Of a stretch of DNA of 64,000 nt, positions 1-64,000 are shown piece by piece (positions within the stretch are counted from its first letter, which is position 1; every line of letters begins with the position of its first letter). The notes below the pieces were generated by a model. That model saw only the letters and a list, made by a program, of their open reading frames with translations, had not been told where the DNA came from and did not search any database. The stretch is from assembly GCA_017409845.1 (NCBI GenBank), contig JAFQRY010000024.1, forward strand, positions 37,516 to 101,515, given 5' to 3'. The translations under genes were made by a program, and so were the position numbers. The DNA is from Clostridia bacterium (lineage in GTDB: Bacteria > Bacillota > Clostridia > Oscillospirales > Acutalibacteraceae).

Positions 1-2166
1 GATGAGATAATAGCCGTCGGGTCTTCTGCAGGCAATGTCACCGCTGTGAAGCCAGCCGTCCTTATCAATCGCTGCCTCCGTTGCCTTGGGCATCTTATAA
101 TAACCTTTCATTATGTTATAGCCTCGTGCAACGAACTCGCCGTTTTCGCCATCGGGAAGGTCCTCTCCGGTTTCAGGGTCGATAATCTTGCATTCAACAT
201 TCGGGAATGCACTGCCGACGGTTTCCGTTCTGTCTTCGAGCGATTCATTGACCTCGCCCATTGTGCAGCCCGGTGATGCCTCTGTTTGACCGTAAACGCT
301 GATGATTTCGGTCATGTTCATCTCAGCCGCAGCTTTTTTCATAAGGTCGGGAGGACAGTTTGCACCTGCCATAATACCCGTTCTCATATATGAGAAATCG
401 GTTGTTGCAAAATCATCGTGCTGGAACATTGCGATAAACATGGTGGGAACACCGTTGAAGCAGGTGATATGCTCCTGATTGATGCAGGCAAGTGATGACT
501 TTGCCGAGAAATAGGGCAGGGGGCAGAGTGTGCCGCCGTGGGTCATCATGTTGGTCATTGAAAGAACCATGCCGAAGCAGTGGAACATCGGAACCTGAAT
601 CATCATGCGGTCAGCGGTGGACATATCCATTCTGTCGCCGATAATCTTGCCGTTGTTGACGATATTGTAGTGAGTGAGCATAACGCCTTTCGGGAAGCCG
701 GTTGTGCCCGAAGTATACTGCATGTTTGCAACATCGTGGCAGTCAACTGCCGCCGCTCTGCGATAGACTTCTTCAATGGGAACTCTTACAGCCATATCCA
801 GGGCTTCTTCCCAAGTAAGACAGCCTTTCTGACGGTATCCGACAGTGATAACATTGCGAAGGAAGGGGAGTCTTCTGCAGTGAAGGGGCTTGCCGGGAAC
901 TGCAAATTCAAGCTCGGGGCAAAGCTCTGCGATATGCTGAGCATAATTGGAATCAAGACAGGATTCGATTGTCACAAGCGTGTGAGTATCGCTCTGCCTG
1001 AGAAGATATTCAATTTCGTGGATTTTATATGCGGTGTTGACCGTAACAAGAACCGCACCGATTTTTGTTGCAGCCCAGAAGGTGATGAACCACTGGGGAA
1101 GGTTTGTGAGCCACACGGCAACCTTATCACCGGGCTTTACGCCGAGAGCGATAAGTGCTCTTGCACAGTTGTCAACATCGTCACGGAACTGTGAATATGT
1201 TCTTGTGTAGTCGAGAGTTGTGTATTTGTATGCAATCTGGTCGGGAAATTTTTCAACCATCGTGTCAAGCACCTGAGAGAAGGTCTTGTTGATGAGCTTG
1301 TATTTTTCCCAGACAAATTTGCCGGAGCCGCTTCTGTTTGTCATAAGAAGCTCTTCGCTGTTTTTCTTGTTATCGTAATTGCTTATTGCGTTAACAAAAT
1401 GCGGGAATACGATTTCCGCAATGCCGAAATCCTCAATGCTTTCGGGCTGACATTCATAGGAAAGATAACCGTCATAGTTAACGGAATCAAGTGCACGCAG
1501 CATGGTGCCGAGGGGAAGGTTTCCTTCGCCGATAAGTCTGTATTTAAGCTCACCGTCAACAATTTCGGAATCCTTGACATGAACATGCTTGATATATGCA
1601 CCGAGGTTTGTGATTGTTGTGTCGGGCTCTTCGCCGAAATCCCTGTAGGGATGGTTGATATCCCAGAGAGCGGCAAGAGCATCACATGCAAAGATGTTGA
1701 GAAGGTCACGCAGTCTTGATGTGTCGGCATAAATGCCTACAGTTTCAACAAGAAGAGTAACATTATCCTGCTCAGCTTTGCTCACAAGTCTGCCGATGAG
1801 CGAGGTGACAGCTGCATCCTCAGCTTTCTTATCGCCCATTGCGTAAGCATGGATTCTGACATAGGGGCATCTGATTCTTGATGCAATTTCAATTGCGGTT
1901 GCAATTTCTTCAAAGCCTTCCTCCGCCTTGCTTTCATCTGCAATGTTGATGTATGTATCAATGCAGGGGATTGTGAGAGAATTCTCAACAAGCTTATGAA
2001 GAGTTGCAGCGGTGTTTGCTTTGTTGAAGGGGGCATCCGCACCCGAAAATCTTTCGTCTGTGATATTGTGAATTTCAATTCCGCTGAAGCCGAGGTCATT
2101 TGCCGTGCTTATGAAATCAGCCCAGCTCATGTCCTGCCAGCCATTGGTTGAAAAGGAGAGTTTCAT
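1..2166 (-). CDS. TIM-barrel sugar isomerase-like domain fused to AMP-binding acyl-CoA synthetase-like domain (partial)
   Basis: I read this minus-strand frame by hand; it is open from ATG 2166-2164 to the left edge (at least 722 codons, no stop). Residues about 1-250 are a xylose-isomerase/AP-endonuclease-2 type TIM barrel with the usual metal-site stretches LLVETVG, WDINHPYR, HVHVKD and YECQPE. After a short linker, residues about 280 onward are an AMP-forming ligase: YTSGTTGFPKG at 484-494, YGQTE at 625-629, GWLHSGD near 704-710. The small C-terminal subdomain with the catalytic lysine lies outside the window. GAGGAGGG precedes the start, which overlaps the upstream stop as ATGA, so the two are translationally coupled. 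The substrate is unknown. Family membership is firm; a joint function (activating a sugar-derived or carboxylic product) is inference. Confidence 0.85.
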   Translation of the reverse strand, partial: MKLSFSTNGWQDMSWADFISTANDLGFSGIEIHNITDERFSGADAPFNKANTAATLHKLVENSLTIPCIDTYINIADESKAEEGFEEIATAIEIASRIRCPYVRIHAYAMGDKKAEDAAVTSLIGRLVSKAEQDNVTLLVETVGIYADTSRLRDLLNIFACDALAALWDINHPYRDFGEEPDTTITNLGAYIKHVHVKDSEIVDGELKYRLIGEGNLPLGTMLRALDSVNYDGYLSYECQPESIEDFGIAEIVFPHFVNAISNYDNKKNSEELLMTNRSGSGKFVWEKYKLINKTFSQVLDTMVEKFPDQIAYKYTTLDYTRTYSQFRDDVDNCARALIALGVKPGDKVAVWLTNLPQWFITFWAATKIGAVLVTVNTAYKIHEIEYLLRQSDTHTLVTIESCLDSNYAQHIAELCPELEFAVPGKPLHCRRLPFLRNVITVGYRQKGCLTWEEALDMAVRVPIEEVYRRAAAVDCHDVANMQYTSGTTGFPKGVMLTHYNIVNNGKIIGDRMDMSTADRMMIQVPMFHCFGMVLSMTNMMTHGGTLCPLPYFSAKSSLACINQEHITCFNGVPTMFIAMFQHDDFATTDFSYMRTGIMAGANCPPDLMKKAAAEMNMTEIISVYGQTEASPGCTMGEVNESLEDRTETVGSAFPNVECKIIDPETGEDLPDGENGEFVARGYNIMKGYYKMPKATEAAIDKDGWLHSGDIACRRPDGYYLI

Positions 2167-3578
2167 GCGTTACCCTCCTCATAAACGATTTTGTTGAGGG
2201 CATTGATATATGCAGTTATACTTGCACCGATAATGTCAGTTGAAAGTCCCTTGCCCGAATAGAGCCTGCCGTTTGAGCGGAGCTTAACGAGAGCTTCACC
2301 CATCGCTTCTCTGCCTTCGGTGACTGACTGAATCTGAAAATCGTCAAGCTCATAGTGGTGACCGATAATCTGCTCAACAGTGCGGAATGCGGCATCAATG
2401 GGACCGTCGCCCATGCCGACCGCCTTGAGACTTCTGCTGCCCTTTTCGAGCTCGATGTTTGCGGTTGAGGAAATATGGTTTCCTGAATTTATAACATAGT
2501 TTTCAAGTCTGTAGGTGGGAGGAACCTGGTGTGCAACCGTTGCGATGATTGCATCAAGCTCTTTGCTGCCGACCTGCTTTTTGCCTGAAAAGCTCTTGAA
2601 AGCTTCAAAAACCTTTGCCGTATCATCTTCCGTAAGCTCATAGCCGAGCGAAACAATCGCCTTGCTGACCTTTGTGATGTCTGCGGTATCATCAAGAAGA
2701 ACGTTGTTTTCTGCCGCAAAACGTGATGTGCCCGATGAGAATGAACCCTTTCCGCTTTCGCTGGTCATTGAAAGAATCTGATTTGCGGAATGATTGATTG
2801 CCATTGCGTTGACACCGTAGCTTACGTCAAGAGTGTGTCCTTTGACCTGAAGAGCCTTCATAACATGCTCAAGGTTGGGAAGCTCCTTGCTGCCGATGCA
2901 GGTTTTTATCTGGGTTGCACCTGCTTCAATGCATGAAAATACGCATGCATTTGCCATGTCAAGTGCGTCGCTGCATTCCGCACTCAGAGTGATATCTCTT
3001 GCCTCGGGAATTGCTTCACGGATTTCAGAAATGAGTGAGGCAAATTCATCGGGAAGAAATGCACCTGCGGTGTCACAAAGGGTAACGGTTTTTGCACCGT
3101 TAACAATTGCTGCTTTTATTGCTTCGAAAAGATAAGCCTTGTCCGCTCTTGTTGCATCAACTGCCGAAAACTCAACATCGCTGCAGATTGAAGAGCAATG
3201 TGCGGTGAGTGATGCGATAAGTTCAAGCATCTGAGCGGGCTTCTTATGATAAAAATATTCCATCTGAACTGCCGAAACAGGGAGCGAAACAAGAAGTCTG
3301 GGCTTTGCTGTGCCTGAGATTGACTTCATTGCTCTGTCTGCTTCTTCGACCGTGCAGCCTGCAGGGCAGGATAGAATGCTGTTCTTTAGGAGGGGACTTA
3401 TAGTGCGCAAAACAAGGGTGTCAATTTTTTCGTCTGTGACGGGTGCAGCTTCAATAACATCAATGTTGAGCTTATCGAGAAGCTTTGCAATTTCGATTTT
3501 TTCTTTGAAGCTGAGGGCGATGTCACCCCTGCGTGCACACTCTCTGAGCGTTGCATCTGTGATTGTGATTTTTTTCAT
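2163..3578 (-). CDS. LeuA/homocitrate-synthase-like protein with altered metal site
   Basis: 471 residues: an N-terminal HMGL-like TIM barrel and a C-terminal LeuA allosteric/dimer domain (about 355-470, with the GDGPIDAAF stretch). True 2-isopropylmalate synthases carry DTTLRDGEQ and an HCHND metal motif. Here the first reads TDATLREC and the second LSAECSDA, so both metal-binding histidines are replaced by Glu and Ser. It is therefore probably not a normal alpha-IPM synthase; it may be a changed Claisen-type enzyme or a regulatory or scaffold subunit. A strong AAAGGAG site precedes the ATG. It is the first gene of a two-gene (or longer) operon with the TIM-barrel/ligase fusion. Confidence 0.8.
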   Translation of the reverse strand: MKKITITDATLRECARRGDIALSFKEKIEIAKLLDKLNIDVIEAAPVTDEKIDTLVLRTISPLLKNSILSCPAGCTVEEADRAMKSISGTAKPRLLVSLPVSAVQMEYFYHKKPAQMLELIASLTAHCSSICSDVEFSAVDATRADKAYLFEAIKAAIVNGAKTVTLCDTAGAFLPDEFASLISEIREAIPEARDITLSAECSDALDMANACVFSCIEAGATQIKTCIGSKELPNLEHVMKALQVKGHTLDVSYGVNAMAINHSANQILSMTSESGKGSFSSGTSRFAAENNVLLDDTADITKVSKAIVSLGYELTEDDTAKVFEAFKSFSGKKQVGSKELDAIIATVAHQVPPTYRLENYVINSGNHISSTANIELEKGSRSLKAVGMGDGPIDAAFRTVEQIIGHHYELDDFQIQSVTEGREAMGEALVKLRSNGRLYSGKGLSTDIIGASITAYINALNKIVYEEGNA

Positions 3579-3853
3579 GCCGATTTCTCCTTTTTGAACA
3601 GCATATTTTGACGGAATATGCCTTAATAAAAATACTTATGCACTATAAGTTCTTTATATTATAATGAAATCGTCACTCAAAGTCAATATTAAATTGGTAT
3701 CATAAATATTAAATAAAAAACATTGTATGTTGCAACAATTTGAGAGAAAAAGGTGAATTGTGATGTGTATATTTTCAACAAAAATTTGTGTGGCTGTTTG
3801 TATATTCATACAGCACAATTTTTTCAGGCAAAACAAGTATTTTGCACAGAAGT

Positions 3854-3882
3854 CTTGAAAAATATACCAAAATGGGATATAA
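3854..3882 (+). promoter_or_regulatory. promoter of the XRE regulator gene
   Basis: TTGAAA (3854-3859), 17 bases, TATAAT (3877-3882). Consensus sigma-A spacing, about 50 bases before the XRE start. The two palindromes at 3863-3901 overlap and follow the -10 box. Confidence 0.75.
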
Positions 3883-3901
3883 TAAATATACCGACATGGT
3901 A
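3863..3901. promoter_or_regulatory. paired operator candidate ATACC-N5-GGTAT
   Basis: Two inverted repeats sit 24 bases apart: ATACC-AAAAT-GGGAT (3863-3877, one mismatch) and ATACC-GACAT-GGTAT (3887-3901, perfect). The first lies between the -35 and -10 boxes and touches the -10; the second covers the probable transcription start. This is the layout expected for autorepression by the HTH protein encoded just downstream. The repeats are seen directly; the binding partner is inferred. Confidence 0.6.
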
Positions 3902-3934
3902 TTATTTTTCGATGAAAAAGAGAGTTGATACAGT

Positions 3935-4153
3935 ATGAGATTAAAAGAAATCCGCGTTGACAGAGGCATTTCACAGCTTAAGCTTGCTCTTGACCTTAAC
4001 ATGAATCAAAACAGCATCAGCCGATATGAAAACGGTCTGCGAGAGGCGGATTATCAGACACTCATTGCCTTTGCTGATTATTTTCAGGTCTCGCTTGATT
4101 ACTTGCTCGAAAGAACGGATAAGCCCGATTTTGTGTCTGAAACGGGGAGATAA
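3935..4153 (+). CDS. XRE-family helix-turn-helix regulator
   Basis: 72 residues, almost entirely one Cro/CI-type HTH domain: MRLKEIRVDRGISQLKLA, then the recognition helix region NMNQNSISRYENG and the common ending YFQVSLDYLLERTD. No effector domain is present, so it is probably a dimeric repressor of the phage/SinR style. It is preceded by a consensus promoter with two palindromes, suggesting it controls itself. It lies between the LeuA-like/ligase operon and the surface-protein operon and could regulate either. Confidence 0.85.
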   Translation: MRLKEIRVDRGISQLKLALDLNMNQNSISRYENGLREADYQTLIAFADYFQVSLDYLLERTDKPDFVSETGR

Positions 4154-4347
4154 AGCTGTTTATTCTGTTGTGCATTTTCTCTAATTCCGAAAATAATATT
4201 TTGTTCATAACAGAGAATTTTTTCTTTCGTAACCTCTGAAGAATTCCGATAGTTTTGTAAGTGATTTTAAAAAAACTGACAGATATTGTTGTGTATTGTA
4301 TAATATTCACAAATCTTTAAGTGTTACAAAAAAACGGCTTTTTTTCA

Positions 4348-4376
4348 TTGACTTATACTACTATATGTTGTATAAT
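4348..4376 (+). promoter_or_regulatory. promoter of the surface-protein operon
   Basis: TTGACT (4348-4353), 17 bases, TATAAT (4371-4376), followed by ATGGAGAAG just before the start at 4412. Near-consensus housekeeping promoter. Confidence 0.75.
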
Positions 4377-4411
4377 TATCGTAAAATATTTCTTAATATG
4401 GAGAAGAATGG

Positions 4412-5917
4412 ATGTTTAACAAAAAGCTCCATGCATTGATAATTGCACTTGTGTTATTCATCGGAATCGGCACCGTTGCTCTGGCGGCTTCAAAAACAAG
4501 TGCCGAAGATCCTGACGGCAGATTCGGTAACCTCAGCGGCGTTTTGCTGAGCGGCGGTTATGCAGCTGACTATGCCGACGGAATGATTCTTTTTTCAGAT
4601 CCTGATAACTGCGGATATCTCACTCTTGAAAATGCTGCTTCCGGCAATAAGCGTGTTATCAGCGAAGAAAATGCTTCATATATCAATGTTGTCGGCAGAA
4701 ATATTTATTATATTTCTTTTTCCGACAGCGGTTCAGATATTGTTAAAACTACCCTTGACGGTGAAAGAGAAGTCATTCTTGAGAGCGAAGTCAGATTGAG
4801 CAATCTTTTCGTTTCGGAAGAAGAAATGTATTTTCTCAGAAGCTGTGATGCTGTCAGACATGACTTTGAAACCGGATGCGAAACTGTTGTTTACAATAAT
4901 CCGCAGATGAAGGCTTTTATTCCCGATGCAAAAGGAATTTACTGGCTTAAGGAAAAGTCATCAGGTTATAAAAGTCATTCAAAATATTCATCCTGTGCCG
5001 AAAACTCATATGAGGGCACCGAAGATGAACAAATCAATTACGATTGTTATTTATATAATTCCGGGCTTGGCAAAAGCACCGAATCCAATCTTGCCGATGC
5101 CATCCGGACCGCAGAAAACGGCAACGGAGATTTATCTTCACTTGCTTTGACTGCAAGAGTCGGCGAAAAAATTCTTCCGACACCCGAATATCCCGTCGGT
5201 TCTTATTTTACCGATAACGGCGAAGGCTGCACAGATCACCGTACCGGTGTCTGCGGCTGGGAGACCGAAAGCCGTTGCAACTGTAAGGCTTTTCATAACG
5301 GAGTTCCGCTCAAGTCGGTTCAATGCTACGCTTTTGCACGGTACATTTATAATGAGTGCTTCGGAGAAATAGGAGAAACCGATTCGGAAACAAGCACCAA
5401 TATCGGTTCGATTCCTCAGGGAAGCGTTACCGAGGAGAGCTTCAAAGCACTTATCAGCAAAACAAAACCCGGTGCTCATATCAGAGTGCGTTACATAAAG
5501 GCGGACGGAGTAACCGTTTCGACCCACTCACTGATAATTCTTGACTGGAACGATGCAGGATTTTCCGTTCTTGAAAGCAATGTTGACGGGCAGTGCGGCG
5601 TCGGTGTCAGGCGGATTGCCTACAGCGACTATGTTCCTAAAGTTATCAGAGTTGAATACCTTATGATGCCCGATGAATATCCGGCAACATCCGAAGAAGA
5701 AACGGCAATTCCCGGCAATGATGTTACTTCAACGGAAGAAATCCCGTCTGTAACGGAAAGCCGTATTTCCGTTGAAACCGAAGCACCGCAGACCGAAACC
5801 GTGCCTGCCACGGAAGGCAACACATTTTCAGGATTTTACGATCTGTTGGTTTCAATATCGGAGGGAATTCTCGGATTTTTCGCAATGATTATCGACCTTA
5901 TTGTTTCTGTACTGTAA
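4412..5917 (+). CDS. secreted cysteine-peptidase/amidase-like protein with C-terminal hydrophobic tail
   Basis: 501 residues. Residues 1-27 form a signal peptide or anchor (LIIALVLFIGIGTVALAA). Residues about 50-240 have the repetitive strand pattern of DUF5050-type propeller proteins (YADGMILF, NIYYISF, EMYFLRS). Residues about 270-420 look like a CHAP/NlpC-type cysteine hydrolase: a Cys-rich lead-in, C305 in QCYAFARYIY, H372 in THSLIILDW and N about 391 in ESNVDG as a possible triad. Then follow a Thr/Glu-rich linker and a hydrophobic C-terminal helix (FFAMIIDLIVSVL). It is the first gene of a four-gene operon and probably acts on the cell surface. The enzyme class is inferred from motif order only. 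Confidence 0.65.
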   Translation: MFNKKLHALIIALVLFIGIGTVALAASKTSAEDPDGRFGNLSGVLLSGGYAADYADGMILFSDPDNCGYLTLENAASGNKRVISEENASYINVVGRNIYYISFSDSGSDIVKTTLDGEREVILESEVRLSNLFVSEEEMYFLRSCDAVRHDFETGCETVVYNNPQMKAFIPDAKGIYWLKEKSSGYKSHSKYSSCAENSYEGTEDEQINYDCYLYNSGLGKSTESNLADAIRTAENGNGDLSSLALTARVGEKILPTPEYPVGSYFTDNGEGCTDHRTGVCGWETESRCNCKAFHNGVPLKSVQCYAFARYIYNECFGEIGETDSETSTNIGSIPQGSVTEESFKALISKTKPGAHIRVRYIKADGVTVSTHSLIILDWNDAGFSVLESNVDGQCGVGVRRIAYSDYVPKVIRVEYLMMPDEYPATSEEETAIPGNDVTSTEEIPSVTESRISVETEAPQTETVPATEGNTFSGFYDLLVSISEGILGFFAMIIDLIVSVL

Positions 5918-5930
5918 AGAGGAGAATTTC

Positions 5931-6113
5931 ATGGAAAACGGTTCAATAAACAATATTGAAAGCTCCAGTGTTGAACAGAATTCCGTGAATTCGCATGAGC
6001 GGAACAGACCTGTCAACCGTTTGCTCAGATTTCTGATGTCAGCGGGTGTAATTGCCGCTCTTGCAGGTTTTATTTATGCACTGTTCTGGTTTATGAATAA
6101 CAGCGGTGTTTAA
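5931..6113 (+). CDS. small single-TM protein
   Basis: 60 residues from ATG 5931, chosen because AGAGGAGAATTTC lies directly before it. A hydrophilic N-terminus (Asn/Ser/Glu-rich, about 30 residues) is followed by one membrane helix (LMSAGVIAALAGFIYALFWF) and a short end. It lies 13 bases after the peptidase-like gene and before the O-antigen-ligase-like gene, so it may be a helper of one of them. No family recognised. Confidence 0.6.
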   Translation: MENGSINNIESSSVEQNSVNSHERNRPVNRLLRFLMSAGVIAALAGFIYALFWFMNNSGV

Positions 6114-6148
6114 TTCCCGATTAAGTAAAGTGCCGGAGAGAAATAAAA

Positions 6149-7720
6149 ATGAAAAAAAACAAATTCTTGACTGCGGAAAAAATCGCTTCTTACGGCGTTT
6201 TTGCTCTCCTGGCAATTTTTCCGCTGATAATAAACGATAAGTATTTCAATATCACGGCAACAAGATATATATTTTTTACGGTATCCTCGGCAGTATTTCT
6301 TGCCGTGTGTCTGCTTCTGAAAATCAATGATATCGACAGTCCCGCAAAGCTCAGCAAGCCGCGGCTCAGCTCGCTTTCGTCGGCAGATGTGTCGTTTATG
6401 CTTTTCTTTTTCGTGGCAGTCATATCATCCTTTTCATCCCCCTACGGCGTTGCTCTTACCCTGAGCGGTGCAGGCGGAAGAAGAATGGGTCTGCTTATGA
6501 TAACAGCAATGCTGTTTGCATATATCTATATTTCAAAATTCTACCGCATAAGAGAATATGAATTCATCTTTTTCGGTTCTGTTGCAGCTTTTGCTGCTGT
6601 ATTCGGAATGCTTCAGTTTATCGGGCTTGATCCTCTCGGTTTTCTTGAAGGTCTTTCCGAGCTTGACAGTGTCAGATTTATTTCCTTTACGGGAAATATC
6701 AACATATATTCGAGTTTTATATGCCTTGCCCTTCCGCTGGCAATGTATATGTTCTGCTTTTCGGAAAAGAAGATCAACTCGGCTTTCTGGCTGTTTGTTT
6801 CTTCGGCAACGTTTATCGGTCTTATGACCGCCATAAGCGACAGCGGATATCTCGGAATCGGCGTTGCAGCCGTTGTGCTTGCTGTTTTAACAGCAAGGGG
6901 CAGAAAGACATTTCAGAGATTTTTTGTTCTCGTCATCACTTTTCTTATCAGTGCGGGGATTTTCAATCTCGTGTGGAAAACCTTCGGCGACCCCGAGCAT
7001 CCGAGCTCCATTGCAAACGATATTATGTCAAATCCGTGGGTTATTGCGGCAGGAAGCATAATTTCTGCAATTATCATTATTGTATTAAACTCTTTTGATT
7101 TCTCCGATAAATTCTATAAAGGAATCAGAAGGTTTATAATAATTTCTGTCATATCGGTTGTCACCGTCTGCATCGGACTTGTGGTATGGTTCACATGCTT
7201 TGACACCGAAACCGATCTCGGCAGATTCGCAATCTATCTCCGATTTACCGAAAAATGGGCAAACGGCAGAGGCTTTTGCTGGACAAAGCTTATTGAGATT
7301 TTCAAGGAGCTTCCTTTGCACAGACAGTTAATCGGAACGGGCCCCGAAACTCTCGTTTACGAGATGGTTTCAAGATATAATGAAGAGATGTATGAGCTTT
7401 TCGGCTTCCATTACGACAATGCTCATAACGATATCCTTCAGTATCTCATTACCGTTGGTTTATGGGGAATGCTCACCTACATTATGTTGGTTGCTTCAGC
7501 CGTTAAAAGCTGCATTAAATCCGAAAATGCAGTTCAGAGGGCTATGTTGCTTCCGATAGTTGCATTTTTTGCACAGTCGCTTGTCAACATCACGCAACCG
7601 ATAACAACTCCGCTCTTCTTCGTTTTTCTTGCATTCTCGCAATGTAAGCCTTACGAGGAAAACACATCAATCAGACACAACTTGGCAGATACCACGAATG
7701 AATCAGACTTTGGAGGGTAA
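6149..7720 (+). CDS. O-antigen ligase/polymerase-family membrane protein
   Basis: 523 residues with about 11-12 membrane helices. The large outer loop near the C-terminus carries features of the O-antigen ligase (Wzy_C/WaaL) family: RGFCWTKLIEIFKELPLHRQ, the GTGPET turn and AHNDILQYLITVGLWG. Such proteins join or polymerise glycans on lipid carriers or proteins at the outer face of the membrane. In a Gram-positive this suggests a surface polysaccharide or protein glycosylation. Its neighbours are secreted Thr/Pro-rich proteins, plausible glycan acceptors (inference). It starts at ATG 6149 after GCCGGAGAG. Confidence 0.8.
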   Translation: MKKNKFLTAEKIASYGVFALLAIFPLIINDKYFNITATRYIFFTVSSAVFLAVCLLLKINDIDSPAKLSKPRLSSLSSADVSFMLFFFVAVISSFSSPYGVALTLSGAGGRRMGLLMITAMLFAYIYISKFYRIREYEFIFFGSVAAFAAVFGMLQFIGLDPLGFLEGLSELDSVRFISFTGNINIYSSFICLALPLAMYMFCFSEKKINSAFWLFVSSATFIGLMTAISDSGYLGIGVAAVVLAVLTARGRKTFQRFFVLVITFLISAGIFNLVWKTFGDPEHPSSIANDIMSNPWVIAAGSIISAIIIIVLNSFDFSDKFYKGIRRFIIISVISVVTVCIGLVVWFTCFDTETDLGRFAIYLRFTEKWANGRGFCWTKLIEIFKELPLHRQLIGTGPETLVYEMVSRYNEEMYELFGFHYDNAHNDILQYLITVGLWGMLTYIMLVASAVKSCIKSENAVQRAMLLPIVAFFAQSLVNITQPITTPLFFVFLAFSQCKPYEENTSIRHNLADTTNESDFGG

Positions 7721-7727
7721 TCAAACA

Positions 7728-8069
7728 ATGAAAAACAAGGCACTCAAGATAATTGCTTTCGTAGTAATTATTTCAACTGTATGCTGCTTCTTTGCTTCAG
7801 CTGTTGACAGCGCAAGCATCGCAGATCTTTCAACATCAGTAGCAACACCTGCTACTCCTGCAACTCCCGCTACTCCCGCAACTCCCGACGAACCTGCAAC
7901 CGGCACAGATGAGCCTGTAACAGGTACAGACGAACCCACAACCGGCACAGATGAACCCACAACCGGCACAGATGAGCCCGTTGAAGAGAGCATCTTTGTT
8001 AAGATCATTAACTTCATCATCAACACAATCAAATGGGTAATCGATTTTATCGTTACAACTTTCTGCTGA
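7728..8069 (+). CDS. secreted Pro/Thr-rich repeat peptide with amphipathic C-terminus
   Basis: 113 residues from ATG 7728 (TGGAGGG seven bases before). A signal peptide (residues 1-25, IIAFVVIISTVCCFFASA) is followed by four PAT-type triplets and tandem repeats of the five-residue pattern TGTDE-P, then a hydrophobic tail (IFVKIINFIINTIKWVIDF) ending in Cys. It starts 7 bases after the O-antigen-ligase-like gene and ends the operon. The repeat region is a likely cell-wall spanning spacer or glycosylation target. Its tail resembles the C-terminus of the first gene of the operon. Confidence 0.7.
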   Translation: MKNKALKIIAFVVIISTVCCFFASAVDSASIADLSTSVATPATPATPATPATPDEPATGTDEPVTGTDEPTTGTDEPTTGTDEPVEESIFVKIINFIINTIKWVIDFIVTTFC

Positions 8070-8125
8070 TTCATTTAAAATCTAATTTATTTTTCTGACA
8101 TTCGGATATTCGCCAATTGATGTAT

Positions 8126-8158
8126 CCCCCTTGCCTTTCGGCAGGGGGTTGTTTTTTT
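8126..8158 (+). terminator. rho-independent terminator
   Basis: CCCCCTTGCC-TTTC-GGCAGGGGG with one bulge, followed by TTGTTTTTTT. It ends the 4412-8069 operon. Confidence 0.85.
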
Positions 8159-8294
8159 ACCCTGATATCAAAAATTACAAAAAACATGTCAAAAATTACA
8201 TTTCGCACAAAAGATGAAAAAATTGCGTTATTATACAGATGTCAACAGGGAACACCACCTGAAAAAAATAAACTTTGAAAATGAGGTAAGAAAA

Positions 8295-8372
8295 ATGGTA
8301 ACAGTAGTAACAACATCAATCATTTGTGTGGCAGTAGTAGCAGCAGTGGCAATCATCTGCAGAACATTTTAA
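8295..8372 (+). CDS. micro-protein 1 of a tandem hydrophobic family
   Basis: 25 residues starting MVTVVTTSI and ending AIICRTF. Preceded by ATGAGGTAAG at a good distance. One membrane helix covers almost the whole peptide and a single Arg lies near the C-terminus. It is clearly homologous to the two following micro-genes (shared MV-V-V start and A-I-CR/AR end). Such peptides recall type I toxins or small membrane regulators, but I recognise no named family. Confidence 0.7.
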   Translation: MVTVVTTSIICVAVVAAVAIICRTF

Positions 8373-8399
8373 TTTAAAGAAAAAGAGGAGGATAAAAGA

Positions 8400-8477
8400 A
8401 TGGTAACAGTAGTGGCAACAGTACTCATCGCAGCAGCGGCAGTTGCAGTTATGGCGATTGTGGCAAGACCTTATTAA
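8400..8477 (+). CDS. micro-protein 2 of a tandem hydrophobic family
   Basis: 25 residues, start MVTVVATVL, end IVARPY. AAAGAGGAGG lies a few bases before the ATG. A single hydrophobic helix rich in Ala and Val; the Cys seen before the terminal Arg in copies 1 and 3 is Ala here. It lies 27 bases after copy 1 with no terminator between, so it is probably cotranscribed. Confidence 0.72.
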   Translation: MVTVVATVLIAAAAVAVMAIVARPY

Positions 8478-8501
8478 ATGGTATAAGAGGAGGAGAAAAT
8501 A

Positions 8502-8585
8502 ATGGTAGCAGTAGCAACCACAGCGGTTATTGCTGTGGCGGCGGTTATGGCGGTTGCAATAATCTGCAGACCCCGTAATTTTTGA
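8502..8585 (+). CDS. micro-protein 3 of a tandem hydrophobic family
   Basis: 27 residues, start MVAVATTAV, end IICRPRNF. AAGAGGAGGAG lies before the ATG. Same layout as the two preceding copies: an Ala/Val helix and a C-terminal Cys-Arg-Pro motif. It lies 24 bases after copy 2 and is followed by a terminator that closes the group. Confidence 0.72.
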   Translation: MVAVATTAVIAVAAVMAVAIICRPRNF

Positions 8586-8595
8586 AAAAAGCAAA

Positions 8596-8634
8596 AAACG
8601 AGGCTTGAACGATGTCGCTCAAGCCTCGTTTTTC
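8596..8634. terminator. bidirectional terminator
   Basis: A 13-base perfect stem, AAACGAGGCTTGA / TCAAGCCTCGTTT, with T/A tracts on both sides. It serves the micro-gene group on the plus strand and the stomatin operon on the minus strand. Confidence 0.85.
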
Positions 8635-8645
8635 AATTTGTTTTG

Positions 8646-9563
8646 TTATTTGATAATTTCTTTTGCACTTGCGGCAAGACCGGCAAGTCCCTGAATATCG
8701 CTGGGAATGATAAGCTTTGTTGCCTGACCGTCTGCAGCGGCTTCGAATGCTTCCAGGCTCTTCATTGTGAGATAGCCCTGACCGGGTGCTGCTTCGTTGA
8801 TGAGTTCGATAGCCTTTGCTCTTGCCTGCTCAACCTTGAGGATAGCTTCCGCTTCACCTTCGGCTTCACGGATTTTTGCTTCCTTGATAGCTTCAGCAGC
8901 AAGAATTGCACTCTGCTTTTCAGCTTCGGCTGCAAGAATCTTGCTTTCCTTCTGACCTTCGGCAACAAGAATTTTACTTGCCTTTTCGCCTTCTGCGGTA
9001 AGAATAGCCTCACGGCGCTGACGCTCAGCCTTCATCTGCTTTTCCATTGCATCCTGAATTTCCTTCGGAGGAAGAATGTTCTTGAGCTCAACTCTGTTAA
9101 CCTTGATACCCCAGGGATCGGTTGCCTCGTCAAGAATACCTCTGATTTTTGCATTGATTACATCTCTTGAGGTGAGTGTATGGTCAAGCTCCATTTCACC
9201 GATGATATTTCTGAGTGTTGTTGCAGTCAGATTTTCAATAGCGGTGAGAGGTCTTTCAACACCGTAAGCAAAAAGCTTGGGATCAGTGATCTGGAAAAAG
9301 ACTATAGTGTCTATCTGCATGGTAACGTTATCCTTTGTGATAACGGGCTGGGGCGGGAAGTCAACAACCTGCTCCTTGAGAGAAACCTGTTTTGCGATTC
9401 TTTCAATGAAGGGAATTTTGACATGAAGTCCGGTCTGCCATGTTGCACTGTAAGTACCGAGACGTTCAATAACATAAGCCTTTGACTGCGGAACGATTTT
9501 GATGTTGAAAATAACAACCGCAATGATAACGAGTGCAAGAATGATGAGAATGATAAATTCCAT
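8646..9563 (-). CDS. SPFH/stomatin-like (slipin) membrane protein
   Basis: 305 residues: an N-terminal membrane helix (residues 3-20, FIILIILALVIIAVVIF), an SPFH/Band 7 domain (about 20-190, VPQSKAYVIERLG, VDFPPQPVITKDNV) and a long Ala/Glu-rich coiled coil with AEG/AEA repeats (about 190-250). QmcA/slipin-type proteins form membrane-domain scaffolds and often control proteolysis. It follows an NfeD gene in the same operon, the classical stomatin operon pair. AGGAGG lies before the ATG. Confidence 0.93.
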   Translation of the reverse strand: MEFIILIILALVIIAVVIFNIKIVPQSKAYVIERLGTYSATWQTGLHVKIPFIERIAKQVSLKEQVVDFPPQPVITKDNVTMQIDTIVFFQITDPKLFAYGVERPLTAIENLTATTLRNIIGEMELDHTLTSRDVINAKIRGILDEATDPWGIKVNRVELKNILPPKEIQDAMEKQMKAERQRREAILTAEGEKASKILVAEGQKESKILAAEAEKQSAILAAEAIKEAKIREAEGEAEAILKVEQARAKAIELINEAAPGQGYLTMKSLEAFEAAADGQATKLIIPSDIQGLAGLAASAKEIIK

Positions 9564-9592
9564 GAATGATACCTCCTGAATTCATTTGTTTT

Positions 9593-10027
9593 TTATTTTG
9601 ATTTTACAATGAGCTTGACACCGTCGATTTTTTCAACGGTAACCTGCTCGTTTTTTCTGAATACCGTGCCGTCTGATGAGCGTGCAGTCCATGTAATGCC
9701 TCCTACCTGAACAAGACCTTTTCCGTCAACATTGTCGATATCCTCAACAACAACAGCGGTCTGTCCTATGCAGCGGTCAGCGTTGGTAGGCTGAACCTTT
9801 GTCCGGGTAAGTTTTTTGACAAGAGGACGTGTTGCGATAAGTGTTATTGCGGAAACTGCAACAAAAATTATCCATTGCAGCCACACCTCTGCTCCGAGAA
9901 TTTCGGAAACAAGTGCGGCACCCGCACCTGCAGCAAACCAGATGGTTACCATCTGTGCGGTGACTGCTTCAACAACTATCAGGATAACAAGCATCACAAC
10001 CCAGAAAATAAGCATGCTGAATTCCAT
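9593..10027 (-). CDS. NfeD-family protein
   Basis: 144 residues: two to three membrane helices in the first 75 residues, then a C-terminal OB-fold (about 85-144, IGQTAVVVEDIDNVDGKG and GITWTARSSDG). This is the short NfeD1b type without the ClpP-like protease, normally paired with a slipin. It is the first gene of the operon with the SPFH protein, 29 bases apart. AAAGGAGGAA lies before the ATG. Confidence 0.92.
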   Translation of the reverse strand: MEFSMLIFWVVMLVILIVVEAVTAQMVTIWFAAGAGAALVSEILGAEVWLQWIIFVAVSAITLIATRPLVKKLTRTKVQPTNADRCIGQTAVVVEDIDNVDGKGLVQVGGITWTARSSDGTVFRKNEQVTVEKIDGVKLIVKSK

Positions 10028-10053
10028 ATTAAATTCCTCCTTTCCTTATTTCT

Positions 10054-10082
10054 ATTTTATCACTTTTCGCCGCAGTTTTCAA
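10054..10082 (-). promoter_or_regulatory. promoter of the nfeD-stomatin operon
   Basis: On the minus strand TTGAAA (10082-10077), 17 bases, TAAAAT (10059-10054), close before the NfeD ribosome site. Confidence 0.7.
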
Positions 10083-10252
10083 TATTCAATTATACGTTTT
10101 TTTGATTTCACTCTACACAACTATAAGACGAACGGGAAAGCCTTTTGGTCTGAAAAGTTTATTGCTTTTCTTTAGTTATATGATATATCGGTTCTTTTTA
10201 AAAGTAAATTGCACTTTGTGATTGTTTGAAGAGTCAAAATCTGCATTTTGTG

Positions 10253-10283
10253 CAAAAAAATAACCGGCAGAATTCTGCCGGTT
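10253..10283 (-). terminator. terminator of the beta-galactosidase gene
   Basis: A perfect 22-base palindrome AACCGGCAGAA/TTCTGCCGGTT at 10262-10283, with a T-run on its minus-strand 3' side, directly after the GH2 stop. Confidence 0.85.
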
Positions 10284-10289
10284 AATGAT

Positions 10290-13328
<3,039 letters not shown>

Positions 13329-13332
13329 CTAT

Positions 13333-13361
13333 TTTATATCACATAATAATCTTATTTTCAA
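13333..13361 (-). promoter_or_regulatory. promoter of the beta-galactosidase gene
   Basis: Minus strand TTGAAA (13361-13356), 17 bases, TATAAA (13338-13333). Confidence 0.65.
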
Positions 13362-13397
13362 GATAAATTATTGTTTAAAAAGACAATATATCGCACC

Positions 13398-13426
13398 TTG
13401 AAAAAATCGGTCTGATAAAGTATACT
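13398..13426 (+). promoter_or_regulatory. promoter of the ECF S-component gene
   Basis: TTGAAA (13398-13403), 17 bases, TATACT (13421-13426). The start codon at 13454 lies 28 bases further. Confidence 0.75.
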
Positions 13427-13453
13427 TTAGTGTATAGAAAAGAGGTTTTTGAA

Positions 13454-13996
13454 ATGAAAAACAAAAAGATGATCCGTCTCGTTTCAGCAGCTATCCTTTC
13501 CGCAATAATATGTGTTGCCACATATATAGTTCAGATACCTATGCCCGCAACGGGCGGATATATCAATCTCGGCGATTGCTTTGTGCTTACAGCGGGGGCT
13601 GTGCTCGGTCCTGTTTACGGAGCTTTTGCTGCGGGACTCGGCTCGGCACTTGCCGATATGCTTGCCGGATATATGCAGTATGCACCGGCAACATTTGTTA
13701 TAAAAGCACTCATGGCGGTTGCGGTTTATCTGATTTATGCCGCTTTGAAAAAGATTTTTTCGGGCAAGGCAGATGCCGTTGCGAGAATTGTTTCCGCAAT
13801 CGCTGCAGAAACTGTTATGGTGCTCGGATATTTCGGCTATGAGGCGGTTGTTCTCGGCTACGGTGTTTCCGCGGCTGCAAGTGTTCCGGGAAATGCGATT
13901 CAGGGTGCTGTCGGTGCTGCAGCGGCAATTGCACTTATAAAGGCACTTGAAGCAGCCGTTAAAAAAAGCAAAACAATTTCTGATATTCTGAAATAA
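13454..13996 (+). CDS. ECF transporter S component
   Basis: 180 residues from ATG 13454, preferred over an in-frame GTG at 13430 because AGAGGT precedes it and the -10 box lies too close to the GTG. Six membrane helices. The pattern YINLGDCFVLTAGAVLGPVYGA, GLGSALADMLAGY and APATFVIKALMA matches the ECF-ribofla_trS/HmpT-like group of substrate-binding S components. It would borrow shared EcfA/EcfT subunits encoded elsewhere. The ligand is unknown (a vitamin or precursor is likely). The next gene is a DUF436 protein 11 bases away. Confidence 0.88.
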   Translation: MKNKKMIRLVSAAILSAIICVATYIVQIPMPATGGYINLGDCFVLTAGAVLGPVYGAFAAGLGSALADMLAGYMQYAPATFVIKALMAVAVYLIYAALKKIFSGKADAVARIVSAIAAETVMVLGYFGYEAVVLGYGVSAAASVPGNAIQGAVGAAAAIALIKALEAAVKKSKTISDILK

Positions 13997-14007
13997 GGTG
14001 AATTGAT

Positions 14008-14544
14008 ATGAAAAGTATATATTCTCAGTCTGAATCGGCGGCACTTGAGCTTGTTGAGAAAGCGGAGCTTAAATGCGGCGATGTCGTTGTTGTCGGCTGC
14101 TCGACCAGCGAGGTTATCGGTGAAAAAATCGGAACAAGCGGGACTGTTGAAACCGCTCAGGAGATTTTTAACGGCATATGCAGCGTGCTTTCCGCGAAAG
14201 GAATATATGTTGCCGCTCAATGCTGTGAGCATCTTAACAGAGCAATTATTATCGAAAAGGAAAAGGCTGATGCACTCGGACTTGAGCAAGTCTGCGTTGT
14301 TCCTCATCCCCGTGCAGGCGGCTCGTTTGCGACCGCGGCATGGCACACAATGAAAAATCCCGTTGCGGTTGAAGAAATAAGAGCTGATGCGGGAATTGAT
14401 ATCGGCACAACGCTTATCGGAATGCATCTTAAAAGGGTTGCAGTTCCCCTCAGACTTGAAACAAAGAAAATCGGAGAAGCAACCGTTTCAGCTGCTAAAA
14501 CAAGGGCAAAATATATCGGCGGCGAAAGAGCTAAATATGAATAA
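14008..14544 (+). CDS. TIGR01440/DUF436 family protein (YwlG-like)
   Basis: 178 residues of the conserved Firmicute family containing B. subtilis YwlG. Typical stretches are VVGCSTSEVIGEKIG, CCEHLNRAI, VVPHPRAGGSFATAAW and DIGTTLIGMHLK. Its function is not established; the conserved Cys and His residues suggest an enzyme. Coupled to the ECF S component 11 bases upstream. AAGGTGA lies before the ATG. Confidence 0.9.
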   Translation: MKSIYSQSESAALELVEKAELKCGDVVVVGCSTSEVIGEKIGTSGTVETAQEIFNGICSVLSAKGIYVAAQCCEHLNRAIIIEKEKADALGLEQVCVVPHPRAGGSFATAAWHTMKNPVAVEEIRADAGIDIGTTLIGMHLKRVAVPLRLETKKIGEATVSAAKTRAKYIGGERAKYE

Positions 14545-14550
14545 TAATAA

Positions 14551-14585
14551 AGGGTCTGACTCATACAGATGAGCCGGACCCTTCG
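14551..14585. terminator. terminator between convergent genes
   Basis: AGGGTCTGACTCAT / ATGAGCCGGACCCT stem with a short ACAG loop, between the DUF436 gene and the leftward lipase gene. Confidence 0.75.
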
Positions 14586-14588
14586 TCA

Positions 14589-16472
14589 TTATATAAGTTC
14601 TGTTATTGAATTATAGATGCATTCGATGCTTTGTCTGAGCGAAAGCCTTGAAAGCAGATTATAAAAAGAGTCGGAAACCGCATTTCTGAAATCGGTTACG
14701 AATTCTGAGGAAGTAAGAGTATTTTCGTAAGCGGGAAAAGCTCCGTTATTAACGGTTATGGAAAAATCGGAGATGTTGAGAAGATTGAGAGAACCTATTT
14801 CCGCATAGCTTATTGTTATCTGTGCGGCTGTTCCGGATTTTTCGGGGATTATTCCTTCAAAGCTCAGCGATATCTCTTCGCCCGGCTCCAGAATTCCGCT
14901 TCCCGAAATATCAAAGTCAAGATCCGCTCCGTAGGTTTTGACGGCAAGGAGCCTGATATAATTTTCTTCGGAAAGATTTTTTATAATAAGTCTGCTGTCA
15001 TCCGTTGTCAGATATCCCGAAGGGCTTGCATCAAATCCCGCGTGAAGATTTTTATAGCGGTTGTTTGAATATTCAAACTGAGGAAATGCCTTGCTTGAAT
15101 GAACATCTTTTATCTCGTCCGTGAACAGAAGCTTTGTTACAAGAGAACGTGTATATTCCTCGTAAAAATACTGTCCGTGATACTGACCCTCAACAAACCA
15201 TGTGTTTTCAGGGAGATATGCACATGTTGCATCAATTTCTCTGGAAGGGGAGATGTGATTATGCGATGAGTCGGAGCATGAGGTTTTTTTGCCTTCATAG
15301 CCGTCTGAAAATCTTTTGCCTGCAGGTGCACATGCCGCACCGCTGACCTTTTCGGCAGGCAGGATAACATCTCCGTTATAATTTCCTCCCGCAACAAGTC
15401 CGCTGCCCGTTGCACATATAATCGAAACAGACCCGCCTTTTTCGATAAGTCTGTTATAGACGGATTTGAACTGAGGCTTGATTTCATAATGGAGCAAATC
15501 GTTGTTTTTTATTATTGCAGCATTTTTTTCGGGGTCAAGATAATCGTTTTTCAGATTCTCATAAAGGTCTGCCGAGCAAAGTGACCAGATGCTGCCCCAA
15601 TGAAGAAGTGCATTTCGGAATCCGTATGCAGAGCTTGATAAAATACGGTTCAGGCTGTCGGTTTCGTCGCCTTCAAATATTCTTGCAAGGTTTGCTTCGC
15701 CTTCAAAAACAGTTTCAAAAAACATAACAATGTCTTCCGCAGGGAGAGCTATAGTACCCCTGAAAAGACGGTCGGGAATGTTAGTGCCGCCGATTGCAGG
15801 AACACTCATAACAACTTTTTCAACAGAATTTTCGTTTTCATAAAGCGTGAGGTAGGTTGAGGTTATCAGACCGCCGAAGCTTAACGCAAAAATATTGACT
15901 TTTTCGGAGTTGTTGTATTCTTTAACGGCATTTATGAAATCGCGGAGCTCTTTTGCAACCGTTATTGCATCGAGCCTTGAGTCATATTGAAAGCAGTAAA
16001 CTCTGCCCGGGTCTGTCTGCTCTGAAAGATATCTGCAGAAGTTTTTTTCATAAAGCCTCTGTTCAAGACCGTTTTTATACATATATTCAAGATTTGAGGT
16101 TTCGGGATTGTTGGGATAATGCTTCAGATTATATGCGGAGCTTCCGTCAGCGTTGCAGCGGAAAACATCAAGAATGTATTCCGCACCCTTGCCGAGCTCC
16201 TTGCCGAAGTCGTCGGTTTTACCCATTATCAGCTTTGCAACGGATTTTGCAGTACCCGTGATATTGCTGCCAAAATAGTCCGCAGCTCTTTCTGCAACAG
16301 ATTTCCATATGCTTTTTTCATTATCCGTGCCGTAGTCAAGGTAAAGCTGAGAGCAGAGAAAGCCTGAAATAAGAATGGTAGGATTATCGCTTTTCTTTTC
16401 AGAGGCAAAGGCAGTGCTGCCGCAGGATAAAATCAATGCAGCACAAATCAGAAGACAAATTATTCTTTTCAA
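14589..16472 (-). CDS. secreted alpha/beta-hydrolase, LCAT-like lipase
   Basis: 627 residues with a TTG start (AAGGAGGTGGGACG before it). Signal peptide 1-24 (IICLLICAALILSCGSTAFA). The catalytic domain (about 30-430) begins with NPTILISGFLCSQL, has FQYDSRLDA as in LCAT/phospholipase A proteins, and the nucleophile elbow IFALSFGGLITS, where the first Gly of GxSxG is Ala. A C-terminal beta-rich region (about 450-600) looks like an Ig-type domain (DFDISGSGILEPGEEISL). The likely role is hydrolysis of an extracellular lipid or ester. Single gene with its own promoter. Confidence 0.75.
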   Translation of the reverse strand: MKRIICLLICAALILSCGSTAFASEKKSDNPTILISGFLCSQLYLDYGTDNEKSIWKSVAERAADYFGSNITGTAKSVAKLIMGKTDDFGKELGKGAEYILDVFRCNADGSSAYNLKHYPNNPETSNLEYMYKNGLEQRLYEKNFCRYLSEQTDPGRVYCFQYDSRLDAITVAKELRDFINAVKEYNNSEKVNIFALSFGGLITSTYLTLYENENSVEKVVMSVPAIGGTNIPDRLFRGTIALPAEDIVMFFETVFEGEANLARIFEGDETDSLNRILSSSAYGFRNALLHWGSIWSLCSADLYENLKNDYLDPEKNAAIIKNNDLLHYEIKPQFKSVYNRLIEKGGSVSIICATGSGLVAGGNYNGDVILPAEKVSGAACAPAGKRFSDGYEGKKTSCSDSSHNHISPSREIDATCAYLPENTWFVEGQYHGQYFYEEYTRSLVTKLLFTDEIKDVHSSKAFPQFEYSNNRYKNLHAGFDASPSGYLTTDDSRLIIKNLSEENYIRLLAVKTYGADLDFDISGSGILEPGEEISLSFEGIIPEKSGTAAQITISYAEIGSLNLLNISDFSITVNNGAFPAYENTLTSSEFVTDFRNAVSDSFYNLLSRLSLRQSIECIYNSITELI

Positions 16473-16497
16473 CGTCCCACCTCCTTTTTGTAATTAT

Positions 16498-16526
16498 ATA
16501 ATATCATATTACATATGTATGTTCAA
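16498..16526 (-). promoter_or_regulatory. promoter of the lipase gene
   Basis: Minus strand TTGAAC (16526-16521), 17 bases, TATTAT (16503-16498). Confidence 0.65.
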
Positions 16527-16565
16527 TATTTTATGCAGGGTTTTACAATAAATTCAAAAATGCGG

Positions 16566-16594
16566 TTGAGTTTGATGGTGGATGGTGATATAAT
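16566..16594 (+). promoter_or_regulatory. promoter of the MBL-fold hydrolase gene
   Basis: TTGAGT (16566-16571), 17 bases, TATAAT (16589-16594), followed by GCAGGTGA and the ATG at 16612. Confidence 0.65.
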
Positions 16595-16611
16595 CGGAAG
16601 CAGGTGATTAT

Positions 16612-17883
16612 ATGAAAAATATTTTTGAAATTATTCCTTTGATAAAAAAAGAGCCTTCATGCAGATATGACTGCTCGAAGGGCTGCGAAATGCTGCTTTT
16701 TGATTTGTGCATCAAAGAAGAATACGACCTTCAGTGCAGTCTGCTTGAAAATTCGGGATTTATCCTTTTTGATGAGCATAATCTTTGCGGTAATTACCAT
16801 AAAACCTATCGCTCGTCGGTTACTGTTCATGTTTATTTCTGCGAAAGCGAAAAGGCAATGCGTGTTATTGCAGACCCGAATATAACTGCTTACAACACAA
16901 AGCCCGAGAGCTGTGCAAGCATTGCAAAAACAACGCTCTGGCAGTTTGAGGTTGACCACACCCTTATTGACTGCGGAATGTTTTATGCCGTCAGATGCAA
17001 AGACGGCAGCTTCTTTGTTATCGACAGTGCTCACATGTATTCCGTAAATGATGATATCCGCATAATTGAGTTTCTCAGAAAGCACAGCGGAGGCAGAAAG
17101 CCCCGTGTTGCGGGCTGGTTTTTCTCGCATTGCCATGAGGATCATGTTGCAAAGTTTCTTGATATAATCGAGTATCACAGGGATGAAATAGATATTGAGG
17201 CGGTTTATTATAACTTCCCCGATGCCGACCACCGTGACAGCAGATACTGGGGCGAAGTCAACTACGCAATGACGAATAAGTTTGAGCGTATTATGAGGGA
17301 TGCCAAGGATATAAAGAAAATCAACCTGCACTCTGGTCAGCACTTTTTTGTGCGTAATCTTGAGTTTGTTGTGCTCTGCACACATGAGGATGTTTATCCG
17401 CAGTCAATGCAGGATTTCAATAATACTTCAACCGCACTTATGATGACGGCGGAGGGCAGCAAGGTGCTCTTCCCCGGAGATGCATCTGCAGAAAGCGATA
17501 AGGTTATTCTTCGCCGATATGCAGATTATCTTAAGTGTGATGTTGTTCAGGTTTCGCATCACGGTCATTCCGGCACATCGCCCGGATTCTACCGTCTTGC
17601 GGATGCCGATTGTGCTCTTTTTGCGGTTACGCAGATAAAATTTGACGAGGAATACCCCCGCCAGGAGGCAAACAGAGTTGCAATCGAGCTTGCAAAGGAA
17701 TATCATATCGCATCAAACGGCACAGCAGAAATACCGCTTCCCTATGTTTTCGGGCAAACGAAGATATATCCGGATGAAACATTTGAGGACTTCAACGGAA
17801 TATTCAATCTCTGGTGCTATGAATATACCGATGAAATGAAACAGAAGCTTTATGATGAGTTTCTTGAAAGAAAAAACAAATAA
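16612..17883 (+). CDS. metallo-beta-lactamase-fold hydrolase
   Basis: 423 residues. An N-terminal 110-residue region of unknown fold is followed by an MBL domain: metal motif FSHCHEDHVAK (HxHxDH), later LFPGDAS and VQVSHHGHSG as in the ComEC/Rec2-like branch. No signal peptide or membrane helix, so it is cytoplasmic. The substrate is unknown; ComEC-like MBL domains often act on nucleic acids or phosphodiesters. Single gene between its promoter and a terminator. Confidence 0.85.
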   Translation: MKNIFEIIPLIKKEPSCRYDCSKGCEMLLFDLCIKEEYDLQCSLLENSGFILFDEHNLCGNYHKTYRSSVTVHVYFCESEKAMRVIADPNITAYNTKPESCASIAKTTLWQFEVDHTLIDCGMFYAVRCKDGSFFVIDSAHMYSVNDDIRIIEFLRKHSGGRKPRVAGWFFSHCHEDHVAKFLDIIEYHRDEIDIEAVYYNFPDADHRDSRYWGEVNYAMTNKFERIMRDAKDIKKINLHSGQHFFVRNLEFVVLCTHEDVYPQSMQDFNNTSTALMMTAEGSKVLFPGDASAESDKVILRRYADYLKCDVVQVSHHGHSGTSPGFYRLADADCALFAVTQIKFDEEYPRQEANRVAIELAKEYHIASNGTAEIPLPYVFGQTKIYPDETFEDFNGIFNLWCYEYTDEMKQKLYDEFLERKNK

Positions 17884-17889
17884 AAAGAG

Positions 17890-17925
17890 ATACCCTTCGG
17901 CATAAGTTGCCGAAGGGTATTGTTA
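17890..17925. terminator. bidirectional terminator
   Basis: ATACCCTTCGGCA / TGCCGAAGGGTAT stem with a 5-base loop, between the convergent MBL and PP2C genes. Confidence 0.85.
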
Positions 17926-17929
17926 TGTG

Positions 17930-19594
17930 TTATGTAACAATGTAACCGTTGCTGAATTCAACGCCGCCGACATTACCGTTGCCGCCGAGAATTCCGCCGA
18001 TAACTCCGCCGAGACCGCCTGAGGATGTTGTTCCTGCGGTGTTCTTCGTTGTTGAAGGACCTTTTGTGGTGGGAGGTGCGGTTACCCAGTTGCGCGAGAA
18101 ATCAGAGGTGTCCGTTGTGTTGCTGTTGTTATTATTTGTTGTTGAAGCGGTGCTGCTCTGATTTGTTGTTGCGGGAGCAGTTGTGCCCATAGGTTCTGTT
18201 ACGGGTCTGGTGGTTGTTGCTGAAGAGTTATTTGTTGTTTCAGCTTTAGCTGTTGTTTTTGCTGCTGATGAAGAAGGTCTCTTGGTGGTGCTTGCCTTCT
18301 TGGTTGTGTTTGTTTTTCTCTTGGTTGTTGTAACCTTATTCTTTTTGCGTGTTGTTGTTACACGCTTACGGGTTGTTGACTCTTCGGTTGTTGATTCCTC
18401 GGTTGTTTCCTCGGCACTGGTGAATACCCATGTTGTTATGGGTCTTGTTGTGGGAGGAGAGTATACGGGATATGTTGTTGCGTTTGCAAAAGCATATGTG
18501 GTTGATGAGGTTGAATCCTCATCGGGCTCCTTATCACCGAGAACGCCCTTTAAAACAAGAGCACCGCCGAGAACGAGAATCACAACTGCGATAACCGCAC
18601 CTGCGATTTTCATTATCTTTGACTTGTCAACGGGCTTTGAATAAGCTCTTGCATCAGCGTTTGCATAGGGTGAAACTGCTTCTCCGTTATCGGGAACGGG
18701 AGCGTTTGAACCGAAGGAATTGCGGTATTCTTCTTCATAATCTGCATCGCTGTCGCCGACCATCGCAGCTGCAATGGGTGCAAAAATTGCGGTTTCTTCA
18801 ACATTCATAAATGCCGTCATAACCGTTATGTTATCCTTGCCGCCAACCTCGAGAGCTCTGCGAACAAGCTTGCTTGCAACACCCTGAGCATTTTCGCCCG
18901 TTGAGAGAATTGCGGTGATTTCATCATCGCTGAGCATGTCGGTCAGACCGTCGCTGCAAAGAAGAATGATATCGCCGTCATCTACATCGTCAATAACGCT
19001 GATGTTGGGTGAAAGACCGCCCTCCTCGGGAAAAACGCCGAGATGACGGGTCAGACGCTTTGCGTCGGGAATGCGGCTGATGTTATCCATTGAAACCTCG
19101 CCCGCATCAACGATGGTCTGGGCGTGAGTATGGTCAAAGCTTATCTGCTCAAGAATGCCTTTTGAATAGTGATAAACTCTGGTGTCACCGATATTAACGC
19201 AGATAACCTTGCCTTTGATTGCATACATTGCAGCAAGAGTTGTGCCCATGCGTTTTCCTCTTGCGTTGATTTCCGCACAGATACGGCTGTTTGCATCGTC
19301 AAGGCAATTTGAAATGGCAAAGCTGAAATCTTCGCCGCTTTCATAAACATTGGCTGCATGTGCTGCGATTGTTTCAACAGCAATGCCCGAAGCAAGCTCG
19401 CCGTAGCTTTCTCCGCCCATGCCGTCACAAACGGAAAGGTGGAAGGGCTCGGTCATGCTCTGAACAAAGGCGGAGCCCTTTTTTAGGTCGCCCGTAGACG
19501 TCATTCTGCCGTTTAAATCGTAGTTATCTTCGTTTTCCTTACGGATTCTGCCTGCATGCGTTACCGCACAGACATTCGCCTTAAGTTTTTTCAT
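17930..19594 (-). CDS. membrane-anchored PP2C phosphatase with Thr-rich extracellular tail
   Basis: 554 residues. Residues 1-263 are a complete PP2C (PPM) domain: RKENEDNY, SVCDGMGGESYG (D57), GDTRVYHYS, CSDGLTD (D215) and GGKDNITV (D254). A linker leads to one membrane helix at 329-351 (MKIAGAVIAVVILVLGGALV), then about 200 outer residues dominated by Thr/Ser with Lys, and a Gly-rich end. Standard PrpC/Stp proteins stop after about 245 residues and sit next to a PASTA kinase; neither is true here. It should dephosphorylate Ser/Thr proteins inside the cell while the tail reaches the wall. Confidence 0.9.
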   Translation of the reverse strand: MKKLKANVCAVTHAGRIRKENEDNYDLNGRMTSTGDLKKGSAFVQSMTEPFHLSVCDGMGGESYGELASGIAVETIAAHAANVYESGEDFSFAISNCLDDANSRICAEINARGKRMGTTLAAMYAIKGKVICVNIGDTRVYHYSKGILEQISFDHTHAQTIVDAGEVSMDNISRIPDAKRLTRHLGVFPEEGGLSPNISVIDDVDDGDIILLCSDGLTDMLSDDEITAILSTGENAQGVASKLVRRALEVGGKDNITVMTAFMNVEETAIFAPIAAAMVGDSDADYEEEYRNSFGSNAPVPDNGEAVSPYANADARAYSKPVDKSKIMKIAGAVIAVVILVLGGALVLKGVLGDKEPDEDSTSSTTYAFANATTYPVYSPPTTRPITTWVFTSAEETTEESTTEESTTRKRVTTTRKKNKVTTTKRKTNTTKKASTTKRPSSSAAKTTAKAETTNNSSATTTRPVTEPMGTTAPATTNQSSTASTTNNNNSNTTDTSDFSRNWVTAPPTTKGPSTTKNTAGTTSSGGLGGVIGGILGGNGNVGGVEFSNGYIVT

Positions 19595-19611
19595 AAAATC
19601 ACCTTAAAAAA

Positions 19612-20505
19612 TTATTTAAGAATTCCTTCTGCCTTTGCCCAGTCATACCAGACTTCAATTGAGCGTTTTCTTGCGGGACCGAGGTCGTGTGAGCCTCTGG
19701 TGAACCATTTCATATCAATTCCCTGAAGACCGACAAGATATTTTGCACTTGCACAAAAGCCCGAATCAATGCAGTTATCGAGCGAAATAATGTGCTGATG
19801 AGTGATTTTTGCAGCTTCAAGGTCACCGTTTACAAATTCATCCCACATCTTTACAAAAAGACCTGCACCGCAGGAGGTGGGAGTAGCGATAACGCCTCTT
19901 GCACCCTTGAGATATGCATCATAAAGGAAGGGAATGTTTGCCTGAAGAACGTTTGAATCGCCCTGAACAGCGATTTTTGCTTCGATTTCAGGCATTTTGC
20001 AGGTGGTATCCTTGATACCCATGAACTTGCCTGTTGCAGCAAGCTTTCCGTAGGTTACGGAATCCATAAGGTGAGGTCTGAGACCGGGGAACTCATAAAG
20101 GATGATGGGGAGCTCGGTGTGTGAAGCGAGCTGAGTCATATATTCATACATATGGTCAGGCTTATCGCACATACCCTTTGTAACAAAAACAAGACCCGAA
20201 ACGCCCTGCTGCTCAAGCATCTTCATCTCTTCAACCTGAGCATCAAATTCTTTTTCGAGGTTTGCTGTTGCATAAACGGGAACGCCGTCTGAATTCTTTA
20301 CTGCAAGACCTGCGCACTTGATTCTTTCTTCCTGAGTGAGCTCGGTCATTTCCGATGAACCGCAGACCGCGAAAAGATGCTGGGGCTTGAATGCAGCCTG
20401 CCAGGCAACATATTCCTCATAGCATTTGTAGTCGATTGTTCTGTCCCAGTTAAAGGGAGTTAAAAGAAGTGAATAAACACCTGAATATTCGTTGTACTGT
20501 GACAT
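19612..20505 (-). CDS. DHDPS-family lyase (dihydrodipicolinate synthase/N-acetylneuraminate lyase superfamily)
   Basis: 297 residues from ATG 20505, chosen for the AAGGTG site before it and for family length. Class I aldolase TIM barrel with Schiff-base K165 in GIKDTTCK and Y137 in ILYEFPG, matching Lys161/Tyr133 of E. coli DapA. The substrate-loop motif is CGSSEMTELT rather than the GTTGE of DapA, so it is probably a 2-keto acid lyase or dehydratase and not the lysine-pathway enzyme. It lies 17 bases downstream of the PP2C gene start, in the same direction, and is divergent to the MATE gene. Confidence 0.85.
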   Translation of the reverse strand: MSQYNEYSGVYSLLLTPFNWDRTIDYKCYEEYVAWQAAFKPQHLFAVCGSSEMTELTQEERIKCAGLAVKNSDGVPVYATANLEKEFDAQVEEMKMLEQQGVSGLVFVTKGMCDKPDHMYEYMTQLASHTELPIILYEFPGLRPHLMDSVTYGKLAATGKFMGIKDTTCKMPEIEAKIAVQGDSNVLQANIPFLYDAYLKGARGVIATPTSCGAGLFVKMWDEFVNGDLEAAKITHQHIISLDNCIDSGFCASAKYLVGLQGIDMKWFTRGSHDLGPARKRSIEVWYDWAKAEGILK

Positions 20506-20609
20506 AGAAAAAGCACCTTCTTGTAAAATTTTGTTTAATTGCCTATTCATTGATATTATAGCTTACTGTTATTTAAAAATCAATAGTAATAAAGAATTTT
20601 TGAAGGGGA

Positions 20610-20637
20610 TTGACAATTATTTTATTTGCGATATACT
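20610..20637 (+). promoter_or_regulatory. promoter of the MATE gene
   Basis: TTGACA (20610-20615), 16 bases, TATACT (20632-20637). The GTG start at 20672 is 35 bases downstream. Confidence 0.75.
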
Positions 20638-20671
20638 GAAAAAGATTGAAAAGAGGCAGGAGAATAATAAA

Positions 20672-22015
20672 GTGAACAAGAATTTTTTTAAAAATATGGC
20701 GAGGCTTGCTCTTCCGATTGCAATGCAGCAGCTTCTCGTTTCTTGTGCTCAGCTTGTAGATACCGCAATGGTAACACGTCTGGGTAATGTTGTTGTATCA
20801 TCCGTAGGGGTTTCGTCAAGATGGATATTCCTTATGAACCTGTTTTATTTCGGAATTTCATCGGGTTCGGCGGCTCTTATTGCCCAGTTCTGGGGAGCGA
20901 AGGATAAAGAAAACATAAAAAAATCTTACGGAAACGCCCTTGTGTTCGGCGTGGGTGTTGCGGTTGTTTTCAACTGTCTGATGTTCCTTATTCCCGATCT
21001 GCTTATCAGAGTTTTCTCGGATGAGCAGGCGGTTATTGATACCGCTTCGCAGTATATGCGGATTGTTGCTTTCATGGGAATTTTCAGCGCATTCAATCAG
21101 GTGACCTGTACCGCTCTCAGAGCAACCGAAAGAGTAAATGAGCCTCTTTTCACTTCTGTTGCGGCGGTTGTTGTCAACACGGCTCTCAACTATATTCTCA
21201 TTAACGGAAAGCTCGGAATGCCCGCACTCGGAATAAGAGGTGCGGCACTTGCAACGCTTGTTTCAACCGTGTTTCAGTCTGTGCTTCTTATGGTTGTGCT
21301 GCGTACCTCAAAGCAGATTTTCGGCGATCCGATAAAAGATTTTTTCAAACTCAACTCAGCATTCATAAGAAGATTTTCGCTCGTCTGTCTGCCTGTTGTT
21401 TTTAATGAGGCGATGTGGGCAATGGGAACGAATATCTATTCAATGGTTTTTGCAAGGCAGGGCAGCGAGGCATATGCAGGCTACACTATTTTCAGCTCGA
21501 TCGAGCAGGTTGCGTTTGTTTTCTTTGTGGGTATTTGTCATGCGTGCTCTATTATGACCGGCAAAACAATCGGTGAGGGCGATGAAAAAGGTGCATATAA
21601 GCTTGCAAAAAAATTCGTTATTATGACTCCGATAATCGGGGTTATAACGGGCAGCGTGCTTGCCTTTGCACGCAATCCTCTGCTGTCGCTTCTTGATATT
21701 GAAACTCAGGGAGCCTTTGATATTGCCTCAAATCTTATTCTTGTTTACTGTTTATGGCTGCCGGTGAGAAATATTCCGTATACGCTCATTGTCGGTACCT
21801 TCCGTGCAGGAGGCGATACAAAAATCGGCATAGTTTATGACTGCCTGTCACTCTATCTGATAAGCGTACCCGTTATTATCATTCTCGGTCTGGTTGTTAA
21901 GGTTGATTTTGTTTATCTTATCGCTGCAATGTATGTTTGCGAGGATCTTCCTAAAACCATAATGAGCCTTGCACGCTTCAGAAGCAGAAAATGGATCAGG
22001 AATCTGACAAAATAA
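20672..22015 (+). CDS. MATE-family multidrug/cation efflux protein
   Basis: 447 residues from GTG 20672 (GGCAGGAG before it; longer in-frame starts would lie upstream of the promoter). Twelve membrane helices in two halves. NorM-like signatures are RLALPIAMQQLLVSCAQLVDTAM and VGTFRAGGDTKIG near the end. MATE exporters swap drugs or metabolites for Na+ or H+. It stands alone, upstream of the AcnX pair. Confidence 0.92.
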   Translation: MNKNFFKNMARLALPIAMQQLLVSCAQLVDTAMVTRLGNVVVSSVGVSSRWIFLMNLFYFGISSGSAALIAQFWGAKDKENIKKSYGNALVFGVGVAVVFNCLMFLIPDLLIRVFSDEQAVIDTASQYMRIVAFMGIFSAFNQVTCTALRATERVNEPLFTSVAAVVVNTALNYILINGKLGMPALGIRGAALATLVSTVFQSVLLMVVLRTSKQIFGDPIKDFFKLNSAFIRRFSLVCLPVVFNEAMWAMGTNIYSMVFARQGSEAYAGYTIFSSIEQVAFVFFVGICHACSIMTGKTIGEGDEKGAYKLAKKFVIMTPIIGVITGSVLAFARNPLLSLLDIETQGAFDIASNLILVYCLWLPVRNIPYTLIVGTFRAGGDTKIGIVYDCLSLYLISVPVIIILGLVVKVDFVYLIAAMYVCEDLPKTIMSLARFRSRKWIRNLTK

Positions 22016-22039
22016 ATGTTGAAATGTTGCAAAAAAGTG

Positions 22040-22068
22040 TTGATTTAGTATGTTTAAAATGTTACAAT
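22040..22068 (+). promoter_or_regulatory. promoter of the AcnX operon
   Basis: TTGATT (22040-22045), 17 bases, TACAAT (22063-22068), then GAAAGGAAAG before the ATG at 22104. Confidence 0.6.
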
Positions 22069-22103
22069 AAAATAAAAAAATTATAATGAAAGGAAAGTTC
22101 ATT

Positions 22104-23390
22104 ATGGAATACAAAATGATTCTCACTCCCGAAGAGCAGGATATACTTAACGGCTCAAAGGGTGAGGCAATGGCAAAGGTTATGAAAACCCTTGTTCTTT
22201 ACGGTGAAGCCTTCGGTGCAACAAAGATGGTTCCCGTTGAAAGCAAGATGGGTCATCTCGTTACAAGCTTCGGTCTCAAGGTTATGAAGCCTGTTTATGA
22301 CCTTATGGATCAGCTTATCGCAGGCGGTGCACTCTCGCAGCAGAAGTTCTCCGTTGACCCCAAGCCCCTCGATCCCAAGGTTCCCGCAAACTTCCTTCAG
22401 AAGCTCATTTTCAACAAGTTCATGTACAGCATGCAGGACAGCTATGATGCACAGCTTTCAAAGCTCGGTCTTATTGATGATAAGTCATATACCTGCACAT
22501 GCTATATGGACGAAGTAGGCAATGTTCCCAAGAAGGGCGAGGTTCTTTCATGGGCAGAGTCATCGGCTGTTGTTTATGCAAACTCCGTTCTCGGTGCACG
22601 CTGCAACAGAAACTCAGGCATCATCGAGCTTTTCGGCTCAATCGTCGGCAGAGTTCCTTATTTCGGACTTGTTACCGATGAAGGCAGAAAGGCAACATGG
22701 ATTGTTGAAGTCAAAACAACAAAGAAGCCCGAAGCTCAGATTCTCGGCTCTGCAATCGGTATGAAGGTTATGGAAGATGTTCCCTATATCAAGGGCCTTG
22801 ATAAGTGGATCGGCACAGAGCTCAACGGCGATACCAAGGCATATCTCAAGGATTTCGGTGCAGCAACCGCATCAAACGGTGCAGTCGGTCTTTATCATAT
22901 CGCAAACCTCACTCCCGAAGCAGTTGAATCGGGCGAAAGCCTCATTGCCGAAGGTGCTCAGGTTTATGTTGTTGACGATGCCGAGCTTGCAAGAGTTCAG
23001 GCAAACTATCCCGTTATGTGGAAAGATAAGAATGCAAAGCCCAAGCTCTGCTTCGTTGGCTGCCCCCATCTTTCACATGCTCAGCTTATTGAGTGGACCG
23101 ATAATGTTGTTGCAGGTCTTAAGAAGAACGGCCTCAAGAAGGTTTCAATCCCCACCGTATTCACAGCTGCTCCCGCAGTTGTTGAAGCCTTCAACAAAAC
23201 TCCCTATGCTGCAAAGCTTAAGGAAACAGGCGTTATTCTCAGCTACATCTGTCCGCTTATGTATATGAATAATCCTCTTTGCAAGAAGATGCCCGTTATC
23301 ACCAACTCCAACAAGCTCAGAACATACACAACCTCTCGCTATTACAGAAGCGAAGAGATTCTCGATATCATCACAAAGGAGGCAAAGTAA
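22104..23390 (+). CDS. aconitase X large (catalytic) subunit
   Basis: 428 residues of the AcnX catalytic family (DUF521) from ATG 22104. It starts with the typical LTPEEQDILNGSKGEAMAKVMK and contains ESSAVVYANSVLGARCNRNSG, CFVGCPHLS and SYICPLMYM, which hold the Fe-S ligand cysteines. Known relatives are cis-3-hydroxy-L-proline dehydratase in bacteria and mevalonate-5-phosphate dehydratase in archaea; in a bacterium the former is more likely. The codon choice (CTC, AAG, ATC) is more biased than in neighbours, suggesting high expression. The small subunit follows 1 base after the stop. Confidence 0.9.
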   Translation: MEYKMILTPEEQDILNGSKGEAMAKVMKTLVLYGEAFGATKMVPVESKMGHLVTSFGLKVMKPVYDLMDQLIAGGALSQQKFSVDPKPLDPKVPANFLQKLIFNKFMYSMQDSYDAQLSKLGLIDDKSYTCTCYMDEVGNVPKKGEVLSWAESSAVVYANSVLGARCNRNSGIIELFGSIVGRVPYFGLVTDEGRKATWIVEVKTTKKPEAQILGSAIGMKVMEDVPYIKGLDKWIGTELNGDTKAYLKDFGAATASNGAVGLYHIANLTPEAVESGESLIAEGAQVYVVDDAELARVQANYPVMWKDKNAKPKLCFVGCPHLSHAQLIEWTDNVVAGLKKNGLKKVSIPTVFTAAPAVVEAFNKTPYAAKLKETGVILSYICPLMYMNNPLCKKMPVITNSNKLRTYTTSRYYRSEEILDIITKEAK

Positions 23391-23391
23391 G

Positions 23392-23832
23392 ATGAAACAG
23401 TTCAAAGGACGTCCCGTTGTTGCAGGTAAGTGCACAGCTTCAGCTCTTGTTTCTCACGGCGGTTTCAACACTCTCGCCTCTTTCCAGAACGCACTTCAGT
23501 TCGGCGATAAGGAAGCAAAATGCGGCGACCAGAATAATGCTGACCTTTACGGCAAGCCCATGGTAAATACCGCACTCTGCCTTCCTCAGACCATCGGTTC
23601 AACAACAGGCGGCATGGTTCTCTACTGTGCAAACGCAATGAAGAGAAATCCTACCTGCATGCTTTTCTCGGAGCACATTGACTCTCTCGCATGTGCAGGT
23701 GCCGTTCTTGCTGCTGTCTGGGCAGATGAACCCATGATAACCGTTGACTGCCTCGGTCAGGAATTCCTTGATTACGTCAAGGACGGAATGAAAATTACCG
23801 TTGCTGAAGACGGCACTGTTACGGTTGAATAA
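23392..23832 (+). CDS. aconitase X swivel (small) subunit
   Basis: 146 residues of the AcnX swivel family (DUF126): FKGRPVVAGKCTASALVS, LPQTIGSTTGG and FSEHIDSLACAG. It forms the active heteromer with the large subunit encoded directly upstream; GGAGG lies inside the large-subunit 3' end. In some bacteria the two are fused; here they are separate and presumably made in equal amounts. Confidence 0.9.
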   Translation: MKQFKGRPVVAGKCTASALVSHGGFNTLASFQNALQFGDKEAKCGDQNNADLYGKPMVNTALCLPQTIGSTTGGMVLYCANAMKRNPTCMLFSEHIDSLACAGAVLAAVWADEPMITVDCLGQEFLDYVKDGMKITVAEDGTVTVE

Positions 23833-23839
23833 TTGAAAG

Positions 23840-23870
23840 AATCTCCACTGTTAACCGGTGGAGATTTTTT
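23840..23870 (+). terminator. terminator of the AcnX operon
   Basis: AATCTCCAC / GTGGAGATT stem with a 9-base loop, then TTTT. Confidence 0.8.
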
Positions 23871-23954
23871 ATGAAAAATTTCAGACCAAGTGTTCTTTTT
23901 GTTCGTCTTATAAGTGTAAAGGGGAAAAATCCCCGAAAAAAGGAGGCATAAAAT

Positions 23955-24677
23955 ATGAACAAACTCAAAAAAACACTTTCACTTATTCTGCTGCTTATGC
24001 TTGCTGTTTGTCTTACAAGCTGCACCTCTGCTGTCAATAATGCGGTTTTTATCAGCAGGTCAACAAACTTTGAGATTCCCGATGAATCGGCAGGAATAGT
24101 GATGAATCCCGGAAAACTTGTATATGCTGATGTTGAAAACATAAGCAAAGAGCTTGGTGCGGAATTCCCCGAAGAAGATATTTCAGTTGTTCCCGTTTAT
24201 AATAATGAAGCAAATAAATTTGCAAATGATGAAACAATTTACGTTTACGGTGTTGATCCGGAATTTGCCGCACACCTCGGACTTGAAGAAATGAAAAACG
24301 GTATCGCTTACTTTCCGACAGAGCAGAGCGGAGAACTTGAACTTGAAATCTGTGTGCTCACCGAAGAAACTCCCGACGGTTTAACTTTCGGTGAAACTGC
24401 TTATATGACACTCGTTGCACAGACAGGTGTATCGGAAAAGGGGCTTTTAAAGAAGCTCAGGGATGAATACCTTATGCCCGGTATGCTTGAAGAGCAGATT
24501 TGCTTTGTTACCACGGAAACCTTTCTTGAAATAACATCATTGTCTCTCGGCAATGATGTGAATACTTTTGAAGAAGCGGAAAAGACAAGCAGCATAGTCG
24601 AAATGATCGGTATCTATATTTGTGCAGAAAATACCGAAGAAATCAGGTCTTGTCTTACAGAACTCAAGTATGAATAA
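23955..24677 (+). CDS. lipoprotein of unknown function
   Basis: 240 residues with a lipoprotein signal (LILLLMLAVCLTSC, Cys about 23). The rest is acidic, mixed alpha/beta, with IYVYGVDPEFAAHLGLEEM and EETPDGLTFGETAYM, which faintly recall the outer domain of MacB/FtsX-type ABC proteins; no transporter is nearby. AAAAGGAGGC lies before the ATG. The leader contains GTTCGTCTTATAAG (about 23901-23914), reminiscent of an ECF-sigma -10 element, but I see no matching -35. Confidence 0.6.
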   Translation: MNKLKKTLSLILLLMLAVCLTSCTSAVNNAVFISRSTNFEIPDESAGIVMNPGKLVYADVENISKELGAEFPEEDISVVPVYNNEANKFANDETIYVYGVDPEFAAHLGLEEMKNGIAYFPTEQSGELELEICVLTEETPDGLTFGETAYMTLVAQTGVSEKGLLKKLRDEYLMPGMLEEQICFVTTETFLEITSLSLGNDVNTFEEAEKTSSIVEMIGIYICAENTEEIRSCLTELKYE

Positions 24678-24687
24678 TTCTGGAAAA

Positions 24688-25068
24688 TTAAAGTATATTC
24701 TCAATACTTATTTTCTCGGCATTGAGCAGGTTTTCTATCTGATTTATTGCTTCTATGCATTTCAGCTTGAATTCTTCGCGGTCGGAATGTTCAATTATAA
24801 TCGGCAGGGCGGTTATATTTTCTTCAAGCACATCCATTCCCTCATGCATGACAATTGAGTGAAGAATAACCGAGGATTTCTCCCATTTGCGGAGCAAATC
24901 CCCGGTTTTTTTATTCAGGATTAAATCATTTTCCGTTTCGGCACAGTCGATTATTTCTTCAACAGAATATAAAAGAGAGCTCATTTCTCTTCTGAAAACA
25001 TATCCCGACCACAGAGAAAGAAAAACGGCAAAAGCAAGCAAAATGACGGCTGCGGCTGTTCTTTTCAA
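24688..25068 (-). CDS. DUF4363-family protein
   Basis: 126 residues: an N-terminal membrane helix (AAAVILLAFAVFLSLWSGYVF) and a helical outer domain with LLRKWEKSSVILHSIVMHEGMD, typical of DUF4363. It overlaps the DUF421 gene by ATGA, the usual pairing in Clostridia, where the two membrane proteins probably act together. Function unknown. Confidence 0.85.
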   Translation of the reverse strand: MKRTAAAVILLAFAVFLSLWSGYVFRREMSSLLYSVEEIIDCAETENDLILNKKTGDLLRKWEKSSVILHSIVMHEGMDVLEENITALPIIIEHSDREEFKLKCIEAINQIENLLNAEKISIENIL

Positions 25069-25742
25069 TTTTCGGCATCCTTTCTTGCAAGAAAAATTAT
25101 TCCGTCCTTGCCGACGGTCATTATCAGTATTTCATCAAGCGGAATTTTGCTTGAAAGAATGAACTTCTTGATTTTATCGGGTTCGATTTGCGACTGCTCA
25201 ACGGCATCTTCAACAATTTTTCCGTCACATACAACCGCAAACGGCATACCGTCATCTGCAGGCATGATTCCGAGGTCTTTGGCGGTTGAATTGCGGTTTT
25301 CGGGCTTCGGCAGCACGCTGATTTTTCCGTTGGTTTCAAAAATTGCATACGAAACAACCGAAACATCAAAAACATCCTTTTGACGCAGCAACGACATCAG
25401 GTCGTTTACCGACATTCTCAGCTTTTTCAGAGCCTTCATATCTATTTTACCATCGCGGATAACAATAACGGGATGCCCCTGAATTACGGAGCGGATTTTA
25501 TTGCTTTTGAGTCCGATGACGGATGAAAAAATTTCATATGCAACGAGTGCAAAAAGAGCAACTATCGAATGCAGAACGGGTACTCTGTTATCCTGCATGG
25601 GGATTGATGCAATTTCCGAAAGCAGAATGGTAACAACAAGCTCCGACGGCTGCAGCTCGCCTATCTGTCTTTTTCCCATAAGCCGCATGAGAAATATGAT
25701 TGTGATGTAGAGTATGGTTGCTCTTATCAGCGTAACAGCCAA
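25065..25742 (-). CDS. DUF421 (YetF/YcaP-like) membrane protein
   Basis: 225 residues with a TTG start (AAGGGTGA before it). Three membrane helices in the first 80 residues with FLMRLMGKRQIGELQPSELV, then the soluble YetF-type domain (VIRDGKIDMKALKKLRMSVNDL, LLRQKDVFDVSVVSYAIFE). A frequent gene of spore formers; in B. subtilis relatives are linked to sporulation and the envelope. Translationally coupled to the DUF4363 gene. Confidence 0.93.
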   Translation of the reverse strand: MAVTLIRATILYITIIFLMRLMGKRQIGELQPSELVVTILLSEIASIPMQDNRVPVLHSIVALFALVAYEIFSSVIGLKSNKIRSVIQGHPVIVIRDGKIDMKALKKLRMSVNDLMSLLRQKDVFDVSVVSYAIFETNGKISVLPKPENRNSTAKDLGIMPADDGMPFAVVCDGKIVEDAVEQSQIEPDKIKKFILSSKIPLDEILIMTVGKDGIIFLARKDAEN

Positions 25743-25787
25743 AAAATCACCCTTTCGGATTTATTATGCTTCATTGCAAGGTAATTA

Positions 25788-25816
25788 TTGACTAAAAAAA
25801 TTATTTGTTGTATTAT
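25788..25816 (+). promoter_or_regulatory. promoter of the ROK-SIS-GH2 operon
   Basis: TTGACT (25788-25793), 17 bases, TATTAT (25811-25816), 30 bases before the ROK start. Confidence 0.75.
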
Positions 25817-25845
25817 AAGGGAAACATTGACACGGGCGGTGAATT

Positions 25846-26802
25846 ATGAAATATTATCTCGGCATGGATGTAGGCGGTACAAAATGTGCCGTTGTTCTCA
25901 GTGAAACCGATGCGGTTTGCATCATGGATAAAATCCGCTTTGATACAAATGCGGAAAGAGGATATTCTGAAATCATTGCGGAGCTTATTTCGTCTGCCCG
26001 TGAAATAATGCACAGAAACGGAATTGCTTCAGAGGATATTGTTGCATGCGGAATAAGCTGCGGAGGTCCTCTTGACAGCAACAAAGGAATAATCATGTCG
26101 CCTCCCAATCTGCCTGACTGGGATAATGTTCCGCTTGCGGATATGATAACCGATGCTCTCGGTATTCCCTGCAAGGTCAGAAATGATGCGGATGCATGTG
26201 CCATTGCCGAATGGAAATTCGGTGCGGGCAGGGGTGCCGAAAACATGGTTTTTCTCACCTTCGGCACCGGCATGGGTGCAGGGCTTATTCTCAACGGCAG
26301 ACCCTATCCGGGCTCGTGCGGAACGGCAGGTGAGGTCGGTCATATCAGGCTTGATGCCGACGGTCCCGTTGCCTACGGAAAAGCAGGCTCGTTTGAAGGC
26401 TTCTGCAGCGGCTCGGGCATTGCCGCCATGGCAAAGCAGATGCTTTCAATTTATAACGGAAACACGATTATTCCGAGAGATAATGTAACGGCAAAAACCG
26501 TCGCAGAGGCTGCTGTCAAGGGCGATAAGCTTGCAAATGCCATTTACCGCAGATGCGGTGAAAAGCTCGGGCTCGGTCTTTCGGTTATTATTGATATTCT
26601 CAATCCCGAAAAAATTGTTATCGGAAGTATTTATCAGCGCTCGGGATTTTTGCTTGAAAATTCAATGCGTGATACAATAAAAAAAGAAGCACTTGCTGTT
26701 TCTGCGGAGCATTGCGAAATTGTTCCTGCAATGCTCGGTGACGATATCGGTGATTTTGCTGCAATCGGAGTTGCAAAGGACTATGCGGAGGAATGCTTAT
26801 GA
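25846..26802 (+). CDS. ROK-family sugar kinase
   Basis: 318 residues. Phosphate-binding DVGGTKCAVVLSE at the N-terminus, CGGPLDSNKGIIMSPPNLPDW, catalytic NDADACAIAE and GTGMGAGLILNGRPYPGSCG. Typical ROK kinases then have a CxCGxxGC zinc site; here the segment reads GKAGSFEGFCSGSG, so zinc is absent. It probably phosphorylates a hexose or amino sugar in the cytoplasm. The SIS isomerase overlaps its end by ATGA and a GH2 hydrolase follows: liberate the sugar, phosphorylate, isomerise. Confidence 0.9.
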   Translation: MKYYLGMDVGGTKCAVVLSETDAVCIMDKIRFDTNAERGYSEIIAELISSAREIMHRNGIASEDIVACGISCGGPLDSNKGIIMSPPNLPDWDNVPLADMITDALGIPCKVRNDADACAIAEWKFGAGRGAENMVFLTFGTGMGAGLILNGRPYPGSCGTAGEVGHIRLDADGPVAYGKAGSFEGFCSGSGIAAMAKQMLSIYNGNTIIPRDNVTAKTVAEAAVKGDKLANAIYRRCGEKLGLGLSVIIDILNPEKIVIGSIYQRSGFLLENSMRDTIKKEALAVSAEHCEIVPAMLGDDIGDFAAIGVAKDYAEECL

Positions 26803-27422
26803 CGGATAACAGAATTTTCAATGAGCTTATTGAAAGATATCCTGCTCTTTCCGCATGTGCGGATGATATATACAAGTCATATGAAATTATGGCGGAATGC
26901 CTTGAAAACGGCGGAAAGATTCTTTGTTGCGGCAACGGCGGCTCTGCTGCTGACTGCGACCATTTTGCAGGCGAGCTTTTAAAAGGCTTCCTCAAAAAAA
27001 GACCTCTTTCGGAGGCTGAAAAGGCAAAATTCGGCGATAAACATATCGCAAACAATCTTCAGAAGGGTCTTCCTGTTATTTCTCTTTGTGCACACACGGC
27101 ACTTATGACCGCATATTCAAACGATGCAGAAAGTTCTCTCGTCTTTGCTCAGCAGGTTTATGCCTATGCAAAAAGCGGAGATGTGCTTCTTTGTTTAAGT
27201 ACCTCGGGCAACTCGGCAAATGTTATTTTTGCTGCAGAAACCGCAATTGCGGCAGATGTGAAGGTTATATCCGTAACGGGTGAGAGAATAAGCCCGCTCA
27301 GAAGATTTTCAGATGTGTGCATCAATCTTCCCGAATCCGAAACCTTCAAGGTGCAGGAGCTTACTTTGCCCGTATATCATTGCCTTGCTGCAATGATTGA
27401 GGATAAATTTTTTGAAGAATAA
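26799..27422 (+). CDS. SIS-domain phosphosugar isomerase (GmhA-like)
   Basis: 207 residues from ATG 26799, whose ATGA overlaps the kinase stop; GGAGG lies before it. One SIS domain: CCGNGGSAADCDHFAGEL (sugar-phosphate loop), AYSNDAESSLVFAQQV and LSTSGNSANVIFAAETA. Closest in layout to sedoheptulose-7-phosphate isomerase GmhA, but no heptose-pathway gene is adjacent. In this operon it more likely isomerises a sugar phosphate made by the ROK kinase. Confidence 0.87.
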   Translation: MTDNRIFNELIERYPALSACADDIYKSYEIMAECLENGGKILCCGNGGSAADCDHFAGELLKGFLKKRPLSEAEKAKFGDKHIANNLQKGLPVISLCAHTALMTAYSNDAESSLVFAQQVYAYAKSGDVLLCLSTSGNSANVIFAAETAIAADVKVISVTGERISPLRRFSDVCINLPESETFKVQELTLPVYHCLAAMIEDKFFEE

Positions 27423-27448
27423 AACAAATTCCAAAGGAGATTTTTATT

Positions 27449-29158
27449 ATGATTAACATACCCAGACCCGAACATCCCGATCCCCAGTGTGAGCGTAAAA
27501 ACTGGCTCAACCTCAACGGTGAATGGGATTTTGAATTTGATTTCGGCAACAGCAAGCTTGCTTCCGGTATTCTTGAAAAAACCGAATGGGAAAAGAAGAT
27601 TATTGTTCCCTTCTGCCCCGAAAGCAAGCTTTCAGGCATAGAATATACAGACTTTATTCCTGCCGTGTGGTACAGAAGAAGCTTTGACATAACCGCTGCT
27701 CAGCTTGAAGGCAGAGCTATTATGCATTTCGGTGCGGTTGATTATGAATCGAAGGTTTACATCAACGGCAAGCTTGCAGGCACCCACACGGGCGGCTATG
27801 CTTCATTTAAATTTGATGTTACCGAATTTCTCACCGAGGGCGAAAACACCGTTATCGTAAACGCGGTTGACGATGTCAGAAATCCTCTTGTGCCCAGAGG
27901 AAAGCAGTGCGAGGAGCTTAAATCCCGAGGCTGTGACTACACAAGAACAACCGGTATCTGGCAGACCGTGTGGCTCGAATTTGTTCCCGAGGCATATATA
28001 AAAAGCTTCAAGCTTTTCCCTGATTATATCAACGGAACACTCGGTATTACCGCTGTTGTTGAGGGTGAAGGCGAATTTACCGCAGAAGCATCCTTCAACG
28101 GAAAGCCCATGGGCAGCTTTGAAAAGACTGCAGCTGCAACAGTCAGCGGAGAAATTGACCTTTCCGAAATTCATCTCTGGGAGGTCGGCTGCGGCAGACT
28201 CTATGACCTTACTCTTACCTTTGGTGACGATGAAATCAAAACATATTTCGGACTTCGCAACATAAAGCTTGATGATTATAAATTCCTCATCAACGGCAAG
28301 TCCGTTTTCCAGCGACTTGTTCTTGATCAGGGCTTTTATCCCGACGGAATTTACACCGCACCCAATGACGAGGCACTTGAAAACGATGTCAGAATTTCCA
28401 TTGCGGTCGGCTTCAACGGTGCCAGACTTCATCAGAAGGTTTTTGAACCGAGATTCCTCTATCATTGTGACAGACTCGGCTACATTGTATGGGGCGAATA
28501 CGGCAACTGGGGTCTTGACTGGTCAAAGAAGGGTGCTCTTGCAGCAATGCTTCCCGAATGGTGCGAATGTGTTGAAAGAGATTTCAACCATCCCTCAATC
28601 ATCGGCTGGTGCCCCTTCAATGAAACATGGGATATCAACGGCAGAAAGCAGTATGACGAAGTTATTTCAACAATCTATAAAGTAACAAAGCATATGGATG
28701 AAACCCGTCCCTGCATTGATACAAGCGGTAATTTCCATACAATCACCGATATCTATGATGTTCACGACTATGAGCAGGATTATAATGTTTTCAAAGAAAA
28801 CTACGATAAGCTTATGACCGAAGGCATTTTTTATGAGCGTTTCCCCGACAGACAGATGTATTCGGGTAAGGGCTGTGCATGGGTCAGTGAATACGGCGGA
28901 CTTCAGTGGTCAAGAGGCGACAGAGGCGATGCATGGGGCTACGGCAACGCACCCAAAACAGAGGAAGAGCTTATCGAAAGATATGCAGGTCTTACCAATG
29001 CTCTTCTTGATAACTACAGAATGTTCGGCTTCTGCTACACTCAGCTTTATGATATCGAGCAGGAACAGAACGGTCTTTATTATTACGACCGCACTCCCAA
29101 ATTTGATACCGAAATCTTCAGAAAAATCAATGCACGCAAAGCGGCAATAGAAGATTAA
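27449..29158 (+). CDS. GH2 glycoside hydrolase
   Basis: 569 residues: jelly roll (1-180, GEWDFEFDFGNS), Ig-like domain (180-270) and TIM barrel (275-569). Acid/base E392 in CPFNETWD and nucleophile E481 in WVSEYGG. It lacks a signal peptide and the extra C-terminal domains of LacZ. The length and the NETWD/SEYGG motifs place it with short GH2 enzymes of gut Clostridia (beta-galactosidase, glucuronidase or arabinosidase-like); the sugar cannot be read from sequence. Last gene of the ROK-SIS operon. AAAGGAGA lies before the ATG. Confidence 0.9.
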   Translation: MINIPRPEHPDPQCERKNWLNLNGEWDFEFDFGNSKLASGILEKTEWEKKIIVPFCPESKLSGIEYTDFIPAVWYRRSFDITAAQLEGRAIMHFGAVDYESKVYINGKLAGTHTGGYASFKFDVTEFLTEGENTVIVNAVDDVRNPLVPRGKQCEELKSRGCDYTRTTGIWQTVWLEFVPEAYIKSFKLFPDYINGTLGITAVVEGEGEFTAEASFNGKPMGSFEKTAAATVSGEIDLSEIHLWEVGCGRLYDLTLTFGDDEIKTYFGLRNIKLDDYKFLINGKSVFQRLVLDQGFYPDGIYTAPNDEALENDVRISIAVGFNGARLHQKVFEPRFLYHCDRLGYIVWGEYGNWGLDWSKKGALAAMLPEWCECVERDFNHPSIIGWCPFNETWDINGRKQYDEVISTIYKVTKHMDETRPCIDTSGNFHTITDIYDVHDYEQDYNVFKENYDKLMTEGIFYERFPDRQMYSGKGCAWVSEYGGLQWSRGDRGDAWGYGNAPKTEEELIERYAGLTNALLDNYRMFGFCYTQLYDIEQEQNGLYYYDRTPKFDTEIFRKINARKAAIED

Positions 29159-29160
29159 AA

Positions 29161-29198
29161 AAAGAGCTTCTTCACTCAAACGGTGAAGAAGCTCTTTT
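29161..29198. terminator. bidirectional terminator
   Basis: AAAGAGCTTCTTCAC / GTGAAGAAGCTCTTT, a 15-base perfect stem followed by T's, between convergent genes. Confidence 0.88.
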
Positions 29199-29203
29199 CA
29201 AAT

Positions 29204-29758
29204 TTAATTCGTTATGTATATTGTCTTATAAAGCCCGTTTCCGTTGCTTGCGGTAAATTTCATAATGTTTTCTTCCCATTCAACGGAATAATCTCCGGCA
29301 CTTATCACGCAATAGCCGTCATCAATCCCAATACTGTCTTTTATTTCAACAATCAGCGGATTTACACGCTCATAAAAGACAACGCCTCCGCCTAAAAGAT
29401 ATGACCATTCTTTCGCAATAACCGTGTATTCACCGTCAGGTGAAGAAAACTCAAAATATCTGTGTTCGCTGTTGACGGTTGTTGTGACTGCCGCAAAAAG
29501 GCAGATAACGCATATGCAAATAATTCTTATAACAGAATTAAGAACCGTGTGTTTTTCATTTTTTGATATAATTGCCGTTGTTGCCGAAATCAAAAGACAA
29601 ACCGCCGAAAGAACGGCAAAAATGATATTAAGGTCAGTTCCGTCAATGTTACCTGCAAGAAAACTGTAGTCGGTGTATCTTTCCGTAATGAATATGCTTA
29701 AAGAAAGCAAAATAAAAATTGCCGACATTATTCCGCTGATTATTTTAATCTTTTTCAT
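29204..29758 (-). CDS. hypothetical membrane protein
   Basis: 184 residues. Three membrane helices (about 5-25, 43-63, 75-95) followed by an outer domain of about 85 residues with FSSPDGEYTVIAKEWSYLLGG, like small DUF5412-type proteins of Firmicutes. Not assigned. Faces the yunB-like gene divergently. Confidence 0.6.
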   Translation of the reverse strand: MKKIKIISGIMSAIFILLSLSIFITERYTDYSFLAGNIDGTDLNIIFAVLSAVCLLISATTAIISKNEKHTVLNSVIRIICICVICLFAAVTTTVNSEHRYFEFSSPDGEYTVIAKEWSYLLGGGVVFYERVNPLIVEIKDSIGIDDGYCVISAGDYSVEWEENIMKFTASNGNGLYKTIYITN

Positions 29759-29878
29759 TTTATCACCGTGCTAAATATATCTCGGTAATTTATATTTGTA
29801 ATTATCATACTGTTAAATTTTTGTAAAGATATCTGCGGTACGACATAACTCCGCATATAATAAATAGGGGTGGTTTAA

Positions 29879-30508
29879 GTGAAATACAGACGGTTTTACC
29901 GCCGCAGAAATCCTGTTGTGTTTGCTGTTATATGTTCTGTTATTATATTTCTGATATCCGTTTTGCTTCTTGATGCAAGACTCCGTCCTGCGGTTTATGA
30001 GCTTGCAGCGGTTGAAGCATATGCCGTTTCATCCGAAAGAGTCAATACAGCCGTCGAAAAGCTGCTTTCAAGCTCCGCACCCGCATATTCAGAGCTTATA
30101 GGCATCAACTATAATTCCGACGGAGCAATAACGGGTATCACAACCGATATAGTAAAAATGAACCTTTTCAAAGCGGAGGTTTCAAATGCCGTTAACCGTG
30201 AGTTTGAGGAAAACAGCAAAACGGAAATTCCCGTATCTCTCGGCACGGCAAGCGGAATCGTTCTTTTTTCGGGCGTGGGACCGCATATTGAAATTGATGT
30301 CGGTTTTTCTTCTTCAACACATACCGATTTTGAAAACATATTTGAAGATGCAGGCATAAACCAGACTCAGCACAGCGTTATGCTCAATGTTGAAACAACT
30401 GTTATGCTTTCTCTTGCAGGCAGAAGGATTCCGAAAACTGTTGAAACCTCATTCTGCGTTGCACAAACGGTAATTGTCGGCTCTGTGCCCGGGGTTATGG
30501 TGGAATAA
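29879..30508 (+). CDS. yunB: sporulation protein YunB-like
   Basis: 209 residues with a GTG start after GGGGTGG. A basic N-terminus (KYRRFYRRRNP), one membrane helix (15-35) and the conserved YunB body: RPAVYELAAVEAYAVSSERVN, GINYNSDGAITGITTD and GPHIEIDVGF. YunB is made in the mother cell under SigE in B. subtilis and is needed for efficient sporulation. It supports a spore-forming host. Confidence 0.9.
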   Translation: MKYRRFYRRRNPVVFAVICSVIIFLISVLLLDARLRPAVYELAAVEAYAVSSERVNTAVEKLLSSSAPAYSELIGINYNSDGAITGITTDIVKMNLFKAEVSNAVNREFEENSKTEIPVSLGTASGIVLFSGVGPHIEIDVGFSSSTHTDFENIFEDAGINQTQHSVMLNVETTVMLSLAGRRIPKTVETSFCVAQTVIVGSVPGVMVE

Positions 30509-30521
30509 TTTAATTTTGGTA

Positions 30522-30550
30522 TTGTAATTTTTCTGAATTTTTGTTATACT
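30522..30550 (+). promoter_or_regulatory. promoter of ychF
   Basis: TTGTAA (30522-30527), 17 bases, TATACT (30545-30550). Confidence 0.6.
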
Positions 30551-30586
30551 TTACAGGTTAAATACATACCGAAAGGAACTGAAAAA

Positions 30587-31681
30587 ATGAAGCTTGGTAT
30601 AGTCGGCTTGCCCAATGTCGGCAAGAGTACGCTTTTTAACGCAATAACAAACGCAGGTGCACAGTCTGCAAACTACGCTTTCTGCACAATCGAGCCCAAT
30701 GTCGGCGTTGTTTCCGTTCCCGATGAAAGACTCGATAAGCTTGCAGAGCTTTATAATCCCGTAAAAATTACTCCCGCATTTATTGAATTTGTTGATATTG
30801 CAGGTCTTGTAAGAGGTGCATCAAAGGGTGAGGGTCTCGGAAACAAATTCCTCTCTCATATCCGTGAGGTTGATGCGGTTATTCATGTTGTCCGCTGCTT
30901 TGAGGATGACGACATTGTTCATGTTGATGCAACAATTGATCCCGAAAGAGACATTGAAACAATCAACCTTGAGCTTATTCTTTCCGATATCGAAATGGTT
31001 GAACGACGTATCGACAGAGTGACCAAGGCAATGAAGGGTGATAAGACTCTTGCTGCAGAGCTTGAATTTCTCAAAAGACTTCAGCAGGCGCTTGAGGATA
31101 ACATTCCCGCAAGAAATCTTGAATGCGATGAAAATGAAAAAGCATGGCTTTCCGAAATCGCACTTCTTACCGCAAAGCCCGTTATTTATGCATGTAATAT
31201 GAGCGAAAGCGATTTTGCAGGCGGTCTTGATAACAATCAGCATTATAAAAAGGTTTGTGCCATTGCCGAGGGCGAGGGCAGCGAGGTGCTTCCCATCTGT
31301 GCAGAGCTTGAAGCCCAGATTGCTTCTCTTGAGCCCGAAGAAAAGGAAATGTTCCTTGAAGAGCTCGGCGTTGAGTCGGGCGGACTTGACCTTCTCGTTA
31401 AAAAGAGCTATGCACTTCTCGGACTTATTTCTTATCTCACCGCAGGTCAGCCCGAGGTAAGAGCATGGACAATAACCAAAGGCACAAAGGCTCCCCAGGC
31501 AGCAGGAAAGATTCACAGCGACTTTGAAAGAGGTTTCATCAGAGCAGAGGTTATTGCATACGAGGATCTCGTTGAGCTCGGTTCAATTGCCGCAGCGAAG
31601 GAAAAGGGTCTTGTCAGAAGTGAAGGCAAGGAATATGTTATGAAAGACGGCGACGTCGTTCTCTTCCGTTTCAATGTTTAA
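30587..31681 (+). CDS. ychF: redox-regulated ATPase YchF (Obg-like)
   Basis: 364 residues, full length. P-loop [32 protein letters not shown] (G3), a noncanonical G4 (CNMSE instead of NKxD, giving ATP preference in this family), an inserted coiled coil and a C-terminal TGS domain ([15 protein letters not shown]). It binds ribosomes and acts in stress and translation control. It overlaps the next gene by 8 bases. Confidence 0.97.
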
Positions 31682-32573
31682 AAGTTTGATTTCAGATAAA
31701 AGGCTGACGGGTCACATCCTTGCGTTAATAACTATAACTGTATGGGGCAGCACTTTTATTACAACAAAAATGCTGCTCAGTGAGCTTACTCCTGTTCAGA
31801 TTATGCTCTGCAGATTTGCAATAGCATATGTTGTTTTGTGGCTTATACGCCCGAAATTCGATAAAACAACCGCGAAGGACGAGCTTTTGTTTCTTGCCAT
31901 GGGTGTTTTCGGTTGTACTGTTTATTTTATAGCTGAAAACACGGCACTGAAATATACCCTTGCATCAAATGTCAGTATTATTGTTGCAAGTGCACCGATA
32001 ATAACCGCATTGCTTGCTCATTTTTTCATAAAGGGCGAGAAACTCAACAAAAATATTGCATACGGTTTTATTGTTGCGTTTGCAGGCGTAATTCTTGTTG
32101 TTTTTAATGGACAGTTTGTGCTGAAGCTTAACCCTGCAGGAGATGCTCTTTCGCTCGGTGCGGCAGTATCGTGGGCAATATATTCGGTTATTCTGCGTAC
32201 CTGTGTTGATAAATTCAACAGCGTTATGCTGACCCGTAAGCTGATGTTTTACGGCTTTGTCACCGCTTTTCCGATTGCACTTATTCAGGGCGACAAAATG
32301 CCCTTTGAGGTGTTTTCAAAGCCTGATATGCTGTTTTGTATTCTCTTTCTCGGCGTTATCGGCAGCGGAATCTGCTATGTTTTTTGGAACAAGGCTATTT
32401 CGGCTCTCGGCGTTGTAACAACAAATAATTATATCTACATTAACCCCTTTGTAACACTTGTTACCGGAGGAATATTTCTCAAAGAGCCGATTACGGCTAT
32501 GGGTGTTATCGGTGCGGTTATGATTATTTCAGGCGTTGTTATTGCTTCAAAAAAGAAAATTGAAAAGGTTTAA
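31674..32573 (+). CDS. EamA/DMT-family transporter
   Basis: 299 residues with ten membrane helices and two EamA repeats: ITVWGSTFITTKMLLSELTP at the start and FWNKAISALGVVTTNNYIYI near the end. Drug/metabolite exporters of this type carry amino acids or other small molecules. The ATG lies inside the ychF 3' end, so translation is likely coupled. Confidence 0.9.
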   Translation: MFKSLISDKRLTGHILALITITVWGSTFITTKMLLSELTPVQIMLCRFAIAYVVLWLIRPKFDKTTAKDELLFLAMGVFGCTVYFIAENTALKYTLASNVSIIVASAPIITALLAHFFIKGEKLNKNIAYGFIVAFAGVILVVFNGQFVLKLNPAGDALSLGAAVSWAIYSVILRTCVDKFNSVMLTRKLMFYGFVTAFPIALIQGDKMPFEVFSKPDMLFCILFLGVIGSGICYVFWNKAISALGVVTTNNYIYINPFVTLVTGGIFLKEPITAMGVIGAVMIISGVVIASKKKIEKV

Positions 32574-32615
32574 TTCTTGCTCTCCGTGGAATGCTACCAC
32601 GGGGAGCTGATTTTT

Positions 32616-34220
32616 TTGAAAAAACGTGCGGCAGTTTTGCTTTTAATGATAATTCTGATGTTTTCGGCTGTAGGTGTGAGGCTTTATGATTTGTCAACTG
32701 ATGTGATGCAGGCTTCAGGTGCGGCATCATCAAAAACGCTCGATGTTGCAACTCTCAGGGGAACGGTCTATGATTGCAAAATGCGTCCTCTCACAAATTC
32801 CGAATATGATATTTATGCTGCAGCAAAACCGTCCGTCGAAACCCTTGCAGCTCTGAAGGGAAAGGTAATGCCCGATGTTTTTGAAACAGTGATGCGGAAA
32901 ATGTCAAAAGGGAATCCTGTTGCGGTTAAGGTTGAAACGGATGTGGCAGAGAGTGAGAATCTTATTTCCGTAAGAATACCGAGAAGATATTCAGCTGCTT
33001 TTACCGCATGTCATATCATCGGCAGTCTTGATTCCGCAGGGCAGGGGATAAGCGGAATCGAGAAGGCATATAATGATTTGCTTTCACGGAATAATTCAAC
33101 CGTCAGTTTTCATTTTTATGCAAATGCATTGGGCAGAGTTATGCTCGGAGAAGGCATAAGCGTTTCGGGTAACGAGGTGCCGAAAAACGGAGTTGTGCTC
33201 ACAATAGACCGAGATATCCAGCAGATAACCGAGGCGGTGCTCGATGCGGCGGATATTGAATGCGGTGCGGCGGTTGTTATTGATACAGAGAGCGGAGCAA
33301 TAAGAGCCTGTGTTTCACGCCCGCTTTATAATCAGAATAATATTGCAGTAAGTCTTGATGATCCGCGTTCGCCGCTTATCAACAGAGCGTTTCTTCCGTT
33401 CAGCGTAGGCTCTGTTTTCAAGCCTGTTGTTGCCGCTGCCGCACTTGAAAGCGGAATAAGCAAGGAGTTTACACATAACTGCAAAGGCAGTGCAGAATAT
33501 AACGGAGTGACTTTTCATTGCCATAAAAAGGAAGGTCACGGAGTTCTTAATATGGAGGAGGCGGTTGCTTATTCCTGCAACACTTATTTCATTGCTCTTG
33601 CCATAGAAACGGGTGCCGAAAAAATAATCGGAACAGCGGAAAAATTCGGTTTCGGAAAGAAAATAAGTTTTTCAGACGGTGTTGATTCTGCAGGCGGAAA
33701 TCTGCCGTCAGCCGATGAGCTTGATTCAAAGGCTGCAATAGCTAATATCTCATTCGGTCAGGGTTCTTTGCTTGCCACTCCGGTTCAGATTTGTTCGATA
33801 ATGGCAACAATCGCAGGTGACGGAGAATATGTTGAGCCCTATCTTATAGAGGGCGAAACCGATAAAAACGGAAAAATGACAAGGATTTACCGTTACGGAA
33901 AAAAACGCAGAATAATAAACAGCCCCACAGCTGAAAAGCTGCAGGGCTTTCTTGAAAAGGTTGTTGAATACGGAAGCGGAAGCAGGGCAAAAAGTAAAGC
34001 TGTTACCGTTGCAGGAAAAACCGCAACTGCTCAGACGGGAAAAACTGCGGACGGTGAAGAAATATATAACGCTTGGTTTGCGGGATATTTTCCTGCGGAT
34101 AATCCGAAATATGCCGTTGCAATTCTCAAGGAAGATGGCGGAGAGGGTGCGTTGAGCTGTGCTCCCGTATTTAAAACAATTGCAGAAAAGATAACTGCGT
34201 TATCCGAGCTTTGCGAGTGA
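32616..34220 (+). CDS. class B penicillin-binding protein (transpeptidase)
   Basis: 534 residues from TTG 32616 (GGGGAG before it; a start 39 bases upstream has no site and would spoil the membrane-anchor start KKRAAVLLLMIILMFSAVGV). PBP dimer domain, then transpeptidase: SVFK (S266), SCN (S320) and KTATAQ where KTG is usual. It resembles the PBP2/SpoVD class of septal or sporulation cross-linking enzymes, active outside the membrane. Its 3' end overlaps the convergent hydrolase gene by 21 bases. Confidence 0.9.
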   Translation: MKKRAAVLLLMIILMFSAVGVRLYDLSTDVMQASGAASSKTLDVATLRGTVYDCKMRPLTNSEYDIYAAAKPSVETLAALKGKVMPDVFETVMRKMSKGNPVAVKVETDVAESENLISVRIPRRYSAAFTACHIIGSLDSAGQGISGIEKAYNDLLSRNNSTVSFHFYANALGRVMLGEGISVSGNEVPKNGVVLTIDRDIQQITEAVLDAADIECGAAVVIDTESGAIRACVSRPLYNQNNIAVSLDDPRSPLINRAFLPFSVGSVFKPVVAAAALESGISKEFTHNCKGSAEYNGVTFHCHKKEGHGVLNMEEAVAYSCNTYFIALAIETGAEKIIGTAEKFGFGKKISFSDGVDSAGGNLPSADELDSKAAIANISFGQGSLLATPVQICSIMATIAGDGEYVEPYLIEGETDKNGKMTRIYRYGKKRRIINSPTAEKLQGFLEKVVEYGSGSRAKSKAVTVAGKTATAQTGKTADGEEIYNAWFAGYFPADNPKYAVAILKEDGGEGALSCAPVFKTIAEKITALSELCE

Positions 34221-35138
34221 CCATGCGGCAATATCCTCATAAACCTGCTTGCGGTCAGCCTCGTTGAGTATTTCGTGACGCATTCCGGGATAAAGCCTGA
34301 GGGTCACATCCTTTTTGCCGGCAAGCCTGAGGTCATTGCAGACCTGCTTTACTCCCTTGCCGTAAAGACCTACGGGATCTTCTTCACCCGAAGTGAGAAG
34401 AATGGGCAAGTCTTTGTTTACTGCAAGAAACCAGTCTTTGCCCGAAACACGGTCGAGAATGGTGAAAAGGTCTCTGTAGCCGACCGCCGTGAAAAGATAG
34501 CCGCAGTATTTATCAGCAATGTATTTATCAACGATTTCCGCATCAGTGCTCAGCCAGTCAAACGAAGTTTTCGCATCCTTGATTTTATTATTGTATGTGC
34601 CGAAAGCGATTTTATCAATGAATTTGCTTTTGTGACGGCTGCCCTTTGCCTTTGCAATTGCTCCTGCCATGGTGATTGCAATTGCTGATGCAGGATTCTT
34701 TCCGCTCGTTCCGCAGAAAATTGCTGCCTTGATTCTCTCGTCTTTGCCGTAACGGCGTATGTATTCTCTTGCGATGAATGAACCCATGCTGTGGCCGAAG
34801 AATACAATGGGAAGACCGGGCAATTCGGCTTTTATAAGCTCGGTGAGGCTTCTTTCGTCTTCTACGAAGGCATCCCAGCCTCCGTTTTCACCGAAGTAGC
34901 CGAGGTCATCGTCAGACTTAACCGATTTTCCGTGACCGATATGGTCATCAACAAGAACGGCAAAGCCTTTTTCACAAAGATAAGCGGCGAAATCCTCGTA
35001 GCGTTCACCGTGCTCAGCCATGCCGTGTGCAATCTGAAAAATTGCCTTTGCTCCGTCGGCAGGCATCCAGCATCTTGCAAAAACATCTGCAACGCCCGAT
35101 TTTGAAGGAACGGAATATTCTTTTCTGATGATTTCCAT
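34200..35138 (-). CDS. alpha/beta hydrolase, monoacylglycerol-lipase-like
   Basis: 312 residues with the serine aminopeptidase S33/Hydrolase_4 fold: AIFQIAHGMAEHGERYEDFA (oxyanion part), VDDHIGHGKS, nucleophile FFGHSMGSF, an Asp in LLTSGEEDPVG and His in YPGMRHEILNE. Cytoplasmic lysophospholipase or monoglyceride lipase is the usual annotation. It follows bioY by 10 bases and may share its transcript. Confidence 0.9.
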   Translation of the reverse strand: MEIIRKEYSVPSKSGVADVFARCWMPADGAKAIFQIAHGMAEHGERYEDFAAYLCEKGFAVLVDDHIGHGKSVKSDDDLGYFGENGGWDAFVEDERSLTELIKAELPGLPIVFFGHSMGSFIAREYIRRYGKDERIKAAIFCGTSGKNPASAIAITMAGAIAKAKGSRHKSKFIDKIAFGTYNNKIKDAKTSFDWLSTDAEIVDKYIADKYCGYLFTAVGYRDLFTILDRVSGKDWFLAVNKDLPILLTSGEEDPVGLYGKGVKQVCNDLRLAGKKDVTLRLYPGMRHEILNEADRKQVYEDIAAWSLAKLG

Positions 35139-35148
35139 AATATCACTC

Positions 35149-35673
35149 CTATATGAATTTATTCAGTCTTTTTCTGAGAATGATTCCCATAGCTGATGCT
35201 GCGGCGATTTTGATTGCATCGCCGACGATAAACGGTAAAACACAGACCGCAAGTGACGGGGCAAACGCTGTTTGGGTCTGCAAGGAATACCATACTGTTC
35301 CGGAAAGGTAACAGATGAGAGTGCCCAGAAGCATTGACAGCGGAAATATTATTTTGCATTTTCCGAATCTGCTTATCAGAAAAGAAACTGCAAATGAACA
35401 CGGAATGTATCCGATGATATATCCGCCCGTTAAGCCTGCAAGCTGCTGAAATCCTCCCGTAAAACCCGAAAAAACGGGTGCTCCCACAGCTCCGATGAGA
35501 ATATAAATTACTGTGGCAGCAATGCTTCTCTCGGGAGGGGAGATACATGATATGAGAAACAGTGCGAGAGTTGAAAGAGAAACGGGAATTGCACCCAGCG
35601 GCAGAGAAATCGGCGAAAACACGCAGAGAACTGCCGCCATTATTGCGGTCAACGCAAGATTTTTATGTTTCAT
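35149..35673 (-). CDS. bioY: biotin transporter BioY
   Basis: 174 residues with six membrane helices; SPPERSIAATVIYILIGAVG, VFSGFTGGFQQLAGLTGGYI and GYIPCSF are hallmark BioY stretches. S component for biotin uptake, alone or with shared EcfAT. No clear ribosome site precedes the ATG; instead an inverted repeat lies 14 bases upstream (separate entry), so expression may be biotin-controlled. Confidence 0.94.
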   Translation of the reverse strand: MKHKNLALTAIMAAVLCVFSPISLPLGAIPVSLSTLALFLISCISPPERSIAATVIYILIGAVGAPVFSGFTGGFQQLAGLTGGYIIGYIPCSFAVSFLISRFGKCKIIFPLSMLLGTLICYLSGTVWYSLQTQTAFAPSLAVCVLPFIVGDAIKIAAASAMGIILRKRLNKFI

Positions 35674-35686
35674 TTATATTATTTGA

Positions 35687-35708
35687 TGTAAAGCTATATA
35701 ACTTTACA
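35687..35708. promoter_or_regulatory. inverted repeat TGTAAAG-N8-CTTTACA upstream of bioY
   Basis: A perfect 7-base inverted repeat with 8-base spacer, 14 bases before the bioY ATG and overlapping the stop of the upstream kinase gene. The half-sites resemble the TTGTAAAC half-site of BirA operators, but BirA spacers are usually 14-16 bases, so the assignment is tentative. Confidence 0.4.
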
Positions 35709-36663
35709 CAGACTGACTCCTGTATGTATTAATCATGTTATTCTTAATGCTGTCAACGATTTCAATGTTTTCTTCTTTGTAGCATGCAAAGACTGCACCT
35801 GATTCGGGAGTAAAGCTTATGAGCTTTACATTACGAAAACCGTTCTCTTTGAGATAAGAAGTGAAAATATCACGGTAATATTGGTTGTACTGAAAAATTC
35901 CACCCCAAAGACCAATGGATATATCTTTTCTTGCATTTTCAAGAAGAGCACATACTGTGCCTGACAGAAGCTTTGCTTCGCTTCTGATTATGCTATCCGC
36001 TGTTTTATCTCCATTTTCTGCAAGTGCAATAACATTCTTTGCGAATGCAGCCGTTGTTTTTCTGCTGACTGTTTTGTCATAAAACAAATCTATCAGATCA
36101 TATATATTTCCGATTGAAAAGTATCTGAGGCATTCTTCGGTAAGAGCGGTTTTTTCTTCGCTGCCTTCTGCTGCACGGATTGCGGCTTTTATTCCAGAAA
36201 GGCCGATTGAATATCCGCTTCCTTCGTCACCGAGAATATATCCCCAGCCTCCCGCATGGGAAATAACTCCTTTGGCATCTCTGCAAAGAGCCATTGAGCC
36301 CGTGCCGCTGATAACAACGGCACATTCAGCTTTTTCGTCCATTGCCTCGAGGGCAACATATAAATCGGAATCCATAATGATTTTTTTGCTGTTTATTATA
36401 CCTTTGCAGAAGCGGTTGGTTTCTTCCTCAGAGGCTCTTTCGTTGAGCGCAGACATTCCGATAACGGCACAGTCAAAGTTTTTTTGTGAAAGGCTTGCAA
36501 TGATATCTGCCATGGCTTTTCTTGCATTTTCAATACCTACGGAATAATAGTTAATGCTTTCTCCGCAGGCTTTACAGATAAATTCGCCTTTTTCGTTAAA
36601 AACAACAGCGGTTGTTTTGCTGCCTCCGCCGTCAACGCCGAGATAATATTTTGTGTTTTCCAT
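35704..36663 (-). CDS. BadF/BadG/BcrA/BcrD-type ATPase, probable N-acetylglucosamine kinase
   Basis: 319 residues from ATG 36663, picked for GGAGG five bases before. Acetate-kinase/HSP70 fold: GVDGGGSKTTAVVFNEKGE (phosphate 1), VISGTGSMALCRDAKG and GGWGYILGDEGSGYSIG as in the NAGK family. It likely phosphorylates an amino sugar salvaged from wall or glycans. Upstream of bioY on the same strand. Confidence 0.88.
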   Translation of the reverse strand: MENTKYYLGVDGGGSKTTAVVFNEKGEFICKACGESINYYSVGIENARKAMADIIASLSQKNFDCAVIGMSALNERASEEETNRFCKGIINSKKIIMDSDLYVALEAMDEKAECAVVISGTGSMALCRDAKGVISHAGGWGYILGDEGSGYSIGLSGIKAAIRAAEGSEEKTALTEECLRYFSIGNIYDLIDLFYDKTVSRKTTAAFAKNVIALAENGDKTADSIIRSEAKLLSGTVCALLENARKDISIGLWGGIFQYNQYYRDIFTSYLKENGFRNVKLISFTPESGAVFACYKEENIEIVDSIKNNMINTYRSQSV

Positions 36664-36793
36664 AGCAGCCTCCGAATTTACAGATTGGACATTTATTTTT
36701 CTCATCCTGTCAACATATGGATGTTAGAATGATGATGTCAAAAAGAATGTTACATTATTCAGATATATTAAACTAAAGAAAGGAATGATTTAA

Positions 36794-37249
36794 GTGAATA
36801 AGAAGCACCCATGTGTTATGGTGTGTGTAACCCCTCAGGAATCATGTGCAAGGCTTATTGAAGCCGGTGCAAGAATTGCGAAAGAAGAAAAGCTTCCGCT
36901 TGAAGTTATCAGCGTTTTCAGACAAAGCAGCGGTCTTAACGCCAATGAAAACAATGTTCTTGAAAATCTTTTTGAATGTGCAAAAAATTTCAATGCAAGC
37001 ATGAACATATTTTTTAATGACAGTCCGGCGCTTGTTGTTGCCGTTGCAACAAAAAAACATAATGCGACAACCCTTGTAACCGGTTTTCCTGCAGAAGGAA
37101 GCAGCGGGTTTATTGCAAGAATCCATGAAATTGTGCCTGATTTACCCATAACCATGGTTGATAAAGAATCGAATGAATATAAAATTATACCCGTTGATAA
37201 GAAAGAAATTGAAGAAGCGAGATGCTCTGTTCTCAGCTCAGTTCATTGA
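36794..37249 (+). CDS. universal-stress-protein-like
   Basis: 151 residues with a GTG start after AAAGAAAGGAA. An alpha/beta Rossmann-like fold starting CVMVCVTPQESCARLIEAG, as in the USP-like domain of KdpD-type proteins; the ATP motif GxxGx9GS is not clearly present (GFPAEGSSGF). The function is uncertain. Its 3' end overlaps recG (convergent) by 12 bases. Confidence 0.65.
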   Translation: MNKKHPCVMVCVTPQESCARLIEAGARIAKEEKLPLEVISVFRQSSGLNANENNVLENLFECAKNFNASMNIFFNDSPALVVAVATKKHNATTLVTGFPAEGSSGFIARIHEIVPDLPITMVDKESNEYKIIPVDKKEIEEARCSVLSSVH

Positions 37250-39271
37250 AATTCCGCGGGCAAAAAGTCGGTTAACGGCTTTTCTGAGTAAATCAAATTC
37301 CTCGCCCTCAAGGGCGGGGTTTTTTTGCAGCAAATGAGCGGCAGCAGCATGAGTTTCTCTTATAGCTTCACCGTCGGTCATCATATCTGCAATTTTCATT
37401 TCGGGCAGACCGTGCTGGCGTGAGCCGAAGAAATCGCCCGGTCCTCTGAGCTTTAAATCCTCATCGGCAATTTTAAAGCCGTCGGTTGTGGATGCAAGGG
37501 TCTGAAGTCTGTGGGTTGTTTCTTCGTTTTGTGCATCGGAAATCATAATGCATGAAGATTTATGGCTGCCTCTTCCGATTCTGCCTCTGAGCTGATGAAG
37601 CTGAGAAAGACCGAATCTTTCGGCGTTTTCAATTACCATTATTACCGCATTGGGAACATCAATTCCGACCTCAATAACCGTTGTTGAAACGAGAAGCTGA
37701 GTTTCTCCGCTTGCGAATGACTCCATAACTGCCTTCTTTTCGGCAGGCTTCATTTTTCCGTGAAGCAGCCCGAGCCTGAAGCCCTTGAAAAATCCGTCGG
37801 AAAGATTTTTGAAGAGTGAGGTAGCAGCGGCAAGCTCCTCCATTTCTTCGTTTTCATCAACCATCGGACACACAATATAACCCTGCATTCCCTCGCAAAG
37901 ATGCTTTTTTATGTAGCCGTAAGCTCTTTCGCGGATTTCGGAATTGACGAGGAAGGTTTCGATTTTTTGCCTTCCTTTCGGCATTTCATCAAGAATGCTC
38001 AGGTCGAGGTCACCGTAAATGATGAGAGCAAGAGTTCTCGGGATAGGTGTTGCAGACATAACAAGAGTATGAGGATTCACGCCCTTTGAAGCAAGCGAGC
38101 CTCTTTGATTAACGCCGAAGCGGTGCTGCTCATCCGTTACGGCAAGGGCAAGATTTCTGAATTCAACATCCTTCTGAATAAGAGCATGGGTGCCGACTAT
38201 AAGGTCAATTCCGCCGTCCTTGAGGGCGACTTTTATTTTTCTTTTCTCAGCAGCGGGTGTTGAACCGGTAAGCAGAGAAATTTCGATATCCGTGTTTTCA
38301 AACATTTTTGTGAGCGTTTTATAATGCTGCATTGCAAGCACCTCTGTAGGTGCCATAAGTGCACTCTGACAGCCGTTTTTTGTGCAGTTATAGATGAGTG
38401 CGGCACTGACAGCTGTTTTACCTGAGCCCACATCACCCTGAAGCAGACGGTTCATCGGAATATCCTGCATCATGTCTGCCGTTGATTCTGCAATGGCACG
38501 CTTCTGTGCACCCGTCAGCTCAAACGGCAGAAGCGAGAAAAATTCTTCGGTATAATCCTTCCGGATTTTATAGGCGGTTGAACGCCTGTTTTTTGTTTTA
38601 AGACGCATCATTCCGAGTTCAAGCAGAAACAGCTCTTCAAAAATAAGCCTTCTTCGTGCTTCGGAGAGCATATCTTCACTTTCGGGGAAATGAATGCTGC
38701 GGAGTGCACCTTCAAGATTTAGAAGACAATATGCATTGCGTATATCCTTCGGAATGGGATCCTCAATTTTATCGCAGGATTCAAATGCAGTTTTTATCAG
38801 TTTTTCAATTGCTTTTGAATTAAGACCTGCAGTCTGAGGATATATCGGACGCATTCTGCCGCTGTCGCTGACTTCTTCAAATTCGGGAGAGGTCATCTGA
38901 CGGTAATATCCCTTGCCCGTTATTTTTCCGAAAAAAAGATATTCTTTGCCTTGCTCGATTTTTGCAGCAGCATATTTATTGTTGAAAAATGTGATATCAA
39001 GAAGGCTGTCGCCGTCGGTGACCTCTGTTTTGTATAAGGTCATACCCTTGCGGATTTTATGCTCACGGCAGGGCATGCCTGCGATTGCTCTTATACATAC
39101 ATTTTCACCGATCGGAGCATATTTTATCGGGGTTATTTTGCTCCAGTCCTCATAAACACGGGGAAAAAAGGTCAGCAAATCCCAAAGGGTGGAAATTCCG
39201 AGCTTTGCAAGCATTGCAGCACGCTTTTCACCCACGCCCTTGAGATATTTGATGTTTGAGTCAGGATTCAT
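37238..39271 (-). CDS. recG: ATP-dependent DNA helicase RecG
   Basis: 677 residues, full length. N-terminal wedge/OB domain (about 1-200), Walker A LLQGDVGSGKTAVSA, DEQH box in VTDEQHRFGVNQRG, MSATPIPRTLALI, TTVIEVGIDVPNA and QLHQLRGRIGRG, then the RecG tail RGPGDFFGSRQHGLPEM. It regresses stalled forks and resolves branched DNA. It follows the FakA-like gene by 20 bases, the common Firmicute neighbourhood. Confidence 0.97.
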   Translation of the reverse strand: MNPDSNIKYLKGVGEKRAAMLAKLGISTLWDLLTFFPRVYEDWSKITPIKYAPIGENVCIRAIAGMPCREHKIRKGMTLYKTEVTDGDSLLDITFFNNKYAAAKIEQGKEYLFFGKITGKGYYRQMTSPEFEEVSDSGRMRPIYPQTAGLNSKAIEKLIKTAFESCDKIEDPIPKDIRNAYCLLNLEGALRSIHFPESEDMLSEARRRLIFEELFLLELGMMRLKTKNRRSTAYKIRKDYTEEFFSLLPFELTGAQKRAIAESTADMMQDIPMNRLLQGDVGSGKTAVSAALIYNCTKNGCQSALMAPTEVLAMQHYKTLTKMFENTDIEISLLTGSTPAAEKRKIKVALKDGGIDLIVGTHALIQKDVEFRNLALAVTDEQHRFGVNQRGSLASKGVNPHTLVMSATPIPRTLALIIYGDLDLSILDEMPKGRQKIETFLVNSEIRERAYGYIKKHLCEGMQGYIVCPMVDENEEMEELAAATSLFKNLSDGFFKGFRLGLLHGKMKPAEKKAVMESFASGETQLLVSTTVIEVGIDVPNAVIMVIENAERFGLSQLHQLRGRIGRGSHKSSCIMISDAQNEETTHRLQTLASTTDGFKIADEDLKLRGPGDFFGSRQHGLPEMKIADMMTDGEAIRETHAAAAHLLQKNPALEGEEFDLLRKAVNRLFARGISMN

Positions 39272-39291
39272 ATTTTTCTCCGTGTGAAGCG

Positions 39292-40194
39292 TTATCTGCC
39301 TGTGTTTTGCGACTGATAACGCATATTGTCGATTTTTATTGAACTGAGTTCACCTATTCCGAGAGCTTTTTCAAGAGCTTTATCGGGGCGGTTTGTGTGA
39401 ACATGAACCTTGATGATTCCCGAATGCTCTGCTGCTGCAGGGCAGTCCCCGATTTCGGAAAGAAAGCTACGGAATTCTTTTATGTCAATATTTTTGCTGC
39501 AGTTTATCAGAAATTCCGTGCAGTAAGCAAACTCTATTTCGTTTTCGGATAAGCTGACGGTGTTTTTTCTTTGTGAAGAAAGGATGCTTACGTTTTCGGA
39601 GAAGTTGAGCATTCCTTCCATAATGCAGACAAGGCCGCGGCCTCCCGCATCTACTACACCGTGTTTTTTAAGTAACGGAAGAAGCTCAGGAGTCGATTTG
39701 AGCGATGCTCTTGCGGCCGAAACGGCGGCAGCAAATGTATCTTTTGCACTTTTTCCGTTTTTGGCAGCCGAAAGTGCTTTTGATGCGGCAAGGCGGATAA
39801 CCGTAAGCATCGTGCCTTCGACTGGCTTTTCTATTGCTGCATAAGCTTCGTTGCAGCCTGCGTCAAGTGCTTTTGCAAGTGAAACGGAATCAATATAATC
39901 AAGTCCGTCAACGCTTTGGGCAAACCCTTTGAAAATCAAAGAGAATATTACTCCTGAGTTTCCTCTTGCACATTTCAGAAGCTCGCCTGCGATATAATCC
40001 GCAACGGCTCCTGCTCCGCCTTCAGGGCAGTTTCTGAGCGATTTTGCACAGCCTGAAAGTGTGAGTGCAAGGTTAGTTCCCGTGTCCCCGTCAGGTACCG
40101 GAAAAACATTTATTGAATTTATTTCTTCCGCATGTCTGCCGATGTATACGGAAGCGGAAACGATTGCCTTTTTAAGTGTTTTACCGTTGATCAT
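39292..40194 (-). CDS. short FakA/YloV-like DAK2-domain protein
   Basis: 300 residues. The DAK2 ATP domain (1-200) has NVFPVPDGDTGTNLALTL, RGNSGVIFSLIFKGF and HGVVDAGGRGLV; the middle domain ends with IKVHVHTNRPDKALEKALG and SSIKIDNM. Full FakA fatty-acid kinases are about 550 residues with a further C-terminal domain, which is missing here: a stop comes right after the middle domain and recG begins 20 bases later. It either is a natural short form or has lost FakB binding. Operon with recG. Confidence 0.88.
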   Translation of the reverse strand: MINGKTLKKAIVSASVYIGRHAEEINSINVFPVPDGDTGTNLALTLSGCAKSLRNCPEGGAGAVADYIAGELLKCARGNSGVIFSLIFKGFAQSVDGLDYIDSVSLAKALDAGCNEAYAAIEKPVEGTMLTVIRLAASKALSAAKNGKSAKDTFAAAVSAARASLKSTPELLPLLKKHGVVDAGGRGLVCIMEGMLNFSENVSILSSQRKNTVSLSENEIEFAYCTEFLINCSKNIDIKEFRSFLSEIGDCPAAAEHSGIIKVHVHTNRPDKALEKALGIGELSSIKIDNMRYQSQNTGR

Positions 40195-40258
40195 AATATA
40201 TCCGTCCTTATATTCAGTATGAATATATTATGCCGTGATTGCAGGCAGATAATTCCTC

Positions 40259-41728
40259 TTATCTGAAACTCCATGTGTCAATGTCATAAAAAACATCGCC
40301 GTCGCAGCAATTTGCCTCTACCTGCATTTCATTTGAATAGGAAACGGCTGCGTTTCTGTAGCAAAGAGGAATAAAAGGCAGGTCCTCGTTAAATGTGTTG
40401 ACGAAATCCATCAGTTCACAGCCGCCTGAAAGAAACTGAGTATATCTTGTGCAGACGGGGCTTTCGGGATTAATTCCGAAGCTGAGTGCTCCGCCTGAAA
40501 GAAGCACACTCAGATCCATGTTTGGTGAAAGGCGGACTTCGCCGATATACATGTCATAAGAGCCGAGCTCGAGTGCTTCGGTGTAATATTGAAGCTCATA
40601 TTCCTTGAGGTTAACATTGAATCCGAGGTTAACAAGGTAATCGCGGATAAACCTTGCCGTTTCGAGTTTGAATTGGTTTTCTTTGTTGACGAGAAGGGAA
40701 ATTTCCTTTTCGGTTGTGTCAATGCCCGATTCCTCAATCAGAGTGAGCGATTTCTGAATATCGGTTGAAAGAATAAGATCTTTTGATGCGAGGGCATACC
40801 AGTCGGGATTGAAGGGAGAATAGGTTTCTCTGGCGTGTCCCTGAAAAGCGGTTGCGGTTATTTCTTTGCGGTTGATTGCAAATCCGACAGCCTGACGCAG
40901 CAGGGGATCCGAAAAAATTTCACTTGCCGAATTGAAGGCAAGATAAACAAGGTTGTTAATACCCATGTCAACGGTTTTGGCGTTGATACGGGAATAAACA
41001 CCGCTTGAGAGATCGTTGTAGTGAAAACCGGTGTTGCCGATTTCGAGGCTGCTTTCAAGAGAGCTGCTGTCACGAACGGGAACAAGCATAATCGTTTTGA
41101 CGGCAGGGTTGAAATTAGGTTTGTTTTTGTTAACAACAAGATAGGTGGTTTCTCCCGAAATTTCAGGAATGTATCTTCCGGAACCGACAGGCAGATTGCC
41201 GGTTGACCCTTCTTTTACAACGGGAAATGTGAGGCATGAAACTGCATAGGGATCAGGTGTGTTGAGAGTAAAAACAACCATGTTTGCGGCGGCTACATTT
41301 GCACCGCTGAAATTTCTGAGTTTTTCAAGATATGTGGGCGAAAGCTTTGCTTTTTCGAAGGAATAAACAACATCTCTTGCGGTAACGGGAGAGCCGTCCG
41401 AGAAAACGGCATCACCAAGATTGACATTGACCGACGTGCTGCTGACCATGCCGTTTTTTGCTATAACGGGAACGGGCTCATATGCCTTGTTGAGCTTGAA
41501 AAGTCCGTCATAAACAAGACCCATAATCTGAATGTTGGCATTCATTGTTGCGGTGAAGGGATCAAGCATATCTGCCTTTGAATAAGCGAGCTTGAGAATG
41601 CCTTCCTTTGTGTTATCGAGATTTGAAACAACCGCAGGATCGGCAGTCGGACCGTCATTTCCGTCACAGCTGCAGAAAACGGTGAATATAAGCGATAAGA
41701 TTAGAATCAGCGATGCTGCTTTTTTCAT
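40259..41728 (-). CDS. ABC transporter substrate-binding lipoprotein (peptide type, SBP_bac_5)
   Basis: 489 residues from ATG 41728 (AGGATG before it; an alternative ATG three codons earlier overlaps the tcdA stop). Lipoprotein signal AASLILILSLIFTVFCSC. Oligopeptide-binding fold: VYDGLFKLNKAYEPVPVIAKN, FSDGSPVTARDVVYSFEKAK and FAINRKEI. No permease or ATPase is adjacent, so it must share a transporter or have another role. Coupled to tcdA upstream. Confidence 0.88.
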   Translation of the reverse strand: MKKAASLILILSLIFTVFCSCDGNDGPTADPAVVSNLDNTKEGILKLAYSKADMLDPFTATMNANIQIMGLVYDGLFKLNKAYEPVPVIAKNGMVSSTSVNVNLGDAVFSDGSPVTARDVVYSFEKAKLSPTYLEKLRNFSGANVAAANMVVFTLNTPDPYAVSCLTFPVVKEGSTGNLPVGSGRYIPEISGETTYLVVNKNKPNFNPAVKTIMLVPVRDSSSLESSLEIGNTGFHYNDLSSGVYSRINAKTVDMGINNLVYLAFNSASEIFSDPLLRQAVGFAINRKEITATAFQGHARETYSPFNPDWYALASKDLILSTDIQKSLTLIEESGIDTTEKEISLLVNKENQFKLETARFIRDYLVNLGFNVNLKEYELQYYTEALELGSYDMYIGEVRLSPNMDLSVLLSGGALSFGINPESPVCTRYTQFLSGGCELMDFVNTFNEDLPFIPLCYRNAAVSYSNEMQVEANCCDGDVFYDIDTWSFR

Positions 41729-41733
41729 TGTAA

Positions 41734-42438
41734 TCATCCTAAATCAGTAATTATTTTTCCTGCCATGATAAGCCCCGCCACTCCTGGTACGAAGGGGAGG
41801 CTGCCGGGAGTCTGCCTTTTGCCTGACTCTTCATCGGTTTTTGCAGGTCTGACGGGCTCTTCGGGCGACCAGACTACGCAGAGCTTTTTAATGTTTCTCT
41901 TGCGAAGCTCCGAACGCATCACCCTGCACAGAGGACAGCCGCTTGTTTTGAATATGTCGGAAACGGTGAATTGAGTCGGGTCAAGCTTGTTACCCGTGCC
42001 CATGCAGGATATCATCGGAATTCCGAGCTCCTGCGATTTAACGGCAAGGTCAATCTTTGCACTTACGGTATCAATCGCATCGGCGATGTAATTATATTCG
42101 TGAAGCTTGAATTCATCTGAGTTTTCGGGAAGATAAAATTTCTCGAGTGCAGTAACAACGCAGTCGGGATTAATATCAAGAATTCTTTCTTTTATAATTT
42201 CAACCTTGGGTTTTCCGACGGTTGAATGAAGTGCACAAAGCTGACGGTTGATGTTGGTGACCGAAACGCAGTCGCTGTCAACGATAGTGAGTCTTCCGAT
42301 ACCTGCTCTTGCAAGAGCCTCGGCGGTGTATGACCCGACTCCTCCCAGACCGAAAAGGATAACGCTTTTGTTTTTCAGATTTTCTGTTGACTCCGTGCCC
42401 AGAATCATTTCCGAGCGCAGAAACTGCGAATGCTCCAT
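41734..42438 (-). CDS. tcdA: tRNA threonylcarbamoyladenosine dehydratase TcdA
   Basis: 234 residues from ATG 42438 (GGAGGTAAAACGC before it). ThiF/E1-like fold with VILFGLGGVGSYTAEALARAG, DSDCVSVTNINRQL, ADAIDTVSAK and MGTGNKLDPTQF, as in CsdL/TcdA, which cyclises t6A to ct6A at position 37 of ANN-decoding tRNAs. It ends overlapping the start region of the binding-protein gene. Confidence 0.93.
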   Translation of the reverse strand: MEHSQFLRSEMILGTESTENLKNKSVILFGLGGVGSYTAEALARAGIGRLTIVDSDCVSVTNINRQLCALHSTVGKPKVEIIKERILDINPDCVVTALEKFYLPENSDEFKLHEYNYIADAIDTVSAKIDLAVKSQELGIPMISCMGTGNKLDPTQFTVSDIFKTSGCPLCRVMRSELRKRNIKKLCVVWSPEEPVRPAKTDEESGKRQTPGSLPFVPGVAGLIMAGKIITDLG

Positions 42439-42527
42439 GCGTTTTACCTCCGTACACTTATACATAATATATAATACTATATTTTATATTAAATTGTAAA
42501 TGATTTTTAAAGATTTTTTAAAAATAA

Positions 42528-42552
42528 AACCGCACCCGTGAAGGATGCGGTT
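42528..42552 (-). terminator. terminator after the ireB group
   Basis: AACCGCA / TGCGGTT stem with an 11-base loop; a T-rich tract follows on the minus strand. Confidence 0.75.
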
Positions 42553-42559
42553 AATTTTG

Positions 42560-42850
42560 TTATGCAGTTTCTTTGAGCTCTCTTTCAAGCCAGATGCAGC
42601 CGATATCCATTGCGCTGTAAAGTCCTCTTCTCTCGGCTTTTTTAACGATTTTGTCTTTCATTCTGACATCGGGGTCGGTATTGACAAGCTGAACAACAAC
42701 TCTGTCTGCAACTTCAATACCCTTTACCTCACGGGTGCTTGTTATCTGCATGATAACAACATAGGGATCGCTCATATAACCGTAATATATGGTTTTGCCG
42801 CTTCTGACAAGAGGCTTGCCTTTATACATAAGAAACTTTTTCTTAGCCAT
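42560..42850 (-). CDS. conserved hypothetical small protein
   Basis: 96 residues, predicted all-beta then helical: KKKFLMYKGKPLVRSGKTIY, GYMSDPYVVIMQI, ADRVVVQLVNTDPDVRMKD. It looks like a cytoplasmic protein of a clostridial family of unknown function. It follows ireB by 11 bases, so it is cotranscribed and could act with it. AGGAGTAAC lies before the ATG. Confidence 0.75.
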   Translation of the reverse strand: MAKKKFLMYKGKPLVRSGKTIYYGYMSDPYVVIMQITSTREVKGIEVADRVVVQLVNTDPDVRMKDKIVKKAERRGLYSAMDIGCIWLERELKETA

Positions 42851-42861
42851 GATGTTACTCC

Positions 42862-43110
42862 TTATTTAATTCCGAGATAGCACTTTACCATTGCCTGAAG
42901 AAGTTCATCTCTGTCAAGCCTTCTGACGAGGCTGCGTGCATTGTTGTGTGTTGTTATATAGGTCGGGTCCTCGGAGAGGATATAGCCGACGATCTGGCTG
43001 ATTGAATTATATCCTTTTTCATTCAAAGCCTCATAAACGGCAAGAAGATTTTTTTTCATCTCTGCCTCGTTTTCGTCTTTGATTGAAAACTTTATTGTTT
43101 TATCAGTCAT
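42862..43110 (-). CDS. ireB: IreB-family regulatory phosphoprotein (DUF965)
   Basis: 82 residues from ATG 43110 (CGGAGGTGACC before it). Hallmark stretches are KFSIKDENEAEMKKNLLAVY, ALNEKGYNSISQIVGYILSED and YITTHNNARSLVRRLDRDEL. In Enterococcus it is phosphorylated on N-terminal Thr residues by the PASTA kinase IreK and opposed by the PP2C phosphatase IreP, linking it to cephalosporin tolerance; the PP2C at 17.9 kb could play that part. The usual neighbours alaS and ruvX are absent. Confidence 0.93.
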   Translation of the reverse strand: MTDKTIKFSIKDENEAEMKKNLLAVYEALNEKGYNSISQIVGYILSEDPTYITTHNNARSLVRRLDRDELLQAMVKCYLGIK

Positions 43111-43206
43111 TTCGGTCACCTCCGTTACCATTCATTATATAACAGTTTTTAAAATAATACAAGGTCTTTTCGAAAATTAATGCTTATTGTTTACAATTCG
43201 GAAATA

Positions 43207-45570
43207 TTATGCCCTGAGAGTGACACCGATATTTCCGAGATTTGCAAGAATCGAGTCGATCCAGCCCTGAACCTCTTCCATTTCAAGAGTTCTTTCCATT
43301 GATGCAAAAACAAGGCGTATTGTGATGCTCTTGATGCCATCTTTTTCATATGTGTCGATAACCTTAACGCTTTCGAGTTCGCCGAGGTCAAGAGCTTCCC
43401 AGCAGGCTGCAAGGTCTGAATACTTTGTGTTTTCGCAAAGCACGAGCGAAAGGTCATACCATGTTGACTGCTGAGTGCTGGGCTCACGGAACTTGATTGC
43501 GTTTGCATCAAGTGAGCTGAAATCGTTCATGTCAATTTCAAAGCAGACTGCACAAGCTGTCTTGTCAAGCTTTGCTCTGTTTGCGGGATGCATTGCACAG
43601 AGAACGCCGACCTTTTTGCCGTCAATAAGGATTTCAGCGGTGTTTTTGGGATGCTGCCAGTTGTGCTCGGGAGCAATTTTATTATATCCTGCTTTCTTCT
43701 GCTTGATTGTGCCGATGAGGCAGTTGATGATTTCAACCGCTCTGAGATAAAGAGCCTTTTCATTGCCGCTCTTATCGTAAAGAACAACGCCGAGATGCTT
43801 TCTTTCGTTGCTTGTGCCGTCAGCCTTAACGCCGTCAACAACTCTGCCGATTTCAAAGATGCCGTATTTATCGGCAAAATCCTTGTTTTCCTGAGCCATG
43901 CAGAGAAGGGTGGGAAGCATTGAATTTCTCAGAACGCCGTTTTCGGAGTTTTCGATGTTGAGAACCTTGACGTTATCCTCAACCTCGATGCCGAGCTTCT
44001 TGAATTTTCTGCCGTCACACCATACATAGGAATGAACCTCGTGGAAGCCGTATTTCTTAACGAGCATGTCCTTGATTTCATTATCTTCCATGCGTGCATA
44101 GTCGTTGGGAACGGGCTTTAAGGGGCTGTTGGTGGTTGTGATTTCAAAGTTATCGTAGCCGTAAATTCTTGTGATTTCCTCAATGATGTCGGCCTTGATT
44201 GTAACATCCTTTGTTGCTCTCCATGAGGGAACCTTAACGGTGTATCCACCGTTGTTGTAATCAACCGCAAATCCGAGAGCGGTGAGGGTCTTTTCAATCT
44301 GCTCCTCGCTGATGTCGATACCGGTGTAACGGTCAACATATTTCTTATCAAACGAAAGAGAGATTTCAGGATATTTTCTTACATATTCATCTGTAATCTT
44401 TGATGCAACCTTTGCACCGCTGTCAATATCCTTGACGAGCTTTACGAATCTGCCGACTGCAGCCATGGTGAGCTCAGGGTCAAGCATTTTTTCGTATCTT
44501 GCACTTGCATCTGTTCTGTGACCGAGTCTTGAAGATGATTTTCTGATGCTCACACCGTCAAAGTTTGCACTTTCAAGCACAACTGAACCTGTATCATCCT
44601 CGATTTCGGATTCAAGACCGCCCATGATACCCGCGATGCCGACGGGAGTATCGCCGTTGCAGATCATAAGAGTTTCTTCGTCAATATCTCTTTCAACACC
44701 GTCAAGAGTTTTGAATTTAATCTTTTCCTTGGGTGTGGTGACAACGATGTTTTCAATTGCACTGCCGGCAAAAGCATGAGTGGGCTGACCGATTTCAAGC
44801 ATGATGTAGTTGGTAACATCAGCAAGAAGGTTGATGCCTCTCATTCCGCAGTAGTAAAGACGGATTCTCATGTCAAGAGGGCTCTTGTTCTTTGTTATAT
44901 TGTCCATTTTTATGCAGGAATATCTGTAAACAAGATCTTCTCTGCCGATTTTAACGTCAACTTTTTCATCACCGTCATATGAGAGATCGCCCATTTCAAG
45001 AGGCTTGAGCTCTCTGCCTGCAAGAGCTGCAAATTCTCTTGCGATGCCGTAATGACCCCAGAGGTCAGGGCGGTTGGTGAGTGATTTGTTGTCAACCTCA
45101 AAGATGATATCGTCAACGGGGAAGATATCCTTGATGTTTGTGCCGTTTTTGAGTGAGGGGTCAAGCTCCATGATGCCTGAGTTATCGTCGCTCAGACCGA
45201 GCTCTTTTTCGGAGCAGCACATGCCTTCCGATTCATAGCCTGCAACGGTTGCAATCTTGATTTCGCCGCCGCAGACTCTGCCGCCTGCAAGTGCAAGAGC
45301 AACCTTCTGACCGACTGCAACATTGGGAGCACCGCAAACGATGTTGCAGATTTTTTCGCCTGCATCAACCTTGAGAAGGTGGAGCTTCTTTGAGTTGGGA
45401 TGATTTTCGATTGAAAGGATTTCGCCGACAACAACATTCTGCACATCGGCACCTTTTTCTATAATGTCTTCAACCTCTGCGGTTGCAAGAGTGAAGCTTT
45501 CGATAAGCTTTTTTATGTCCAGACCGTCAAGGTCAACATAGTCTTTAATCCAATTTATTGATACAAACAT
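43207..45570 (-). CDS. pheT: phenylalanine-tRNA ligase beta subunit
   Basis: 787 residues, full length: EMAP/tRNA-binding domain (40-150, VVGEILSIENHPNSKKLHLL), B3/B4 (200-380, TDASARYEKMLDPEL), B5 and the catalytic-like core, and a C-terminal anticodon-binding FDX-ACB domain (ending SMERTLEMEEVQGWIDSILA). It forms an alpha2-beta2 enzyme with PheS, encoded 18 bases upstream. Controlled with pheS by the T-box leader. Confidence 0.97.
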   Translation of the reverse strand: MFVSINWIKDYVDLDGLDIKKLIESFTLATAEVEDIIEKGADVQNVVVGEILSIENHPNSKKLHLLKVDAGEKICNIVCGAPNVAVGQKVALALAGGRVCGGEIKIATVAGYESEGMCCSEKELGLSDDNSGIMELDPSLKNGTNIKDIFPVDDIIFEVDNKSLTNRPDLWGHYGIAREFAALAGRELKPLEMGDLSYDGDEKVDVKIGREDLVYRYSCIKMDNITKNKSPLDMRIRLYYCGMRGINLLADVTNYIMLEIGQPTHAFAGSAIENIVVTTPKEKIKFKTLDGVERDIDEETLMICNGDTPVGIAGIMGGLESEIEDDTGSVVLESANFDGVSIRKSSSRLGHRTDASARYEKMLDPELTMAAVGRFVKLVKDIDSGAKVASKITDEYVRKYPEISLSFDKKYVDRYTGIDISEEQIEKTLTALGFAVDYNNGGYTVKVPSWRATKDVTIKADIIEEITRIYGYDNFEITTTNSPLKPVPNDYARMEDNEIKDMLVKKYGFHEVHSYVWCDGRKFKKLGIEVEDNVKVLNIENSENGVLRNSMLPTLLCMAQENKDFADKYGIFEIGRVVDGVKADGTSNERKHLGVVLYDKSGNEKALYLRAVEIINCLIGTIKQKKAGYNKIAPEHNWQHPKNTAEILIDGKKVGVLCAMHPANRAKLDKTACAVCFEIDMNDFSSLDANAIKFREPSTQQSTWYDLSLVLCENTKYSDLAACWEALDLGELESVKVIDTYEKDGIKSITIRLVFASMERTLEMEEVQGWIDSILANLGNIGVTLRA

Positions 45571-45588
45571 TTCTTATGTCCTCCTTGA

Positions 45589-46656
45589 TTATTTCTCGGG
45601 TCTGGTGAAGGGCTTTTCATCAAACTGTGAAAGTGACTTAAGGCTGCCGCTGTTGAAAACACGGATATCCTTAACGCCGTAGGTCATCATTGCAAGACGT
45701 GTCATGCCGAGACCGAAGGCAAAGCCTGTGTATTTTTCGGGGTCAATGCCTGCAGCGGTGAGAACATTGGGATGAATCATGCCGCAGGGGCAAAGCTCAA
45801 GCCAGCCTGAATCCTTGCATGAAGGACAGCCCGCACCCTTACAGATTGTGCACTGAATATCAAGCTCAAAGCCGGGCTCAACGAAGGGGAAGAAGCCGGG
45901 GCGGAGTCTGACGGTGATATCCTTCTGGAATACCTCGGAGAGCATTGTTTTCATAAAATAGATAAGGTTTGAAATCGAGATATCCTTATCAACCATGATG
46001 CCTTCCATCTGGAAGAATGTATTTTCGTGGCAGGCGTCAATCTTTTCGTTTCTGAAGCATCTGCCGGGGAAGATTGCACGGATAGGATTGCCGTTTTCAA
46101 GGTTCTTTGCATACTTGCGGAGAATTGTGTTCTGAGCAGCCGAGGTGTGAGTCTTGAGAAGCTGACCTGTGCTCAGATAATAGGTATCCTGCATATCTCT
46201 TGCAGGGTGATGCTTCGGGATATTGAGAGCCTCAAAGCAGTTGTAGTCATCGGTGATTTCGGAATAATCCTCAACCGCAAAGCCCATGCTCAGGAAGATG
46301 TTTTCAACATCGCGGCTTACGAGAGTGATGGGATGGTATGAACCGAGGTCTGCATCGGTGGGCATTGATTCGTCATAGCTTTCGGCAGCGTCAATCATCT
46401 TCTGCTCTTCGAGCTTTCTGATTTCTTCAAGCTTTTCTGCAATTGCACCTTCAATAAACTGCTTTGCCTCGTTTATTGCCTGACCTGCCTCTTTTTTCTG
46501 ATCGTTGGGAACATTGCGAAGCTCCTGCATGAGAGCTGCAACAGAGCCTTTTTTGCCGAGAAATTCGATTCTGAGCTGTTCAACTTCAGCTGTTGCGGCA
46601 ACGCCTGAAATCTTTTCTTCAAACAGCTTTTTTAATTCTGCGGGCTTTTCAAACAT
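45589..46656 (-). CDS. pheS: phenylalanine-tRNA ligase alpha subunit
   Basis: 355 residues. N-terminal coiled coil, then class II catalytic core: HHPARDMQDTYYLS, TSAAQNTILRKY, FPGRCFRNEKIDACHENTFF and GFAFGLGMTRLAMMTYGVKDIR. An extra Cys-rich insert CTICKGAGCPSC occurs at about 275-286 and may bind zinc. First gene of the operon after the T-box terminator. Confidence 0.97.
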   Translation of the reverse strand: MFEKPAELKKLFEEKISGVAATAEVEQLRIEFLGKKGSVAALMQELRNVPNDQKKEAGQAINEAKQFIEGAIAEKLEEIRKLEEQKMIDAAESYDESMPTDADLGSYHPITLVSRDVENIFLSMGFAVEDYSEITDDYNCFEALNIPKHHPARDMQDTYYLSTGQLLKTHTSAAQNTILRKYAKNLENGNPIRAIFPGRCFRNEKIDACHENTFFQMEGIMVDKDISISNLIYFMKTMLSEVFQKDITVRLRPGFFPFVEPGFELDIQCTICKGAGCPSCKDSGWLELCPCGMIHPNVLTAAGIDPEKYTGFAFGLGMTRLAMMTYGVKDIRVFNSGSLKSLSQFDEKPFTRPEK

Positions 46657-46682
46657 TTTATATCAATCCTTTCATAATATAC

Positions 46683-46938
46683 AAAATAAAAATCCCTCAT
46701 CATCAGACGATGACGAGGGACGAATAAAATCCGCGGTACCACCCTGCGTTCACGGCAAAAGCCGTGCACTTTATTATCCGTAACGGGGATAAGCCGTCAA
46801 ACCCTACTGCTATTTCAGATTCGCCGCTAACGGGTGAACTTCGGCAAATCCTCTTCACAGTCCGCTTCCAGCCGATGACGGACATTCTCTGAGTGATTGG
46901 AAATGCTTACTCTCCCGATCTCTGCGTTTTTATATATC
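46683..46938 (-). promoter_or_regulatory. T-box riboswitch of pheST
   Basis: Minus-strand leader with the conserved T-box GGTGGTACCGCGG (46743-46731), an upstream hairpin GCACGGC/GCCGTG, and a terminator TCCCTCGTCATC / GATGATGAGGGA followed by TTTTTATTTTG (46720-46683). A TTC phenylalanine codon at 46838-46836 is the probable specifier. Uncharged tRNA-Phe would stabilise the antiterminator and turn on pheST. Confidence 0.93.
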
Positions 46939-46944
46939 CTGCAT

Positions 46945-46973
46945 ATTCTAACATAAGAATATTGATTTTGCAA
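46945..46973 (-). promoter_or_regulatory. promoter of the pheST T-box leader
   Basis: Minus strand TTGCAA (46973-46968), 17 bases, TAGAAT (46950-46945). It lies just before the end of the GcvH-like gene, separating the two transcripts. Confidence 0.7.
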
Positions 46974-46976
46974 GAG

Positions 46977-49309
<2,333 letters not shown>

Positions 49310-49357
49310 TTAATGTTATTAAATATATTATATCAATTTTTTGTTGTGAAATCAATT

Positions 49358-49404
49358 AAAACCCGATAAAAAATGAGCACTGCTACTCACTTTTTTATCG
49401 GGTT
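49358..49404. terminator. terminator near DAHP synthase
   Basis: AAACCCGATAAAAAA / TTTTTTATCGGGTTT with an inner TGAG/CTCA stem. It ends the leftward DAHP-synthase transcript. Confidence 0.85.
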
Positions 49405-49413
49405 TTATAAAGC

Positions 49414-50442
49414 TTAAATCAAATCTGCAATATCGTATATGAGTTTTTCGGTTTTTTCCCAACCGAGGCAGGGGTCGGTAATTGATTTTCCGTAGATGCA
49501 TTCGCCGATTTTCTGAGCACCGTCTTCAATATAGCTTTCAATCATAAAGCCCTTGACAAGCTTTTTGACATCCGGATCGTGACGGCAGGAATGAAGAACT
49601 TCCTTGGCAATTCTTATCTGCTCAAGATATTTTTTGCCCGAGTTTGCGTGGTTTGTGTCAACGATAACGCCGGGATTTTCAAGACCGCTGTTTGCATATG
49701 TTTCCGCAAGATGAACAAGGTCCTCATAATGGTAGTTGGGCATTGACTGACCGTGCTTGTTGACATAGCCTCTGAGAATAGCGTGAGCACAGGGGTTTCC
49801 TTCTGAATGAACTTCCCAACCTCTGTAAATAAAGGTGTGCTTATGCTGAGCGGCGGTGATGGAATTCATCATAACCGAAATGTCGCCGCTTGTGGGATTT
49901 TTCATGCCTACGGGGATTCCGAGACCGCTTGAAACAAGTCTGTGCTGCTGGTTTTCAACCGAGCGTGCACCGATTGCAACATATGCAAGAATATCACTCA
50001 GATATCTGAAATTCTCGGGATAAAGCATTTCATCGGCACAGGAAAATCCCGTTTCCTTAAGTGCTCTCATGTGAAGCTCACGGATTGCAACAATTCCCTT
50101 ATACATATCGGGCTTTTCGTTGGGGTTGGGCTGGTGAAGCATACCCTTATAGCCGTCACCCGTTGTTCTGGGTTTGTTGGTATATATTCTGGGAATGATG
50201 AATATTTTATCACTGACCTTATCCTGAACCGTGCGAAGGCGTGAGATATAATCAATAACGCTGTCTTCGTTGTCTGCGGAGCAGGGGCCTATAACAAGTA
50301 CAAGCTTGTCGTTTTTACCGGTAAAAATATCCTTTATTTCCTTTGCTCTTTCTTCAACAAGCTTTGCAAGCTCGGCTGAAAGAGGATACTGCTCCTTGAC
50401 CTCCTTGGGGATGGGAAGCTTTCTTTCAAAAATCATACTCAT
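49414..50442 (-). CDS. 3-deoxy-7-phosphoheptulonate (DAHP) synthase, AroG type
   Basis: 342 residues of class I-alpha DAHP synthase: LVLVIGPCSADNEDSVIDY, YTNKPRTTGDGYKGML, ADEMLYPENF, GIPVGMKNPTSGD, VIVDTNHANSGK and GFMIESYIEDG. Metal ligands (Cys in GPCS, His in NHAN, Glu in MIESY, Asp near the end) are present. First step of aromatic amino acid synthesis. Single gene; no leader peptide or T-box seen. Confidence 0.96.
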   Translation of the reverse strand: MSMIFERKLPIPKEVKEQYPLSAELAKLVEERAKEIKDIFTGKNDKLVLVIGPCSADNEDSVIDYISRLRTVQDKVSDKIFIIPRIYTNKPRTTGDGYKGMLHQPNPNEKPDMYKGIVAIRELHMRALKETGFSCADEMLYPENFRYLSDILAYVAIGARSVENQQHRLVSSGLGIPVGMKNPTSGDISVMMNSITAAQHKHTFIYRGWEVHSEGNPCAHAILRGYVNKHGQSMPNYHYEDLVHLAETYANSGLENPGVIVDTNHANSGKKYLEQIRIAKEVLHSCRHDPDVKKLVKGFMIESYIEDGAQKIGECIYGKSITDPCLGWEKTEKLIYDIADLI

Positions 50443-50523
50443 GGATAAAACACTTCTTTACGATAAAATTTGCTAACTATTTTACATCAACAGAAAACAA
50501 AATGCAATAGCTTTGATGAATAA

Positions 50524-51222
50524 TTATGCAGAAAATCCGCCGAAAACGTCAGATTCTATATAGTCGATGTCGAGTGTCATGCAATAATCGAGAGCTTCTT
50601 TATCGTTAACGGTCCAGAGTGCAACTTCAAGATTCCTTTCGTGGAATTCCTTAATCATTTCATCGTTTACCATTTTATAGTAAGCATCGAGCGAAAAACC
50701 GTAGTCAAAGCAGCGTCTGTAATCAATTTCATCCGAGCCGTAGGTGAGCATCAGCGGAAGCTCCGGGAACATTTCACGGGCTTTTATAAGATTGGTGAAT
50801 TCAAATGACTGCATAATACATTTTGAAAGGTCATAAACCTCCGAAACAGTATCGAAAACCTCTTTTACTTTTTCATCGCTGAATTCACCTTTGAGCTCAA
50901 CGAAGCAAATCATATTGTTTTCCTTCATTATTTCAAGGTAACGGCGGAAGGTGCAGATATAAACGGTATCGTCAGATTTTGTGTTTCTCAGGGGCTTTGC
51001 CGAAAGCTCTGCATAGGTTGCTTCGGCAACGAGAATTTCGCTTCCGTCTTCAAAAACAACTTCGTCATTATGGTTGACAACAAGGATTCCGTCCTTTGTA
51101 ACCCTTACATCGGTTTCCGCACCGCCTGAGCCGTTCTCAGCGGCTCTGATAAAAGCGATTTCGGTGTTGTCGGGATATTTTGAGCTGTAGCCTCTGTGTG
51201 CTATCATGCATATTTTTTTCAT
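50524..51222 (-). CDS. glycerophosphodiester phosphodiesterase family protein
   Basis: 232 residues: catalytic AHRGYSSKYPDNTEIAF (HR, E), GGAETDVRVTKDGILVVNHND (ExD...H) and CFVELKGE. No signal peptide, so intracellular; it splits glycerophosphodiesters into glycerol-3-phosphate and an alcohol. An LWTVNDKE ending completes the family. It sits between the DAHP synthase and glnA genes. Confidence 0.93.
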   Translation of the reverse strand: MKKICMIAHRGYSSKYPDNTEIAFIRAAENGSGGAETDVRVTKDGILVVNHNDEVVFEDGSEILVAEATYAELSAKPLRNTKSDDTVYICTFRRYLEIMKENNMICFVELKGEFSDEKVKEVFDTVSEVYDLSKCIMQSFEFTNLIKAREMFPELPLMLTYGSDEIDYRRCFDYGFSLDAYYKMVNDEMIKEFHERNLEVALWTVNDKEALDYCMTLDIDYIESDVFGGFSA

Positions 51223-51244
51223 TATGAATAACTCCTATTCAATA

Positions 51245-51271
51245 ACGCACCCTCCGTAACGGAAGGTGCGT
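51245..51271 (-). terminator. terminator after glnA
   Basis: ACGCACCCTCCGT / ACGGAAGGTGCGT hairpin immediately downstream of the glnA stop. Confidence 0.7.
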
Positions 51272-51279
51272 CGGTTTCA

Positions 51280-52704
51280 TTAAAGGTTATAGTATTTGTC
51301 GAATTCTGCGGGATGGGGGATAGCTGAAAGCTGGCTGCATTCTGCTCTCTTTGCCTTGATGAAGTTTGCAATGAGCTCTTCGGGGAATACGCCGCCCTCA
51401 GTGAGGAAAGCATGGTCTGCTTCGAGAGCATCAAGTGAAGCTTCAAGAGATGTGGGAAGCTGCTGAAGCTTTGCTTTCTCTTCTTCGGGAAGGTGATAAA
51501 GGTTAACATCATAGGGACCCCAGCCGTTTGCATGAGGATCAATCTTATTCTTAACGCCGTCAAGACCTGCCATAAGAATTGCTGCGTAGCAGAAATAGGG
51601 GTTGCAGGTTGCGTCGGGATTGCGGAGCTCGAATCTTCTCTTGTCGGGGCTCTTTGCATAAGCAGGAATACGGATAACAGCACTTCTGTTTGATGTTGCA
51701 TAGCCGACTGTTACGGGTGCTTCGTAGCCGGGAACAAGTCTCTTGAAGGAGTTGGTGCTGGGATTTGTGATGGCACAGAGTGCACCGATGTGTTTGAGAA
51801 GACCGCCCATGAAGTAGTGTGCTGTTTCGCTCAGATGTGCATAGCCGTTGTCATCAGAGAAAACGGGCTGACCGTCCTTGAAAAGGAGCATGTGAACATG
51901 CATGCCGCTGCCTGCCTCGCCGTAGATGGGCTTGGGCATGAAGGTTGCGGACTTTCCGTATTTGAGAGCGGTGTTGTGGATGATGTATTTGATCATCATT
52001 GAAGCATCTGCCATATGAACTACTTCGCCGAGCTGAGGCTCGATTTCATACTGACCCGATGCAGCAACTTCAGGATGATGATAATTGATTTCGATGCCTG
52101 CATCCTTCATGTGCATGCACATTTCACTGCGGCATTCATAGGAAGTATCAAAGGGCTTTGCGATGTGGTAGTTCTTCTGCTTCTGAACAACAACACCGAG
52201 ACCGTTGTTGTTTGAATTCCAGTAAGACTGGCTTGCATCAACAGAAGCTCCGATGTGCTTGCAGTCAACATTCCATGTAACATCATCGAAAAGATAAAAC
52301 TCAAATTCGGGAAGAATCTTCATTTCGTCTGCAACGCCGCTGTCCTTCATATATTGAACCGCAGCCTTGATGATGTTTCTGGGATACTGAGCAAGAGGAC
52401 GGTTTTCGGGCGAGTCAATAATCATTGCGTTACCTGTCATTGACAGAGTCGGGATTTCGCAGAAAGGATCAATAACTGCTGTGTCGGGGTCGGGAATAAA
52501 TACCATGTCGCTCTTTTCAACAACGGCATAACCGTAGTTTGAAGCGTCAAATCCGATTCCGCTCTTCATTGTATCTTCGGAGAAGTTGCCTGCTGGAATT
52601 GTAACGTGACGGTATTGACCGTTGATGTCAACCATCTTGAAGTCAACCATTTTAATGTCGTTTTCTTTGATTATGTTCAGAATATCCTGAATGCTTTTTG
52701 CCAT
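51280..52704 (-). CDS. glnA: glutamine synthetase, type I
   Basis: 474 residues from ATG 52704 (GGAGTGATTCCG before it). Beta-grasp VDFKMVDINGQYRHVTIPA, catalytic EFEFYLFDD, NYHHPEVAASGQYEIE, GSGMHVHMLL and NRSAVIRIP, RRFELRNPDATCNPY. NLYHLPEEE holds a Tyr where GSI-beta enzymes are adenylylated, so the length and this site fit the GSI-beta type. Makes glutamine from glutamate and ammonia. Own sigma-A promoter. Confidence 0.97.
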   Translation of the reverse strand: MAKSIQDILNIIKENDIKMVDFKMVDINGQYRHVTIPAGNFSEDTMKSGIGFDASNYGYAVVEKSDMVFIPDPDTAVIDPFCEIPTLSMTGNAMIIDSPENRPLAQYPRNIIKAAVQYMKDSGVADEMKILPEFEFYLFDDVTWNVDCKHIGASVDASQSYWNSNNNGLGVVVQKQKNYHIAKPFDTSYECRSEMCMHMKDAGIEINYHHPEVAASGQYEIEPQLGEVVHMADASMMIKYIIHNTALKYGKSATFMPKPIYGEAGSGMHVHMLLFKDGQPVFSDDNGYAHLSETAHYFMGGLLKHIGALCAITNPSTNSFKRLVPGYEAPVTVGYATSNRSAVIRIPAYAKSPDKRRFELRNPDATCNPYFCYAAILMAGLDGVKNKIDPHANGWGPYDVNLYHLPEEEKAKLQQLPTSLEASLDALEADHAFLTEGGVFPEELIANFIKAKRAECSQLSAIPHPAEFDKYYNL

Positions 52705-52737
52705 CGGAATCACTCCTTACAAAATTTTTCATTCTAA

Positions 52738-52766
52738 ATAATATCATTTTTTATTTTCTTCGTCAA
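52738..52766 (-). promoter_or_regulatory. promoter of glnA
   Basis: Minus strand TTGACG (52766-52761), 17 bases, TATTAT (52743-52738). Confidence 0.7.
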
Positions 52767-52806
52767 TAGCCGTTTAACTAAAGTATTGACTTTTATCGTT
52801 CCTTGA

Positions 52807-53040
52807 AGCATAATAAAGGTGTATGATGACGGAACGAATGAGGTTCTTTTCCAACATCTTGATAACAGAGCTGCAGTTGTGCCTGACAGCGGTGAAGAGG
52901 TTTTCTTTGAAATAAACGGAGAAAGAGTTTCGGAAGAAGAGTATAATAAAGCAGTAGAAGAAAACATGTCAATCGAAACAATCTCTTACTATGAAGGCAT
53001 CAGGATGACTAAAGAAAACATTGATAAGCATTGCAAATAG
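52807..53040 (+). pseudogene. 3' remnant of a secreted-protein gene
   Basis: An open frame of about 75 codons after a TGA at 52804-52806, with no ribosome site and only a GTG (52819) as possible start. The peptide looks like the end of a larger protein: IKVYDDGTNEVLFQHLDN, then FFEINGERVSEEEYNKAVEE, a pattern common at C-termini of clostridial secreted proteins. It is best read as a truncated relic; a genuine 73-residue gene is less likely. Confidence 0.5.
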
Positions 53041-53114
53041 TAACAACTGTGCAGGGTGGGATGCCTTCATCCCGGCGAACCCTGAAATCGAATTATAAAC
53101 ATGAGGTGAAAAAT

Positions 53115-54032
53115 ATGCTACAAACATTTTTATCCGAAATCCTTAAGCTTGCACCGAGACAGATATGGGGCGTTGAACAGCAGATTTATTATCTTGGTGA
53201 AATATTTACATCATTTTCCCCTAAAAAAATCATTGCTTCAATCCTTGCGTTTTTCGAGCTTTTCGGGCTCACACTTTTTGATCTTCCCACAACTCCGAGA
53301 GGGCAGGCTCTTGACCTCAGCGGCTACAGCATTGTTTTTGAGGATGAATTTGAAGGCACTCAGCTGAATACGGATGTCTGGGAATACAGAGGAAGCGGAC
53401 CGAGGAGAGGCGGCTTCAATGCAGAAAGTCAGGTCAGGGTTGAAAACGGAAACATGATTATGACGGGCGATTATCAGACCGACGGTACTTACGGAGAAGG
53501 CTGGTATACCGGTATGGTAAAGCTTAAAGAACAATATTGCAGGGGATATTTTGAAATCCGTTGCATTGTTAACGACGGTCCGGGCTTCTGGTCCGCCTTC
53601 TGGCTTCAGGCAGATGCTCCTTATACCGCTTCTGTTTCAAAAGGCGGTGTCGGCGGTGCGGAAATTGATATTTTTGAATCAATGAGCTATGATAATTCCA
53701 TCGGCAGGGATTCCGTGTGCCAGACAATCCACTGTGCCGGTGTTGACGGTGTTGAGGAGGGTTTCCAGTCTGAAAGACTCGGCGATTTCTATGGCAACAA
53801 CATTTATGAGGAATATAATACCTACGGTCTTGAATGGACGGAGGATGAATATATTTTCTATATCAACGGAGTCGAAACACGCCGCACTTCATTCGGCAAC
53901 GGTGTTTCGGAAGTGCCCGAGGATGTTATAGTTTCACTTGAAATTCCCGATGAAGACAAGCTTTCTCAGCTTGATAAGGATAATTACAAAACCGAATTTA
54001 TCGTTGACTATGTCAGAATTTATCAGAAATAA
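53115..54032 (+). CDS. GH16 family beta-glucanase
   Basis: 305 residues from ATG 53115 (GAGGTGAAAA before it). Residues about 35-55 are hydrophobic (KKIIASILAFFELFGLTLF). The catalytic jelly roll follows: IVFEDEFEGTQLNTDVWEY, GYFEIRCIVNDGPGFWSAFW, the active site EIDIFESM (Glu-Asp-Glu) and TYGLEWTEDEYIFYINGVE. Family 16 enzymes cut beta-1,3/1,4-glucans such as laminarin or lichenan. Without a classical signal peptide, anchoring by the internal hydrophobic segment is possible. Single gene followed by hairpins. Confidence 0.92.
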   Translation: MLQTFLSEILKLAPRQIWGVEQQIYYLGEIFTSFSPKKIIASILAFFELFGLTLFDLPTTPRGQALDLSGYSIVFEDEFEGTQLNTDVWEYRGSGPRRGGFNAESQVRVENGNMIMTGDYQTDGTYGEGWYTGMVKLKEQYCRGYFEIRCIVNDGPGFWSAFWLQADAPYTASVSKGGVGGAEIDIFESMSYDNSIGRDSVCQTIHCAGVDGVEEGFQSERLGDFYGNNIYEEYNTYGLEWTEDEYIFYINGVETRRTSFGNGVSEVPEDVIVSLEIPDEDKLSQLDKDNYKTEFIVDYVRIYQK

Positions 54033-54046
54033 ATGATATTTTTTTT

Positions 54047-54070
54047 GAAAAAGTTCAACAAACTTTTTTC
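54047..54070 (+). terminator. terminator after the GH16 gene
   Basis: GAAAAAGTT / AACTTTTTTC hairpin with a 5-base loop; weak because of AT content. Confidence 0.5.
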
Positions 54071-54086
54071 AGTAAAATGATGCCTG

Positions 54087-54126
54087 AACGCCGTGATTTG
54101 TTTGGATTCGACAAATTACGGCGTTT
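54087..54126. repeat. long imperfect inverted repeat
   Basis: AACGCCGTGATTTGT (54087-54101) and ACAAATTACGGCGTT (54111-54125) pair over 15 bases with one mismatch. A second terminator of the GH16 transcript or a small regulatory hairpin. Confidence 0.6.
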
Positions 54127-54254
54127 ATATATGTGCATAATCACTAAAATAATCCGGCGTGTTTGATTTTAACTGTAAAGGCTGAATAATTCGCAAAGCT
54201 TATTTATTTGTTGGTTATGCACAAAACAAGACACGATAATTTGTGCATATTCAC

Positions 54255-54282
54255 TTGACTTTTTCGTGAAATGGTGTATAAT
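54255..54282 (+). promoter_or_regulatory. strong promoter of the 44-residue gene
   Basis: TTGACT (54255-54260), 16 bases, TATAAT (54277-54282). Transcription should start near 54290. Confidence 0.8.
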
Positions 54283-54314
54283 AAAGCCACAACGAAAAGA
54301 AAGGAATGAATGTT

Positions 54315-54449
54315 ATGAATCTTGAAAATGTAACTTACAGAGCAGAAAAGAAGCTCATCGAGGAAATCGGCAAGGAGAAGAAGTTTCTTACATTCAAAAA
54401 GCTTTGCAAAATCTTTGAGTTGAACGCTCTTCTCACCAGCCACAACTAA
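54315..54449 (+). CDS. 44-residue basic helical protein
   Basis: ATG 54315 has AAAGGAATG before it and a near-consensus promoter upstream. The peptide is Lys/Glu/Leu-rich and helical: MNLENVTYRAEKKLIEEIGK, then KKFLTFKKLCKIFELNALLT. No membrane helix. It is too short for family recognition. The transcript likely runs to the terminator at 54596, leaving about 107 bases of structured 3' RNA, so it might also act as a regulatory RNA. Confidence 0.6.
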   Translation: MNLENVTYRAEKKLIEEIGKEKKFLTFKKLCKIFELNALLTSHN

Positions 54450-54555
54450 TGGCTGCAGAGGGCTGATTCCTCAACCCCGCAAAATGTCATCCCCAAAAGG
54501 GTGATTTTATATATCTGATGCAGGAGCCAAGCCTGCTCAGAGCTTCAGAAAATTT

Positions 54556-54596
54556 GCAGACCGGAAAAGGGTAAGCCTTATCCGGTCTGTTTTTTG
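54556..54596 (+). terminator. strong terminator
   Basis: CAGACCGGA...TCCGGTCTG with inner AAGG/CCTT pairs, followed by TTTTTT. It closes the transcript that starts near 54290. Confidence 0.85.
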
Positions 54597-54663
54597 CATT
54601 TTTGAATATATTTTGAATGTAGGGCGGGGTGCCCGCATCCTGCTGTGCGAAAAGGGGGATAAC

Positions 54664-54933
54664 ATGAATTGCAGCATTACTGAATTGAGATGCAAAGAAG
54701 TGATTAACAAATCCGACGGGTGCCGTCTGGGACTTGTGAGCGATGTTGAGGTTGATTCCTGCTGCGGAAGGATAGTTGCCCTGATTATTTACGGCAGACC
54801 CAAATACTGGGGGATTTGCGGAAAGAGAGAGAGAATCCGCATTTGTTGGGAGGATATCGAGGTGATCGGCAGCGACACAATCCTCGTCTGTAAAGCTCAC
54901 TGTGAAAACAACGGACGACACAGAAACAGATAA
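54664..54933 (+). CDS. YlmC/YmxH-family sporulation protein
   Basis: 89 residues from ATG 54664 (AGGGGGAT before it; an upstream in-frame start lacks a site). PRC-barrel fold: ITELRCKEVINKSDGCRLG, DVEVDSCCGRIVALIIYG and IRICWEDIEVIGSDTILV. Members are found in spore formers and are expressed during sporulation; the molecular role is unknown. Confidence 0.9.
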   Translation: MNCSITELRCKEVINKSDGCRLGLVSDVEVDSCCGRIVALIIYGRPKYWGICGKRERIRICWEDIEVIGSDTILVCKAHCENNGRHRNR

Positions 54934-54939
54934 AAAAAC

Positions 54940-54967
54940 CGCCCCGAAACGCATTGGTTTCGGGGCG
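54940..54967. terminator. terminator between convergent genes
   Basis: CGCCCCGAAAC / GTTTCGGGGCG, 11 perfect pairs with a 6-base loop; T's follow on the minus strand. Confidence 0.85.
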
Positions 54968-54983
54968 TAACTTTATGTATTGA

Positions 54984-55892
54984 TTAATACTTGAAGTTCT
55001 TGTAGAGGACGTGTGATGAGCCTGTTGCGTTGCCGCCGCCTGCTGCATCAATAACAACGTTGATGTCAAATTCAACTGTAAGAGTTACAAGGTGACCTGT
55101 TGCTGCATCAACAACGGCAACAACCTTTGCGTTTGAATAGCTTTCGCTGATAACGGCACTGCTGAGAACCTCACCGACTGCTGAATAGATAACGGGAGCG
55201 GTCTTGTGGTCAAAGTAGCTCTTGTCTGCATCGCCTACGCAGATACCGCACTTGTCAAGAGAAGCCTTGGTCCAGCTTTCTGATTTTGAAGCCTTGCTTG
55301 TGCCGTCCTTAATGCCGAGAACGATTGTGTATTTGCCGTCCTTTTCGGTGCACTTTGCACTTGTTAAATCAGCAGCTGTGAGTGTGCTCTTGCGAAGGTA
55401 CTGGTGAGGAAGGTCTTCTGCCCAGTCACCCTTTACAACATCTTCTGTGTATTTGTTTTCGGCACCGATACCCATGAAGCTGTAGATAAGATCGCCGAAT
55501 GTCTTGAGAAGGAAGCCAGCATTGAGGGTTTCGTTGTCTGTGTAACGCTCTTTGTTGAAGCCAACCTTTGCTGCAACAGCATCATTGATTGTCTTGTTGT
55601 AGAGAGCAAGGATTTCTTCTGTTGTTTCGGGAGCCTTTGCGGCAGCTGTTGTTTCTTCTGAAACAGCTGCGGTTTCGCCTTCAGCAAGGCTTACTGCTTC
55701 TGTTGCTGCAGCATCAGTTGCAGCTTCGGTAGCTGCTTCGGTAGCTGCTTCGGTTGCGTCCGCAACAGCTTCAGTAGCAAATGCTTCTGTTTCGGGGGCG
55801 ATTGTTGTTTCTTCAGGTGTTTCGTTGCCGCCGCATGCTGCGAGACCGAGAACAAGCACACCTGCAAGAATGAGTGCGAGAATTCTTTTCAT
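54984..55892 (-). CDS. lipoprotein with TEAA repeat linker
   Basis: 302 residues. Lipobox LVLGLAAC (Cys 20), then about 75 residues of Thr/Glu/Ala repeats (TEAATEAATEAATDAAATEA) as a flexible wall spacer, then a globular domain of about 200 residues with TTEEILALYNKTINDAVAAK and SYSNAKVVAVVDAATGHLVTLT. Not a known enzyme; a clostridial family of unknown role. AGGAGTAAC lies before the ATG. Codon use is strongly biased, suggesting high expression. Confidence 0.75.
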   Translation of the reverse strand: MKRILALILAGVLVLGLAACGGNETPEETTIAPETEAFATEAVADATEAATEAATEAATDAAATEAVSLAEGETAAVSEETTAAAKAPETTEEILALYNKTINDAVAAKVGFNKERYTDNETLNAGFLLKTFGDLIYSFMGIGAENKYTEDVVKGDWAEDLPHQYLRKSTLTAADLTSAKCTEKDGKYTIVLGIKDGTSKASKSESWTKASLDKCGICVGDADKSYFDHKTAPVIYSAVGEVLSSAVISESYSNAKVVAVVDAATGHLVTLTVEFDINVVIDAAGGGNATGSSHVLYKNFKY

Positions 55893-55944
55893 GGTTGTTA
55901 CTCCTTTTGATTTTATTTTATGCCTTCAGGCATTAAATCCTGAA

Positions 55945-57432
55945 TTAAACCGATTCAACAAATCTGAGGAAGGCAGCTTTTCCGTTTTCGTCACGCTTGA
56001 AAACACCGGCGTGCTCAAGAACGGTTGCAAACACCTTGCCGACCTCAGCGTGGATAATATCGGTGATGTTTTCTGAGCTGATAACATCGTATTTTCCGAT
56101 GAAATCATAAGCCCAGTCCGCATGGAGAGCGGTTGCCTCGTCTGCGTGAAGGTCTTTGCCTTCAACAATTGCATCCGCAAGCACTTCAAGCTCCTTTTTC
56201 AGTCTTGCGGGAAGAACTGCAAGACCCATGACCTCGATAAGACCGATATTTTCTTTTTTGATGTGATGAAGCTCTGCATGAGGATGATAAACGCCGAGCG
56301 GATGCTCATCGGTTGTTATGTTGTTGCGAAGAACAAGGTCAAGCTCATATTTGCTGCCCCTGCGTCTTGCGATGGGAGTTATAGTATTGTGGGGAGTGCC
56401 GTTTGTTTCCGCAAAAATAAACGCATTTTCATCTGTATAGGCACGCCATGCGGTAAGAATTTTATCCGCAAGTTCAACGAGACTTTCGCGGCTGTCGGAC
56501 TGAAGTCTGATTGTTGACATCGGCCATTTTACGATACCTGCATCAACATCGTCAAAGCCTTTGAAGCTGAGCTTTGTTTCAATCGGTGCTCTCTCCATTG
56601 CAAATTCAAATCTGCCGCCCTGGAAATGCTCGTGGCTCAGAATCGAACCGCCTACTATAGGTAAATCCGCGTTTGAACCTACGAAATAATGGGGGAAGAG
56701 TGATTCGAACTCAAGAAGCTTTGAGAATGCGGATTTATCAATTTTCATCGGTGTGTGTTCACCGTTGAATACGATGCAGTGCTCATTGTAATAGACATAA
56801 GGCGAATACTGCAGACACCAGCCCGAATTGTTGATTGTTATGGGGATGATTCTGTGATTTTGTCTTGCGGGAAAATCAACTCTGCCCGAATATCCTTCGC
56901 ACTCTTTGCAAAGCTGACATTTCGGGTAGCCTGACTGCGGTGCATTCTTTGCGGCAGCAATAGCCTTGGGATCTTTTTCGGGCTTTGAAAGATTAACGGT
57001 TATATCCATTGTGCCGTAATCGCCTGTGTACTGCCACTTGAGGTCCTTTGCTATTCTGTCACGGCGGATATAGTTGGTGTCACAGCTTAATGTGTAGTAA
57101 TAATCCGTTGCTTTTTCGGGTGAGTTTTTATAAAGCTCATTGAACTCGCCGATAATCTGAGAGGGGCGGGGAGTGAGCACGCCCATGAGTGCCGTATCGA
57201 AAAGATCTCTGTATGTAATTGAATCTTCAATTATTCCGTTTTCTGCGGCGTAATCACAGAGTGCCTCGAGAATTTCATTGAGCTCTCCGTCTGCGGCGTT
57301 GCAGGAATCGTCGAATGCATTTCTTCTGAGAAGATACATAATGGAATTTGTGCAGTAAACTCTGTCTGCTTCTTCAATAAGATTATTTTTGACTGCGTAA
57401 TTAATGAGGGCTTTGATGTATGAATCTGTCAT
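55945..57432 (-). CDS. galT: UDP-glucose--hexose-1-phosphate uridylyltransferase, type 2
   Basis: 495 residues, the long Firmicute GalT. TDSYIKALINYAVKNNLIEE at the start, CQLCKECEGYSGRVDFPARQ, GGSILSHEHFQGGRFEFAME (active-site HxHxQ equivalent HEHFQ) and NGTPHNTITPIARRRG. Leloir pathway: exchanges UMP between UDP-glucose and galactose-1-phosphate. galK and galE are not adjacent, but the GH2 beta-galactosidase at 10 kb would supply galactose. Confidence 0.95.
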   Translation of the reverse strand: MTDSYIKALINYAVKNNLIEEADRVYCTNSIMYLLRRNAFDDSCNAADGELNEILEALCDYAAENGIIEDSITYRDLFDTALMGVLTPRPSQIIGEFNELYKNSPEKATDYYYTLSCDTNYIRRDRIAKDLKWQYTGDYGTMDITVNLSKPEKDPKAIAAAKNAPQSGYPKCQLCKECEGYSGRVDFPARQNHRIIPITINNSGWCLQYSPYVYYNEHCIVFNGEHTPMKIDKSAFSKLLEFESLFPHYFVGSNADLPIVGGSILSHEHFQGGRFEFAMERAPIETKLSFKGFDDVDAGIVKWPMSTIRLQSDSRESLVELADKILTAWRAYTDENAFIFAETNGTPHNTITPIARRRGSKYELDLVLRNNITTDEHPLGVYHPHAELHHIKKENIGLIEVMGLAVLPARLKKELEVLADAIVEGKDLHADEATALHADWAYDFIGKYDVISSENITDIIHAEVGKVFATVLEHAGVFKRDENGKAAFLRFVESV

Positions 57433-57585
57433 TCTTATCCTCTGCTTTCAAGTCATTAATAAGCACATTATACACATTTATTGCAGAGTGTGCAAGTGGA
57501 TATTAAATTTTTGTTGAATTTATATAGTTTTTTTCGTCGGATTATGTTATTATCAGAATGTAATATTGCGAAAGGCGGTTTTTTT

Positions 57586-58962
57586 ATGAGAGTATCCGAT
57601 GCGATAATCTGTATTCTGTTTACTGCTTTTGCTGCAAGCTACGGCTGGGGAATGAGAGGCTCGCTCATCGGCGGTGAAAAAGGTGCGATGCTTCCCGGTG
57701 CCTTGATCGGATTGATTCTGGGTAAGTTCAGCGGATACGGTATGGCTGTTACTGCAGCGGCGGCAGGTCTTATGGGTATGACATTCGGCGGCACCGAAAC
57801 CTACGGCGAAACAATCGGTTTTGTGCTCCACAGGAGGAGAGAGGATTATAATCCCGTCAAAGGATATATCGGGCTTGCCTTCAAGGGTGCATTGTGGTTT
57901 TCTGTCTGCGGAGCTTTTCTCGGCATTTCGCATTCTTATGCTGTATATCATTATTCCGAAATATTCGATTTCTGTCTGCTTATTCCCGTGATGCAGATTG
58001 TCGGTCAGCTTATTTTTAACAGACCCTATAAGCCCGAAAAGAATAAATTTCCGAAAATATATTTTTCAAAGACACGCCGTGAAGAATGGGGCGGTAACCT
58101 GCTTATGCTTGTTGCTCTTGTGATTTTTGCAATATGTCACGGTGATTATTTTACTCTTATTCTTATTGCGGGCGGCTTTACTTTCGGTGCAATCGGTTGG
58201 CTTGTTGCCATGAGAGCATATGTTGCCGCCGTATTTCCGCTTAAAAACGGCAAATACCTTTTTGGCAGGCTTTATCACAAAGGGCTTATTGATGGCTGGA
58301 AGCTTATGGAATTCATCCTCGGTGCTTTCGGCGGCTTCGGACTTTCTCTTGCATACTGTCTCGGTTACAGTTATGTTGAGATATATCAGGACAGAGCTTC
58401 GCTCGACGGACCCAAATTTATTGATGATGAATATCTTATGGACTGGATTCCCGTAATCCTTGTCGCTTGCGTTATCGGCATTGTTGCGGTAAATCTCATT
58501 TCATTTATATGTGATAAAAAGGGCAAAGAGGTCAATTCATATGTTCTTGATCATATCGAAAGACCTTTATATAATGTAATACCGATGATGTTTGTGCTTG
58601 CAGGTGCAGCAGAGGAATTTGTAACGGTCTTTATGCTTGTTTTTGTTGTTGTCAACAAGCTGATTTTCGACCGCTTTAAAAAAGTGAATCTTATATCAAT
58701 TCTTATCGGAGCAGGAGTATGTGTTGCAACTTTTATGTTTTTTGCCGGAGGTATCGGAGGTGTCAGACCGATTGATGTTGTTCTTGTCAGCACAATTCCT
58801 TATCTTGCGGGAGAAATAATATGGATTCTTTCAAAGCAGGGAAGGCATGGAAAACCCCTTAAGGATGTCTTGACAAAAACATCGTTTGCAACCGTTTTTC
58901 CGACTTTTGTGATAATGAGTGCTTTGATTATTTTTTCTTTTTATAAAATTTTTGGAATTTGA
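57586..58962 (+). CDS. polytopic membrane protein of unknown family
   Basis: 458 residues from ATG 57586 (GAAAGGCGGT before it). About ten to eleven membrane helices. It begins with a distinctive small-residue motif, AASYGWGMRGSLIGGEKGAM, followed by LPGALIGLILGKFSGYG and GMTFGGTETYGETIG. Other recognisable parts are FGAIGWLVAMRAYVAAVFPL and YNVIPMMFVLAGAAEEF. The motif reminds me of proteins of other gut phyla that start GWGIRG; I cannot assign a transport or enzyme role. Divergent from galT, upstream of the TrpR-like gene. Confidence 0.7.
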   Translation: MRVSDAIICILFTAFAASYGWGMRGSLIGGEKGAMLPGALIGLILGKFSGYGMAVTAAAAGLMGMTFGGTETYGETIGFVLHRRREDYNPVKGYIGLAFKGALWFSVCGAFLGISHSYAVYHYSEIFDFCLLIPVMQIVGQLIFNRPYKPEKNKFPKIYFSKTRREEWGGNLLMLVALVIFAICHGDYFTLILIAGGFTFGAIGWLVAMRAYVAAVFPLKNGKYLFGRLYHKGLIDGWKLMEFILGAFGGFGLSLAYCLGYSYVEIYQDRASLDGPKFIDDEYLMDWIPVILVACVIGIVAVNLISFICDKKGKEVNSYVLDHIERPLYNVIPMMFVLAGAAEEFVTVFMLVFVVVNKLIFDRFKKVNLISILIGAGVCVATFMFFAGGIGGVRPIDVVLVSTIPYLAGEIIWILSKQGRHGKPLKDVLTKTSFATVFPTFVIMSALIIFSFYKIFGI

Positions 58963-58964
58963 TA

Positions 58965-58993
58965 TTTACTTTCTGCGTTTCATGTGTTAAAAT
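58965..58993 (+). promoter_or_regulatory. promoter of the TrpR-like gene group
   Basis: TTTACT (58965-58970), 17 bases, TAAAAT (58988-58993), then GAAAGGAATG before the ATG at 59031. Confidence 0.6.
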
Positions 58994-59030
58994 ATTAAAG
59001 CATGAAAGTAAATCCGAAAGGAATGTTTTA

Positions 59031-59318
59031 ATGGACAGCAAAATTAAAGATAAGAATGTTGATTTTCTTTTTGAAGCAATTCTGAATCTTCAGAGCCTTG
59101 AAGAATGCTATGATTTTTTTGAGGACCTTTGCACCGTTACCGAAATCAAGTCCATTTCTCAGAGAATTGTTGTTGCAAAAATGCTCAGAGATAAAAAAGT
59201 TTACAGCGATATTGTTGCCGAAACAGGTGCAAGCACCGCAACAATCAGCCGTGTAAACCGTTCGCTCCAGTATGGCTGCAACGGCTACGAAGAGATTTTC
59301 AAGAGGATGGAAAAATAA
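59031..59318 (+). CDS. YerC/YecD family TrpR-related protein
   Basis: 95 residues from ATG 59031. Helical Trp-repressor fold: LFEAILNLQSLEECYDFFED, LCTVTEIKSISQRIVVAKML and the HTH VAETGASTATISRVNRSL. It is the Firmicute YerC family, a DNA-binding protein of uncertain target. Its stop overlaps the next ATG, coupling it to the methyltransferase. Confidence 0.92.
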   Translation: MDSKIKDKNVDFLFEAILNLQSLEECYDFFEDLCTVTEIKSISQRIVVAKMLRDKKVYSDIVAETGASTATISRVNRSLQYGCNGYEEIFKRMEK

Positions 59319-60058
59319 TGTCATACGATGATTTTTCCCGTTTTTATGACAGACTGACCGACAATGTTGAGTATGAGAAGCGTGCAGATTATTTTTGCAG
59401 GCTTCTTTCAATGTGCGGCATAAACGAAGGAATTCTTCTTGATCTCGGCTGCGGAACGGGCAGCATGTCTCTTATAATGGCGGAAAAAGGATTTGATGTT
59501 ATCGGTGTTGACAGCAGTATAGGTATGCTCAATGCCGCTCAGCAGAAGATGTTTGATAGCGGGAGGCACATGCTTCTGCTCAATCAGAAAATGCAGGAAA
59601 TTGACCTCTACGGTACGGTTGACTGTGCAATCTGCGTGCTTGACGGCATCAATCATCTGCCTTGCGAAGCGGATGTTAAGGCTGCCTTTGCAAAGGTGTC
59701 GCTTTTTATGAATCAGGGCGGTGCTTTTGCGTTTGATGTCAACACAATATATAAGCATAAAAATATCCTTGCGGATAATGCATTTATATATGATAACGAT
59801 GATTTTTTCTGTGCATGGCAAAACAGCTTTAATCCCGAAGATAACAGCGTGGATATTGCCCTTGATTTTTTTGAGGAAGAAGACGGCGTATATTATCGCT
59901 GCGGTGAAAGCTTTACGGAAAAGGCATATGAGCTTTCCGATATATCGGAATGGCTTGAAGAAGCAGGATTTGAGGTCGTCGGGATTTTTGACGATATGAC
60001 AACCGACGAAGTCAGGCCCGACAGCGAAAGGGCAGTATTTTTAGCAAAGAAGAAGTGA
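59318..60058 (+). CDS. class I SAM-dependent methyltransferase
   Basis: 246 residues. SAM motif I LLDLGCGTGSMSLIMAEKG, acidic loop VIGVDSSIGMLNAA, motif II VDCAICVLDGINHL, and a C-terminal EWLEEAGFEVVGI typical of this family. Substrate unknown. It lies in the operon YerC - methyltransferase - HslO - IolB with short gaps. Confidence 0.9.
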   Translation: MSYDDFSRFYDRLTDNVEYEKRADYFCRLLSMCGINEGILLDLGCGTGSMSLIMAEKGFDVIGVDSSIGMLNAAQQKMFDSGRHMLLLNQKMQEIDLYGTVDCAICVLDGINHLPCEADVKAAFAKVSLFMNQGGAFAFDVNTIYKHKNILADNAFIYDNDDFFCAWQNSFNPEDNSVDIALDFFEEEDGVYYRCGESFTEKAYELSDISEWLEEAGFEVVGIFDDMTTDEVRPDSERAVFLAKKK

Positions 60059-60064
60059 TAAACT

Positions 60065-60937
60065 ATGAGTGAACTTGTAAGAATGATATCGCGTGACGGT
60101 ACTCTGACCGTTATTGCGGCAGAAACAACAGATATAGTAAAAAAGATGAAAAGAATTCATCATACCTCTCCCGTGGCAACGGTTGTTCTCGGCAGACTGA
60201 TTACCGCTGCATCAATGATGGGTGCGGTTCTCAAGGGGCAGGATGACAGCATAACTCTCCGCATCAACGGCGGAGGAGAGGCAGGCTCTCTTATTGCGGT
60301 TTCTGACAGTCAGGGAAACGCAAGAGGCTATGTTTCAAATCCTTTTGTTGAAGATATTATTAATGATAAAGGCAGACTCGATGTTGCCGCTGCGGTAGGC
60401 ACCGACGGTACTCTTACCGTTATGAAAGACCTCGGTATGAAGGAGCCCTATATCGGTCAGGTGCCTCTTGTTTCGGGTGAAATTGCAGAGGATATAACAA
60501 GCTATTTTGCAATCAGCGAGCAGCTTCCGAGCGTTTGTGCTCTCGGCGTGGGACTCAAGCCGACCAAGGCTGTCAATGTTGCGGGCGGATTTATAATCCA
60601 GCTGCTTCCCACCGCTATGGATGACACAATCGACAAGGTTGAGGAATGTCTCAAGGGGCTTGAATCCATAACAAAAATGCTCAGCGACGGCATGACTCCC
60701 GAAGAAATCTGCCGTCATGTGCTCAGAGGCTTTGAGCTTGAAGTGCTTGACAGCTCCGTTCCCGAATACAAATGCAACTGCTCGAAAGAAAGAACGGAAA
60801 AAGCTCTTCTTACTCTCGGCAGGGATGAGCTTCTTGATATGGCAAACGATCCGCAGACAGAGGTTGCCTGCCATTTCTGCGACAAAAAATACGTTTTCAC
60901 TCCCGATGAAATCAGAGCAATGGCAGACAAGGCATAA
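60065..60937 (+). CDS. hslO: redox-regulated chaperone Hsp33
   Basis: 290 residues: N-terminal core SELVRMISRDGTLTVIAAET, GEAGSLIAVSDSQGNARGYV, and the C-terminal zinc switch CNC (about 239-241) and CHFC (about 272-275). Under oxidation the cysteines release zinc and the holdase becomes active. Third gene of the operon. Confidence 0.96.
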   Translation: MSELVRMISRDGTLTVIAAETTDIVKKMKRIHHTSPVATVVLGRLITAASMMGAVLKGQDDSITLRINGGGEAGSLIAVSDSQGNARGYVSNPFVEDIINDKGRLDVAAAVGTDGTLTVMKDLGMKEPYIGQVPLVSGEIAEDITSYFAISEQLPSVCALGVGLKPTKAVNVAGGFIIQLLPTAMDDTIDKVEECLKGLESITKMLSDGMTPEEICRHVLRGFELEVLDSSVPEYKCNCSKERTEKALLTLGRDELLDMANDPQTEVACHFCDKKYVFTPDEIRAMADKA

Positions 60938-60948
60938 GGAGAATTGTT

Positions 60949-61734
60949 ATGGGAAAATTATTCGGCTACCCTCAGTTTGATGCAAACGGAGAAGAAATTC
61001 TCTGCACATATGATAATGATTACAGCGAAATGATGATGGATGTCCGCGTTTACCGCATGAAAGCGGGCGACATGCGTGAATTCTGCCGAAGCGGTGAAGA
61101 AACTGCAGTTCTGCTTCTTTCGGGTAATGTTAATTTTGAATGGAACGGAAAAACAGAAACGGTCAGCCGTGAAAGCGTTTTCACCGAAGGTCCTTATGCA
61201 CTCCATGTGTGCACGGGCTGCAACATAACCGTAAAGGCAAATGAAGATTCTGAAATCCTTGTTCAGTGCACAAAGAATGACGGCTCGTTTGATGCAAAGC
61301 TCTATGTTCCCGAAGATGCACCGTGGGGATATTCCTGCGTAGGCAAGTTCGGCAATGTTGCAAAGCGTCGTGTAAATACAATTATAGATAAGGATATCGC
61401 TCCGTGGTCAAATATGGTTCTCGGAGAGGTTCTCAATGACAGAGGAAACTGGTCAGGCTATCTGCCTCACAGACATCCTCAGCCCGAATGCTATTATTTT
61501 AAATTTGACAGACCCGAAGGTTTCGGTGCAAGCTTTGTCGGCGACGAGGTTTTCAAAAGTGTTGACAACAGCTTTTCCGCTATTCCCGGCGGTGCACTTC
61601 ATCCTCAGTCGGTTGCACCCGGATTTCAGATGTATACATGCTGGATGATTCGTCACCTTGACGGAGACCCCTGGCTTCAGTCAACAAGAAACGAAGACGA
61701 AAAATATATCTGGCTCCATGACGCGGAGTTTTAA
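60949..61734 (+). CDS. iolB: 5-deoxy-glucuronate isomerase IolB
   Basis: 261 residues, bicupin: NWSGYLPHRHPQPECYYFKF (metal His/Glu), FGASFVGDEVFKSVDNSFSA, GGALHPQSVAPGFQMYTCWM. IolB converts 5-deoxy-glucuronate in myo-inositol breakdown. No other iol gene is seen in the window, so either it is split from the rest of the pathway or it acts on a related uronate. AAGGAGAATT lies before the ATG. No terminator follows; the sequence changes character right after it. Confidence 0.92.
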   Translation: MGKLFGYPQFDANGEEILCTYDNDYSEMMMDVRVYRMKAGDMREFCRSGEETAVLLLSGNVNFEWNGKTETVSRESVFTEGPYALHVCTGCNITVKANEDSEILVQCTKNDGSFDAKLYVPEDAPWGYSCVGKFGNVAKRRVNTIIDKDIAPWSNMVLGEVLNDRGNWSGYLPHRHPQPECYYFKFDRPEGFGASFVGDEVFKSVDNSFSAIPGGALHPQSVAPGFQMYTCWMIRHLDGDPWLQSTRNEDEKYIWLHDAEF

Positions 61735-61748
61735 AATTCTCTTGTGTT

Positions 61749-61886
61749 ATGTTGCCGATCTTTTCCGAGTGCGAAATTCATATTCACGAATATGACGGTA
61801 CAAAGCGTTCTCCTATTGCTCGTAAACCATCCAAGAAAGAACGCAGGTTATTAATGATTGCGAGATACGGAAAGAGGCGAAAATAG
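61749..61886 (+). pseudogene. short gene fragment upstream of a possible immunity gene
   Basis: 45 codons from ATG 61749, no ribosome site; the frame is open upstream into iolB. The peptide (LPIFSECEIHIHEYDGTKRS, then KKERRLLMIARYGKRRK) looks like the basic C-terminus of a larger protein. Its TAG overlaps the GTG of the next gene, typical of a 3' end coupled to a partner such as an immunity gene. I interpret it as the relic of a toxin-like gene; not proven. Confidence 0.4.
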
Positions 61887-62179
61887 TGGGATATCCCGGA
61901 TTTGAAAATTATTTTTTTGAGCAAGAGCTTGACGACCTGGACGAAACGCTATGCGGAGGGGGCTGGGATATAATCGTTGACGGATACCGTTATTACTTTG
62001 ATTTTAACGGTGTGCTTTATTTCGGTCAAATGACCGGAATGGACGTAGATAAGGAGTTCAAAAAACAATACAGTGTTTATTACGATACCCTTGAAGAGCT
62101 TATTGAAGGATATGTTTTTGCAAACGGGCTAACCTTCAAAGAACTCTGGGAGCAGAGAACAAGAAAGAAAACAGAATAA
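61886..62179 (+). CDS. small acidic protein, possible immunity protein
   Basis: 97 residues with a GTG start (GAAAGAGGCG about ten bases before). Acidic and aromatic: MGYPGFENYFFEQELDDLDE, WDIIVDGYRYYFDFNGVLYF, EELIEGYVFANGLTFKELWE. Such sequences are common in antitoxin/immunity families of polymorphic toxin loci, but no exact family is recognised. It starts inside the stop of the fragment at 61749 and is followed by a terminator. Confidence 0.6.
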   Translation: MGYPGFENYFFEQELDDLDETLCGGGWDIIVDGYRYYFDFNGVLYFGQMTGMDVDKEFKKQYSVYYDTLEELIEGYVFANGLTFKELWEQRTRKKTE

Positions 62180-62184
62180 TTTTC

Positions 62185-62211
62185 AGCAGTCCTTCGGGAC
62201 TGCTTTTTCTT
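62185..62211 (+). terminator. terminator
   Basis: AGCAGTCC-TTCG-GGACTGCT followed by TTTTCTTTTC; textbook UUCG-loop hairpin. Confidence 0.88.
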
Positions 62212-62428
62212 TTCTGAAGGTCTTTTGAACAGAAGGTTTTTGCTTTATATTTTATTACTTAAATAATATTGTTTATCTGTCGGGCTTCCTCTGATGAGGA
62301 AGCTGTCTGTAAGACTGAAGGAGAGATAAAATTATTTCCGCAAACACGCAAAAACGGAATGCAAATAATATCGTCGGGCGATGATGTGGGTGTCCGTGAA
62401 TGCAACCGTAAAATAAGGCTGCTGATAG
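62212..62428. other. intergenic stretch with decayed sequence
   Basis: Contains one hairpin GCTTCCTC-TGAT-GAGGAAGC (62284-62303) and a 55-codon open frame without start or ribosome site that ends at a TAA near 62432. No gene is supported; it is probably debris of the rearranged island. Confidence 0.5.
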
Positions 62429-63178
62429 TATAACGAGGTCACTCAGAAGGCAGGACTTGACCCGGATTATGACCGCATGAGTGTGGTTAAAGGAGAAACA
62501 ATCAAAAATGTTTATACTGATTTAATGGCAGCAGCAAAAACAGATGGGAGCAATACAACGCCTATCATTCACAGCACAAAAGAACAGGCAGAACTAATAA
62601 AATATGCTCAAAGCAAAGGTCTTGAAGTATATAACATTCAAAAATTCGACGGCGATTCCGAGCTCTTGAAAGAGCAAATCGACATTATAGCAGATATGAG
62701 GTCAGAATATAATTTAACGAGCAAGTTAACAATTACTTTCGATTCAATGCCTGACGATGATTTTGCATCTACAAACGGAAAGCGGATTAATTTTAATACG
62801 AAGTGTTTACGAAACCGCGAGATAACGAACAAGATTCTCTCTGCAGATAACACTTTGGCGGCTAATGACATTTCCGGTATAGCCACTCACGAAGTCGGAC
62901 ATCTGATTTCAAAAAAATATGGTGAAAAAGGACTTGAAATTGCATCAAAAGCATATTATAATGTGTATGGAGAGCAAATATCTTCAAATGGTATGCTTTC
63001 TGTTTTGGAAAAAGAGTTATCCATATATGCTTCTGAGAATTCAACAGACAAGGAAGGCATACGGTTTAACACAAAACACTACAAAGAAGTCATTCCTGAA
63101 GCATTGAGCAAAAACAAAACAAACCCAAATGCATTTACTCGTGAATTTGTAAAAATTTTAAAGGAGGTAGTGATGTGA
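62429..63178 (+). pseudogene. zincin-like (HEVGH) toxin C-terminal fragment
   Basis: The frame is open from codon 62429 (after TAG 62426) although the first ATG is at 62477 and lacks a ribosome site, so the N-terminus has been lost. From ATG 62477 there are 233 residues: a helical/alpha-beta part (KTDGSNTTPIIHSTKEQAEL) and a zinc-metalloprotease motif ISGIATHEVGHLISKKYG (H138, E139, H142). This layout matches C-terminal toxin domains attached to phage head-morphogenesis (MuF-type) or polymorphic toxin proteins. An AAAGGAGG in its 3' end serves the next gene. Confidence 0.6.
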
Positions 63179-63342
63179 GAAAACTTGATTATTTTTGGCG
63201 CACAAACGAAAACTGGTATCATCTTAACAGTAACGGCGTTTTTGTCTTAAATGATGATGCTCCCGAAGAAGCACAAAAAAGCTATGAACACTACCTTGAA
63301 CAGAAAGGTACTACACGCGAAAAACATGAAAGAACCTTTTAA
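63175..63342 (+). CDS. 55-residue protein coupled to the metalloprotease fragment
   Basis: GTG at 63175 inside the ATGTGA end of the preceding frame, with AAAGGAGGTAGTGAT before it, an excellent site. Peptide: MRKLDYFWRTNENWYHLNSN, GVFVLNDDAPEEAQKSYEHY. The tight coupling suggests an immunity or accessory partner of the zincin-like protein. No family recognised. Confidence 0.65.
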   Translation: MRKLDYFWRTNENWYHLNSNGVFVLNDDAPEEAQKSYEHYLEQKGTTREKHERTF

Positions 63343-63370
63343 ACCGCTTTCGATTGTGAAGGCGGTTTTC
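63342..63370 (+). terminator. terminator after the 55-residue gene
   Basis: AACCGCTTTC / GAAGGCGGTT hairpin (one G-T pair), then TTTC. Confidence 0.7.
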
Positions 63371-63392
63371 TCATACCCACAATTCAATAACT

Positions 63393-63433
63393 AAAGCCGA
63401 TTTTGACGTTATTCGTTGAGGTCGGCTTTTTTT
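63393..63433 (+). terminator. second terminator-like hairpin
   Basis: AAAGCCGA...TCGGCTTT with a long loop, followed by TTTTT. Confidence 0.65.
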
Positions 63434-63525
63434 ATATCCAAAATTGGGCGGAATCCCGAAAAACTATCAAGCCGGAGCAGAAAGGGACTGCGACAACAAA
63501 CTGAAAGGCGAAGAAAGGAAACACC

Positions 63526-63594
63526 ATGACAAGAGACCGGGTCAGAAACATCATCAGCGGAATCACAGACGAGGCAAGCAAACGAATTCCGTAG
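63526..63594 (+). pseudogene. fragment resembling a phage scaffold-protein N-terminus
   Basis: 22 codons, MTRDRVRNIISGITDEASKRIP and stop, with GAAAGGAAACACC before the ATG. The MTR-(D/E)-(3 residues)-I-x-G-ITDE pattern recalls the start of phage minor structural protein GP20/scaffold genes, which in phages follow the head-morphogenesis gene. That order is conserved here after the toxin-like fragment, suggesting a prophage relic. Very short, so tentative. Confidence 0.35.
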
Positions 63595-63674
63595 GGAATA
63601 AAAGCATGGAAAACAGCCTGAATTATATCAAAAAAACATTAAAAAATTTTTTTGAAATTTTTTTAAAAAAAGGG

Positions 63675-63704
63675 TTGACAAAAGCGAAAAAGTAGTGTAT
63701 TATA
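63675..63704 (+). promoter_or_regulatory. promoter of the tRNA cluster
   Basis: TTGACA (63675-63680), 18 bases, TATTAT (63699-63704), about 33 bases before tRNA-Val. Perfect -35 as expected for stable RNA. Confidence 0.75.
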
Positions 63705-63737
63705 ACGTACGTTGCTTGACGAAAGCAACGCCAACGT

Positions 63738-63813
63738 GGGAGCATAGCTCAGCTGGGAGAGCATCTGCCTTACAAGCAGAGGGTCACAGGTTCGAGCCCT
63801 GTTGTTCCCACCA
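63738..63813 (+). tRNA. tRNA-Val (anticodon TAC)
   Basis: 76 bases including encoded CCA. Acceptor GGGAGCA/TGTTCCC, D arm GCTC...GAGC, anticodon loop CTTACAA, T arm ACAGG-TTCGAGC-CCTGT. Confidence 0.97.
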
Positions 63814-63816
63814 TTT

Positions 63817-63893
63817 GGCCCGGTAGTTCAGCTGGTTAGAACGCTAGCCTGTCACGCTAGAGGTCGACGGTTCGAGCCCGTTCCGGGTCGCCA
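63817..63893 (+). tRNA. tRNA-Asp (anticodon GTC)
   Basis: 77 bases with encoded CCA. Acceptor GGCCCGG/CCGGGTC, anticodon loop CTGTCAC, T arm GACGG-TTCGAGC-CCGTT. It lies 3 bases after tRNA-Val. Confidence 0.97.
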
Positions 63894-63898
63894 TTGAG

Positions 63899-63928
63899 TG
63901 ACCTGTAATTTTTATTACAGGTCATTTC
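63899..63928 (+). terminator. hairpin between tRNA-Asp and tRNA-Phe
   Basis: TGACCTGTAAT-TTTT-ATTACAGGTCA, 11 perfect pairs followed by TTTCT. A terminator or processing hairpin within the tRNA cluster. Confidence 0.7.
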
Positions 63929-63931
63929 TAT

Positions 63932-64000
63932 GCCTCTGTAGCTCAGTTGGTAGAGCAGTGGACTGAAAATCCAAGTGTAGCTGGTTCGATTCACGCCGGA
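63932..64000 (+). tRNA. tRNA-Phe (anticodon GAA), partial and slightly unusual
   Basis: Starts GCCTCTGTAGCTCAG, anticodon loop CTGAAAA gives GAA; cut by the window edge before the acceptor end. The visible 3' CGGA pairs with TCTG of the acceptor. The T stem GCTGG/CACGC has two adjacent mismatches and the anticodon stem one, more than expected. Confidence 0.8.

Follow-up and report, generated by a model that had tools for sequence, protein, structure and literature searches.

Why should a xylose-isomerase-like TIM barrel and an AMP-forming acyl-CoA ligase share one polypeptide, and what would such a protein do? The question arises at the left end of a 64,000-nucleotide stretch of DNA from a Clostridia bacterium (hereafter the window). 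There the original prediction saw an AP-endonuclease-2-type barrel with intact metal residues, joined in one uninterrupted frame to an AMP-forming ligase with A3 and A5 motifs, and supposed that a product of the barrel is handed to the ligase.

The fused gene and its relatives

The features of the fused gene that lie inside the window are the following.

1..2166, minus strand: fusion gene, TIM barrel and AMP-forming acyl-CoA ligase, first 722 of 834 codons
1441..2106, minus strand: AP_endonuc_2 (xylose-isomerase-like TIM barrel) domain, residues 21-242
1744-1746, 1660-1662, 1579-1581 and 1453-1455, minus strand: codons of E141, D169, H196 and E238, which we take to be the metal ligands of the barrel
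97..1260, minus strand: AMP-binding (adenylate-forming ligase) domain, residues 303-690, PF00501
685-717, minus strand: ligase A3 motif (YTSGTTGFPKG)
280-294, minus strand: ligase YGQTE motif

Read from 2166 down to 1, the minus strand is a single open frame of 722 codons with an ATG start and no stops. The remaining 339 bases lie to the left of the window (L002:13178-13516), and extension in that direction completes the gene as a protein of 834 amino acids (L002:13178-15682). A search of the full protein with domain models returns three Pfam domains, each above its curated cut-off: AP_endonuc_2 (93 bits, residues 21-242), AMP-binding PF00501 (313 bits, residues 303-690) and AMP-binding_C (65 bits, residues 741-816). 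The four barrel residues stand in frame within VETVG (E141), WDINHPYR (D169), HVHVKD (H196) and YECQPE (E238), as do the ligase motifs YTSGTTGFPKG and YGQTE, and in these respects the predicted architecture was correct. The nearest NCBIfam model for the fusion is the PRK12583 fatty acid CoA ligase family, at 660.4 bits and below its cut-off of 832, and by sequence the nearest solved structures of the ligase are fatty-acyl and feruloyl-CoA synthetases. The barrel has the TIM-barrel fold, and structure comparison (VIA-align) matches it to isomerases and epimerases; unlike the known members of AP_endonuc_2 with these activities (IolI, Art22, AsbF, UlaE, D-tagatose 3-epimerase), it is joined to a ligase.

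The same architecture is open in many relatives, most of them metagenome-assembled genomes (MAGs). Of 200 family genomes searched with the barrel, 92 matched, and in 71 of these the match lies in a frame of 700 amino acids or longer (counted by eye); we took 60 of these regions, which together with the window genome yielded 50 fusion loci. To these we added the best 80 of at least 583 relatives from a scan of named genomes, making the 130 fusions compared here. A second genome of the window's own genus carries the same fusion open, with a barrel identity of 84%. Each of the best 80 of at least 583 named-genome relatives aligns from residue 1 to residue 828 or beyond. These 80 loci come mostly from gut Clostridia MAGs, many of them ruminant-derived; they include two named isolates, Candidatus Formimonas warabiya DCMF and Anaerobacterium chartisolvens, and four of the loci (L099, L101, L126, L160) bear the label Ruminococcus sp. 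and come from ruminant guts. The fusion of barrel and ligase is real, neither chance nor a sequencing artefact.

Fused and separate forms both occur, and in other lineages unfused ligase and barrel genes are neighbours. Among 11 standalone barrels of the family, nine have a ligase gene just upstream (one with an intervening gene) and two have none, and the unfused order, ligase then barrel, is the reverse of that in the fusion. Both forms were also seen among the 48 matches of a phylum-wide search (398 genomes). The order ligase, barrel, OFOR gamma, alpha, beta occurs in 6 of 20 phylum-wide regions (L231-L236), all from other families, the OFOR subunits being assigned by NCBIfam models in L231 and L236 and by weak similarity elsewhere; five of the six have a ferredoxin-type gene, and in L235 ilvN and ilvD lie directly upstream. 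Two more regions, L238 and L240, show the order in part.

The LeuA-like neighbour and the barrel's metal site

Immediately upstream of the fusion, its end overlapping the fusion start by 4 bases, lies a gene whose product resembles 2-isopropylmalate synthase (LeuA).

2163..3578, minus strand: LeuA-like predicted pseudoenzyme, HMGL-like barrel plus LeuA_dimer, 471 aa
2187..2573, minus strand: LeuA_dimer (leucine allosteric) domain, residues 336-464, PF08502, 108.5 bits
2970..2978, minus strand: site of the lost HxH metal motif, now E-C-S, residues 201-203, from alignment and conservation
3540..3545, minus strand: site of the lost catalytic R-D pair, now R-E, residues 12-13
3686-3658, minus strand: promoter-like site TTGACT-17-TATAAT, within 3635..3686, upstream of the LeuA-like gene
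3649-3635, minus strand: dyad CTTATAGTGCATAAG, after the promoter-like site

The original prediction was silent on this gene. Of the features taken up below, the VOR and ilvE genes are beyond the window's edge and the leucine T-boxes belong to relatives.

The protein shares with LeuA an HMGL barrel (109.6 bits, Pfam) and a LeuA_dimer domain; it differs in scoring below the TIGR00973 cut-off (269.5 against 598.7 bits) and in lacking the R-D pair and the HxH motif. In columns aligned to solved 2-isopropylmalate synthases, where we take R-D to be catalytic and HxH to be metal-binding, TLRDG has become TLREC and the HxH stretch has become ECS. Not one of 104 complete copies keeps either motif, and the replacements vary. 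The best-conserved part of the protein is the LeuA_dimer domain (its mean majority fraction is 0.75, that of the barrel 0.53), and dN/dS values of 0.06-0.16, from the 12 measurable of 14 pairs and with dS near saturation in many, indicate that the gene is not decaying. A single LeuA_dimer sequence found no match among solved structures; a 21-row profile found a single weak one, to 3f6g, an entry named alpha-isopropylmalate synthase. Part of one source describes this domain as the leucine-binding regulatory domain of characterised isopropylmalate synthases (PMC11057210). From these features the LeuA-like protein is probably a leucine sensor whose catalytic and metal residues are gone.

Linkage to the fusion is tight. 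The LeuA-like gene lies directly upstream in 110 of the 130 loci (107, plus three cut at contig ends), and in 104 of the 107 the distance from its stop to the fusion start falls between -20 and +46 bases. Over 103 loci, distances between LeuA-like barrels correlate with distances between fused barrels once ligase distance is given (partial r 0.58). One could imagine that the LeuA-like protein is still an active enzyme with changed chemistry, perhaps a metal-free condensation giving a 2-alkylmalate-type acid that the ligase then activates: fold and length are retained, D8 (100/104) and R144 (104/104) are near-invariant in its barrel, and it adjoins the ligase in those 110 loci. We think this very unlikely, given that no common substitute has appeared where R-D and HxH are missing in all 104 copies, that the barrel is far less conserved than the regulatory domain, and that the older clade keeps the ligase without any LeuA-like protein. 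A parallel is HisZ, a dead synthetase paralogue. The LeuA-like protein resembles it as a dead paralogue tightly linked to its putative target gene, and we liken its presumed function, that of an inactive relative serving as regulatory subunit for an enzyme of an amino-acid pathway, with no homology, to that of this regulatory protein of the ATP phosphoribosyltransferase HisGS, as described in part of PMC9734150.

What the barrel of the fusion does can be judged from its metal site. Every fusion without a LeuA-like gene (20 of 20) and every standalone barrel in the family set (11 of 11) has all four ligands. Where a LeuA-like gene accompanies the fusion, they are intact in only 46 of 110; the other 64 are degenerate, a loss that again sets them apart from the AP_endonuc_2 isomerases and epimerases. 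Mapping the intactness of the four ligands onto a tree of the ligases takes 15 changes, of which starred branches force at least eight. Over the same proteins the ligase motifs are nearly constant: of twelve positions scored in 129 fusions (one truncated fusion was left out), which presumably represent the P-loop TSGTTGxPKG, YGxTE, the hinge D, R and the C-terminal catalytic Lys, Y625 is kept in 126, T488 and K816 in 128 and the others in all 129. Outside the family, the standalone barrel L245 departs at E141 and H196, so metal-site decay is not limited to the LeuA-like clade; L245 has no ligase nearby, and its genome also holds a fused copy.

These counts bear directly on the proposed hand-over, in which the barrel would be an active isomerase or epimerase whose product passes to the ligase for thioester formation. 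The fold resembles such enzymes, the window copy has its metal ligands, as do the older fusions and the standalone barrels, and standalone barrels often share an operon with a ligase. Channelling is nevertheless rejected for the LeuA-like clade, because there the state of the metal site changes repeatedly and is degenerate in the majority of fusions beside ligase motifs that hardly vary, and a sugar-derived acid does not fit the leucine T-boxes and branched-chain amino acid genes described below. As a general account an active barrel seems to us unlikely, and the hand-over part of the original prediction found no support in this clade; older fusions and unfused pairs, which have kept the metal site of the barrel, may still work in that way. 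With the LeuA-like protein present, the N-terminal barrel would act mainly as a docking or regulatory domain and not as a supplier of substrate.

Leucine T-boxes, companion ligases and genome context

T-boxes turn genes on when their cognate tRNA is uncharged, and the amino acid is read from a specifier codon whose position in stem I we assume; our rule takes the codon nine bases upstream of the stem I GAG, was set on 11 aligned leaders and was then scripted. The Rfam T-box model exceeds its gathering threshold upstream of the LeuA-like gene in 13 of 16 loci scanned, and was not found at that threshold in L002, L096 and L052. By motif, 75 of 107 loci have a T-box immediately ahead of the operon of LeuA-like gene and fusion, and six of the 32 loci without the motif have less than 300 bases upstream. 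The specifier is leucine in 72 of the 75 (CTC 59, CTG 13), and when confident parses alone were read in a second round, leucine came out in 74 of 74. For L073, one of the three other reads (with L107 and L124), the surrounding bases suggest that the script picked a GAG further along.

Fusions without a LeuA-like gene carry the motif in 8 of 20 cases, with a leucine codon at the specifier by eye in seven and, for the eighth, L166, in the Rfam alignment; six of the eight reach the Rfam gathering score, while L081 and L127, both leucine readings, fall below it. Standalone ligases have the motif in 1 of 17, with an unreadable specifier. In L115 a T-box upstream of the ParA gene reads leucine, and L128 has three leaders at the gathering score, of which the first precedes the LeuA-like gene and the other two precede an MbcS-type gene each. 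In the window's own genus neither the Rfam model nor the motif scan shows a T-box; the predicted tie of expression to leucine is one seen in relatives. Three near kin (L053, L096, L097) have a similar promoter-like site with CTTATAGTGCATAAG upstream of their LeuA-like gene, making four genomes in total; across the genome the dyad matches 8 times at two or fewer mismatches and a backwards control 4 times, which is no clear enrichment. A leuA T-box is mentioned in a T-box survey of 2008, whose main text has no word starting with CoA or ferredoxin (PMC2494555).

The same loci hold 60 ORFs for MbcS-type ligases, whose leaders were read with a pattern that we widened after five misreadings among 26 examined by eye. 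Their 36 readable specifiers comprise 18 isoleucine, 18 valine and no leucine; 23 of the ORFs have no T-box motif and one was left unread. In the part of the source that describes it, MbcS of Staphylococcus aureus, a 2-methylbutyryl/isobutyryl-CoA synthetase, activates 2-methylbutyrate and isobutyrate, and isovalerate poorly (PMC10026030), and rumen isovalerate, 2-methylbutyrate and isobutyrate are given, in part of another, as precursors of leucine, isoleucine and valine respectively (PMC7356843). If MbcS-type ligases are poor on isovalerate, the leucine precursor needs a different ligase, and the simplest reading of the specifiers would be one ligase for each branched-chain amino acid, with the fusion serving isovalerate. 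Like MbcS, the fusion would be an AMP-forming scavenger of branched short acids, with an MbcS-like gene in its own operon; it differs from MbcS, which handles isovalerate poorly, in its nearest model (PRK12583, below cut-off), its barrel and the leucine T-box of its relatives.

That operon runs LeuA-like, fusion, ilvE, ParA-like, ferredoxin, VorB, KorB, KorC, XRE-cupin and MbcS-like ligase, and the genes from ilvE onward lie downstream of the fusion on the same strand, outside the window. IlvE and VorB are each above their model cut-offs, KorB and KorC score below theirs, the ParA-like P-loop gene is below the Pfam cut-off, the ferredoxin has 68 amino acids and the MbcS-like AMP ligase reaches 419.7 bits against a cut-off of 850. 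VOR and branched-chain aminotransferase (IlvE) genes thus share an operon with the ligase in the window genome. Across the fetched stretches VOR accompanies the LeuA-like gene in 51 of 107 loci and never a fusion that lacks this gene, and another OFOR takes its place in 11 of the 107. These 11 were at first called IOR-like by weak similarity, a link that we dropped: the three identified are two PFOR, the two large proteins checked, and one IorA, the small one.

Whole genomes extend the association. We sorted 69 family genomes into four groups: 37 with LeuA-like gene and fusion (five of them less than 90% complete), 13 with a fusion and no LeuA-like gene, five with standalone pairs, and 14 without the barrel, these being the no-match genomes of at least 97% completeness among those listed; tallies were made by eye. 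In that order, LeuB exceeds its cut-off in 5/37, 12/13, 2/5 and 12/14, and IlvC in 7/37, 11/13, 3/5 and 12/14. LeuA, counted by coverage of most of the TIGR00973 profile since only one of the 69 genomes passes that model's cut-off, is present in 5/37, 12/13, 5/5 and 12/14. VorB (E of 1e-60 or lower) occurs in 35/37, 13/13, 5/5 and 5/14; with the first three groups pooled, 53 of the 55 genomes that have both ligase and barrel carry it, compared with 5 of the 14 that lack the barrel. Fisher tests on these co-occurrences are strong, relatedness being ignored. Genomes with both LeuA-like gene and fusion are thus mostly without ordinary leucine synthesis, but with VOR.

The window genome also has an ilv-leu operon elsewhere, in which LeuB and IlvC are above their cut-offs, a LeuA of 557 amino acids keeps HPHNDRG (HxH intact), and ilvA, leuC, leuD, ilvB, ilvN and ilvD were read from the sequences with no family search. 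In this host an isovalerate route would therefore be an additional one. Both other genomes of the genus that were searched lack leuA and leuB.

A candidate isovalerate route to leucine

Allison is said to have described, in 1962 and 1966, a route in rumen bacteria, ruminococci among them, that makes leucine by carboxylating isovalerate. It would run here in three steps, for which the evidence is family function and gene association. The fusion would convert isovalerate, ATP and CoA to isovaleryl-CoA; VOR would carboxylate isovaleryl-CoA with CO2 and reduced ferredoxin to 4-methyl-2-oxopentanoate; and IlvE, with an amino donor, would convert this to leucine. The leucine T-boxes, the isoleucine and valine readings of the MbcS-type leaders, and the combination of mostly absent leucine synthesis with VOR together argue that the fusion is probably the isovalerate:CoA ligase of that route, its substrate being deduced from regulation and neighbours. 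The LeuA-like protein would bind the fusion, sense leucine and restrain the ligase through the barrel, as its pseudoenzyme anatomy, the close gene linkage and the rate correlation suggest. Taken whole, the route from isovalerate ligase through VOR and IlvE to leucine, with a docking or regulatory barrel and a dead LeuA-like leucine sensor, is the reading we consider reasonably probable.

Two other readings keep the genes and change the chemistry. VOR could run oxidatively, and the operon might then degrade leucine through IlvE and VOR to isovaleryl-CoA, with the AMP-forming ligases working in reverse to yield ATP. IlvE and VOR are reversible in principle, and VOR is frequent in amino-acid fermenters. 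We regard this as quite improbable, since T-boxes act at leucine shortage, the LeuA-like genomes are mostly without leucine synthesis, and AMP-forming ligases usually run toward acyl-CoA. Alternatively, the ligase may act on another acid (acetate, an aryl acid or a longer fatty acid); the leucine T-box would then reflect only demand on a shared VOR operon. The closest solved structures, and the PFOR or IorA genes adjoining some loci, lean this way, but the T-box precedes the LeuA-like gene and fusion even where no VOR is adjacent, it also precedes fusions that have no LeuA-like gene, and isoleucine and valine T-boxes tag the other ligases at the same loci; we hold a different substrate to be unlikely.

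Beyond the preferred isovalerate route, we offer a fuller account only tentatively. In lineages that abandoned the ordinary leucine pathway, its first enzyme, LeuA, would have been kept as a dead enzyme that senses leucine, docks on the barrel and turns the isovalerate ligase off. Each branched-chain amino acid would have its own ligase and T-box, the leucine ligase would bear in addition a sensor at the protein level, reused from the type of enzyme it had rendered superfluous, and the older, metal-bearing barrel may itself have been a sensor, perhaps of a 2-oxo acid, that decayed after the dead LeuA took over.

Carboxylation of isovalerate to leucine is known from the physiology of the 1960s, and branched-chain volatile fatty acids are growth factors of ruminococci, as set out in part of PMC7356843. 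The ligase, VOR and IlvE described here would supply the steps of a pathway known from physiology and now approached from genes. Our searches of the open-access literature turned up no paper in which this ligase, the fusion or the LeuA-like gene is named, and no report of a dead LeuA. We expect that public annotation probably calls these genes isopropylmalate synthase and sugar isomerase, in which case predictions of leucine auxotrophy based on it would be wrong. Candidate ligases for leucine, isoleucine and valine, sorted by T-box specifier, make an old pathway testable gene by gene, and a dead biosynthetic enzyme held under purifying selection beside a substitute route would offer a natural test of how a pseudoenzyme evolves into a sensor.

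XRE-cupin and MbcS-type ligase genes

In the window genome's region (L002; other L numbers denote loci of relatives), the XRE-cupin gene (L002:8230-8778) and the gene for the MbcS-like ligase (L002:6532-8214) are separate, while in some relatives' loci an XRE-cupin domain and an MbcS-type ligase are found in one protein of about 750-800 aa, examples of which are listed here, with more elsewhere:

L048:11068-13341, XRE-cupin/MbcS-type ligase fusion
L048:13692-16019, XRE-cupin/MbcS-type ligase fusion
L045:3708-5981, XRE-cupin/MbcS-type ligase fusion

These proteins are often encoded as two adjacent paralogues, one under an Ile T-box and the other under a Val T-box. The cupin may act as a ligand sensor for MbcS-type ligases.

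Upstream site and tandem repeats

Upstream of the LeuA-like gene, the window shares one feature with three near kin (L053, L096, L097), and in other relatives a T-box occupies its position:

window 3635-3686, promoter-like site and dyad CTTATAGTGCATAAG

A small-protein gene elsewhere in the window contains, at 7842-7979, tandemly repeated units of 9, 18 and 21 bases, which encode short Ala-Thr-Pro and Gly-Thr-Asp-Glu-Pro repeats.

Neighbours of the fusion and of VOR

Directly 3′ of the barrel-ligase fusion, 13 of the 50 family loci have a gene whose product, about 270 aa long, begins with D-x-HCH, among them:

L046:5728-6534, D-x-HCH protein
L057:5614-6426, D-x-HCH protein
L068:5760-6572, D-x-HCH protein
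L075:5944-6750, D-x-HCH protein

All three of those scanned among the 13 loci, together with one in L165, belong to the Amidohydro_2 family.

A ParA/CbiA-like P-loop gene (L002:11391-12080), whose product scores below the Pfam cut-off, is of a kind that recurs just 5′ of ferredoxin and VorB in relatives' VOR operons. In lineages without an adjacent VOR, PFOR (two cases) or IorA (one case) comes after the fusion:

L124:11539-15078, PFOR gene
L092:11868-15389, PFOR gene
L056:10744-12492, IorA gene

Standalone barrels

Three genomes of another family, sharing one genus code (L228-L230), encode an intact standalone barrel, with no ligase found within the 16 kb fetched, and they are one place where the original reaction of the barrel might be sought.
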